A stretch of 38,704 bases of DNA. Source: Desulfobulbaceae bacterium (lineage in GTDB: Bacteria; Desulfobacterota; Desulfobulbia; Desulfobulbales; SURF-16). The notes beneath the pieces were generated by a model that saw nothing but the letters and a program-made list of their open reading frames with translations, had not been told where the DNA came from and did no database searches. Each line of letters starts with the position of its first letter. The first letter of the stretch is position 1. The stretch is taken from positions 1 through 38,704 of the forward strand of contig JAHLLM010000050.1 in NCBI GenBank assembly GCA_020444175.1, written 5' to 3'. Below, one piece after another: positions 1 through 38,704 of the stretch. Both the position numbers and the translations under genes were made by a program.

Positions 1-48
1 ATGTGAGCAGGCCTGATCGTTCAAAGATGAGGTGCAGCTGAATAGTTA
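1..48 (+). repeat. 3' part of MITE-like repeat (window-edge copy)
   Basis: The first 48 bases are identical to 29822-29869, the right end of the complete repeat at 29719-29869, and finish with the right terminal inverted repeat GCTGAATAGTTA. Sequence after base 48 (CAAAAAAG) differs from that after 29869, so the element boundary is sharp. The left part of this copy lies outside the window. Confidence 0.9.
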
Positions 49-280
49 CAAAAAAGTTTGAGATCCTCTTCCAGTTGAGTGGGGTGGCTGAATATTCTCG
101 AAAATTGTTTTGCTCGTCTAGCTTGTGTGGTACTATTTTTTAAGTTTTAAAATAAGTGATTGCCTGTGGTTGGCTTTTTCAGTGGTTGGGCAATCAAACT
201 GATTAATTTCTGGCTGACGGTTGATGCTTTAAAAGTGCTCTTCTCCTGGAGAGAGTAATCAGAATTGGAGATAAGGTGTT
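49..280. other. Intergenic leader of the J-domain gene, no gene seen
   Basis: About 230 AT-rich bases between the edge repeat and the J-domain gene. I see no credible ORF or RNA gene. A GGAG at 267-270 serves as ribosome binding site for the start at 281. GCTGAATA at 86-93 resembles the repeat terminus but is too short to call. Confidence 0.5.
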
Positions 281-1150
281 ATGGCTTTGGTCGCTGGGGA
301 GCTGGAATTATACCATGCCTGCCGGATAATATTCGGCGCCGAATTGTCTGTCTCTCGGGAATTTTTAGAATATATCCAGCTGTCCGGGGTGAAAAGTGCT
401 TTTCGCAAAAAAGCAATGGAAACCCATCCCGATCGCATGGCTGATAAGAGTCCGCTGGTCAGAAGAAGAAGCGCTCACACATTTCATGCCGTTCAGCAGG
501 CATACGAAAAGCTGGCCCGTTATGTTGATGCCCGCGATAAAGGTTTTCGCTTCACGGGAAAGAAGCCTGTGGCAGCAGGTGCATACAGAAGATCCCGTGC
601 CGGTGCCACACCGAACTGGATGAGCACTCCCCCTCGAAATAATTTTTCTTCGGTCAAAAATAGGTGGCATAAAGCCAGAGATGGTCATCCGGGGAATCAA
701 TCCGGAAAAAATCGGAACACCTTTCATGCAAAAGGTCGTTACAAGGGGACTGTTCCGCAACGACGACTTCTTTTCGGGCATTTCCTCTATTATTCCGGTC
801 TGGCGGATTGGAATACCATTGTCAAAGCGATTGTCTGGCAGAAAAAACAGCCCCGTCTTGGTGAAATTGCCGTGGCACGCGGTTGGTTGACACGGGATGA
901 TGTTTTTCACGTTTTACGGGAGCTTCCCCGTGCATCACTTCCCTTCGGGCAACTGGCTGTGCGTCAGGGGGTGCTTACAAAGATGCAGGTTCATGTCCTG
1001 CTGGCGCAGCAAAAGCGGCAACACAAAAGATTCGGAGAATTTTTTGTGTTGCAGAAAATTCTAACCTCGCAGCAGCTTACCCTGGTTCTCAAGCGATTTC
1101 ATAACCATAATTCCAAGCTTTCCTTCGCTGCCAACGCAGGAAAATTCTGA
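281..1150 (+). CDS. J-domain protein with C-terminal MshEN/GspE-N-like repeats
   Basis: This 289-residue protein has an N-terminal DnaJ-like domain: the HPD tripeptide that stimulates Hsp70 ATPase is at residues 49-51, between two predicted helices (about 35-85). A basic, Gly/Arg/Lys-rich linker covers about 90-150. The C-terminal part (about 165-275) has repeated units of the type LGEIAVxRGWLT, FGQLAVRQGVLT and FGEFFVLQKILT, the pattern of the small helical repeats at the N-terminus of type II secretion and type IV pilus ATPases (MshEN/GspE-N), some of which bind c-di-GMP. The ATG has GGAG about 10 bases upstream. No signal peptide is seen, so it is probably cytoplasmic. A protease gene follows at a 24-base gap. 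Function is inferred as a specialised co-chaperone; its client is unknown. Confidence 0.72.
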   Translation: MALVAGELELYHACRIIFGAELSVSREFLEYIQLSGVKSAFRKKAMETHPDRMADKSPLVRRRSAHTFHAVQQAYEKLARYVDARDKGFRFTGKKPVAAGAYRRSRAGATPNWMSTPPRNNFSSVKNRWHKARDGHPGNQSGKNRNTFHAKGRYKGTVPQRRLLFGHFLYYSGLADWNTIVKAIVWQKKQPRLGEIAVARGWLTRDDVFHVLRELPRASLPFGQLAVRQGVLTKMQVHVLLAQQKRQHKRFGEFFVLQKILTSQQLTLVLKRFHNHNSKLSFAANAGKF

Positions 1151-1174
1151 TACATACCTCCAGAAGGTTTTTCG

Positions 1175-2995
1175 TTGATTTATAATAATCTCATTTATCT
1201 CATAGTCGTTATCTTCGTCCTTTCAACCAACAGTGTTCCGGATTCACCTCAGATCTCTCCCTGGCTGGCAACATTCATCTTCGGACTCAAAGGGCTCATT
1301 TTTTTTCTGGTGGTTTCTCTTACATACCGCCGCAATCGGGTTCGTCAGGCTCCGCAATATTTCTCAGCTGAGCAGAGACTGTCCATTCTGGCCATAATCT
1401 GGCTGGCTCTGGATGTTTATTTTCTTGATTGCCAGTATTATTTCGCAGCCCTGCCGTATTCAGGCCGCTTGCCGGTTCTGGTCAGTCTTTGCGGTATCAT
1501 GCTCTTTTTTTTCTATCTCAGCCTTATCTGGATCGGGGCCAAAAAGAGTTACGTACGTGTTTTCGGTCGTAATTACACCACTGCAACTTTTGTTAAGACA
1601 AATTTAAAAAATAACATACCCATTATTCTGCCCTGGCTGCTTCTGTCCCTTGTTGCCGATTTGCTGATTCTTCTTCCCTTTCCCGCTGTAAAAGAATTTA
1701 TGCACTCCACCTGGGGGGAGCCTCTGTTCTTTCTGGTATTTTTTATCTTACTCGCTGTGACCTTCCCGGAAATCATAACCCGTTTCTGGGGGTGCAGGCC
1801 CATGCAACCGGGCCTGGTGCGCACCCATGTCGAGCTTTTCTGCCGACTGCAGGGCCTGAAATATCGTGATATTCTTATTTGGCCTCTTTTTGAGGGTCAG
1901 GTGTTGACCGCGGGGGTTATGGGGTTGATAAAACGTTTTCGCTATCTCCTTTTTACCCCCGCACTCCTGAAGAGCTTGAGCATTGAAGAGGTCGATGCTG
2001 TTATGGCCCATGAGATCGGTCATGTTAAACGCTATCATCTGCAGCTCTATATGGTTTTGCTCTTCGGATTCAGTCTGCTGGCTCAGCTCGGTTCGTATCT
2101 CTTCATGTATCTGTTGTTGAAATCAAATTATTTTTATCAATTCTCGGCTTTTCTCGGCAAAAATACAGATACGGTTCTCATCTTTTCAAGCACTGTGGCA
2201 TTGTTTGTTCTCCTCATTCTTTATTTTCGGTTTATTTTTGGCTTTTTCATGCGCAACTTTGAGAGACAGGCCGATCTGCATGCTTTGACAAGTCTGGGCG
2301 GCAGCCGGGGCATAGTGAATGCTCTGGAGAAAGTTGCCTGGTTAAGCGGCGATATTCGCGATCTGCCAAGCTGGCATCATTTCGGTATTGCCGAAAGGGT
2401 TGATTTCCTCACCCTTTGCGACAGACAACCCTTGCAGATAAGGAGGCATCATCGCAAGGTTTATGGCGCTCTGCTTCTGTATGTTTTTGTCCTGTTCGGG
2501 GCCGGTTTTACCCTCTGGAAAATGCCCAGCGATCTTCTGGAAAGAGCACCACTGGACCACCTGGCAGAGCTCTATAGCGAAAAGGCTGTTGAGGATACGG
2601 AAAATCATCTCTGGTATCAGCTTTTGGGCGATTTAATGCAGGGCCGGAATATGTATGGAGAGTCAATTGAGGCCTATGAAAAAGCCCTGCATCGTTCTCC
2701 CGAGCATCCGGAGATAATGAATAATCTGGCTTGGGTGCTGCTCACTGCTTCCGAGCCGAAATATCGGAACCCGGAAAGGGCGTTGATGCTTGCCCGTATT
2801 GCTGCCTCAAAAAAGCCGGCAGGCTATATTCTTGATACCCTGGCCATGGCCTATTTCCAAAATGGCTTTATTGAAAATGCCATTGAGGTAGAAAAGAAGG
2901 CCATTGAACTTGATCCGGAAAATAAGGAGTATTATCTCAAGCAGCTCCTGGAATTTGAAAAGGAAGCAGATGGCTTGGCAGACAGTCTGGAGTGA
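1175..2995 (+). CDS. M48-family membrane metalloprotease with C-terminal TPR repeats
   Basis: A 606-residue multi-pass membrane protein. The zinc motif HEIGH is at residues 279-283 (bases 2009-2023), and a downstream ERQAD motif supplies the expected third ligand glutamate, as in HtpX/Ste24-type peptidases. Several hydrophobic segments lie before and after the active site, and about residues 485-590 form TPR-like helices (for example YEKALHRSPEHPEIMNNLAW). The start is a TTG preceded by AGAAGG at a 7-base spacing; no upstream ATG fits better. Family knowledge suggests membrane-protein quality control. The gene follows the J-domain gene closely, so the two may form a proteostasis operon. The exact substrate cannot be deduced. 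Confidence 0.85.
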   Translation: MIYNNLIYLIVVIFVLSTNSVPDSPQISPWLATFIFGLKGLIFFLVVSLTYRRNRVRQAPQYFSAEQRLSILAIIWLALDVYFLDCQYYFAALPYSGRLPVLVSLCGIMLFFFYLSLIWIGAKKSYVRVFGRNYTTATFVKTNLKNNIPIILPWLLLSLVADLLILLPFPAVKEFMHSTWGEPLFFLVFFILLAVTFPEIITRFWGCRPMQPGLVRTHVELFCRLQGLKYRDILIWPLFEGQVLTAGVMGLIKRFRYLLFTPALLKSLSIEEVDAVMAHEIGHVKRYHLQLYMVLLFGFSLLAQLGSYLFMYLLLKSNYFYQFSAFLGKNTDTVLIFSSTVALFVLLILYFRFIFGFFMRNFERQADLHALTSLGGSRGIVNALEKVAWLSGDIRDLPSWHHFGIAERVDFLTLCDRQPLQIRRHHRKVYGALLLYVFVLFGAGFTLWKMPSDLLERAPLDHLAELYSEKAVEDTENHLWYQLLGDLMQGRNMYGESIEAYEKALHRSPEHPEIMNNLAWVLLTASEPKYRNPERALMLARIAASKKPAGYILDTLAMAYFQNGFIENAIEVEKKAIELDPENKEYYLKQLLEFEKEADGLADSLE

Positions 2996-3074
2996 CAGGT
3001 TTCATGCCCAGTGAGTTGTCTTCTCGCGAACAGCCGGACTAATTATCCCCCCCCTCAAATAAACGTATTGATAT

Positions 3075-3626
3075 ATGGAAGAAAAATCAAGACATGCAGA
3101 AAAAAAGGAGCAGGGACTCGTTTTGCTTCATACCGGTGACGGCAAGGGCAAATCAACCGCTGCTTTTGGTCAGGCATTACGCGCTCTAGGTCATGGCTTG
3201 CGCGTCTGCATCGTGCAGTTTATCAAAAGTTCGCAAAACACGGGTGAAGCGAAAGCCTTTGCCTCTTTTAAGGATACAGTTGAGTTTCATGTCCGGGGCA
3301 GTGGTTTTACCTGGAAGACAAAGGATAAAGAGGAGGCAGTCAAGGCAGCCCGGGATGCCTTTGCTTTTGCACGTGATAAGGTGCTTAGTGATAAATACGA
3401 CATGGTCGTATTGGATGAACTGACCTATCTCATTACCTATGGTATGGTGCCTGAGAATGATGTGCTTGATCTAATACAAAAAAGGCCCCCTCGACTTCAT
3501 CTTGTTATCACCGGACGCAACGCAAGCGAAGGCCTTGTGGCGGCAGCTGATCTGGTTTCAGAGGTGCGTCTGGTCAAGCATCCCTTTGAGAAGGGGGGCA
3601 AGGCCAGGATGGGAATAGAATTTTAA
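3075..3626 (+). CDS. cobO: Corrinoid adenosyltransferase (CobO/BtuR type)
   Basis: The 183-residue protein has the family's N-terminal P-loop GDGKGKST, then AFGQALRALGHG and VCIVQFIKS, with VVLDELTYLITYGMV and RPPRLHLVITGRNA downstream, all hallmarks of the CobA/CobO/BtuR ATP:cob(I)alamin adenosyltransferases. It transfers the 5'-deoxyadenosyl group of ATP to cob(I)yrinic acid a,c-diamide or related corrinoids in the cytoplasm. Length is normal for the family. It stands alone, about 5 kb from cbiA, and no cobalamin riboswitch is visible upstream. The ATG lacks a strong ribosome binding site, so the start is moderately certain. Confidence 0.93.
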   Translation: MEEKSRHAEKKEQGLVLLHTGDGKGKSTAAFGQALRALGHGLRVCIVQFIKSSQNTGEAKAFASFKDTVEFHVRGSGFTWKTKDKEEAVKAARDAFAFARDKVLSDKYDMVVLDELTYLITYGMVPENDVLDLIQKRPPRLHLVITGRNASEGLVAAADLVSEVRLVKHPFEKGGKARMGIEF

Positions 3627-3659
3627 AGATGTTGCTGGAAGCGGAAGGCTTTTTGTCTG

Positions 3660-4364
3660 TCAGGACGTTGTTTTTGCAGAGCAGCCGGTCAGAGGCGTTT
3701 GAAAATTGAGATTTTGCAAGGGGTGGGAGTCGATCAACGCTTTGCCGATCTCCGCTCCAAATCGGCAGGCCTCTTTTTGCTGTTCTTTCACGTGGCCGTA
3801 TTTACAGTAATGTTTTCCGATAATTTTTGATTTTTCAGGTGATTTCCCCGAAAGTTTGAGAAAGACGCCGATGGTTCGCCACGGCTCTTTGCTTGGGTGG
3901 GTGAAAATGATGGAATTGACCACGGAAGCGTCATGTTTTTTCAATAAGGAGCAGAGACCGTACCAATGCATGCGCCAGTATCCCCGGCATGAAATAAGCG
4001 GGATAACTGTCTGTCCACTGAGGAGGTCGCGTCCATCCCGGTCCAGAAGTGAGAGTACTGGGCCGCTGGGGTGATATGACCAGGTCGGACCGGCAAGGAT
4101 GATGAGGTCATAGCTGTCCTGGCATTTGGGGGAAAGGGGTTCAATGGGGATGCGTTTTCTGAAAAAAGTAAGCAGCATCATCAATACGGTTGACGGAACG
4201 GATTTAAATGGAAATTGCATTGGCGTGACGGGACGCAGTCGTTCAATGGTGGTGGAAATGCCGGTGTCTCTCAGGCCGTTGGCAACTTGAGCCACCAGGC
4301 TGCTCGTTTGACCGCTTAGGGAAAAATAGATAAGCAAGACTTTTTTTGCTGTAAGGCTATTCAT
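3660..4364 (-). CDS. Flavodoxin-like fold protein
   Basis: A 234-residue protein beginning with KKVLLIYFSLSGQTSSLVAQVA, a typical flavodoxin-like FMN phosphate-binding loop after the first beta strand. LIILAGPTWSYHPSGPV fits the second FMN loop. The C-terminal extension is basic, includes a short Cys/His stretch (KHYCKYGH) and is longer than in classical flavodoxins, more like NAD(P)H-dependent oxidoreductase or dialkylresorcinol-condensing-enzyme-type relatives. It is transcribed divergently from the hemY-like gene and converges with cobO. It is too long and different to be called HemG. Role unknown beyond probable flavin-dependent electron transfer. Confidence 0.68.
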   Translation of the reverse strand: MNSLTAKKVLLIYFSLSGQTSSLVAQVANGLRDTGISTTIERLRPVTPMQFPFKSVPSTVLMMLLTFFRKRIPIEPLSPKCQDSYDLIILAGPTWSYHPSGPVLSLLDRDGRDLLSGQTVIPLISCRGYWRMHWYGLCSLLKKHDASVVNSIIFTHPSKEPWRTIGVFLKLSGKSPEKSKIIGKHYCKYGHVKEQQKEACRFGAEIGKALIDSHPLQNLNFQTPLTGCSAKTTS

Positions 4365-4594
4365 GATTGGCTATTTTACCCATGCAATTTCAATTCTGCA
4401 AGGTGTTGTGTGATTATATTAACCCAAAGAAGCTCACGTTGATGGCGTATATTTTACTGCCCAAACAACGCGGGCCGCAAAGCACATCATCTGCAACAAG
4501 GAAAATGTTTTCCAGGTGCGCGTTTGGGTCGGAGCTGTCTTTTTAAATACCGGGTTTTTTCAATGGATAACGGCTATGCCGGTTGGTGAGGATA

Positions 4595-5968
4595 ATGAGT
4601 AAGTTATATGATGTCATCATAGTAGGAGCAGGAATATCAGGACTGTCCGCAGCTCACTTTCTGAAGAAACATGCACCTTCACTGCAAGTAAGGCTCCTGG
4701 AGAAAAGCGAGCGAGCCGGGGGGGCAATTCAGTCCTTTCATGAAGAAGGTTTTCTTGCCGAATGGGGACCCCACGGATTTCTGGATAATGCCCCAGACAG
4801 CAGGGAGATACTTGCAGATACAGGTTTATATGATGAAGCGCAACAAGCCCCTCTCGGTGATTTTCATCGTTATGTCTGTCATGGCGGACGTCTGGTGCAA
4901 CTCCCGCAGAAACCTCAAAAAATACTCACAACACCTCTTCTGTCTTTGTGGGAAAAAATTCGAATTCTTGGAGATCTGTGGGTAAAACCGAACCCGGCAG
5001 ATCAAACCATGGGGCAATGGGCCGGACGCAGGTTCGGAAAAGGAATTCTGCCGCTTGTTGATGCCGCTGTTACCGGAAGTTTTTCCGGGGATTTTAACAG
5101 ATTGAGTATTAATGCCGTCATGCCCGGCCTGCGAAAACTTGAATGTGAACATGGTTCTGTTCTGCGCGCTTTAAAAAAGAAAATGAAAGAAAAAAAAGGC
5201 GCGGTGAAGGGAAGACTGCCGGCCATGAATAATTTTCCCCAGGGTCTTGAGCGTCTGGTTGAAGTTTTGACCAAGGGTTTTGCCATTACCTATGCTACGG
5301 GTGTAACAAAAGTGACACGGCAGGACGTTTGGCAGGTGACTACGGAAAATGAAATTTTTTCAGCAAAAAATATTGTTCTTGCTCTGCCTGTGAACAGCAG
5401 TTTGCAGCTTTTGTCACCGTTGAAAACACCGCCGATTTCCCAAGTGCCTGTCTCGAAGATATGTAATGTTGTCCTCGGGCTGTCAGATAGTGCGAAAATC
5501 CCCTATGGGTTTGGTTATCTGGCTCCTGAATGCGAAAATCGTTTTACCCTCGGTGTCATGTTTTCTTCTCACATGTTTCCCAATCGAGCTCCGGAAGGCA
5601 AGGTTCTTATTGAAGCCCTGGTGGGAGGACGACGGCATCCGGAGAGGCTTGAGCTTGATGACGATGAGATTGTTTCCCGGGTTTATCAAGACATACGCCA
5701 GCTTATGGAGCTTCCGGATAAACCTCTTTTTAGCAAGGTGCTGAGACCGGAAAGCAGTATTCCGCAACTTGAAATGGATCATCCGCGTATGCTTGAATAT
5801 CGTGCATCCCTGGAGCAGGAGAGTGAGGGGCTTTATATCTGTGGATTTGGTTGGGACGGCATTGGTATCAACGATATGATAAAATCAGCAAAAAAAGCGG
5901 CCGTTGCCATCAGTGCGGGAGGCAGAGGGAAAGAAGAAGAGGCAGGCGTAAAACCGGTTTATTTTTGA
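4595..5968 (+). CDS. hemY: Protoporphyrinogen oxidase (HemY/PPOX type)
   Basis: The protein (457 residues from this start) opens with DVIIVGAGISGLSAAHFL, a Rossmann FAD-binding motif, followed by LEKSERAGGAIQS and GPHGFLDN, characteristic of protoporphyrinogen/coproporphyrinogen oxidases. The C-terminal YICGFGWDGIGINDMIKSA closes the FAD site. It would oxidise protoporphyrinogen IX (or coproporphyrinogen III) during haem synthesis, usually at the membrane face. I prefer the ATG at 4595, preceded by GTGAGG, over in-frame TTG at 4583 and GTG at 4586. A strong hairpin terminator follows. Known HemY enzymes use oxygen, so in an anaerobe the electron acceptor is an open question; the divergent flavodoxin-like gene is a possible partner (inference). 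Confidence 0.87.
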   Translation: MSKLYDVIIVGAGISGLSAAHFLKKHAPSLQVRLLEKSERAGGAIQSFHEEGFLAEWGPHGFLDNAPDSREILADTGLYDEAQQAPLGDFHRYVCHGGRLVQLPQKPQKILTTPLLSLWEKIRILGDLWVKPNPADQTMGQWAGRRFGKGILPLVDAAVTGSFSGDFNRLSINAVMPGLRKLECEHGSVLRALKKKMKEKKGAVKGRLPAMNNFPQGLERLVEVLTKGFAITYATGVTKVTRQDVWQVTTENEIFSAKNIVLALPVNSSLQLLSPLKTPPISQVPVSKICNVVLGLSDSAKIPYGFGYLAPECENRFTLGVMFSSHMFPNRAPEGKVLIEALVGGRRHPERLELDDDEIVSRVYQDIRQLMELPDKPLFSKVLRPESSIPQLEMDHPRMLEYRASLEQESEGLYICGFGWDGIGINDMIKSAKKAAVAISAGGRGKEEEAGVKPVYF

Positions 5969-6009
5969 GCACCGCCTTTGTTTCTTGTTTGCACTGCATT
6001 GGGATAGAA

Positions 6010-6047
6010 AAGAGCGCATAAAATAATTAAAATTTTTATGCGCTCTT
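6010..6047. terminator. Bidirectional intrinsic terminator between hemY and dnaA
   Basis: A perfect 14-bp inverted repeat (AAGAGCGCATAAAA at 6010-6023 and its complement at 6034-6047) with a 10-base loop. It sits between the converging ends of hemY and dnaA. The A/T tracts lie inside the stem, so it can serve either strand. Confidence 0.8.
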
Positions 6048-6066
6048 GAGAGCTTTCCTTGCAGGA

Positions 6067-7398
6067 TTAGAGAAATTTTTTCTCAAGCTTGTCTTCGAGA
6101 AAATCGATTTGCCTGCGAATGCTCGTATTTCTTGTTTTTTTGTCCGTGATAGCTCGGATGGCATGAACAACTGTTGAATGGTCCCGGTTAAATGCCTTGC
6201 CGATATCCGCCAAAGGCATTTCCGTGTATTTCCGTGAAAAATACATGGCAATCTGCCTGGGAAAAGTAATAGCCTGTTTGCGCGATTTTGATTTGAGCTC
6301 GTCTATCTCAATTTTAAATTGACGGGCAATGAAATCGCGAATAACTATTGGCGAAAGCTGGCTGTTCTGACCAATAATATTTGCCAGAGTTTCTTTCACC
6401 ATGGTGAAATCAGGTGTTGCTTTCATCAGGGCAGCCTGGGCCTTGAGGCTGACTATGGTGCTTTCAACCTGTCGGATGTCGCCCTTGAGGTTGTCTGCAA
6501 GATAGGTGATGATCTCATCGGTCAGGTTGAGGTTGTTGGTCTTTGCCTTGCGGAGGATAATTTTGTGTCTCGTGTTGATATCCGGCGGGTTAATTGTGGT
6601 AATAAGACCGGATGAAAGGCGCGAGCGGATACCGGATTCGATGTTCGGGATCTCTCGTGGCCCCATTGAGCTGGTAAAAATAATTTTTTTGCCGCTTTCA
6701 AGGAGAACGTCCATGGTTTCGGCAAGTTCGGACTGTGTTTTTACGCGACCTGACAAGGTGTGAACATCTTCTATAAGGAGAATGTCACAGTGCCTGTGAT
6801 ACTTGTCCTTGAAGTTATTCATGGTGTTGTTTTTTATATTTTTTACCATCTCTGCAGTCATCTGCTGGGCTGTCAGATAGTTGAGCCTGGTTGATGGCGC
6901 ATGATCAAGGATGTGGTGGGCAACCGCGTGGGTAAGGTGACTTTTGCCAAGACCCGTGCCTGCTTTCAGGTAAACACAGTTGCCGATGGCTGAATCAGCT
7001 TTGGCAATGGCTTCACAGGCAGAGTGGGCAAAAAGATTGCAGCTGCCGACAACAAACTCATCAAATGTAAAACGGGGATGAAGAGTTTTGATTGTTGCCT
7101 GCACTCTCGGCATGTCAGGTAGACGCAATGGCTCAGGAGGGCCACTCAGCATTGATTGGCCTTTGCTTTTGTCTGTCTGAAAGGTAAGGTGCACATCGTG
7201 GCGACCAAGCAAACTGAGGCTTTCAAGGATAACCTGACGGTAGTTGTCTGAAACCCAGGTGCAAAAAAAGTTGTCAGGGCCGGTGAGTTCCAGGGTTGAA
7301 TTTTCTTTCTCTTGAGCAGACAGTGGCGCAATCCAGAGCGAATATGCGCTTTCTGGAAGTTTTTCAGCTAAAATCTCTTTTGTCATTTGCCAGAGCAT
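6067..7398 (-). CDS. dnaA: Chromosomal replication initiator DnaA
   Basis: A 443-residue protein with all DnaA domains: an N-terminal domain I (1-75), a short linker, an AAA+ core beginning TFDEFVVGSCNLFAHSA with Walker A GTGLGKS (147-153) and Walker B ILLIEDVH, and a C-terminal helix-turn-helix with the signature RDHSTVVHAI. It binds DnaA boxes and melts the origin when bound to ATP. The ATG is preceded by AGGA at about 6 bases. dnaN does not follow; instead hemY converges from the other side. Walker B reads IED rather than the more usual IDD, a conservative change. The upstream region has one clear DnaA-box-like sequence. Confidence 0.95.
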   Translation of the reverse strand: MLWQMTKEILAEKLPESAYSLWIAPLSAQEKENSTLELTGPDNFFCTWVSDNYRQVILESLSLLGRHDVHLTFQTDKSKGQSMLSGPPEPLRLPDMPRVQATIKTLHPRFTFDEFVVGSCNLFAHSACEAIAKADSAIGNCVYLKAGTGLGKSHLTHAVAHHILDHAPSTRLNYLTAQQMTAEMVKNIKNNTMNNFKDKYHRHCDILLIEDVHTLSGRVKTQSELAETMDVLLESGKKIIFTSSMGPREIPNIESGIRSRLSSGLITTINPPDINTRHKIILRKAKTNNLNLTDEIITYLADNLKGDIRQVESTIVSLKAQAALMKATPDFTMVKETLANIIGQNSQLSPIVIRDFIARQFKIEIDELKSKSRKQAITFPRQIAMYFSRKYTEMPLADIGKAFNRDHSTVVHAIRAITDKKTRNTSIRRQIDFLEDKLEKKFL

Positions 7399-7829
7399 GG
7401 TGATCCTGAGTGATATAAAAATTGAGGTGAGCTAAAATAAATAAATGTTTTGTTCTGATTAAGGAATCATTTAGATTGTGTTTGCTTTTATAAAAAAACG
7501 AGGGGAGTGTCAAAGGCGGTTATTCGTGATTTTTAATTATAAAAGATAAAGTTATCAACAGTCTCCGTTTCCTTTGTAGACGGGGTAATGCGAGGGGGTG
7601 GGGGCTAAGATCCCATAAAGACGTAGTTTTTTCATTCCCCTCTTAAAAGTGCATGAAATCAGCTAATAGCGCCTCTCTCCTGCAAAGAAAATAGTATTTA
7701 ATGGAAAGCTGAATTTTAACTTTTACTCTTCAGAGCTCGTTATAGCTGTTAAATGCTCCGAATTTTGCTAACTGCCCGAGACTTCATGGAGATTTTTTTT
7801 TGTTTTTTTTTTGAACCGCAATCAAAGAA
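7399..7829. other. dnaA-nikR intergenic region, possible origin or dnaA control region
   Basis: Over 400 AT-rich bases between divergent dnaA and nikR without a credible gene. TTATCAACA at 7552-7560 matches the DnaA-box consensus except at one position. Long T tracts occur at 7793-7812 and a G-rich run at 7580-7604. I could find only this one convincing DnaA box, so autoregulation of dnaA is better supported than an origin. Confidence 0.4.
7552..7560 (+). promoter_or_regulatory. DnaA-box-like site
   Basis: TTATCAACA differs from the consensus TTATCCACA at a single base and lies about 155 bases upstream of the dnaA start. Suitable position for DnaA autoregulation. Confidence 0.5.
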
Positions 7830-7867
7830 TAAATTGTAAGTTTGAATAACAAAAATGTTACAATTTA
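7830..7867. promoter_or_regulatory. Perfect inverted repeat, probable NikR operator
   Basis: TAAATTGTAA (7830-7839) and its exact reverse complement TTACAATTTA (7858-7867) are separated by 18 bases and end 25 bases before nikR. A possible promoter (TTGTAA at 7834-7839, TACAAT at 7859-7864, spacing 19) lies inside the repeat, so a bound regulator would block it. NikR proteins bind long, widely spaced dyads and often autoregulate; assigning this dyad to NikR is inference. Confidence 0.65.
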
Positions 7868-7892
7868 ATGACAGTTTTATAAAGGGGACCAT

Positions 7893-8303
7893 ATGCTAAA
7901 ACGTTTCACAGTTTCTCTTGAAGATGATTTGCTTGTTGAATTTGATTCATATATAAAGTCCCATCAATATAATAATCGTTCAGAGGCTATACGGGATCTG
8001 ATACGTAAATCTTTAATCATGGAAGAGTGGGAAGCGGGCAAGGAGGTTGTCGGTGTTATTTCCCTGGTCTATGATCACCATCAATACCAGCTGCAGGAGC
8101 GCATTACTGAACTGCAGCATGATTTTCATCACCAGATCATATCGGCGACCCATATTCATATGGACCATGATAATTGCCTGGAGGTCATTATTGTCAGAGG
8201 CATGGCGGCAAAGGTAAAAGAGCTTGCCGCCAAGCTAAGCGCCATTCGCGGTGTCAAGGACGGTACCCTGAATATGAGCAGTACGGGCGGAGATCTTCAC
8301 TAG
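7893..8303 (+). CDS. nikR: Nickel-responsive regulator NikR
   Basis: This 136-residue protein has the N-terminal ribbon-helix-helix DNA-binding domain (KRFTVSLEDDLLVEFDSYI...RSEAIRDLIR) and a C-terminal ACT-like nickel domain. His76, His87, His89 and Cys95 occur at the same numbering as the square-planar nickel ligands of E. coli NikR. It should bind DNA as a tetramer when nickel is present. Start supported by AAGGGG upstream. A perfect dyad lies just upstream, and cbiA follows with no gap after the TAG. The close link to cobalamin genes, rather than nickel-uptake or hydrogenase genes, is unusual. Confidence 0.95.
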   Translation: MLKRFTVSLEDDLLVEFDSYIKSHQYNNRSEAIRDLIRKSLIMEEWEAGKEVVGVISLVYDHHQYQLQERITELQHDFHHQIISATHIHMDHDNCLEVIIVRGMAAKVKELAAKLSAIRGVKDGTLNMSSTGGDLH

Positions 8304-9689
8304 GTGCATTCAGGGCAAATGGCAGAGAGTTTGAACATGTTACACAAGCACCTTTCCGCGTGTGTTGTAGCCGGAACCCAGAGCAATTGCGGCAAAACAA
8401 CCCTCACCCTGGGACTCATGGCGGCATTGCGCTCACGGGGGATGGAGGTACAACCCTTTAAATGCGGTCCTGACTTTATCGATCCGACCCTGCACAGCTA
8501 TGTTTGTGGGAGACCCTCCCGTAATCTGGACCTGCGCATGTGTGATGCGGATTTTGTCCGGCAATGTTTTTTGCAGCAGAGCAGACTTGCTGATATTTCC
8601 ATTGTTGAGGGCGTTATGGGGATGTACGACGGTGGTGAGGCGAGTTCCGCTTCCCTTGCTGCCAGATTGTCGCTGCCGGTTATCCTGGTGGTTGATGTGC
8701 GTTCAGCCGCCGAGAGTATTGCTGCTGTGGTCAAGGGTTTTGAGTCCCTGCAGCCAGGACTGATCGGAGGCGTGATTTTTAACCGGGTCGGCAGCAGTCG
8801 CCATGAGGAGCTTATTGCCGCAAGCGTCCGGCGGCATTGTGGTTCATCCGTTCTGGGGTTTTTTCCGCGAGATGTTGATTGTGACCTGCCCAGTCGCCAT
8901 CTCGGCCTTTTTATGGCAGATGATTCCGTGCTTGATGACCGGAAGCTTGCCGGGCTTGCAGGTCGGATAGAAGAATATATTGACCTGGACCATATATTAG
9001 AACTGGCTGCCTTCCGGGAGTATCCACGCCTGACTGCTGAAAGTAATATTTGCCGAGATGCACAGACCGTCCGAGTGCGTATCGGCGTTGCCCGGGACAG
9101 GGCATTTTGTTTTTATTATGAGGATAATCTTGATATTTTCCGGCAGTGCGGGGCTGAGCTTGTCTTTTTCAGTCCTCTTGTGGATAAAAAACTTCCCGAA
9201 AACATTGATGCCGTCTATCTGGGGGGGGGATATCCCGAGCTTTACGCCAAAGAGCTTTCCGAAAATTTTGCCATGAAGAAGGCCCTGTACGACTGGTCGG
9301 TTTCCGGCCGTGCCCTTTATGCCGAGTGCGGTGGCTTCATGTATCTGTGCCGGGATATTCACGTTGAAAACGAACTTTTCCCCATGGTGGGTGTGTTTCC
9401 GGTGTCTGCTCAGATGAAGAAAAGGCTGAGTCAACTGGGTTACCGCCAGGCCCGGGTGATGCAATCTTCTTTCTGGGGACCGGGCGGAACAGTGCTGCGA
9501 GGGCATGAGTTCCACTATTCTGATATTGAAGAAATGCCCCCATCTATTGAACGGATGTACCATCTGGATAATGGTCGCCGGGAAGGATACCGAAAGGACA
9601 ACACTCTGGGGGGCTACCTTCACCTTCATTTTGGCTCCAGCAGAGAGGCGGTCCTTTCATTTATTGATTTTTGCTGCAAAAAAAGCTGA
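8304..9689 (+). CDS. cbiA: Cobyrinate a,c-diamide synthase
   Basis: The protein (461 residues from the GTG at 8304) has the P-loop-like start VVAGTQSNCGKTTLTLGL, then PFKCGPDFIDPTLH and VEGVMGMYDG, typical of the N-terminal dethiobiotin-synthetase-like domain. The C-terminal class I glutamine amidotransferase domain includes YLGGGYPELYA, the nucleophile motif ALYAECGGFMYL and a late HLHFGSS. It amidates the a and c carboxylates of (cobalt-)cobyrinate using glutamine and ATP. GTG 8304 directly abuts the nikR stop; ATG at 8319 or 8337 are possible alternative starts. It is cotranscribed with nikR and probably with cbiC and cbiD. Confidence 0.95.
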   Translation: MHSGQMAESLNMLHKHLSACVVAGTQSNCGKTTLTLGLMAALRSRGMEVQPFKCGPDFIDPTLHSYVCGRPSRNLDLRMCDADFVRQCFLQQSRLADISIVEGVMGMYDGGEASSASLAARLSLPVILVVDVRSAAESIAAVVKGFESLQPGLIGGVIFNRVGSSRHEELIAASVRRHCGSSVLGFFPRDVDCDLPSRHLGLFMADDSVLDDRKLAGLAGRIEEYIDLDHILELAAFREYPRLTAESNICRDAQTVRVRIGVARDRAFCFYYEDNLDIFRQCGAELVFFSPLVDKKLPENIDAVYLGGGYPELYAKELSENFAMKKALYDWSVSGRALYAECGGFMYLCRDIHVENELFPMVGVFPVSAQMKKRLSQLGYRQARVMQSSFWGPGGTVLRGHEFHYSDIEEMPPSIERMYHLDNGRREGYRKDNTLGGYLHLHFGSSREAVLSFIDFCCKKS

Positions 9690-9748
9690 GAAAGAGTTTA
9701 TTCGGCCGGTTTATCTACAGAAGATTGATAATCTCGCAAAAAAGTCCG

Positions 9749-9840
9749 AAGCTGACCATTTGCCAACGTAATATCAGCACGTTACATGCGCTGCGGCGGC
9801 GGTTGAGCGATTTTTTACCCTCTAGGGCACAAATGAGAAA
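9749..9840 (+). repeat. Diverged cobalamin-cluster repeat, copy A
   Basis: Lies between cbiA and cbiC. The core 9753-9810 aligns with 24381-24438 at roughly three-quarters identity without gaps, and looser similarity continues to 9840. A shared reading frame gives KLTIxQxNIxxLxAxRRR in both copies; here the frame stays open to a TAA at 9845-9847, with a possible TTG start at 9725 (40 codons). The copies share three synonymous differences (AAG/AAA, CTG/TTG, ATT/ATC). Whether this is a peptide gene, an RNA element or a mobile remnant is not settled. Confidence 0.6.
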
Positions 9841-9865
9841 CCGTTAAAATTAAGAGAGAACACGT

Positions 9866-10501
9866 ATGCATAAAATAACTCTGCAGAATATCAAGCCTGC
9901 AGACATAGAGGCCGAAAGTTTCCGTATTATAGAAGAGGAACTTGGCTCCCATTCCTTTACAGATGAAGAATTTGCCATAGTCAGACGGGTGATTCACGCC
10001 ACCGGTGATTTTAGTTTTGCGGAGAATGTAAAGATTCACAGGCAGGCGATATCGGCGGGACTGCGCGCCATACGCTCTGGGAAAAATATTTTGACAGATG
10101 TACAAATGGTTGCGAGCGGTATAAGTAAAAGTATGCTTGCCCACTGGGGAGGGCGAGTTGTTACAAAAATTGCTGATCCGCAAACGGCGCACCGGGCTCA
10201 GGCACAGGGCTCAACACGTTCCGAAGCCGCCATGGAACTTGCTGCGGGTGATGACATCGGCATTGTGGCAATTGGCAATGCGCCCACGGCACTGCTTAAG
10301 GTCATGGAGATGATTGGGGCAGGAACCTTTGCTCCGGATCTTGTAATCGGTGTTCCGGTGGGCTTTGTCAATGCTGCGGAGTCAAAAGCGATCCTGGTCT
10401 CCAAGGATTTTCCCCTTATAACATCCCTGGGAAGAAAGGGCGGAAGTCCTGTTGCCGCCGCCATTGTCAATGCCTTACTTCGTCTTGCCGGGAAAAAATG
10501 A
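9866..10501 (+). CDS. cbiC: (Cobalt-)precorrin-8 methylmutase
   Basis: At 211 residues it matches the CbiC/CobH family throughout: IRRVIHATGDF-like (here VRRVIHATGDFSFAENV), NILTDVQMVASGI, and the C-terminal VIGVPVGFVNAAESKAIL and PLITSLGRKGGSPVAAAIVNALL. The conserved His in HATGD is the proposed catalytic acid. The enzyme moves the C11 methyl group to C12, forming (cobalt-)cobyrinate, the substrate of CbiA encoded just upstream. The stop overlaps the cbiD start by 4 bases (ATGA), implying translational coupling. A diverged repeat precedes the gene. Confidence 0.96.
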   Translation: MHKITLQNIKPADIEAESFRIIEEELGSHSFTDEEFAIVRRVIHATGDFSFAENVKIHRQAISAGLRAIRSGKNILTDVQMVASGISKSMLAHWGGRVVTKIADPQTAHRAQAQGSTRSEAAMELAAGDDIGIVAIGNAPTALLKVMEMIGAGTFAPDLVIGVPVGFVNAAESKAILVSKDFPLITSLGRKGGSPVAAAIVNALLRLAGKK

Positions 10502-11598
10502 AGAATGGCAAAAGAAAAAAAAAATTGCGTTCAGGCTTTACCACCGGGGCATGTGCGGCAGCGGCCGCAAAAGCGGCAACGATTCTTCTTTTGACATCTG
10601 TCTGCCCTCGGCAGGTCGATATCCCTTTTCCGGACGGCAAACGTTTTTCCTTTCAAGTCTATAAGCATTCCTTGTCCTTGGGCACAGCACATGCCTCTAT
10701 AATCAAAGATGCCGGAGATGATCCTGATGTGACAAACGGCGCTGAAATCTGTGCCCAGGTTTGTATTGAGCACAGTGCGGATCAAACCACAGGGACTGTG
10801 CATATTCACGGAGGTGTTGGGGTGGGCAGGGTGACAAAGCCCGGACTTGCCGCAGCGGTTGGAGGCGCGGCCATTAACCCTGTTCCCTGTCAGATGATCC
10901 GAGCTGCGGTGCTGGAGGCAACCCGGGAACATGCCAGGCATTTTTGCCATGAAATTATCGAGGTCACCATCTCGATCCCTGAAGGTGAGCGGCTGGCAGA
11001 AAAAACTCTCAACAACAGGCTTGGTATTGTCGGTGGCTTGTCGATTCTCGGAACAACGGGCATAGTGCGACCCATTTCGGCAAGCGCCTGGACTGCAACC
11101 ATAACCGCGTCCATGGATGTGGCAAAAGAAGCAGGCCTCAGAGAAATAGTCCTGTCCACCGGGCGTACTTCGGAAAAAGCCGTGCAGAAGATGCTTTCTT
11201 TACCTGAAGAAGCTTATGCCATGATGGGTGACTATCTGGAGTTTTCCCTGTTGGAGGCCGCTGCCCATGATTTTCAACGTATTCATCTGGCTGCCATGTG
11301 GGCCAAGGTGCTGAAAGCTGCCATGAAAATTCCCCAGACCCATGTCAGCCATGGGGCTCTTGAGGTTGATGCCGGTATCGATTTTTTGAGAAAAAACGAC
11401 GTTGAACCGTCATTGTGTAAAAAATTGAAAGGCTCAAACACGGCACGGGAAATATATTTCCGGCTGCTTGATCTTGGTAGAAAGGATGTTGTCACAATGG
11501 TGTGTCTGCAGGCAAAATCCTATGCAGAAAGAACTTCCGGCCTGCCAGTCACTGTCTATCTCGTTGACAGTGACATGGCGGTTGCGGAAGAGGTGTAG
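10498..11598 (+). CDS. cbiD: Cobalt-precorrin-5B C1-methyltransferase
   Basis: A 366-residue protein with the CbiD hallmarks RSGFTTGACAAAAAKAA near the N-terminus, GVGRVTKPGLAAAVGGAAINPVP, NNRLGIVGGLSILGTTGIVRPIS and a later LSTGRTSE. It methylates C1 of cobalt-precorrin-5B using SAM and is specific to the anaerobic (early cobalt insertion) route, so it helps fix the pathway type. It overlaps cbiC by ATGA and ends the nikR-cbiA-cbiC-cbiD block. Confidence 0.96.
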   Translation: MKNGKRKKKLRSGFTTGACAAAAAKAATILLLTSVCPRQVDIPFPDGKRFSFQVYKHSLSLGTAHASIIKDAGDDPDVTNGAEICAQVCIEHSADQTTGTVHIHGGVGVGRVTKPGLAAAVGGAAINPVPCQMIRAAVLEATREHARHFCHEIIEVTISIPEGERLAEKTLNNRLGIVGGLSILGTTGIVRPISASAWTATITASMDVAKEAGLREIVLSTGRTSEKAVQKMLSLPEEAYAMMGDYLEFSLLEAAAHDFQRIHLAAMWAKVLKAAMKIPQTHVSHGALEVDAGIDFLRKNDVEPSLCKKLKGSNTAREIYFRLLDLGRKDVVTMVCLQAKSYAERTSGLPVTVYLVDSDMAVAEEV

Positions 11599-11658
11599 CT
11601 CTGAATCCTTTTTTCCCGAGTGAGGAGCTGTGCAGAAACGAGACGGTTTAAAAGTTTG

Positions 11659-12009
11659 CTAGGTGAACTTGCCTTTAAACATAAAAAAGACTGCGCCAAC
11701 CAGGCAAAGTCCCGCCCACAGATAATCCAATTTTAATGGTTCTTTGAGATACATGACAGAGAAGGGAATAAATACCGTCAGAGTTATGACCTCTTGTATT
11801 ATCTTGAGCTGCCCGACACTGAGGACTGTATAACCAATACGATTAGCCGGTACCTGAAACATATATTCCACAAGGGCAATTCCCCAACTCGTCAATGCTG
11901 CTATTATCCACAGCTTATTGTTCAACTCTTTGAGATGAGCGTACCAGGCAAATGTCATAAAGATATTGCTGCAAACAAGAAGAAGAATTGATATCAAAAT
12001 TGGATGCAT
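11659..12009 (-). CDS. DUF486 / DMT-superfamily small membrane protein
   Basis: A 116-residue protein with four predicted transmembrane helices, similar to half of a drug/metabolite transporter. The central SWGIALVEYMFQVPANRIGYTVLSVGQLKIIQEVITLTVF is strongly typical of the DUF486 family. It sits alone between converging cbiD and the divergent TerC gene. No ribosome binding site is evident upstream of the ATG. Transport substrate is unknown. Confidence 0.85.
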   Translation of the reverse strand: MHPILISILLLVCSNIFMTFAWYAHLKELNNKLWIIAALTSWGIALVEYMFQVPANRIGYTVLSVGQLKIIQEVITLTVFIPFSVMYLKEPLKLDYLWAGLCLVGAVFFMFKGKFT

Positions 12010-12172
12010 AGGCGATCAATACTATGTTCAGTTCATATTGCCGAAGATATGAAATTTATGATGTTGGCAATGGATGGGACTTTGTACTTGTTTTGACTTT
12101 GATTTGGCAAGTTAAAATTGAAGTAATTTGAATGAAATCTCAAATGAAAAGAGGACGCATTTAGGAAAGACT

Positions 12173-12919
12173 ATGGATTTTTTAACAGACCCGCAAATCT
12201 GGCTTGCACTCTTGACCTTGACCGCTCTTGAGATTGTGCTGGGAATCGATAACATCATCTTTATCGCCATTCTAACCGGGAAACTGCCGGAGAACCAGCA
12301 GGCAAAGGGGCGCTCCATCGGTCTGCTGCTGGCCATGATTACCCGGATCGCCTTGCTCTTTTCTATTACACTGCTCATGGAGCTTACGGAACCGCTCTTT
12401 ATGGTGCTCAAAAGCGGTATTTCAGGACGGGACCTTATACTGATCTGCGGCGGACTGTTTCTGCTTGGCAAGAGTACTCTGGAGATCCATGACAACCTGG
12501 AAGGTGTCGAGGAGGAACACGGCGTAACGGTGAAGCAGGCCTCTTTTTTGTCAGTGATTATACAGATTATGATCCTGGATATTGTCTTTTCACTGGATTC
12601 TGTTATCACCGCAGTCGGCCTGTCGGATCATCTCGCGGTCATGGTCTGCGCCATCGTTATTGCCATCGGAGTGATGCTCTTTCTTGCCGCTCCAATCAGC
12701 AGCTTCGTGGAAGAGCATCCCACTCTCAAAATTCTGGCCCTCAGCTTCCTTCTCCTTATTGGCTTTACTCTTGTTGGTGAAGGTTTCGAGCTTCATATCC
12801 CCAAAGGCTACATTTATTTTGCCATGGCTTTTTCCGTTTTTGTAGAATTCCTGAATATGAAGCTCAGAAAACGCAAGACCGAACCAGTGAAACTGCGCCA
12901 CTCTTCCGCGCAGGGTTAG
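12173..12919 (+). CDS. TerC-family integral membrane protein
   Basis: From the ATG at 12173 the protein has 248 residues and about seven hydrophobic segments. The motif LTALEIVLGIDNIIFIAIL and a second IMILDIVFSLDSVITAVGL are the paired acidic transmembrane motifs of TerC proteins, whose members are linked to tellurite resistance, manganese export and metal loading of secreted proteins. AGGA lies about 7 bases before 12173; an in-frame TTG at 12128 adds 15 weakly convincing residues. Metal specificity cannot be read from the sequence. Confidence 0.9.
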   Translation: MDFLTDPQIWLALLTLTALEIVLGIDNIIFIAILTGKLPENQQAKGRSIGLLLAMITRIALLFSITLLMELTEPLFMVLKSGISGRDLILICGGLFLLGKSTLEIHDNLEGVEEEHGVTVKQASFLSVIIQIMILDIVFSLDSVITAVGLSDHLAVMVCAIVIAIGVMLFLAAPISSFVEEHPTLKILALSFLLLIGFTLVGEGFELHIPKGYIYFAMAFSVFVEFLNMKLRKRKTEPVKLRHSSAQG

Positions 12920-12996
12920 TGTCGTGTCAAGCTTCAATGATCATGTAGGTCGCCATACCCATGGAGACTCTTCAGTGTCGGGAAGGGTTTTCCAAC

Positions 12997-13293
12997 CTAC
13001 TGCATCTTTCTGCCCAGATACTTTTCGAAATTTTCTTTGTAATCTGCGAAATGTTCTTCCAGCATTTTTTTGTATTCATCCATGAAATAGTCAAATACTT
13101 TTTCTTTTTTTGACTCAAAATCCTGGGCTGATTCTGATCCGGAGGCAACCAGAAATATATTAAATCGTGCCGCGGCATACAAAAAAGTCGCACTGACCTT
13201 GCCTGGCTCTCCATCTTTACTCTGCTGGTTGGCTAAATTGATATAGGCATCGGCCATTTCATAAAATTGTTTATCTTTTTCTGTGTTGCTCAT
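12997..13293 (-). CDS. DUF3144 family small protein
   Basis: From the ATG at 13293 (AGGAG about 7 bases upstream) the product has 98 residues. FYEMADAYINLANQQ followed by VSATFLYAAARFNIFLVA and a C-terminal helical YKKMLEEHFADYKENFEKYL is the DUF3144 pattern. The open frame extends upstream to 13455, but that part looks non-coding and has no ribosome binding site. Soluble, helical, function unknown. It converges with the TerC gene. Confidence 0.85.
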   Translation of the reverse strand: MSNTEKDKQFYEMADAYINLANQQSKDGEPGKVSATFLYAAARFNIFLVASGSESAQDFESKKEKVFDYFMDEYKKMLEEHFADYKENFEKYLGRKMQ

Positions 13294-13387
13294 TGTTTCT
13301 CCTGTTGATGATAAGTTGATCAATAGTTTTCTGATATCTACTCTAATCAGAAATGGTTGACAAGGAAGTTGTACCGGCCGGCAGCAG

Positions 13388-13495
13388 ATGGCAGATGCGA
13401 AAGAAAACTCTCTCCATAGCGGACTCCATGACGCTCTTGAATCCCTGCAGCACAAAATACAGAAGTATGATTTGCGAATCCCGGATTCAGATTAA
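13388..13495 (+). CDS. Possible 35-residue small protein
   Basis: An ATG frame encoding MADAKENSLHSGLHDALESL and 15 further residues lies in the 240-base gap between the DUF3144 and LOG genes, antisense to both. Its composition is protein-like and helical, and a stop precedes the ATG in frame. No good ribosome binding site is seen, so this may be chance. Confidence 0.22.
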   Translation: MADAKENSLHSGLHDALESLQHKIQKYDLRIPDSD

Positions 13496-13532
13496 TGTTC
13501 AGGTAAAAGGGCCGATGGCCGTTATGATCGAT

Positions 13533-14426
13533 TTATTCAGGCAAATGTCCGGGTTTGGGCGCCATCATGGGCTTGGCATCAACGCTTTGAGAAAATTCGT
13601 ATAAGGACGGATCTTCGATAGTGTGAGGGTCATAGATAATGTCAATTTTTGATCTGATATCTTTTTGCCAGAGATCGTAATGTCCGGCAAATGTATTGAC
13701 TATGTCCTCAATGTTGTCAGTAAATTTGACGAGCTGCAGATCTGCCTCGCTGATTAGCGGCACGCCGCCTTGTTCAAGCCTGTCGTAGTAAAGGATTTTA
13801 TTGAGAACCTCCATGAATTCTTTCCACATGGGATGAGCCAGTATGGGAAAGTCTGACTCAATGTGCTTGACCTGCTTTAATTGAAGAAGATAGAGCATCT
13901 CAAGTGCCGTTCCCATACCTCCCTGGGCGCAATAGGCACCTTTAATCTGGCTGACAAAGGCCTGGAGACGAGTGGAGAAATTTTCATGCTTGGTGGTGAT
14001 GTGGGTGATGCCGTTTCCACTTTCAAAGGGCAGACTGATCAGGATGCCGATATTGTCGGCGTGCGTTTCTTCGCCGTTTTTCGCTCGAGCCGCCCTGGCT
14101 TTTTCCAGACCCTCATTGGCTGACTGCATGATGCCGGGACCCCCGCCGGTCACCACACCGATCTGGCGGGCCAGGACGATTGCCTTGGTAAGTGCGGAAA
14201 CAAACTGAAACTCGCTTGAGTTTTTTTCCGTTCGCGCACTGCCGAATATGGCGATCCTGAAGTGCGCCACGAGATCGAATTTCTCTTTGCGCTGCAGCTG
14301 CTGTTCGAAAATCAGCCTGGCCTGCTTCAGGCGCGTGATGGCTGTGATAAAATCTTCCAGGCGGAATGTTTGTCTCTGTTCAGCCTTTTTAATCTCGGCA
14401 ATGGATTTCAGTCGTGAGTGTGTCAT
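13533..14426 (-). CDS. LOG-family (lysine-decarboxylase-like fold) protein
   Basis: About 297 residues. Contains VVTGGGPGIMQSANEGLEKA, and later GAYCAQGGMGTALEMLYLLQLKQV, which correspond to the phosphate-binding GGGxGxM and the PGGxGTxxE motif of Lonely Guy proteins; the proline is replaced by glutamine here (AQGGMGTALE). Family members hydrolyse nucleoside monophosphates (for example cytokinin nucleotides or AMP) to a base and ribose 5-phosphate. The N-terminal extension of about 95 residues is longer than in minimal LOGs. ATG 14426 is chosen over TTG 14438; neither has a strong ribosome binding site. Confidence 0.82.
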   Translation of the reverse strand: MTHSRLKSIAEIKKAEQRQTFRLEDFITAITRLKQARLIFEQQLQRKEKFDLVAHFRIAIFGSARTEKNSSEFQFVSALTKAIVLARQIGVVTGGGPGIMQSANEGLEKARAARAKNGEETHADNIGILISLPFESGNGITHITTKHENFSTRLQAFVSQIKGAYCAQGGMGTALEMLYLLQLKQVKHIESDFPILAHPMWKEFMEVLNKILYYDRLEQGGVPLISEADLQLVKFTDNIEDIVNTFAGHYDLWQKDIRSKIDIIYDPHTIEDPSLYEFSQSVDAKPMMAPKPGHLPE

Positions 14427-14496
14427 GGTTGTTTTCAAATTGATGATGTAAAGAAGTGGCTGTCGGCTTCTGCAGGAATGAAGTTGTGTTTTACAG

Positions 14497-15318
14497 TTAA
14501 CGTATGCCGGGCTTTTTTTTGCGCATTTTGCCGATGCGGTTGATGAAGCGCAGCATCACCTCAAAATACATCTTTCCGGTAATATCCATGATGTTGTTGT
14601 GTCCAGCCCCGGGGACGCACTGGAATTCTTTCTGCGAAGCAGGGCTTTCCATCTGCAGCTCGGAGGCGTTATTGAGATTGATAATATCATCGAGCTGACC
14701 GTGGATAATATAAGTAGGCAGGGAAATGGTGCGGATTTTATCGATATTATGAAAGCAGTCATCTTCTGAAATGCCTGAAGAGGTGACATCGAAGCCGATT
14801 GCCTGAAGCACCGGCAGGGTAAAGGCAAAGGCACTGTCAAGCAGAAGTGCTTTAATTTCTTGTGGATAAGATGCTGCAAGTTCAATGGCTGGAGCGCTGC
14901 CCAGTGAGCGGCCCATGACCAGGAGTTTGCCGCTGTATTGCAACGTGTCTAGTTTTTCCATGACCGCAGCCAGGATCAAATGCGCATCTTCAATCATATG
15001 GGTAGCCGATGGCCTGCCGCTGCTCCTGCCATATCCCCGGTATTCCGCAGCAATAAATGAAAGGCCATGTTCGTTATAAACCGGACCCAGGTCATCATAA
15101 TCCGCAACAATCTCTCCGTTGCCATGGAAAAAAAGAATGAGCGGAGCATTTTTGTCTGCCGCGAGATAATAACGGATATGAAGGGCTGCTCCATCAATCT
15201 GGAGGAGTTCATCTTCGGCATTTGCGCTTGGCGATCCGGCTTCATCGGCTCTTGGATAAAACATGAAGGAGGATATGAGGGTCGTGTCGAGTTTTTCGTA
15301 TGTGTATTTTGATTTCAT
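14497..15318 (-). CDS. Alpha/beta hydrolase (serine hydrolase)
   Basis: A 273-residue cytoplasmic hydrolase. LILFFHGNGE provides the oxyanion region, GRSLGS the nucleophile elbow with Ser138, HGQLDD the acid (Asp210 or 211) and GAGHNN the catalytic His240. It resembles the BEM46/YtmA-like esterase or lipase-like group. The C-terminus is very basic (GKMRKKKPGIR). The gene lies upstream of and codirectional with the LOG gene, with a 70-base gap. Substrate unknown. Confidence 0.87.
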   Translation of the reverse strand: MKSKYTYEKLDTTLISSFMFYPRADEAGSPSANAEDELLQIDGAALHIRYYLAADKNAPLILFFHGNGEIVADYDDLGPVYNEHGLSFIAAEYRGYGRSSGRPSATHMIEDAHLILAAVMEKLDTLQYSGKLLVMGRSLGSAPAIELAASYPQEIKALLLDSAFAFTLPVLQAIGFDVTSSGISEDDCFHNIDKIRTISLPTYIIHGQLDDIINLNNASELQMESPASQKEFQCVPGAGHNNIMDITGKMYFEVMLRFINRIGKMRKKKPGIR

Positions 15319-15357
15319 GCGGTCGTTTTTTCCTTATTCGTTATTGGGCATTCAATT

Positions 15358-17652
15358 TTATGTCAATGCTTTATAGACGACTGAGGCCAATTCTTCAACT
15401 GTATACGGTTTTTTGATAAAGCTTGATGCGCCGAGGGAAATGGCTTGCTTTACCTCTTCGCTGGCTGAAAAGCCGCTGACGAGGACTGCCTTCTGGCCAG
15501 GGTGACGGGCAAGTATCTTCTCATATGTTTCGCGGCCACCCATGCCTGGAGGCATGATCATGTCAAGCAGGATAAGATCAACTGAGTTTTCGTGCAGAAA
15601 GGCGACGCCTTCCTCTCCGTTGGCTGCCTCTGAGGCTGCGTAGCCCAGTCGCTCGAGCATGCCTGATGCTACTTCTCTCTGGGACGGATCGTCGTCTATA
15701 ACAAGAATATGTTCCCCGCGGCCCCGAAGTAGCTTTTGCGGAGTGACGGAGGAGGAAGACCTCGGAGTCCCCGTGGTTGCCGGCAGGCGAACCTCGAAGA
15801 TTGTGCCGGACGCGTCGCTTTTGACGTTAACGGTGCCGCCATGTTCCTGTACAGCATTCCAGACAACGGCAAGTCCAAGACCGGTTCCACTTCGACCCAT
15901 GACTTTTTTGGTGTAGAACGGTTCAAAAATCCTTTCAATATCCTTTTGTCGAATGCCAGGGCCGTCATCGCTCACTTTGAGAACAACCAGCTTGCTTTCC
16001 GTTCTTTCGCCTTCCTTGTCATTATACGTTGTAATGTGCACATTGCCCTGTTCTTTGATGGCTTCAACGGCATTTGTCACCAGATTCATCAACACCTTGG
16101 AAATATGTATCGGCGAACCGCTTATCGGTGAAAGATCGGGCGCGAGCTCACTGGAACATTTGACCTGAGGATGCTGTGAGGCCAGCTTGCCGAATTCAGG
16201 CGACTGCAGGTATTGTTCAACAATGCAGTTAAGGGCGATAGGCTCTTTTTTCTTGGCAATACCCCGGGCCACGGTAAGCAGGTCTTCCACCACGGCCGCC
16301 GCTCTTTCTCCTGCCTTTTTGATGGTGTTAAGGGGTCGGTGCATGGGGCTTGTTTCCGGCAGGTCCATGAGCAACATATCCGGATAGCTGACTATACCGG
16401 CCATGATATTATTTAAATCATGGGCCACCCCGCCTGCCATCATGCCGATGGCTTTCATTTTCTGGGCCCGGTGTAATTGGGCTGCCATCTCTTCGCGTTC
16501 CTGCTGGGCCAGTTTCCTGTCGGTGATGTCAAAGACGAGAATGTGTATGGCCTCACGGCCCTCATCCCAGTTGATCACCTGGCCATGGATTTCAAACCAC
16601 TTGTCGTTCTGCTGGTTTTCCAGGGTAAAACTTCCACCTGTCGCGTTGTCCACGAGGAGTGAATTATTGAGGCAGCACGGGCAAACCCCTTCAGTGCCGT
16701 CAATCCTGAAAATTTCATAGCATTTTTGGCCTATGACATCGCCATATTTATCCTTTGTGTAGCGGTTGGTGAAAAGGATCTCGTGAGTTTTTATGTCTGC
16801 AACATAAATGATATTGTCCAGTCCATCGAGAACACGGGAAAAGCGGGTGAAGGCTGCGGAGAGTTGGGCTTCGGATTTCTCAAGCGCAACCATGGCGGAC
16901 TGCCGCTTGTACACAAGGCCTGCAAGAACAAGGACTATGAGAATAATAAGACTTGCCAGCACCGTTTCAAGAAGGCGGTAGTTTTGCTGTTTTTCCGCAA
17001 GAATAGGCTGAATCTGGTCAAGCCGGCTCTGGCTTTTGTAAAAAAGCTGGTTTGCATTTTCGATTATTCGTACAAAGTTGGGAGATCCCCCTTTAAGAAA
17101 CATTTTTAATTCATTGGTTGCCTTTGCCCATTCCTCGATTTTGTTTTCAGAACGCAATTTGTCTCTTTGGGAGACGAGGCGCATAAGGGTTTCCGTTTTT
17201 TCTTCCAGATCAACAAGCTTTGGTCTCAGGTCAATGATTTCGAGAATATAGCGTTCCCCGGTAGTGGGCTGATAATGGACGGTGGTCACCATTTCGTCGA
17301 GTTCGGGGAGGTTGAGGGGGATGGTAAAGTCTATGGCGCCCCCTTTTTCAATAACGTGCAGGGCCTTTCTTATTCTGGAAATCGTCTGCATGATAGTATC
17401 GAAAAAGATCTGTTGCGCATTGATTTCCGTGCTGGTTGGCAGTCGGTAGAAATTTGCTTCCACTTTTCTGAGATCATTGATGATCATCTCGCCAATGACG
17501 ATCCTGTTGCGTTCGTTTTCCGCCTGAGTGTCTACTTTGTGTTGGAGTTGCAGGAAAAGGTTGTGCTGAAACAGATGTGAAATCAGACCCAGAAGAAGAA
17601 TAGCCAAAAAAATGAAAAGACTTGACGATGATTTAAATGGCGATTTTTTCAT
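15358..17652 (-). CDS. PAS-containing hybrid sensor histidine kinase
   Basis: 764 residues. Transmembrane helices at about 11-29 and 230-249 enclose a periplasmic helical domain of about 200 residues. A PAS domain (about 268-380) contains a cysteine cluster (Cys311, and CPCC at 324-327). The dimerisation motif GGVAHDLNNIMAG places the phosphorylated histidine at 411. The ATPase part has N (LVTNAVEA), SDDGPGI and GTGLGLAVV boxes. A C-terminal receiver (about 648-762) has Asp697 in LILLDMIMP and the conserved Lys748 region. The ATG overlaps the stop of the upstream binding-protein gene (ATGA), so the two are translationally coupled. No response regulator with a DNA-binding domain is adjacent. 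Confidence 0.93.
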   Translation of the reverse strand: MKKSPFKSSSSLFIFLAILLLGLISHLFQHNLFLQLQHKVDTQAENERNRIVIGEMIINDLRKVEANFYRLPTSTEINAQQIFFDTIMQTISRIRKALHVIEKGGAIDFTIPLNLPELDEMVTTVHYQPTTGERYILEIIDLRPKLVDLEEKTETLMRLVSQRDKLRSENKIEEWAKATNELKMFLKGGSPNFVRIIENANQLFYKSQSRLDQIQPILAEKQQNYRLLETVLASLIILIVLVLAGLVYKRQSAMVALEKSEAQLSAAFTRFSRVLDGLDNIIYVADIKTHEILFTNRYTKDKYGDVIGQKCYEIFRIDGTEGVCPCCLNNSLLVDNATGGSFTLENQQNDKWFEIHGQVINWDEGREAIHILVFDITDRKLAQQEREEMAAQLHRAQKMKAIGMMAGGVAHDLNNIMAGIVSYPDMLLMDLPETSPMHRPLNTIKKAGERAAAVVEDLLTVARGIAKKKEPIALNCIVEQYLQSPEFGKLASQHPQVKCSSELAPDLSPISGSPIHISKVLMNLVTNAVEAIKEQGNVHITTYNDKEGERTESKLVVLKVSDDGPGIRQKDIERIFEPFYTKKVMGRSGTGLGLAVVWNAVQEHGGTVNVKSDASGTIFEVRLPATTGTPRSSSSVTPQKLLRGRGEHILVIDDDPSQREVASGMLERLGYAASEAANGEEGVAFLHENSVDLILLDMIMPPGMGGRETYEKILARHPGQKAVLVSGFSASEEVKQAISLGASSFIKKPYTVEELASVVYKALT

Positions 17653-18446
17653 GGCAGCTGTTCTCGGACGGAAAAGCCGTAATTGTCGAAAATGGCTTGT
17701 CCCTGTTCGGAAGAAGCAAGTTCCATGAAGTGACGGGCAATGTCGGGAAAAGCGGAGAAGCGAAGCAGCCCCAGGACAAGCTTATGGGGAGGAGCTGTGT
17801 CATGGTCCAAGGGCAGAGCGTCCATGAAATTTTTATTGTCATCCCATTTGGCGGTGGCATACCAGTTAAAGACAAGATCAGCTTTTTTGTCGTGAAGTGC
17901 CTGAACCATCCCTTTGGAATCAGCAGTGAGATAGAGTGCATTCGCTACGGCCTGCTCATAAATACAGATCCGTCGGAGAATCCTTTCTGTTTCTCTGCCG
18001 ATGCTGCCGCTTTCTGGTGATCCAAGGACAACTTTGTACCTTGGATCGTGAAGGTTGTTGAGGTTCGCCGTGATACCAAGGGGGTTCCCTTTAGGGACAA
18101 TCAGTGACGCTCTGTTGTAGCCGACAGTGACGGTGTCGATAATGAGTTTTTCTTTTATGGCCGTGTTTATATACGATTCCGAACCCGGCAGGTAGAGATC
18201 TCCGATACTGTTGGCTTTGATGCTTTTGCAAAGTGCACCTGAACCCTGTTTTGTAATCTTTACCGTACAGTTGTCCTGTTTCTCTATGATAGAGGCAATT
18301 TCCCGCATGGGACGGATCATGGTAATCCCGCAGTATATGAGGATTTCCCTGCCCGGCTCAGCCTGTTGTGTTTTTTCGCAGCCTGTCAGAAGAAAAATAA
18401 GGATGAGAAAAAAGGATGGAATTGATTTTATATATTTTGTCTGCAT
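17649..18446 (-). CDS. ModA-like solute-binding lipoprotein
   Basis: 265 residues with a lipoprotein signal (FFLILIFLLTGC, lipidation at Cys22). The mature part reads ILIYCGITMIRPMREIASIIEKQ, then GSGAL, GDLYLPGSESYI, and RASLIVPKGNPLGI, the pattern of molybdate/tungstate-type periplasmic binding proteins. No permease or ATPase genes are nearby. It overlaps the hybrid kinase gene by 4 bases, which suggests it presents a ligand to the kinase's periplasmic domain instead of feeding a transporter. The ligand, probably a small oxyanion, is a guess from the fold. Confidence 0.85.
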   Translation of the reverse strand: MQTKYIKSIPSFFLILIFLLTGCEKTQQAEPGREILIYCGITMIRPMREIASIIEKQDNCTVKITKQGSGALCKSIKANSIGDLYLPGSESYINTAIKEKLIIDTVTVGYNRASLIVPKGNPLGITANLNNLHDPRYKVVLGSPESGSIGRETERILRRICIYEQAVANALYLTADSKGMVQALHDKKADLVFNWYATAKWDDNKNFMDALPLDHDTAPPHKLVLGLLRFSAFPDIARHFMELASSEQGQAIFDNYGFSVREQLP

Positions 18447-18744
18447 GCAGCTCTGTGGAATGGATGAGGTATTTAATAAAAATCTTAATAATAATCGATT
18501 TCGATAAAATTTTCATTTGAAATGCAATTTTGGGATTAAAAGAGGCTCTCGTTTTTGAGTTTGTAGAGGGAGGGCATGAAGCCTAAAAAAAGTCGAAATA
18601 CAAAGCCTGCAAGCCAAACATGAGTCCTTCCCATGGTTTCCACTCATCACATCAAGCGGGTAGGAAGAGTTATTAATTGCGAAATGTCGATTCCGTAATT
18701 ACAGTATGTGCTGAAATACTAAGAAGCCAAGCCTGGAGGCATTT
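18447..18744. other. Divergent intergenic region, no gene seen
   Basis: Nearly 300 bases between the minus-strand binding-protein gene and the plus-strand CbbQ/NorQ-like gene; promoters for both must lie here. The left part is AT-rich. I see no convincing ORF, hairpin terminator or sigma-54 box. GGAGG at 18735-18739 is the ribosome binding site for the next gene. Confidence 0.5.
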
Positions 18745-19557
18745 ATGGAATATAAAGCGCAAAAAATAGAAGAGCATTTTGTCAAAGAGGAGCCTTTTTA
18801 TCTTGAACAGAAAAACGAGCTTGCCGTAGCCCTTGCCGCCTATAAAAACGGCATTCCTTTGCTGCTCAAAGGGCCAACCGGCAGCGGCAAGACCCGTTTC
18901 ATGCAGTTTCTGGCATGGAAACTTAATCGTCCGCTTATTACGGTGTCATGCCACGATGATTTGTCAACAAGCGATCTGGTGGGACGCTATCTTATCCGCG
19001 GCGGAGAAACCTTCTGGGTGGACGGACCCATGACTCTGGCGGTGCGACACGGTGCCATCTGTTATCTTGACGAGGTTGTTGAGGCCCGCAAGGATACAAC
19101 GGTTGTCATCCACCCTCTGGCCGATGACAGGCGGGAGCTGGCCATTGAAAAAAGAGGGGAGCTCCTCTCCGCACCACCGGAATTCATGCTGGCTGTTTCC
19201 TATAATCCCGGCTATCAATCCGTGCTCAAGGATATGAAGCAGTCGACAAGGCAGCGTTTTGTCGCCTTGGAGCTCGGTTATCCGAATGCCGATCTGGAAA
19301 GAAAAATTGTCGGACATGAGGCGGGAATTGAGGAGGAGCTGGCCCGTTTGCTGGTACGTATTGCCGAAATGACCAGAGGGCTCAAGGATTCCGGGTTGCA
19401 GGAGGGAGCCAGCACAAGACTGCTTGTCCATGCGGGGCTCCTGATCAGGGAAGGCGTTTCTCCCCGTGAAGCGTGCAGGGTAACCATAACCCAGGCTCTC
19501 ACGGATGATCGTGAGCTGCTGGAGGCAATTGACGAAATGGTCAGTTCCGTACTGTAA
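18745..19557 (+). CDS. CbbQ/NirQ/NorQ-family MoxR AAA+ ATPase
   Basis: 270 residues. Walker A GPTGSGKT is at 43-50, followed by SCHDDLSTSDLVGRYL and Walker B AICYLDEVVEARKD, then VSYNPGYQ and the sensor/arginine region KQSTRQRFVALEL, all diagnostic of the CbbQ/NorQ/GpvN subgroup. These ATPases work with a VWA-domain partner to remodel and activate metalloenzymes such as RuBisCO or nitric oxide reductase. The partner gene follows directly, its ATG one codon after this stop. No RuBisCO or NO reductase gene is visible in the window. Confidence 0.92.
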   Translation: MEYKAQKIEEHFVKEEPFYLEQKNELAVALAAYKNGIPLLLKGPTGSGKTRFMQFLAWKLNRPLITVSCHDDLSTSDLVGRYLIRGGETFWVDGPMTLAVRHGAICYLDEVVEARKDTTVVIHPLADDRRELAIEKRGELLSAPPEFMLAVSYNPGYQSVLKDMKQSTRQRFVALELGYPNADLERKIVGHEAGIEEELARLLVRIAEMTRGLKDSGLQEGASTRLLVHAGLLIREGVSPREACRVTITQALTDDRELLEAIDEMVSSVL

Positions 19558-21852
19558 ATGAGGCCTGAAATGGAAAGTGGATTACAGGAGAGATTGCAGG
19601 AAATAATTCCTCCCCAGGAGCTGAATGTCTGGGAGCGGGATGAGCTGCTTGAACAGCTGGCTGAATATGAGCCTGCGCTTGAAAAGCTAGTTCTCGCGCA
19701 GATTGAGATAATTTGGCCGGTGAGTCATTCTCTTTGTTTTGCCTTTCTGGAGTATCTTGCGGATGGGTTGTCCTGTTTGTCTCCGGAGCAGATTCCAGAA
19801 TGGGTCAAAGGGGTACTTGACGCCTACGAAGCTGATGGGCTTCGCGCCGCACGCACCTATATGGATGACGTTGAGAATAATTTCCTCTGCAGGTTGCGGG
19901 GAGAAAGCGGACTTGTCTTTGATGAAGCACAGGGACGGCTCGTACACTATCTCCGTGGTTTGTCTCAACGAAATCTGCAGCTTGAGTCATCACAGGCTCT
20001 TTTTACCGATACCTCAACTATTTTTTTGCCCAGAGAAATGACACTGTTTCAGGAGAATCGAAGTAATTTTTTCGCTTACAAGCTTTTACTTACGTTTCAA
20101 TGGGCATTTCTGGAGAGGGATATTTACTGCCAGAATGGTACTGATCCTTACGAGCTTGAGCATTTTTTTCTGCTTTTTGACCGGCCGGAATTGGCGCAGG
20201 AGGTCTACCATCTTTTGCAGACCGTACGGATCTGTCGTTTTTTGCAGGAGCAGTTGCCTGGTTTGATGCGAGACGGTCATGCTCTTTTTCAGCTTTTGCG
20301 TCGGAAAAATGCAGGAGGGGAAAAGGATAAGCGGGCTGCGACCGCTCTTTTTGAGGCGAGGCAGTGGCTCCTTGCCAAATGCAGTCTGGATGAATACGAC
20401 CTGGAAAACAGCGAACTTGAGGGCATTCTGATAAGCCTGCTTGACGAAAACATAAGTAATAAACAGGTTTTTGAAGCAACCACCCATTTTTATAATGCTT
20501 TTTGCGGGGATGCGGTTTCAATGGAAACCGGCCGTCCTCTGCTGTTCCAGGGGGAGTTGCGGACAGTGGAAGCACGACAGAGACGCCTGAACCGCCGGGA
20601 AGAAAACAAGCAGAAGTTTATCACGGCCTTGGCTGCGGTTTTGCCGCCTCAGGCATCGTCTGTTGAAGATAAGATCCGCGAAGACGAAGAAAAAGGGCCT
20701 GCCGCCAATATAATCGAGAGCGGTGCAAATGTTTCACCCATGAAATCATCAGCGGATAAAGAGCCAGGCGACAAGCAGCACAATCCTGAGGACCCTCGAT
20801 ACATCTGCCTTGATGATGAGCATATCGAGCTGCCAGAAGAGCTTCGCGAGCTTGCCGATGAGATTCGAAACGACCTCGGAGAGTTGCCGTCATTTTATAT
20901 CGCCAGCGCCAGTCAGATGGCCGGAGGGCAGGGGGAAAGTCCCCAGGCAAGCCCTGAGTCACGGGAGGGGCAAAGTCTGCAGGGAGGCATCACTTATGAC
21001 GAATGGGATTATCGTCGGCAGGGATTTCGCAAGAACTGGTGCCGCCTTATTGAAAAGAAGGTAACGCCGACCAAGGGCACTTTTGTCAGCACAACCATGG
21101 ACAAGTACCGCGGCCAGATCATTCAGCTCAAAAGGCAGTTTGAAATGATGCGCACCCACCATCGTTTTGTCAGAAGACAAAGGGATGGCGACGACATCGA
21201 CCTCGACGCGCTCACAGAGGCATATGCTGATGTGAAGGCGGGCTTCACTCCTTCAGAGCGTCTTTTTATCCGCCTGCTGCGTGATGAGCGTGATATTGCA
21301 GCCCTCTTTATGGTGGATATGTCCTCATCCACCGAAGGCTGGGTGGGAACGGCTCTCAAGGAATCCCTGGTTCTGTTGAGCGAGTCGCTCCACAGCCTGG
21401 GGGATCGATATGCTATTTATGGGTTTTCCGGGATGAGACGGACGCGCAGTGAAATTTATCATGTCAAAGGCTTTGAGGAGCCCTATACCGAGGAGATAAA
21501 GGACCGTATTGCCGCTATCTCACCCATTGATTACACCCGTATGGGGCCTCCCATTCGTCATTTTACCAAAGTGCTTCGGGATGTTGAGGCCAGGGTTCGT
21601 CTTTTGATCATTCTCACAGACGGAAAACCAGAGGATTATGACGATTATAAGGGCCAATATGCCATAGAAGATACCCGCCATGCCCTTATAGAGGCAAAAA
21701 ATGCGGGTATTCATCCTTTCTGTATCTCAATTGACCGTGAGGCCCAGGACTATATGGGCCATATGTTCGGAGAGGTGAATTACGCATTTATTAATGACGT
21801 TAAGAAGCTTCCCCTGCGCGTGCCGGAGATTTATCAGAGTCTGACAACCTGA
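19558..21852 (+). CDS. CbbO/NorD-like VWA-domain protein
   Basis: 764 residues. The long N-terminal half is helical and acidic, with a charged low-complexity middle (about 375-430). The C-terminal von Willebrand A domain has the MIDAS motif DMSSST (Asp587, Ser589, Ser591), with a later TRMGPPIRH threonine and ILTDGKPEDYDDYKG completing the metal site. It immediately follows the CbbQ/NorQ-like ATPase, and the two are expected to form a hetero-oligomeric activase in which the VWA protein recognises the client enzyme. The client is not evident here. The length fits CbbO (about 770 residues) and NorD-like proteins. Confidence 0.9.
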   Translation: MRPEMESGLQERLQEIIPPQELNVWERDELLEQLAEYEPALEKLVLAQIEIIWPVSHSLCFAFLEYLADGLSCLSPEQIPEWVKGVLDAYEADGLRAARTYMDDVENNFLCRLRGESGLVFDEAQGRLVHYLRGLSQRNLQLESSQALFTDTSTIFLPREMTLFQENRSNFFAYKLLLTFQWAFLERDIYCQNGTDPYELEHFFLLFDRPELAQEVYHLLQTVRICRFLQEQLPGLMRDGHALFQLLRRKNAGGEKDKRAATALFEARQWLLAKCSLDEYDLENSELEGILISLLDENISNKQVFEATTHFYNAFCGDAVSMETGRPLLFQGELRTVEARQRRLNRREENKQKFITALAAVLPPQASSVEDKIREDEEKGPAANIIESGANVSPMKSSADKEPGDKQHNPEDPRYICLDDEHIELPEELRELADEIRNDLGELPSFYIASASQMAGGQGESPQASPESREGQSLQGGITYDEWDYRRQGFRKNWCRLIEKKVTPTKGTFVSTTMDKYRGQIIQLKRQFEMMRTHHRFVRRQRDGDDIDLDALTEAYADVKAGFTPSERLFIRLLRDERDIAALFMVDMSSSTEGWVGTALKESLVLLSESLHSLGDRYAIYGFSGMRRTRSEIYHVKGFEEPYTEEIKDRIAAISPIDYTRMGPPIRHFTKVLRDVEARVRLLIILTDGKPEDYDDYKGQYAIEDTRHALIEAKNAGIHPFCISIDREAQDYMGHMFGEVNYAFINDVKKLPLRVPEIYQSLTT

Positions 21853-21854
21853 GT

Positions 21855-22040
21855 TTACTCTTCATCCACAAGATAATCTTTCAGCTTATCCAGCAGGGAA
21901 TCGGGCAGCTCTTCCTTGTAAAGAAAGGCATTTGCCTCTTCACCGCTGATCTGCTGCTTGATTTCTATGGGAAGGGAGCGCAAAATTGCCATCCGTTCCG
22001 GATCAGGTTTTTTCTTGGTTGTTTTGTTTTCTGAGTCCAT
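21855..22040 (-). CDS. Small acidic hypothetical protein
   Basis: A 61-residue protein (MDSENKTTKKKPDPERMAIL at the start) with a charged N-terminus and a helical, acidic C-terminus ending LKDYLVDEE. A weak AGG about 8 bases before the ATG supports translation. It ends 2 bases from the CbbO/NorD-like gene, converging with it. Not recognised. Confidence 0.5.
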   Translation of the reverse strand: MDSENKTTKKKPDPERMAILRSLPIEIKQQISGEEANAFLYKEELPDSLLDKLKDYLVDEE

Positions 22041-22157
22041 TTATTTGCCTGTGATGATGAAGTTGTGATTTTTTAGCCTGGAAATCTATAAAAAATACCA
22101 AACCATAAATGAGATTAACTCTTTCATGTCTGATAAAAATGAAAGGCTCGCCTCTGT

Positions 22158-22517
22158 CTAAAAGGTAATAATCCGGTAACCCGCCTCAAGATATTTTCCC
22201 ATGGACGGGTGGCCGGCTATGTCGCCGACCAGGGGCAGGTTTTCAGCTTCCACGGCTTCGATGACGCCAAGTTTTGTTGAACACGCTCTGCAGACTGCTG
22301 TTATGAGTCCCTTTGCTTTAGCCTGCTGGTAGAGTTGGTTGAGCAAATGGGAGGATTTGCTCATCTCGGGAACCAGCTTGACCGCTTCTCCTTCAATGAC
22401 GATCTCTCCGGCCAGGCCTCTGTCATTTAAATCTATGGCGTTTAAAAGAACATGGACAAAACACATGGGGTCGCCCCGAAAGGCAAAGAGGATGGTTTTT
22501 TCTTTCTGAGTTGACAT
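22158..22517 (-). CDS. DsrE-family protein
   Basis: A 119-residue protein with the DsrE/F/H-like fold pattern: a first strand KTILFAFRGDPMCFVHVLLNAIDL, a middle EGEAVKLV, and ITAVCRACSTKLGV with Cys76 and Cys79 where sulfur carriers of this superfamily place their active cysteine. It probably handles persulfide sulfur or acts as a peroxiredoxin-like small protein. Neighbours give no operon context. Assignment to the family is good; the specific role is open. Confidence 0.78.
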   Translation of the reverse strand: MSTQKEKTILFAFRGDPMCFVHVLLNAIDLNDRGLAGEIVIEGEAVKLVPEMSKSSHLLNQLYQQAKAKGLITAVCRACSTKLGVIEAVEAENLPLVGDIAGHPSMGKYLEAGYRIITF

Positions 22518-22780
22518 AGAGGAGTCCGCCTTGGAATTAGAATTTTTTGTTTTTCACGAAGGACTAAACATATACAGACTATCAATCTGCATTCTTTTCT
22601 TTAACTGGTAATCTGCATCGCAACAAGAAACAATGAGAAATTTTCTTGAAAAAACAGGAGTAAGGGAGCAGGAATTATGCCTTCTTTTGCAGGCTGAAAC
22701 AGTCGGTTCCCTGTATAGGGGAGAGGTATGAAAAAGAAATATTGACAGTAGCGGGGCGCTTTGTTTATTATTCTTGGTTA
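22518..22780. other. Intergenic region upstream of the riboswitch
   Basis: No credible gene. It should contain the promoter of the cobalamin operon. TTGACA at 22742-22747 followed at 17 bases by TATTAT-like sequence (around 22765-22772) is a plausible promoter placing transcription start just before the riboswitch. Confidence 0.45.
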
Positions 22781-22960
22781 CTGAGTAGCTTCGGGTGCCC
22801 TTTGAAGGGATAATCGGGAAGTCCGGTGGAAGACCGGCGCTGACCCGCAACCGTAAGTGGGGACGAAAGCCGCAAAATGCCACTGTCTGTTTCAAGCAGA
22901 CGGGAAGGAGCGGCCTGTAGGATGATCCATAAGCCGGAAGACCGGCCCGGAGTGATGACG
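22781..22960 (+). ncRNA. Cobalamin (adenosylcobalamin) riboswitch
   Basis: The conserved aptamer core is present: GGTGCCC at 22794-22800, GGGAAGTCCGGTG followed by GACCCGCAACCGTAA (about 22842-22856), a peripheral hairpin CGTCTGCTTGAAACAGACAG-type stem (22884-22904 region), and the B12 box AGCCGGAAGACCGGCC at 22932-22947. It precedes cbiET and should repress the operon when cobalamin is plentiful. The hairpin and U-tract at 23031-23068 suggest transcriptional control. Confidence 0.95.
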
Positions 22961-23030
22961 AGCAGACAACGAGGCTTTTTGAGTCAGTTCGGCAAAATAT
23001 TCTGGATTCCTTCCACGGTATGTTGTCTGA

Positions 23031-23068
23031 CCTGGATTGCCTTTCATGGGGTGATGCAGGTTTTTTTT
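23031..23068 (+). terminator. Intrinsic terminator, probable riboswitch expression platform
   Basis: CCTGGATTGCC (23031-23041) pairs with GGTGATGCAGG (23050-23060) with one G-G mismatch and two G-T pairs around an 8-base loop, followed directly by eight T residues (23061-23068). Lying after the aptamer and before cbiET, it is well placed to be formed when cobalamin is bound. Confidence 0.7.
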
Positions 23069-23145
23069 ATTTCCAGCCTCCTTCTCGATTTTCTTACTAA
23101 AAAAATCAGCAGGTTCTGCATAGCGACGAATCTCAACAAAAAAAC

Positions 23146-24354
23146 ATGCCCTCACTTTTTATAATCGGTGTTGCAGAAGAATCTTTGGCAACGGATGTGG
23201 CCGCTGTTGTTGCAAAATGCGGGCTTGTTGTTGCCGCCCAAAGACATAAAAGGCTCGTTCCCCAGGGAGCTGCCGGTCGATTTGTGGCTATTTCACCCAT
23301 TGATGAGGCAATGGATGCCGTAGGCAAAGGGCTTGCGGAAACGGATGTGGCGGTGTTGGCCAGCGGCGATCCGTTTTTTTTCGGTATTGCCAGGATGCTC
23401 TCGGAGAAATTCGGCAGGGAGAAAATAACGGTTTATCCAGCCCTTTCCTCCATGCAGCTCGCCTTTTCCCGTTTTCACCTCTCCTGGGATGATGCTTGCT
23501 TTATAAGCCTTCACGGTCGGCAGCCGGATCTGGCAGCTTTGATGGCTGGTCATAAGGTCTGCATCCTGACGGATAAAACAAACACTCCCGGAGCTATTGC
23601 CCGCTTGTTGCTTGATGTTTTTCATGGGGTGGACGATTTTGAGGTGGAAAAATCTATTCAGGTCAAGGTGGGTGAAAATCTGGGACTGCCTGAAGAAAGA
23701 TGTGTTCGTGGTTCACTGGCTGAAATAGCTCAAATGAGTTTTGCTCCGCTCAATGTGATGATCATGCTTCGCGCCCCGCTTGAAAAGAATTCTGTTTTCG
23801 GCCTGCAGGAGAGCGAGATTGCTCACAGCAGGGGGCTGATTACCAAAAATGAGGTGCGGGCCGCAACACTCCATGCCCTGTCTCTCCCTGTAAAAGGGGT
23901 TTTATGGGATGTGGGTGCCGGCAGCGGTTCCGTGTCAATAGAGGCCGCGCGGCTCAGTCCCGGCTTAAACATTTTTGCCGTGGAAAGAAACAAGCCGGAA
24001 GTTGCCAATATCAAGAAGAATGTTCGACAATTTCAGACCTATACCGTTCGTGTTGTCAGCGGGCTTGCTCCTGACGTGCTCGAAAAATTGCCTGATCCAG
24101 ACAGGGTTTTTGTCGGAGGCTCGGGAGGACAGCTTGATAAAATTCTACAAACCGCGGCCAAAAGGCTTCGCCCTGGCGGCAAGATCGTTGTCAATGGGGT
24201 GCTTGAAAAAACCGTGACCGAGGCGCCTGAATTTTTGAGACGTAATGGTTGTTCCGTGCAGATAAGTGAAGTGAGTGTAAAGCGCCGGAGTTATCCGGGC
24301 ACAATTAATGCCCAGGAATATAATCCGATTTCGATAATAACCGGCTGGAAATGA
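23146..24354 (+). CDS. cbiET: Precorrin-6Y/cobalt-precorrin C5,C15-methyltransferase, CbiE-CbiT fusion
   Basis: 402 residues. The N-terminal CbiE half (about 1-205) is a tetrapyrrole methylase with VAVLASGDPFFFGIARML and YPALSSMQLAFSRF. The C-terminal CbiT half has SRGLITKNEVRAATLHAL and the class I SAM-binding GVLWDVGAGSGSVSIEAARL, then FVGGSGGQLDKIL. Together they methylate C5 and C15 and decarboxylate the acetate side chain on C12. The fused form equals CobL in length. The gene is the first after the cobalamin riboswitch and terminator. No strong ribosome binding site precedes the ATG. Confidence 0.95.
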   Translation: MPSLFIIGVAEESLATDVAAVVAKCGLVVAAQRHKRLVPQGAAGRFVAISPIDEAMDAVGKGLAETDVAVLASGDPFFFGIARMLSEKFGREKITVYPALSSMQLAFSRFHLSWDDACFISLHGRQPDLAALMAGHKVCILTDKTNTPGAIARLLLDVFHGVDDFEVEKSIQVKVGENLGLPEERCVRGSLAEIAQMSFAPLNVMIMLRAPLEKNSVFGLQESEIAHSRGLITKNEVRAATLHALSLPVKGVLWDVGAGSGSVSIEAARLSPGLNIFAVERNKPEVANIKKNVRQFQTYTVRVVSGLAPDVLEKLPDPDRVFVGGSGGQLDKILQTAAKRLRPGGKIVVNGVLEKTVTEAPEFLRRNGCSVQISEVSVKRRSYPGTINAQEYNPISIITGWK

Positions 24355-24355
24355 G

Positions 24356-24433
24356 ATGGATTCGCGATACGGTTTAAAATTGACCATCCGTCAACATAAT
24401 ATCAACGAGTTATATGCGTGTCGGCGGCGGTAG
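24356..24433 (+). other. Short ORF (25 codons) within cobalamin-cluster repeat copy B
   Basis: An ATG one base after the cbiET stop opens MDSRYGLKLTIRQHNINELY followed by ACRRR and a TAG. The second half matches the frame in copy A (KLTIxQxNIxxLxAxRRR). At the TAG, copy A has TTG (Leu), so this frame may be a truncated version of a longer peptide. Translation is unproven. Confidence 0.3.
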
Positions 24434-24465
24434 AGCATCTTGTTGCGGGACCGTCAAATAAGAAA
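24377..24465 (+). repeat. Diverged cobalamin-cluster repeat, copy B
   Basis: Lies between cbiET and cbiL. Its core 24381-24438 aligns with 9753-9810 upstream of cbiC; CGGCGGCGGT and TAATATCA are identical in both. Looser similarity runs to CAAATAAGAAA at 24455-24465. Each copy ends about 25-32 bases before the next cobalamin gene. Confidence 0.6.
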
Positions 24466-24496
24466 GAAAAGTGTGGAGTGATGAGGTGCTCATGCG

Positions 24497-25249
24497 ATGA
24501 GTGGAAACACACATAATGATTTGTACATCGTCGGAGTTGGTCCGGGCGATCCTGAACTGATGACCGTCAAAGCCATGAGGCTTTTGACGGATGCAGATAC
24601 CCTTGTTGTGCCCAAGGGGCGGGAAAATGGAGAGAGTACGGCTTTAAATATTGTAAAATCCCTGGTGCCCATTGAGGATAAAGAGATTGTTGAGATCTAT
24701 TTTCCCATGCACAAGATTTATAAAAACGGCACGACAAGTGATGAAGTAACCCTTGCCTGGAAACAGGCGGCAACGACCATACTTGAGAAGATGAGTAGCG
24801 GCAAGGTTGTTTTCCCCACTCTGGGTGATCCGTCTCTGTATTCAACCGGTTTTTATGTCCATGCCACCTTGCTTGAGATTCATCCGGACATACAGATAAA
24901 GATTATCCCCGGCATCACGGCAATGGCTAACTGTTCGGCGGCAACGGCAACCCCGCTCTGCCTGGGTGGGGAACTGCTCAGTGTTGTGCCTGCCACCTTT
25001 AATGATGAGCGGCTTGCCCAAGTGCTTGAAACCTTTGATACCATAGTGTTGATGAAGGTGTATCGGGTTATGGACCGTATTGTCGGCCTGCTTGAGCGTC
25101 TTGGCCTTCTTGGCAGCGCCGTGTTGGTGGAAAAAAGCGGACAGCCCGATGAAAGGATTTTTACGGATATGCGCCAGGCAGCCCGTGAAGATCTTCATTA
25201 TTTTTCAACAATAATTGTCAGAAAAGAAAAAATGGTGAACAGGCAATGA
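24497..25249 (+). CDS. cbiL: (Cobalt-)precorrin-2 C20-methyltransferase
   Basis: 250 residues of the tetrapyrrole methylase family: LYIVGVGPGDPELMTVKAMRLL, VVPKGRENGESTALNIV (the CbiL/CobI-specific segment), VVFPTLGDPSLYSTGFYV and IIPGITAMANCSAATATPL. It adds a methyl group from SAM to C20 of (cobalt-)factor II/precorrin-2, the first committed step towards corrins. The next gene's ATG overlaps its stop by four bases. An upstream ATG at 24492 is immediately closed by a stop, so 24497 is the likely start. Confidence 0.94.
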   Translation: MSGNTHNDLYIVGVGPGDPELMTVKAMRLLTDADTLVVPKGRENGESTALNIVKSLVPIEDKEIVEIYFPMHKIYKNGTTSDEVTLAWKQAATTILEKMSSGKVVFPTLGDPSLYSTGFYVHATLLEIHPDIQIKIIPGITAMANCSAATATPLCLGGELLSVVPATFNDERLAQVLETFDTIVLMKVYRVMDRIVGLLERLGLLGSAVLVEKSGQPDERIFTDMRQAAREDLHYFSTIIVRKEKMVNRQ

Positions 25250-26010
25250 GCAAAGAGCAGCATAATCCTGTGTATTTTGTCGGTGCCGGACCGGGTGATG
25301 TGGAGCTGATTACCCTGAAAGGCCGCAAACTCCTCGATAATGCCGATATAATAGTCTATGCAGGCAGTCTGGTTAATAAAGAGCTGTTAACAGGGCTTCA
25401 TGCCGAGATTCATGATTCTGCAGGACTTCATCTTGATGAAATAATGGGGATTATGGTCGAAGGGCAGCGGGCGGGTAAGAAAGTTGTCCGTCTCCATACA
25501 GGGGACCCGGCCATCTTTGGTGCCATTGGCGAGCAGATGGCACGTCTCAAGGATGAGAACATTCCTTTTTCCGTTGTGCCCGGAGTGAGCTCGGCAACCG
25601 CTGCCGCGGCGGCTCTGCAATGTGAATTAACCCTGCCCGAGGTTTCCCAGACCGTTATTATAACCCGACAGGCCGGCAGGACGCCTGTGCCGAAAGAGGA
25701 ATCATTGCGGTCACTTGGCGCCCACCAGGCCACTATGATGATTTTTCTGAGTGTTTCCATGATAGAAACCGTTGTGCAGGAGTTGCGTGCGGCAGGATAT
25801 GCTGATGACACGCCGGTGGCTGTTGTGGAAAAGGCGAGCTGGCCTGATGAGAGAAAGCTGCGAGCCACCCTGGTCACAATAACGGCAAAGGTGGCTGAGG
25901 CGGGGATCAGGAAAACAGCCATGATTGTCGTGGGTGACGTGCTGCGTGGAATCGGATCTGCCGAATCAAAGCTCTATGATAAGAATTTTGCCCATGGCTG
26001 CCGGTCGTGA
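25246..26010 (+). CDS. cbiF: (Cobalt-)precorrin-4 C11-methyltransferase
   Basis: 254 residues. VYFVGAGPGDVELITLKGRKLL, VYAGSLVNKELL, VRLHTGDPAIFGAIGEQM, VVPGVSSATAAAAALQCELTLPEVSQTVIITRQAGRTPVP are the hallmark segments of CbiF/CobM. It methylates C11 of (cobalt-)precorrin-4. Start overlaps the cbiL stop (ATGA), so the two are translationally coupled. The gap to cbiG is 10 bases. Confidence 0.96.
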   Translation: MSKEQHNPVYFVGAGPGDVELITLKGRKLLDNADIIVYAGSLVNKELLTGLHAEIHDSAGLHLDEIMGIMVEGQRAGKKVVRLHTGDPAIFGAIGEQMARLKDENIPFSVVPGVSSATAAAAALQCELTLPEVSQTVIITRQAGRTPVPKEESLRSLGAHQATMMIFLSVSMIETVVQELRAAGYADDTPVAVVEKASWPDERKLRATLVTITAKVAEAGIRKTAMIVVGDVLRGIGSAESKLYDKNFAHGCRS

Positions 26011-26020
26011 GATTTGACAA

Positions 26021-27052
26021 TTGACAATTACTGGAGACAGAAAATTTAAAAAAATTGCCGTGCTCTCCCTGACCCGCGGTGGGCGAAGGTTGGCTGGCGA
26101 AATCGCAGAGCATCTGTCTGAGGTTTACATTCTGGAAAATCAGGCAGGCGTAGCCGGGACGATAAGGGATAATTGGCAGAAATTCGATGCCTTTGTCTGC
26201 ATTATGGCTGCGGGGATTGTTGTTCGCGCCATCGCCCCTTTACTTGTTGATAAAGAAGAAGATCCTGCCGTTGTCGTGTTGGATGAAAAAGGCCGCTTTG
26301 CTGTCAGCCTGTTGTCCGGGCATCTTGGCGGGGCAAATGATCTGGCCCGCAGGGTGGCCGTGATCATCGGTGGCCAGGCCGTCATTACCACGTCCTCGGA
26401 TACTTTGGGGCATACGCCTTTAGATTTGTGGGCCAGGGAGAATGGGCTTGTCTGGACAGACAGAAAGAAAATGACAGCCATGTCGTGCCGGCTGGTTGAC
26501 AACGGCAGTCTGTCTTTTTATCTGGATGATGTCATTTCTGATCTGCCCCATGATTTTCACGTGCAGGAACGTCCGGAGGATGCAGATGTCATTGTTTCCT
26601 GCCGTTTGGATTTTCCGGCTGATAAATTTGTTCTCCATCCCAGGAATCTGGTGGCTGGGGTTGGGTGTAACCGAGGGACCCGTTCCGCACAGATCGAAAA
26701 GGCCATGCAGGAAGCCTGCCGGGAGAATGGTCTGGCCCTGGAAGCGATACGGAATCTTGCCTCCATTGATCTGAAGCAGGATGAAGAGGGGCTTCTTGAA
26801 TTTGCCAGGGATAAGAACTACCGGATCGATTTTTTTTCAAAGGATGATTTAAACGGCGTCAAAGACGTGAGCAGCTCCGAGGTTGTAATGAAAGCAACCG
26901 GTGCCAGGGGAGTGGCGGAACCCGCCGCTCTGCTCAGTGCCGGCTCAACAAAACTTATTGTCAGGAAGATGAAATGGAAGGATGTGACGATTGCCATAGC
27001 CAGGGTGGACTGGCCGTGGTCGGTACCGGACCGGGAAGTAAGGAACATATAA
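26021..27052 (+). CDS. cbiG: Cobalt-precorrin-5A hydrolase
   Basis: 343 residues. The N-terminal domain has IAVLSLTRGGRRLAGEIAEHL, FVCIMAAGIVVRAIAPLLVDKEEDPAVVVLDEKG and VSLLSGHLGGANDLARRVA, then the C-terminal domain has LVAGVGCNRGT and IRNLASIDLKQDEEGLLEFA. The enzyme opens the delta-lactone of cobalt-precorrin-5A and releases acetaldehyde, a step specific to the anaerobic pathway. The TTG start at 26021 has no clear ribosome binding site and family members often begin near KIAVLSLTR, so the true start may be slightly downstream. The 3' end overlaps cbiH by 79 bases. Confidence 0.95.
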   Translation: MTITGDRKFKKIAVLSLTRGGRRLAGEIAEHLSEVYILENQAGVAGTIRDNWQKFDAFVCIMAAGIVVRAIAPLLVDKEEDPAVVVLDEKGRFAVSLLSGHLGGANDLARRVAVIIGGQAVITTSSDTLGHTPLDLWARENGLVWTDRKKMTAMSCRLVDNGSLSFYLDDVISDLPHDFHVQERPEDADVIVSCRLDFPADKFVLHPRNLVAGVGCNRGTRSAQIEKAMQEACRENGLALEAIRNLASIDLKQDEEGLLEFARDKNYRIDFFSKDDLNGVKDVSSSEVVMKATGARGVAEPAALLSAGSTKLIVRKMKWKDVTIAIARVDWPWSVPDREVRNI

Positions 27053-27750
27053 CGCCTGCAGCCTGTAAGGCTTTGGAATCAAGTGATGTGATCGTGGGCT
27101 ATAAGACCTATCTTGATCTTATTCCTGATCTGCTGAGCGGTAAAGAGGTGGTTTCTTCAGCCATGATGCAGGAGGTGGATCGCTGCCGCAGGGCGGTTGA
27201 GCTTGCAGAGCAGGGCAAACAGGTTTCTCTTGTCTGTGGTGGAGACCCTGGCATTTATGCCATGGCAGGCCTTGTGTTTGAAATCGTTATTGAGAAAAAA
27301 TCGTCCATCCGGGTGAATATTGTGCCCGGACTTGCAGCCTTGAACAGTTGTGCAGCCCGCCTAGGCGCCCCGCTTATGCATGATTTTGCAGCCATCAGCC
27401 TTTCCGATCTCCTGACTCCCTGGGAGCTAATTGAAAAGCGCCTTCACGCTGCAGCATCTGCTGATTTCGTCATTGTTATCTATAATCCGAAGTCAAAGAA
27501 GCGCACAAAGCAGCTTCTGCGGGCACGGGAGATTATTTTAAAATATCAGAAGCCGGATACCCCTGTGGGTATAGTGACCGCGGCGACAAGGGACAATGAA
27601 AAGGTGGAAGTGACCACCCTGGATAGATTGCCGGAAGCCGAGGTCAATATGCAGTCAACGGTTATTGTCGGTAATTCCACCTCTTTTGCCTGGCAGAATT
27701 ATCTTATAACACCCCGGGGCTATCACCATAAATATTCGCTTGGCGAGTAA
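26974..27750 (+). CDS. cbiH: (Cobalt-)precorrin-3B C17-methyltransferase
   Basis: 258 residues with tetrapyrrole-methylase motifs: LAVVGTGPGSKEHITPAACKAL, SSDVIVGYKTYLDL, VSLVCGGDPGIYAMAGLVFE, VNIVPGLAALNSCAARLGAPLMHDFAAISLSDLLTPW and VIVIYNPKSKKR, all typical of CbiH/CobJ. It methylates C17 with ring contraction. The ATG at 26974 is inside cbiG, with AGGAAG 5 bases upstream; the first 13 residues include two cysteines and lie before the usual start of the fold. CTG or GTG codons nearer 27010-27016 are alternatives. It is the last gene of the riboswitch operon. Confidence 0.94.
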   Translation: MEGCDDCHSQGGLAVVGTGPGSKEHITPAACKALESSDVIVGYKTYLDLIPDLLSGKEVVSSAMMQEVDRCRRAVELAEQGKQVSLVCGGDPGIYAMAGLVFEIVIEKKSSIRVNIVPGLAALNSCAARLGAPLMHDFAAISLSDLLTPWELIEKRLHAAASADFVIVIYNPKSKKRTKQLLRAREIILKYQKPDTPVGIVTAATRDNEKVEVTTLDRLPEAEVNMQSTVIVGNSTSFAWQNYLITPRGYHHKYSLGE

Positions 27751-27909
27751 CTGTTCAGAGCCATATTCTTAAAGAATCCCCTTGTTGAGCAATTCGATAT
27801 TAAACTGATTTGACTGGTTACGTGATTCCTTGATATGATCAGTATCATTTATGTCAGTACACCCACGTAACTCCATAACGACATGAACACGTTTCAATGG
27901 GAGGTCCCT

Positions 27910-28566
27910 ATGAAATCAATATTTACCAAAACATCTCTCCTGCCATTTCTCTTTATTGTGCTGCTGCTTTCCGGATGTCAAAGTGCCTATTACAGCACAA
28001 TGGAAAAATTTGGAGTGCATAAACGCGACATCATGGCTGACCGTGTTAGTGAGGCCAAGGAAAGTCAAGAGGAAGCCAAGGAACAGTTTGCATCGGCTCT
28101 TGAGCGGTTTAATTCGGTTATAAAATATGATGGCGGGACTCTGGAGGAAAAGTATAAGAAACTGCAGGCCGAGCTTGATGAAAGTGAAGACAAGGCTGAG
28201 GCGGTGCATAAACGCATTGCCGGAGTTGAGGATGTTTCACAGGCCCTTTTTGATGAATGGGAAGAGGAGCTGGAGCAATATTCAAGTGCTTCCCTTCGAG
28301 AGTCGAGCAAACAAAGTCTGTCAAAAACAAAAAAACAGTACAAAAAACTGATTAGCGCCATGAAAAAAGCGGAGTCCAAAATTGAGCCTGTTCTCCGCCC
28401 CTTGCGCGATCAGGTTCTGTATCTCAAGCATAATCTAAATGCCCGGGCCATCTCCTCACTGCAGTCTGAATTGAGATCTATGGAATCCGATGTTGCCCTG
28501 CTGATACGTGACATGGAAGCTGCTATCAAGGAGGCTGATGCCTTTATCCAGACCATTGAGGAGTAA
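27910..28566 (+). CDS. DUF2959-like lipoprotein
   Basis: From the ATG at 27910 (GGGAGG 5 bases upstream) the product has 218 residues. A lipoprotein signal ends at LLLSGC with lipidation at Cys23. The mature part SAYYSTMEKFGVHKRDIMADRVSEAKESQEEAKEQF and the rest is strongly helical and charged, consistent with a long coiled coil as in the DUF2959 family. Probably outer-membrane-anchored in the periplasm; function unknown. In-frame start at 27883 is less likely. Confidence 0.82.
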   Translation: MKSIFTKTSLLPFLFIVLLLSGCQSAYYSTMEKFGVHKRDIMADRVSEAKESQEEAKEQFASALERFNSVIKYDGGTLEEKYKKLQAELDESEDKAEAVHKRIAGVEDVSQALFDEWEEELEQYSSASLRESSKQSLSKTKKQYKKLISAMKKAESKIEPVLRPLRDQVLYLKHNLNARAISSLQSELRSMESDVALLIRDMEAAIKEADAFIQTIEE

Positions 28567-28607
28567 GACCTAAGGCCGGGAGCAGTCGCTTGTCCATGCT
28601 CGTTTTC

Positions 28608-28637
28608 AAAAGAGAAACTCGAAAAGGTTTGTCTCTT
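28608..28637. terminator. Possible terminator between converging genes
   Basis: AAAGAGAAAC (28609-28618) and GTTTGTCTCTT (28627-28637) form a stem with a one-base bulge and a short loop, followed by CTCTTTC. It lies between two converging genes. The stem is short, so confidence is low. Confidence 0.35.
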
Positions 28638-28649
28638 CTCTTTCATGCA

Positions 28650-29159
28650 TTAAAGCAGGTTGCTCCAGAGCATGCCTCCACCATTCTTGTGTATCTTTTT
28701 CGTCGTATCAGGCGTATAGATGATTACCTGATTGCCATCACCCTGTTTAACTGTTGTCCAGACAAGGTATGAGTACCATATCCCTATCCTGTTCTTGTCC
28801 TGATCGACAATAATTGCTCCTCTGTAGACTTTGTTTCTTCGATACTCATTGTCTATGCGTTGATTCCACGAATCAAATATTTCAGGAGTCATGTCAATTT
28901 TTTTCCAGAGACTTGGGGCCAGTTCATATTTATTGTCTATGGCCATGATGGCGACCGGCTCAGCATCCGGGCCGATATAGTAATATGTGTGGTCGTTCAG
29001 TATCTGACCGGATTCGAACAGGTCGGTAACAGATGTCCGAAAGTTAAAACCGCCGTACTTTCCCTGATAGCCGCAGGCAAAAAGGAGCGGCATGAGTATC
29101 AGTGAAAGCAGGGCAAGTTTCAAAAAATGTCTTTTTTCCAAAAAATAAAATGATTCCAT
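28650..29159 (-). CDS. Hypothetical lipoprotein
   Basis: 169 residues. A hydrophobic signal (LKLALLSLILMPLLFAC) ends at a lipobox-like LFAC, so Cys29 is probably lipidated. The mature part has YYYIGPDAEPVAIMAIDNKYEL and YRRNKVYRGAIIVDQDKNRIGIWYSYLVW, suggesting a small beta-rich domain. AGGTGA sits just before the ATG. It lies 26 bases downstream of the next minus-strand gene and is probably cotranscribed. Not recognised. Confidence 0.7.
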   Translation of the reverse strand: MESFYFLEKRHFLKLALLSLILMPLLFACGYQGKYGGFNFRTSVTDLFESGQILNDHTYYYIGPDAEPVAIMAIDNKYELAPSLWKKIDMTPEIFDSWNQRIDNEYRRNKVYRGAIIVDQDKNRIGIWYSYLVWTTVKQGDGNQVIIYTPDTTKKIHKNGGGMLWSNLL

Positions 29160-29185
29160 AAGGTCACCTGTTTTCTTCCTTTTCC

Positions 29186-29572
29186 TCAGTGTGTTATCGA
29201 AAAATCAGTTGGAGGCCCGCCAATCACGGTTCCAAGCCATTTTTTTAATTTATCATTCAGGCTGTGTACAGTTCCACCCGGCCTGTACCCATCTTCTGCA
29301 CATGCCTCATAAAAAAGATCAGCCGGTACAGGTATTTTGGCCAGTTCGACGACTTCTTTCATGCTTCTTTTGAGAAGGGTCACCTGGGGAGGCGTCTCCC
29401 AGTCAAAAAGGACAAAGTAGATAGACTGATCATTCCCGCTGACAAAATCATTCCCGCGTGTCCAGCCTGCTCCCCATTCAAGGTACATATCAACTGCTTT
29501 TTCAGGGGTCATATTCCAGTCAATTTCATTTAGAATATCTCTATTATTTTTGAGTTCATTCAAGGTCATCAT
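29186..29572 (-). CDS. Small conserved protein, resembles a Desulfovibrio (DVU0772-type) family
   Basis: 128 residues. MMTLNELKNNRDILNEIDWNMTPEKAVDMYLEWGAGW at the N-terminus and VVELAKIPVPADLF later recall a family of uncharacterised proteins in sulfate reducers; the comparison is from memory and not tested. AGGAGG stands about 10 bases before the first of two adjacent ATGs. Soluble, no signal peptide. It leads a two-gene unit with the lipoprotein gene. Confidence 0.6.
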   Translation of the reverse strand: MMTLNELKNNRDILNEIDWNMTPEKAVDMYLEWGAGWTRGNDFVSGNDQSIYFVLFDWETPPQVTLLKRSMKEVVELAKIPVPADLFYEACAEDGYRPGGTVHSLNDKLKKWLGTVIGGPPTDFSITH

Positions 29573-29963
29573 AGCAAATACCCCCTCCTGGAAAAAGTAT
29601 TAATCAAGCTATTAATTAATAATAATTATCAATTGAGGTAAGGGCAAATTTTTTGTTTATTCTTGTGATTTGACTCTTGAGGAAAGAAAATGCATCATAG
29701 AATATAATTGATTTTTTGTATCTATTCAGCGAGGGCTCGAAATGGGCCTCAACTCCAGGCCGTAACTATTCAGATGTGCCTTAGATTTGGACAAGCAGGC
29801 CTGCGAGGCTATAGCCCGTCTATGTGAGCAGGCCTGATCGTTCAAAGATGAGGTGCAGCTGAATAGTTATGAATTTTTTTACCACAGGCTCTCTTTGTTT
29901 GAGGGGTAGATCTGTGACAAGGAAAAGCGTGTTTTCCGTAAAAATCATCAAGAGAGGAGTAAG
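29573..29963. other. Intergenic region with the MITE-like repeat
   Basis: Divergent region between the small conserved protein (minus) and the LPPGL-repeat protein (plus). It is AT-rich to about 29718, contains the 151-bp repeat 29719-29869, then a short hairpin GGAAAA-N5-TTTTCC (29922-29938). GAGAGGAG at about 29952 is the ribosome binding site of the next gene. No gene seen. Confidence 0.6.
29719..29869 (+). mobile_element. Complete 151-bp MITE-like repeat with terminal inverted repeats
   Basis: Left end TATCTATTCAGC (29719-29730) and right end GCTGAATAGTTA (29858-29869) are inverted copies with one mismatch. A further copy TAACTATTCAG lies inside at 29763-29773, the exact complement of the right end. 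Also present are GGCCT/AGGCC (29745-29761), the palindrome GCAGGCCTGC (29795-29804) and GGCTATAGCC (29807-29816). Partial copies are at 1-48 and 38647-38704. No transposase fits inside, so it would be moved in trans. Flanks TGATTTTTT and TGAATTTTTTT hint at an imperfect target duplication. Confidence 0.8.
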
Positions 29964-30485
29964 ATGAGATTATTTATTTCCCTGATATTGACACTTCTTC
30001 TGGTTCAGCCTGCCATGGCACAATCTTGGTTTCAAAGAATGTTTGGCTCACAGGTGGACCAATCATCTTTCACTGTTGAAGAGCGACAACAGATCATGGA
30101 CTATTTTGCCGGATCAGTCGTGCATTCCGACAAGCAGCGCAAAGAACGGGGATATGACGACGACAATGGAAGAGACCGGAAGCATGAGAAATCCGGCAAA
30201 GGTAAAGGCAAGAAAAAGAAGCAGGGTAAAAACAAGGGGCTGCCTCCGGGCCTGGCCAAAAAAGACACATTGCCGCCTGGTCTGGAAAAGCAGCTTGAAA
30301 AAAATGGCACGTTGCCACCGGGACTTGCGAAACGGGATTTGCCTGCCGACCTGCAAAAACATCTTCCCCGGAGACATAAAGACCATGAAAGAATCATTGT
30401 GGGTGATGATGTCCTCCTTGTGGAGAAGACAACCGGGCTTATCCTGGATGTCATGCGAGGTGTCATGAGGGGAGGCGCTCGATAG
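29964..30485 (+). CDS. Secreted basic LPPGL-repeat protein (CigR/RcnB-like)
   Basis: 173 residues with a cleavable signal peptide (LFISLILTLLLVQPAMAQ). A highly basic stretch KSGKGKGKKKKQGKNKG is followed by three LPPGL units (LPPGLAKKDT, LPPGLEKQLEKNGT, LPPGLAKR) and then a small domain ending GDDVLLVEKTTGLILDVMRGVM. This arrangement recalls CigR/RcnB-like periplasmic proteins, so an envelope or metal-related role is possible, but not shown. Good ribosome binding site. It lies upstream of the duplicated binding protein with a 70-base gap. Confidence 0.65.
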   Translation: MRLFISLILTLLLVQPAMAQSWFQRMFGSQVDQSSFTVEERQQIMDYFAGSVVHSDKQRKERGYDDDNGRDRKHEKSGKGKGKKKKQGKNKGLPPGLAKKDTLPPGLEKQLEKNGTLPPGLAKRDLPADLQKHLPRRHKDHERIIVGDDVLLVEKTTGLILDVMRGVMRGGAR

Positions 30486-30555
30486 TGCCTGTCGTGACTG
30501 TCAGTCAAATGTTGCAGAGCTATAATAACATTGGTTTTTAATCAAGGAGTCTCAG

Positions 30556-32646
30556 ATGAGACCAATACTGTTCGGTTTTATCTTTTACCTGTTGCTTTTC
30601 ATCCCCTTATCTGTGTGTGAGGCCGAGACCTCTGTGAAGAGGTTTGTGGTGGTGGACAGCTATCATCCAGAATATGAATGGTCCAGGTTTACGCACAAGG
30701 GTTTTTGTGATCGCATGCTTGAACTTGGCTATTTCGACAATAGGGAGCAGGTTGAAGAATTTACAGAAAAAAATCATGTTGCAACATCCAGGGCGGTATT
30801 TGAAAAGTTCTGGATGGATACCAAGAGGGCGAAAAGCAAAGAGGAACTGGCTGCAATAACTCTGTCAATTGCAAAAAAAATCCAAACTTTAAAACCTGAT
30901 CTCATTTTTCTTGGAGATGATAATGCCGCAAACTTTATCGGCAATCAGTTTCTTGATACGGATATCCCCATCGTTTTCTGGGGAGTCAACAATACCCCGG
31001 TCAAATATGGACTTGTCGATAGCCCCGAGATACCTGGCCATAATGTAACCGGGGTATATCAGACCACATATTATAAGGAAAGCCTGGAGCTGTTGCATGT
31101 TCTTGTTCAGAGGGTAAAAAACTTTGCCATACTTTCCGATAATACAACAACCGGACGAATCCACACAAAAGCCATTGCCCATCTTGACCGCAAAGGTCTG
31201 CTTCCCTTGAAATTAATGGAAACAGTGACAACCAATGAATTTGAGGAGTGGAAAAGAAAGGCTTTGGAGCTTCAGGATAAGGTTGATTCCTTTTTTATTG
31301 CCTCGTCAAACGGTTTAATCGATTCCATGGGAAAACCTGTAACCAACGAGCAGGCAGCAGAATGGTATCTGCGGCATATTACAATTCCTGAAGCCGCGGG
31401 TTTCAGGTATCGAGTTGAAGCTGGATGGCTCTGTGCCGCAGATGATTCAGGATATAATCAGGGAGCTGAAGTTGCTGATATTGCACGCGATATTCTTGAA
31501 AAAGGGGCAAGCCCTGCAGAATATCCTCCTCGCGTGCCTCAACGCGGTCCTTTGCTGGTCAACACGAAGCGGGCAGCCATGCTGGGGATTGAATTGACCG
31601 ATGCAATGGGTATTGACGAATATATCGACACCACTGTGCTCGATGGCAAACGGAAAAAAATATTTGTTGTTGACAGCTACGACAGAGAGGACCCCTGGTC
31701 ACGGGAAACCAATGCCGGATTTTGTTCAGCCCTGTTTGAGCAGGGTTATTTTGATACGTATAGGCAAATAGCAGCTTTCAATCGGCATGATTCTGTCGTG
31801 ACATCCTCAGCAAGTATTAAGAGGATATGGATGAACGCCAGGGGTAAGAAAACAAAAGCTGAAAGGGAGGCTGCGAGTTTAGAATTTTATAATCTTATTA
31901 AGAACTTTGAACCTGATCTCATCTTTCTAGGCGACGATACTGCAGTAAAGTTTCTTGGAAGTAAATTCTTAGATTCAGGGGTTCCTGTAGTTTTCTGGGG
32001 GCTCAATAATACCCCGCTAAAGTATGGCTTAGTGGACAGGGAAGACATGCCGGGGCATAATATTACCGGCGTTTTCCAAGAGGGGTATCAGCTCGACAGC
32101 ATGCTGTTTTTGAAACGGATTGTTCCGTCCCTGAAAACCTTCGCCTTTCTCGGGGATGGGTCGGCAAATGCACGTACGCATTATAAGACCCTGGAATATC
32201 TTGAACGAAAAGGTCTCCTGCCCCTGAAATTAAAGGGAGTGATTAATACGGACAACTATGAGATATGGAAAAGAGAAGCTCTTGAATATCAAAGTAAGGT
32301 CGATGCTTTTTTTGTTGCGCCTTATACAGCCCTTATTGATAGAAACGGAAAGCATGTCCCCAGTGAAGAGGTGACCCGCTGGTATACTGCCAACATTACC
32401 ATTCCGGAGGCAACCCGTGGAACCTATGTTTATCAGGGGCTTTTCTGTGCTGTTTTCGAATCAGGATATAATCAGGGATATGAGGCTGTGCGCATTGGGC
32501 ATGATATTCTCAGTAAAGGATCTAGGCCGGCATCGTACCCTGCTTACAGCCCGAAACGCGGTCCTCGCACAGTGAATAGAAAGCGTGCAGAGATGCTCGG
32601 TATTCCGCTTTCTGACGATATGGGCATTGAATTTTTCATTGATTAA
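30556..32646 (+). CDS. Tandem-duplicated ABC-type solute-binding protein
   Basis: 696 residues: signal peptide (1-23) followed by two homologous units, about 28-358 and 367-696. Each has VVDSY, PDLIFLGDD, FWGxNNTPxKYGLVD, PGHNxTGV, LERKGLLPLKL-type, ITIPEA, SGYNQG and MLGIxLxDxMGI. The pattern matches the ABC_sub_bind group of periplasmic proteins, often found as sensors. The second unit lacks its own signal peptide, so the gene looks like a fusion of two tandem copies. AAGGAG precedes the ATG. A hybrid kinase gene follows 21 bases downstream, and no permease genes are present. The ligand is unknown. Confidence 0.85.
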   Translation: MRPILFGFIFYLLLFIPLSVCEAETSVKRFVVVDSYHPEYEWSRFTHKGFCDRMLELGYFDNREQVEEFTEKNHVATSRAVFEKFWMDTKRAKSKEELAAITLSIAKKIQTLKPDLIFLGDDNAANFIGNQFLDTDIPIVFWGVNNTPVKYGLVDSPEIPGHNVTGVYQTTYYKESLELLHVLVQRVKNFAILSDNTTTGRIHTKAIAHLDRKGLLPLKLMETVTTNEFEEWKRKALELQDKVDSFFIASSNGLIDSMGKPVTNEQAAEWYLRHITIPEAAGFRYRVEAGWLCAADDSGYNQGAEVADIARDILEKGASPAEYPPRVPQRGPLLVNTKRAAMLGIELTDAMGIDEYIDTTVLDGKRKKIFVVDSYDREDPWSRETNAGFCSALFEQGYFDTYRQIAAFNRHDSVVTSSASIKRIWMNARGKKTKAEREAASLEFYNLIKNFEPDLIFLGDDTAVKFLGSKFLDSGVPVVFWGLNNTPLKYGLVDREDMPGHNITGVFQEGYQLDSMLFLKRIVPSLKTFAFLGDGSANARTHYKTLEYLERKGLLPLKLKGVINTDNYEIWKREALEYQSKVDAFFVAPYTALIDRNGKHVPSEEVTRWYTANITIPEATRGTYVYQGLFCAVFESGYNQGYEAVRIGHDILSKGSRPASYPAYSPKRGPRTVNRKRAEMLGIPLSDDMGIEFFID

Positions 32647-32667
32647 TTCATTCTGAAGGAGCAGTAA

Positions 32668-35313
32668 TTGCTACGCGAAGAAAAAAGAACAGGTTTTTCA
32701 ATTTTTTACCGTATGCTCATCGTGACCCTGGCTGTTTTCATCCTGGTCATTTTCAGCGTGACGGTGACCTATTTTTTTTTCAGCAAACAATCAGTTGAAA
32801 AATACGCCAAAGAGGCAATTGCCAGGGAAATGCAGGCGGTCAGCTATGCCTTTCACAACAATATACAGGATAAACTGGGGCGCGACCTGAAAATATTGAT
32901 GTCTAATCCTGTTCTGGATGAATTTCTCATGTCACAGGATGACATGGAGGAATTGAATGCCCGGGCTGTGGAAAGACTTTTTCTGAGAACGATTTTCTAT
33001 CTGGAAAGTGTGGAAAGTATATCTTTTGTGGACTGGACAGGAATGGAAAAGATCAAAGTCGATAGACACGGGAGAAATAAGGACTACCGTAACCTGGCCG
33101 GAAGCCGGCTTTTTTCATCTATCGAAGCTCAGCCGTCTGGTGGGATTTCCTGTACGCCACTTTTTGAAGGGAAAGCAGGGGAGTATTTCTTTACTCTCGG
33201 CATTCATAAAACAGACCCTGATATCGGTGAGTTTGGTGGGGCCATTGTAATGAAGTACAGCTTCAAGAATTTTGTTAATTATGTGAAGCAAATTCGGATT
33301 TTTGGTGTAAACCCCATCTGGGTACTCTCTGCGCAAAATGAGGTGCTGCTGCAGCCTGAAGACGGGAATGTTAATTTTGATCCCCGTGCAGTTCTTAGCG
33401 GCAAAAAGAAAATGGATTTCCATGTCGTCTCCCTGGATGGAGGGCTTATCGCCTGTCAGTATTTCTCCATAGTACCCGAAAAGCCTCTTCTGCAGGTATG
33501 TATTGCCATCCCTTCTTCATTGCTGCTTCAGGACATGCAGAAGGTTCTGCATTTTCTCTCCTATGTTTTCGTTTTCTCTCTTATTGTCGTTATTGTTATT
33601 GTTTTTTTTGTTTCACGATATTTTTCCAGGCCAATTATGGAACTGGCCGCCGCTGTTGTGCATTTTCCCCGTTTTGAAACGTCGAAACTCAGGGATATTA
33701 AAGCGTTTGGCGAGATACACTCCCTTGTTGAAAATATTATCGAGATGGTACACAATCTGGAGAAAACAAGTGTCTCCAGGGATTATGTTGATAATATTAT
33801 AAACACGATGCTGAACACGCTTGTCGTGCTCACTCCGGAAGGAAAAGTGCAGAGAGTCAATAGCGCCGCCTGCCTTCTCTTGGACTATGAAGAGAACGAA
33901 TTTGTCGGCATGTCCGGCGAACAGATCATGAATGAAGAAATTATGGAGGAGTTGCTGGCAGGAACTGTCATTCGGAACAGGGAAATAATTTTTCGTTCAA
34001 AATCCGGGAAACAGGTTCCGGTTCTTTTTTACTGCAGCACTATGCGTGATAATCAGGGAGAAACCGAGGCAATAGTTTGCCTGGCCCAGGATATTACGGC
34101 CCAGAAACAGGCAGAAGACCAAAAGGCCATGCTTGAAGCGCAGCTTCGACAGGCCGGTAAAATGGAGGCAATCGGAACATTGGCAGGGGGCATTGCCCAT
34201 GATTTCAATAATATTTTATCCGCTGTTCTTGGATATGCAGAGCTTGCTTTAATGCATAATAAAAATGAAGAAACAGCTGTACAGGAAATCAGTCAGGTCA
34301 TAAAAGCAGGACGCAGAGCACGGGATCTCGTGGCCCAGATTCTCGCCTTCAGTAGATCCAGTGGGTATGAGCTGACTCCGCTTTCTCCTCATATTATTGT
34401 CAAAGAATCCATCCAAATGCTGCGCGCCTCATTTCCAACCTCCATGGAGATTATTCAGGACATTGATCCGCATTGCGGATCAATTCTGGCCGATCCAACC
34501 AGGATGCACCAGATCATGGTCAACCTCTGTACAAATGCCCTGCATGCCATGGAGAATGAAAAAGGTGTCCTGAGAATATCATTGGCGCAAAAAGAGTTAA
34601 CTGAAGAGGACGTTAAGAAAAAAATTGGTGTTTCGGCGGGTCCTCATATGGAATTGAAAATAAGTGATACCGGGCATGGTATGGATGCCAGAACCAGGGA
34701 GCGCATTTTTGATCCATTTTTTACAACAAAAGAAGTTGGCAGGGGTACCGGAATGGGACTGGCCGTTGTTCACGGCATTGTCCAGGATTATGGAGGAGTG
34801 ATTCGAGTTGAAAGCGAGCCGGGCAAAGGCAGTACTTTTTCTGTCTATATTCCTGTGCAGGGAGGAGAGAGTTTTTCTCCAAAAGCAGAAGAGAATACTC
34901 CGCTTGCCCACGGTTCCGAGCATATTCTTGTTGTTGATGATGAAGCTATGATCGTTGCCATGCTCAAGGAGAGTCTGCTGAATTTCGGGTATCAGGTGAC
35001 CGCTTCCCTGAACGGCAAAGAGGCTCTTGAACAGTTTATGACCAATCCGGAAAAATTTGATCTTGTCATTACCGATCAAACCATGCCGGAAATATCAGGT
35101 TCGGAACTTGCCCGGGAAATTCTAAAAGTAAAGCCGGAGATGGCAATTATTCTCTGTACAGGGTTCAGTGGCATGATCTCCGAGGAAAAAGCACGGGAGA
35201 TTGGCGTTCGTAAATTTGCCATGAAACCCATAGGACGCCGAGATCTGGCTCGAATGGTTCGCGAAGTTTTGGATGGCGAAAAAGAAATAAGGAATCCTTG
35301 TGAAAAAGACTAA
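32668..35313 (+). CDS. Cache-like/PAS hybrid sensor histidine kinase
   Basis: 881 residues from a TTG with AAGGAG about 6 bases upstream. Transmembrane helices at about 15-38 and 296-315 enclose a periplasmic Cache-like domain of about 255 residues (VESISFVDWTGMEKIKVDRHGRNKDY). A PAS domain covers about 370-478, then the H-box GGIAHDFNNILSA with His511, an ATPase domain (NLCTNALHAM, SDTGHGMD, GTGMGLAVV) and a C-terminal receiver (about 752-875) with phospho-acceptor Asp803 in LVITDQTMPE. It follows the duplicated binding protein in an apparent operon. No DNA-binding response regulator adjoins, so phosphotransfer must go elsewhere. Confidence 0.94.
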   Translation: MLREEKRTGFSIFYRMLIVTLAVFILVIFSVTVTYFFFSKQSVEKYAKEAIAREMQAVSYAFHNNIQDKLGRDLKILMSNPVLDEFLMSQDDMEELNARAVERLFLRTIFYLESVESISFVDWTGMEKIKVDRHGRNKDYRNLAGSRLFSSIEAQPSGGISCTPLFEGKAGEYFFTLGIHKTDPDIGEFGGAIVMKYSFKNFVNYVKQIRIFGVNPIWVLSAQNEVLLQPEDGNVNFDPRAVLSGKKKMDFHVVSLDGGLIACQYFSIVPEKPLLQVCIAIPSSLLLQDMQKVLHFLSYVFVFSLIVVIVIVFFVSRYFSRPIMELAAAVVHFPRFETSKLRDIKAFGEIHSLVENIIEMVHNLEKTSVSRDYVDNIINTMLNTLVVLTPEGKVQRVNSAACLLLDYEENEFVGMSGEQIMNEEIMEELLAGTVIRNREIIFRSKSGKQVPVLFYCSTMRDNQGETEAIVCLAQDITAQKQAEDQKAMLEAQLRQAGKMEAIGTLAGGIAHDFNNILSAVLGYAELALMHNKNEETAVQEISQVIKAGRRARDLVAQILAFSRSSGYELTPLSPHIIVKESIQMLRASFPTSMEIIQDIDPHCGSILADPTRMHQIMVNLCTNALHAMENEKGVLRISLAQKELTEEDVKKKIGVSAGPHMELKISDTGHGMDARTRERIFDPFFTTKEVGRGTGMGLAVVHGIVQDYGGVIRVESEPGKGSTFSVYIPVQGGESFSPKAEENTPLAHGSEHILVVDDEAMIVAMLKESLLNFGYQVTASLNGKEALEQFMTNPEKFDLVITDQTMPEISGSELAREILKVKPEMAIILCTGFSGMISEEKAREIGVRKFAMKPIGRRDLARMVREVLDGEKEIRNPCEKD

Positions 35314-35604
35314 TCATCTCTGTTCCTCTTGATTGTGAAGTTCGACAAGGGTTGCCCCCCAGCCGCTTCTGTCTTCATGGGCCAGACGAAAAGAGATTAC
35401 TTCCGGCATTTTCTCAAGAATGGAATGCACTGTGCGCAGAAGTGTACCTGTGCCTTTGCCGTGAATGATCCGTACCTGATAGACACCGCGTTCCAGGCAG
35501 GCGGCAATGTAATCCGGTACCAGATTTTTTACATCCCTGGGATGGAAGGTGTGCAGGTCAAGCACTCCGTCAATGGGAATTTCAATGGGTTCCATGTCAT
35601 CCAT
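35314..35604 (-). CDS. Smr-domain protein
   Basis: A 96-residue stand-alone Smr domain. GVLDLHTFHPRDV (with the LDLH motif), VRIIHGKGTGTLLRTVHSIL (HGxGxG motif) and GWGATLVEL are diagnostic for Smr domains of the MutS2 type, which bind or cut branched or single-stranded nucleic acids, including roles in ribosome rescue. The ATG overlaps the stop of the upstream diguanylate cyclase gene (TAATG), so they are translationally coupled. Its end touches the end of the converging kinase gene. Confidence 0.9.
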   Translation of the reverse strand: MDDMEPIEIPIDGVLDLHTFHPRDVKNLVPDYIAACLERGVYQVRIIHGKGTGTLLRTVHSILEKMPEVISFRLAHEDRSGWGATLVELHNQEEQR

Positions 35605-37382
35605 TATTTTTTTGTCTTACACTCATACATCAAGGCATCAGCCCTGGACATGAGTTCCTCAAGGGAAACAGGCTGTCTGTAGCGAAAGCGGACGATGCCG
35701 ACACTTAACTTGAGATCAAACTTCCTGCCCTGTTCTTTGTTTAAATTTTGAATATTTTCTTCCAGTCGCTTCTTGATGGTTTTCTCGTCTTCACTTCCTC
35801 TTTTGGCCTTGAGGAGTACGGCAAATTCATCCCCGCCGAGTCGGGAAAGGATGTCAGATTGGCGGAAGGTATTTCTGAAGACATTGGCAGCTTCAATTAA
35901 AGCCTGATCTCCTGCCTTGTGTCCCAGCTTGTCATTTATGCCTTTCATGTTATCAAGATCCGCATAAAGCAGGAAAAGATCATCCTCAGACCTGTCTGCC
36001 ATCTTGAGCTGCTTGTCTGCCATGGACATGAAACCACGACGGTTGAAAAGCTGTGTGAGCTCATCGGTAATTGAGGTTTTGCGTAGCTTCTCTTCAGCTT
36101 CTTTCTGGGCCGAAATGTCTACAAAAGTGCTTAATACTATCTCGTTATTATGCTCGTTATTAAGTTGGATACAATTCATGAGAATGGGAATGCGTTTCCC
36201 TGTTTTGCCCAGGCATATCTGTTCGGTCTGGACGAGCATTTCAACATCTTTGCAGTTGAAAGAACATCGATTTTTTCCAGAAAGGAAAAAATCCTGGAAA
36301 TTGCTGCCGATGATGTCTTCCTTGCTGTAGCCGAGTATTTTCAAGCCGGCGATATTAATATCTGAAATTGTCTGGTAATCGGCAATGGTCATGATGCCGA
36401 CCGGGCTGTGTTCAATGAGCTTGCTGGTGAATTCGTGGCTGGCTGCAATCTCCTGGTGGGATTTGGCCAGTTCCTCCTGGGTCTTTTTCAGAATTCTGTT
36501 GCTTTCTTCAAGGTTGTCACGGGAAACGGTTACTTTTTGCAAAGAACTGGTCATGTTGTTGAAAGAGGTGCAAAGGTCCCCTATTTCGTCTTTGCTTGTT
36601 ATGGAGATTTTCTGGGAAAGATCGCCCTTGGAAATCTGTCTGAATGTCTGGGACATCAATTGGAGTTTATTTATGATGAGGTTTTTAACGGTTGTGTAGA
36701 GAAAACTGCCCAATAAAATAAAAGCCACCCCATAGATAAACAGAAAAAAGAAATTCAATTTTTTGAGAAAAATCCTGACTTCCTTGTAAAATGATTTTTG
36801 CAGCTGAGTCAGGTGAGTCTGGCTGCTTTGCTTGAGTTTAAGAAGGTTTGCCCCGGAAATACCAACTATGACAGTGCCGACCTTCTCGCCTGAGTAGGAA
36901 ATTTCCTTGCTGAATTCAAGTACGGCCCCGGCTGCAATCATTTTTTTTCGAAGTGGTAAAACAACTTCACCTTCTTTATGATTGTGGTCCCATTTTGGGG
37001 AGTCAAGCTGGCTGTGTCGGCCAATAGACGAGTTATCCAGGTCGATTTGAAAAATTGCATAGACAACATCCTCGTCTTTAACAACATCTTCAAGGTACGT
37101 TCCCAGGGTTTGATGATCAAAAGAAATAATCTCCAGAGCCGAGATTTCGGCAAGGAAGCTGGAAAGACTGTTGCCCTTCCGTTCCAAAGTTTCGAGAAAA
37201 ATCTCTTCAGTATAGGCACCCTCTTGCTCAAGGATCTGAGTTAAGGTCTCTTTGCTGTTATCAAAAAGGTGTTTCGCATTAAACCAGGACGCTGCTGCAA
37301 TGAGTGCAAAAATAACAAGCAGGCCGCCCAAGGTGATGGCAATTATTTTATAACTGAGGCTGAGCCTGTGCATTTGCAACAT
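35604..37382 (-). CDS. Membrane diguanylate cyclase with HAMP, PAS and GGDEF domains
   Basis: 592 residues. Transmembrane helices at about 13-32 and 209-230 bracket a periplasmic sensor domain. A HAMP-like segment (about 232-285), a coiled coil, and a PAS domain (about 320-425) lead to the GGDEF domain (about 435-592). The active-site loop RLGGDEF is intact (516-520) and an inhibitory site RQSD lies five residues before it (507-510), so the enzyme should make c-di-GMP and be product-inhibited. The binding-protein gene 57 bases upstream is codirectional, implying that it may report an external ligand. ATG 37382 or 37373 may be the start. Confidence 0.92.
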   Translation of the reverse strand: MLQMHRLSLSYKIIAITLGGLLVIFALIAAASWFNAKHLFDNSKETLTQILEQEGAYTEEIFLETLERKGNSLSSFLAEISALEIISFDHQTLGTYLEDVVKDEDVVYAIFQIDLDNSSIGRHSQLDSPKWDHNHKEGEVVLPLRKKMIAAGAVLEFSKEISYSGEKVGTVIVGISGANLLKLKQSSQTHLTQLQKSFYKEVRIFLKKLNFFFLFIYGVAFILLGSFLYTTVKNLIINKLQLMSQTFRQISKGDLSQKISITSKDEIGDLCTSFNNMTSSLQKVTVSRDNLEESNRILKKTQEELAKSHQEIAASHEFTSKLIEHSPVGIMTIADYQTISDINIAGLKILGYSKEDIIGSNFQDFFLSGKNRCSFNCKDVEMLVQTEQICLGKTGKRIPILMNCIQLNNEHNNEIVLSTFVDISAQKEAEEKLRKTSITDELTQLFNRRGFMSMADKQLKMADRSEDDLFLLYADLDNMKGINDKLGHKAGDQALIEAANVFRNTFRQSDILSRLGGDEFAVLLKAKRGSEDEKTIKKRLEENIQNLNKEQGRKFDLKLSVGIVRFRYRQPVSLEELMSRADALMYECKTKK

Positions 37383-37438
37383 AATTTTTTTCTATTTGTA
37401 TAGGGGGAGGAATGGTCTAAAGACTTGTCGCGAGAGCG

Positions 37439-38554
37439 TCAGGTGTAATTTTTGCCCAGAACTGATTCCGGCCGGTTATTGGTGGCAGGAATTTGTTTTG
37501 CCTGAAGTTCGGAGAGGGTTTTGCGGGCATAATCTGAAAGAAAGACCTCTTCAACGACTTTTTCATAGGTAATGTCCTTGGGCATCAAAGCATTGTGCTG
37601 CAGGAGTTTGCCGACAATTTTCAGTGAACTCTGATAAGGAAAAGGATCAAAGTCGGTTCGGCCCGGGGTAAATGCCTTCTGGATAACCTGCAAGGGTAGC
37701 TGTTGGTATGCGGGTGTATTTTCCCACACATATTGCAGTTTTTCCTGTCTGTCGGCTGGAGAGTTAAGCTCCAGGGAACTCTTCAGGGTGGCTGAGACAA
37801 AATCATGGAAAAGATTTTTTTCTTTGGAAAAGAGTGATTTTTGTGCAGCAAGGCAACAGCAGGGATGCCTGAACCAGAGATCCTTTGTTAAGAGAAAGTC
37901 TCTGCCTATCCCCTTGGCAACCGCTGCTGTGCTGAGGGGCTCGGCATTGATAAAGGCGTCAATTTCACCGTTTTTCATAGCGGTAATCATGTTTGCCATA
38001 TCAATTATTTTGATGGCAACGTCTTTCTTGGCTTCAAGTTTATGGCGTTCAAGAAGCTCCATGGTAATCAGGTAATGAAAAAGAAAGCGGCTGTGAATGC
38101 CGATAGTCTTTCCTTTCAGGTCTCGAGGGAGCTTGATACCTGCATCCGGCCTGACAACCATAGCCCCTCCATTCGTGCCGGCCCACATGGGAGAGACAAG
38201 TGGTTGCTGTTGTCCGGAAAAAGGACCAAGACCCAAATGGGCTGCCAGTACCAACGGCGTCATCATCTGGCCAAAATGAATTCTACCCTGGAGAAGTCCC
38301 TTGGCAATTTCAGCCATAGAGGTTGCAAATTCAATTTCCACCTTGAGCCCATTTTCTTTATAAAACGAGTTCAGGTCTGCGTATATCATAGGCAGGGCGC
38401 AATGAGAAGGCGCAAGCACCGCAACCTTCACAGTCTGAGCCGTTTTACCCCAGCATAATGGAGGTATGCTTGCAGAAACACCCAGGGTTGTCAGGAGAGA
38501 GCTGCTTTGAGTGAGAAACGTTCTTCGCGATATTTTTTTTGCTTTCAAAACCAT
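37439..38554 (-). CDS. Tat-exported NrtA/SsuA-like solute-binding protein
   Basis: 371 residues with a twin-arginine signal (SRRTFLTQSSSLLTTLGVSAS, Arg10-Arg11). The mature protein has VKVAVLAPSHCALPMIYADLNSFYKENGL, AKGLLQGRIHFGQMMTPLVLAAHLGLG and FINAEPLSTAAVAKGIG, characteristic of the NMT1/NrtA/CmpA/SsuA group binding nitrate, bicarbonate, alkanesulfonates or similar. HPCCCLAA contains three consecutive cysteines. AGGAA stands about 8 bases before the ATG. There is no permease or ATPase gene beside it; a diguanylate cyclase follows, suggesting a sensory role. The ligand is not deducible. Confidence 0.87.
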   Translation of the reverse strand: MVLKAKKISRRTFLTQSSSLLTTLGVSASIPPLCWGKTAQTVKVAVLAPSHCALPMIYADLNSFYKENGLKVEIEFATSMAEIAKGLLQGRIHFGQMMTPLVLAAHLGLGPFSGQQQPLVSPMWAGTNGGAMVVRPDAGIKLPRDLKGKTIGIHSRFLFHYLITMELLERHKLEAKKDVAIKIIDMANMITAMKNGEIDAFINAEPLSTAAVAKGIGRDFLLTKDLWFRHPCCCLAAQKSLFSKEKNLFHDFVSATLKSSLELNSPADRQEKLQYVWENTPAYQQLPLQVIQKAFTPGRTDFDPFPYQSSLKIVGKLLQHNALMPKDITYEKVVEEVFLSDYARKTLSELQAKQIPATNNRPESVLGKNYT

Positions 38555-38646
38555 GAATAAATTTCCTGACCCATGAGTTGCTTTCTGGATATTTTTGCTT
38601 AAAAAGGGGGAGATGCCTTAGATAGAAGGAAAGTCATAATTAATTG

Positions 38647-38704
38647 TATTTATTCAGCGAGGGCTCGAAATGGGCCTCAACTCCAGGCCGTAACTATTCA
38701 GATG
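38647..38704 (+). repeat. 5' part of MITE-like repeat (window-edge copy)
   Basis: The last 58 bases match 29719-29776 with a single difference (T for C at the fourth base) and include the left terminus TATTTATTCAGC and the internal TAACTATTCAG. The remainder lies outside the window. Three bases before each left terminus are also TTG. Confidence 0.9.

Follow-up and report, generated by a model that had tools for sequence, protein, structure and literature searches.

The MITEs of prokaryotes are, in the general account given in PMC10969869, gene-less elements of less than 500 bp that possess terminal inverted repeats, reside in intergenic DNA and are transcribed into stem-loops; their young copies are bordered by target duplications, and they are thought to be mobilised in trans. 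The Correia/NEMIS elements of Neisseria are palindromic, measure about 100-155 bp and contain open frames in their 107-bp form, and the 155-bp form possesses an internal IHF site and binds IHF in vitro (PMC2229807). The idea that a host bending protein is needed has been raised, in the same account, for this 155-bp Correia element.

Here, we describe a dispersed element in the genome of a Desulfobulbaceae bacterium, as seen from a stretch of 38,704 nucleotides (the window). Geobacter uraniireducens, the bearer of the Chunjie MITE, belongs to the same wider phylum as this host. The Chunjie MITE likewise resides in an operon and is present in many copies, but differs, in a comparison by description only, in measuring 178-235 bp (PMC10969869). 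On the features listed above, as PMC10969869 presents them, the host element is like prokaryotic MITEs in general. It shares its size, its palindromic sequence, an IHF-like site and open frames with Correia/NEMIS as described in PMC2229807, but possesses other ends (a TA motif is found in Correia) and resides in another host, and a further point of difference is the position of its IHF-like box, which in the 103-bp form falls at the midpoint. The ERIC, RUP and Rickettsia palindromic elements are likewise small and of high copy number, some with open frames, whereas their termini, so far as that source describes them, differ from those of the host MITE (PMC2229807). We found no paper describing this MITE family in the open-licence literature searched.

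The initial annotation of the window had pointed to two homologous segments in spacers of cobalamin gene clusters, and had offered a small Arg-rich peptide, an RNA control element or a mobile remnant as their nature. We present evidence that both segments are very probably old insertions of a non-autonomous MITE that measures 103 bp, or 121 bp where an 18-bp block is added. Its ends would be recognised in trans by an IS1182-like DDE transposase of elements of about 1.9 kb, and it very probably came to lie at the cobalamin sites by chance.

Results

Two worn copies in the window

The two segments lie on the same strand and are 78.6% identical across 56 bp, and 71 of 103 aligned positions are identical when the whole units are compared, which bears out the homology first claimed for them. 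Their borders were fixed from the terminal repeats and flanking duplications of other family copies. Copy A, a long form of 121 bp, occupies positions 9726 to 9846 of the forward strand, and copy B, a short form of 103 bp, positions 24354 to 24456 of the same strand, the evidence for each being family hits from nhmmer and the model, an alignment and a flank table. As previously annotated, the neighbouring genes belong to cobalamin synthesis: copy A is found in a 176-bp spacer with a cobB/cbiA-type gene on one side and a cbiC-like gene on the other (matches under curated cut-offs), and copy B starts on the final base of the stop codon of cbiET, with cbiL downstream. A cobalamin riboswitch (Rfam, 106 bits) is located at 22776-22964, upstream of cbiET, the gene that copy B follows.

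The additional 18-bp block of copy A, ACCCTCTAGGGCACAAAT, occupies positions 9817 to 9834 of the forward strand in the alignment, its exact edges being ambiguous; it lies 12 bp from the right end and is matched by the block pattern on the minus strand at 9812-9838. The terminal repeats of copy A are partly decayed, with a possible worn duplication agat / aaat, and the left end of copy B is decayed, with a possible worn duplication aatg / aata. Terminal inverted repeats were undetected as a pair in both decayed copies, and perfect flanking duplications are absent at both in the flank table. With worn ends, imperfect duplications and a fold close to that of shuffled sequences (z 0.58, 0.28, -0.86, 0.61), both window copies are old insertions.

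A family of about 200 copies in the host genome

The host genome (5.42 Mb in 90 contigs) was searched with the segment, the terminal patterns and a sequence model. The segment gave at least 42 matches (40 of 170 candidates scored), and the model at least 150 (150 of 2,495 first-look candidates scored, all of which matched). With no more than two mismatches, the right-end pattern occurs at 210 sites against 4 for its reversed control, and the left-end pattern at 112 against none. Within 142 stretches (0.69 Mb, window included) we delineated 178 non-overlapping copies, 153 of them full-length, a count that omits L049, a duplicate of L036, and L200, which lies inside L058. The window pair thus belongs to a dispersed family some 200 copies strong, and the third option of the initial annotation, a mobile remnant, was the right one.

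The full copies range from 99 to 125 bp, 90 of the 153 measuring 103 bp and 16 measuring 121 bp; the long form consists of the 103-bp unit plus the 18-bp block near the right end. The unit remains below 500 bp and contains no transposase gene. Its imperfect terminal inverted repeats are TGATGGTCTCGCAAAAA / TGACGGTTTCGTAAAAA, and two subfamilies start with TGATGGTCTCGC and TGACAATCTCGC. Perfect target duplications of 4-5 bp flank 106 of the 153 full copies, compared with 8.7% when flanks were re-paired at random, and the preferred target is AT-rich, roughly AA..TT. One element sequence is present 17 times unchanged, and these probably represent recent copies and recent movement. Tandem copies with a common 4-5 bp spacer occur at L030 and L032, and likewise in G023, a genome from a different family of the order. 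At five of its contig ends (L050, L106, L107, L108 and L109) the host genome breaks off inside a copy of the element, suggesting that the repeat probably breaks the assembly.

In L036:2973-3092 the 18-bp block is found near the left end instead, as a mirror image. The 18-bp unit (ATTTATGCCCTNNAGGGT and complement) can therefore be found near either end of the MITE (window 9812-9838; L036:2973-3092), and it is also present inside an apparently unrelated inverted-repeat element of about 160 bp (beginning AGCAGGCTGTTGAAAAAC) at L036:3164-3322. Genome-wide, its pattern has 54 matches at no more than three mismatches, nine of them in one identical context, and the unit may be mobile in its own right. 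A further dispersed repeat, whose core is CCCGCNNNNGCGGGA, lies close to MITE copies at L036:3325-3392 and, near contig ends, in L108 and L109.

Relatives of the MITE and a candidate mobiliser

The model matched in 19 of the 58 genomes searched, a figure that includes the host, and in most of the other matching genomes the scores were weak (best E 4e-8 among the matches listed); the only other genome of the genus had no match to the model. G023 contains 280 sites that match the end of a 103-bp relative exactly (loci L078 and L091-L105), the most of the five genomes given that pattern, and several of its copies are tandem, with spacers of 4-5 bp.

A scan for the terminal repeats across named sequences returned 109 stretches. 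Among the 80 listed, 72 have titles of Deltaproteobacteria, Desulfo-, Syntroph- or like groups, and the remainder are titled Proteobacteria (5), bacterium (1), Draconibacterium (1) and Mariprofundus (1). In 35 of these 80, paired ends delimit a unit of 81-166 bp flanked by a 4-5 bp duplication; a duplication of at least 4 bp was the condition of entry, so that this count is silent on how frequently one is lacking. The same terminal repeats bound several MITE families of 81-166 bp (L203, L214, L238, L246 and others), which are mostly unlike inside; families with these common ends reside chiefly in Desulfobacterota-type genomes.

At L259, in a Desulfobulbaceae genome, the terminal repeats also pair at 1894 bp, with a CTCA duplication, and the element so delimited encodes a 580-aa DDE transposase. 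This protein, the probable mobiliser, matches the IS1182 family (NF033551) best, at 161.3 bits, yet below the curated cut-off of 270 bits, and it is called IS1182-like only since its score falls short. A search of 257 genomes of the order with the transposase gave matches in 19, including the window's own. At 16 of 30 transposase-bearing loci, a terminal-repeat pair surrounds a transposase match spanning at least 520 aa, and 10 of the 16 possess a perfect 4-5 bp duplication; in this count each end was allowed at most two mismatches, one genome contributes several of the loci, L320 and L335 overlap, and L319, like L320/L335, is interrupted. The transposase of L311 (genome G207, of the window's order) is identical to that of L259. 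The MITE and the autonomous elements of about 1.9 kb share their ends and nothing else.

Two other sources of a mobiliser were rejected. A first set of loci yielded only three end pairs, of 229-599 bp, with no full-length mobiliser, and tblastn of the transposase was negative there; and at the two ISNCY (NF033593) loci, L086 and L087, only unpaired end matches with four mismatches were found and no such inverted repeat.

The host genome itself possesses a single broken member of the IS1182-like family, at L133:516-1814, which matches the transposase at 53% identity over residues 1-318. It codes for residues 1-322, contains an in-frame TAG, and lacks the C-terminal part as well as a flanking duplication. 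Neither the host genome nor G023 yielded an intact member of this transposase family, which leaves room for mobilisation of the MITE by a transposase of some other family. We consider this improbable, since the ends, the duplication length and the taxonomic range all match the IS1182-like elements, of which a broken member persists in the same genome.

A recurrent box at the midpoint

At its midpoint the family possesses a box, GTAACTTGTTGATATT, that is close to the consensus of IHF sites, which we take to be WATCAANNNNTTR. In copy A the box, TATCAGCACGTTA, is located at 9772 to 9784 of the forward strand and has one mismatch to this consensus; in copy B it is located at 24400 to 24412 of the same strand and fits (TATCAACGAGTTA). 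The box TATCAACAAGTTA fits the consensus in 106 of 153 copies, against a background of 57 consensus sites in 673,278 bp, or one per 11.8 kb; among the 79 copies of 103 bp that fit, 78 have it centred on position 53. Proteins closest to IHF alpha and beta are present in the host, slightly under the NCBIfam cut-offs.

The consensus is perfect in 8 of 17 relatives and does not fit in the other 9, a set that includes two poor or partial copies (L068 and L073) and two members of a single genus (L069 and L077). Among 14 relatives (L068, L073 and L082 excluded), all picked by whole-unit similarity, identity to the consensus of the window family averages 0.83 and 0.74 at the ends and 0.77 over the central 17 positions, and falls to 0.56 at positions 77-86 and 0.42-0.43 in the arms. 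A test of spacing, in which the specified positions of the site were expected to be less divergent than the four free ones, ranked the true offset 1st to 6th of 58 depending on the threshold, a result that is at most suggestive of an IHF-type constraint.

The box was also sought in the 35 MITEs found by their ends alone. A first test, whose pattern had been widened (W) after the sequences were seen, placed it near the middle in 8 of them; a repeat with the family's own box, at up to three mismatches, again gave 8 of 35, compared with a mean of 0.05 and a maximum of 1 after shuffling of the cores. Seven of the eight are interrelated (60-99% identity inside the ends) and L242 stands alone, so that they amount to two independent cases besides the window family. 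Other results, like the nine relatives without a fit, speak against the IHF reading. A perfect consensus site is found in only 2 of the 35, near the middle in both, and in six of seven MITEs of 112 bp TGAAA or CGAAA stands in place of the TTGATW that the consensus requires. Among 14 insertion sequences, the broken one of the host included, one contains a consensus site, which is internal. We regard the central box as probably real, and its IHF function as a hypothesis.

Genomic context and the cobalamin genes

Gene calls for context and orientation were based on ORF-length heuristics. By these, 134 of the 153 full copies lie between predicted genes, 7 at stretch edges and 12 within predicted ORFs of 100 codons or more (6 when the limit is 130 codons), an internal fraction to be set beside the ERIC, RUP and Rickettsia elements as PMC2229807 describes them. 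The gaps occupied follow what intergenic bases would predict, with 87 co-directional (78.5 expected), 29 divergent (35.0) and 18 convergent (20.5). An orientation bias of 27:11 in the first 38 co-directional sites was not upheld in the larger set (51:36, p 0.13) or under a stricter ORF length (53:40, p 0.21).

The 38.7-kb window contains two copies, compared with 1.3-1.5 expected per window at genome density, and on this chance-level density an association of the element with cobalamin genes was rejected. The cobalamin-linked function that had been entertained for the pair is unsupported, about 200 copies being scattered through the genome, the outcome that the initial annotation had named as refuting it. 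Among 22 genomes of the same family, 10 possess cbiC, the window's own included, and cbiA adjoins cbiC in 5 of the 9 others; the element had no match in the cbiA-cbiC spacers of these five relatives, which represent other genera and whose spacers differ anyway. In two of the relatives (L119 and L118) the spacer contains another inverted-repeat-looking sequence, as if the cbiA-cbiC gap were prone to taking up small repeats. We found no special meaning of the element for cobalamin genes.

Control element and peptide readings

A role in the control of the cobalamin operons, at the RNA or DNA level (as attenuator, processing site, IHF-dependent switch or promoter), would suit the location of both copies between co-directional cob genes, and that of copy B downstream of the riboswitch. 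Additionally, the minus strand of the two young copies tested folds into one long hairpin (z -3.5 and -5.9), and three sigma-70-like promoter matches, each 9/12, overlap copy B at 24351-24424 (shuffles 0.7, sd 0.9). However, the cobalamin operons hold only 2 of at least 178 copies, at about chance density, the window copies fold like their shuffles, neither contains a terminator-like site, and the element was not found in the cbiA-cbiC spacers of the five relatives. At gathering thresholds Rfam has no match over 9726-9846 or 24354-24456, the riboswitch being its sole match in the window. Together, these results make such a role very improbable, and the RNA control element of the initial annotation goes unsupported. 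Covariation was rejected as support for a structure, as just one of five predicted pairs has a two-sided change.

The common peptide frame is as the initial annotation described it. It reads KLTICQRNISTLHALRRR in copy A and KLTIRQHNINELYACRRR followed by a stop in copy B, with three synonymous differences (AAG/AAA, CTG/TTG and ATT/ATC) and a TAG in copy B where copy A has TTG; the frame of copy A stays open until the TAA at 9845-9847. In 46 divergent copies the values at codon positions 1, 2 and 3 were 0.16, 0.18 and 0.24, a small apparent third-position excess. A gene for a small Arg-rich peptide, to which this slight excess, the frame open through the core of copy A and up to the TAG of copy B, and the relative L078 (frame open across the core, but with a TAA upstream and mostly different residues) might point, has a negligible chance of being the explanation, because the frame is intact in only 95 of 153 full copies, 31 have a segment whose length is not divisible by three, and two further frames of the family consensus, one per strand, are almost as open. 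We read the open frame as a feature of the element's sequence and not as a gene.

Discussion

The reading of both segments as MITE insertions is borne by about 200 dispersed copies with inverted repeats, 4-5 bp duplications, identical members and mostly intergenic sites, and by an insertion-sequence family of the same order with matching ends and duplication length. Judging from the common ends, the IS1182-like DDE transposase would recognise those of the MITE in trans and move the element. The two cobalamin-operon copies would be chance insertions into AT-rich spacers, presumably tolerated because they lie between genes. Several observations stand against this account: no intact transposase was found in the host genome although identical copies imply recent movement, nor in G023, matches are weak in most other matching genomes and absent from the only other genome of the genus, only the ends are common with the insertion sequences, the five relatives compared at the cbiA-cbiC spacer are of other genera, the duplications in the window are imperfect, and the broken insertion sequence of the host has none.

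The element is of an ordinary kind, a high-copy MITE together with its probable mobiliser, newly recognised as far as the literature searched extends. Its recognition closes the false lead of a cobalamin-specific peptide or RNA. Copies of about 103 bp will recur elsewhere in the host genome, where they can mimic leaders, terminators and small genes.

It is possible, with our own judgement leaning against it, that the family represents an old, order-wide lineage of miniature elements rather than random deletion products. Selection would then keep the ends, a fixed length and the midpoint box GTAACTTGTTGAWATT, a near-consensus IHF site, and a bend at this site would unite the ends of the 103-bp DNA for transposition. 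If the box is functional, the family would make it simple to test whether transposons as short as this depend on a bending protein of the host.
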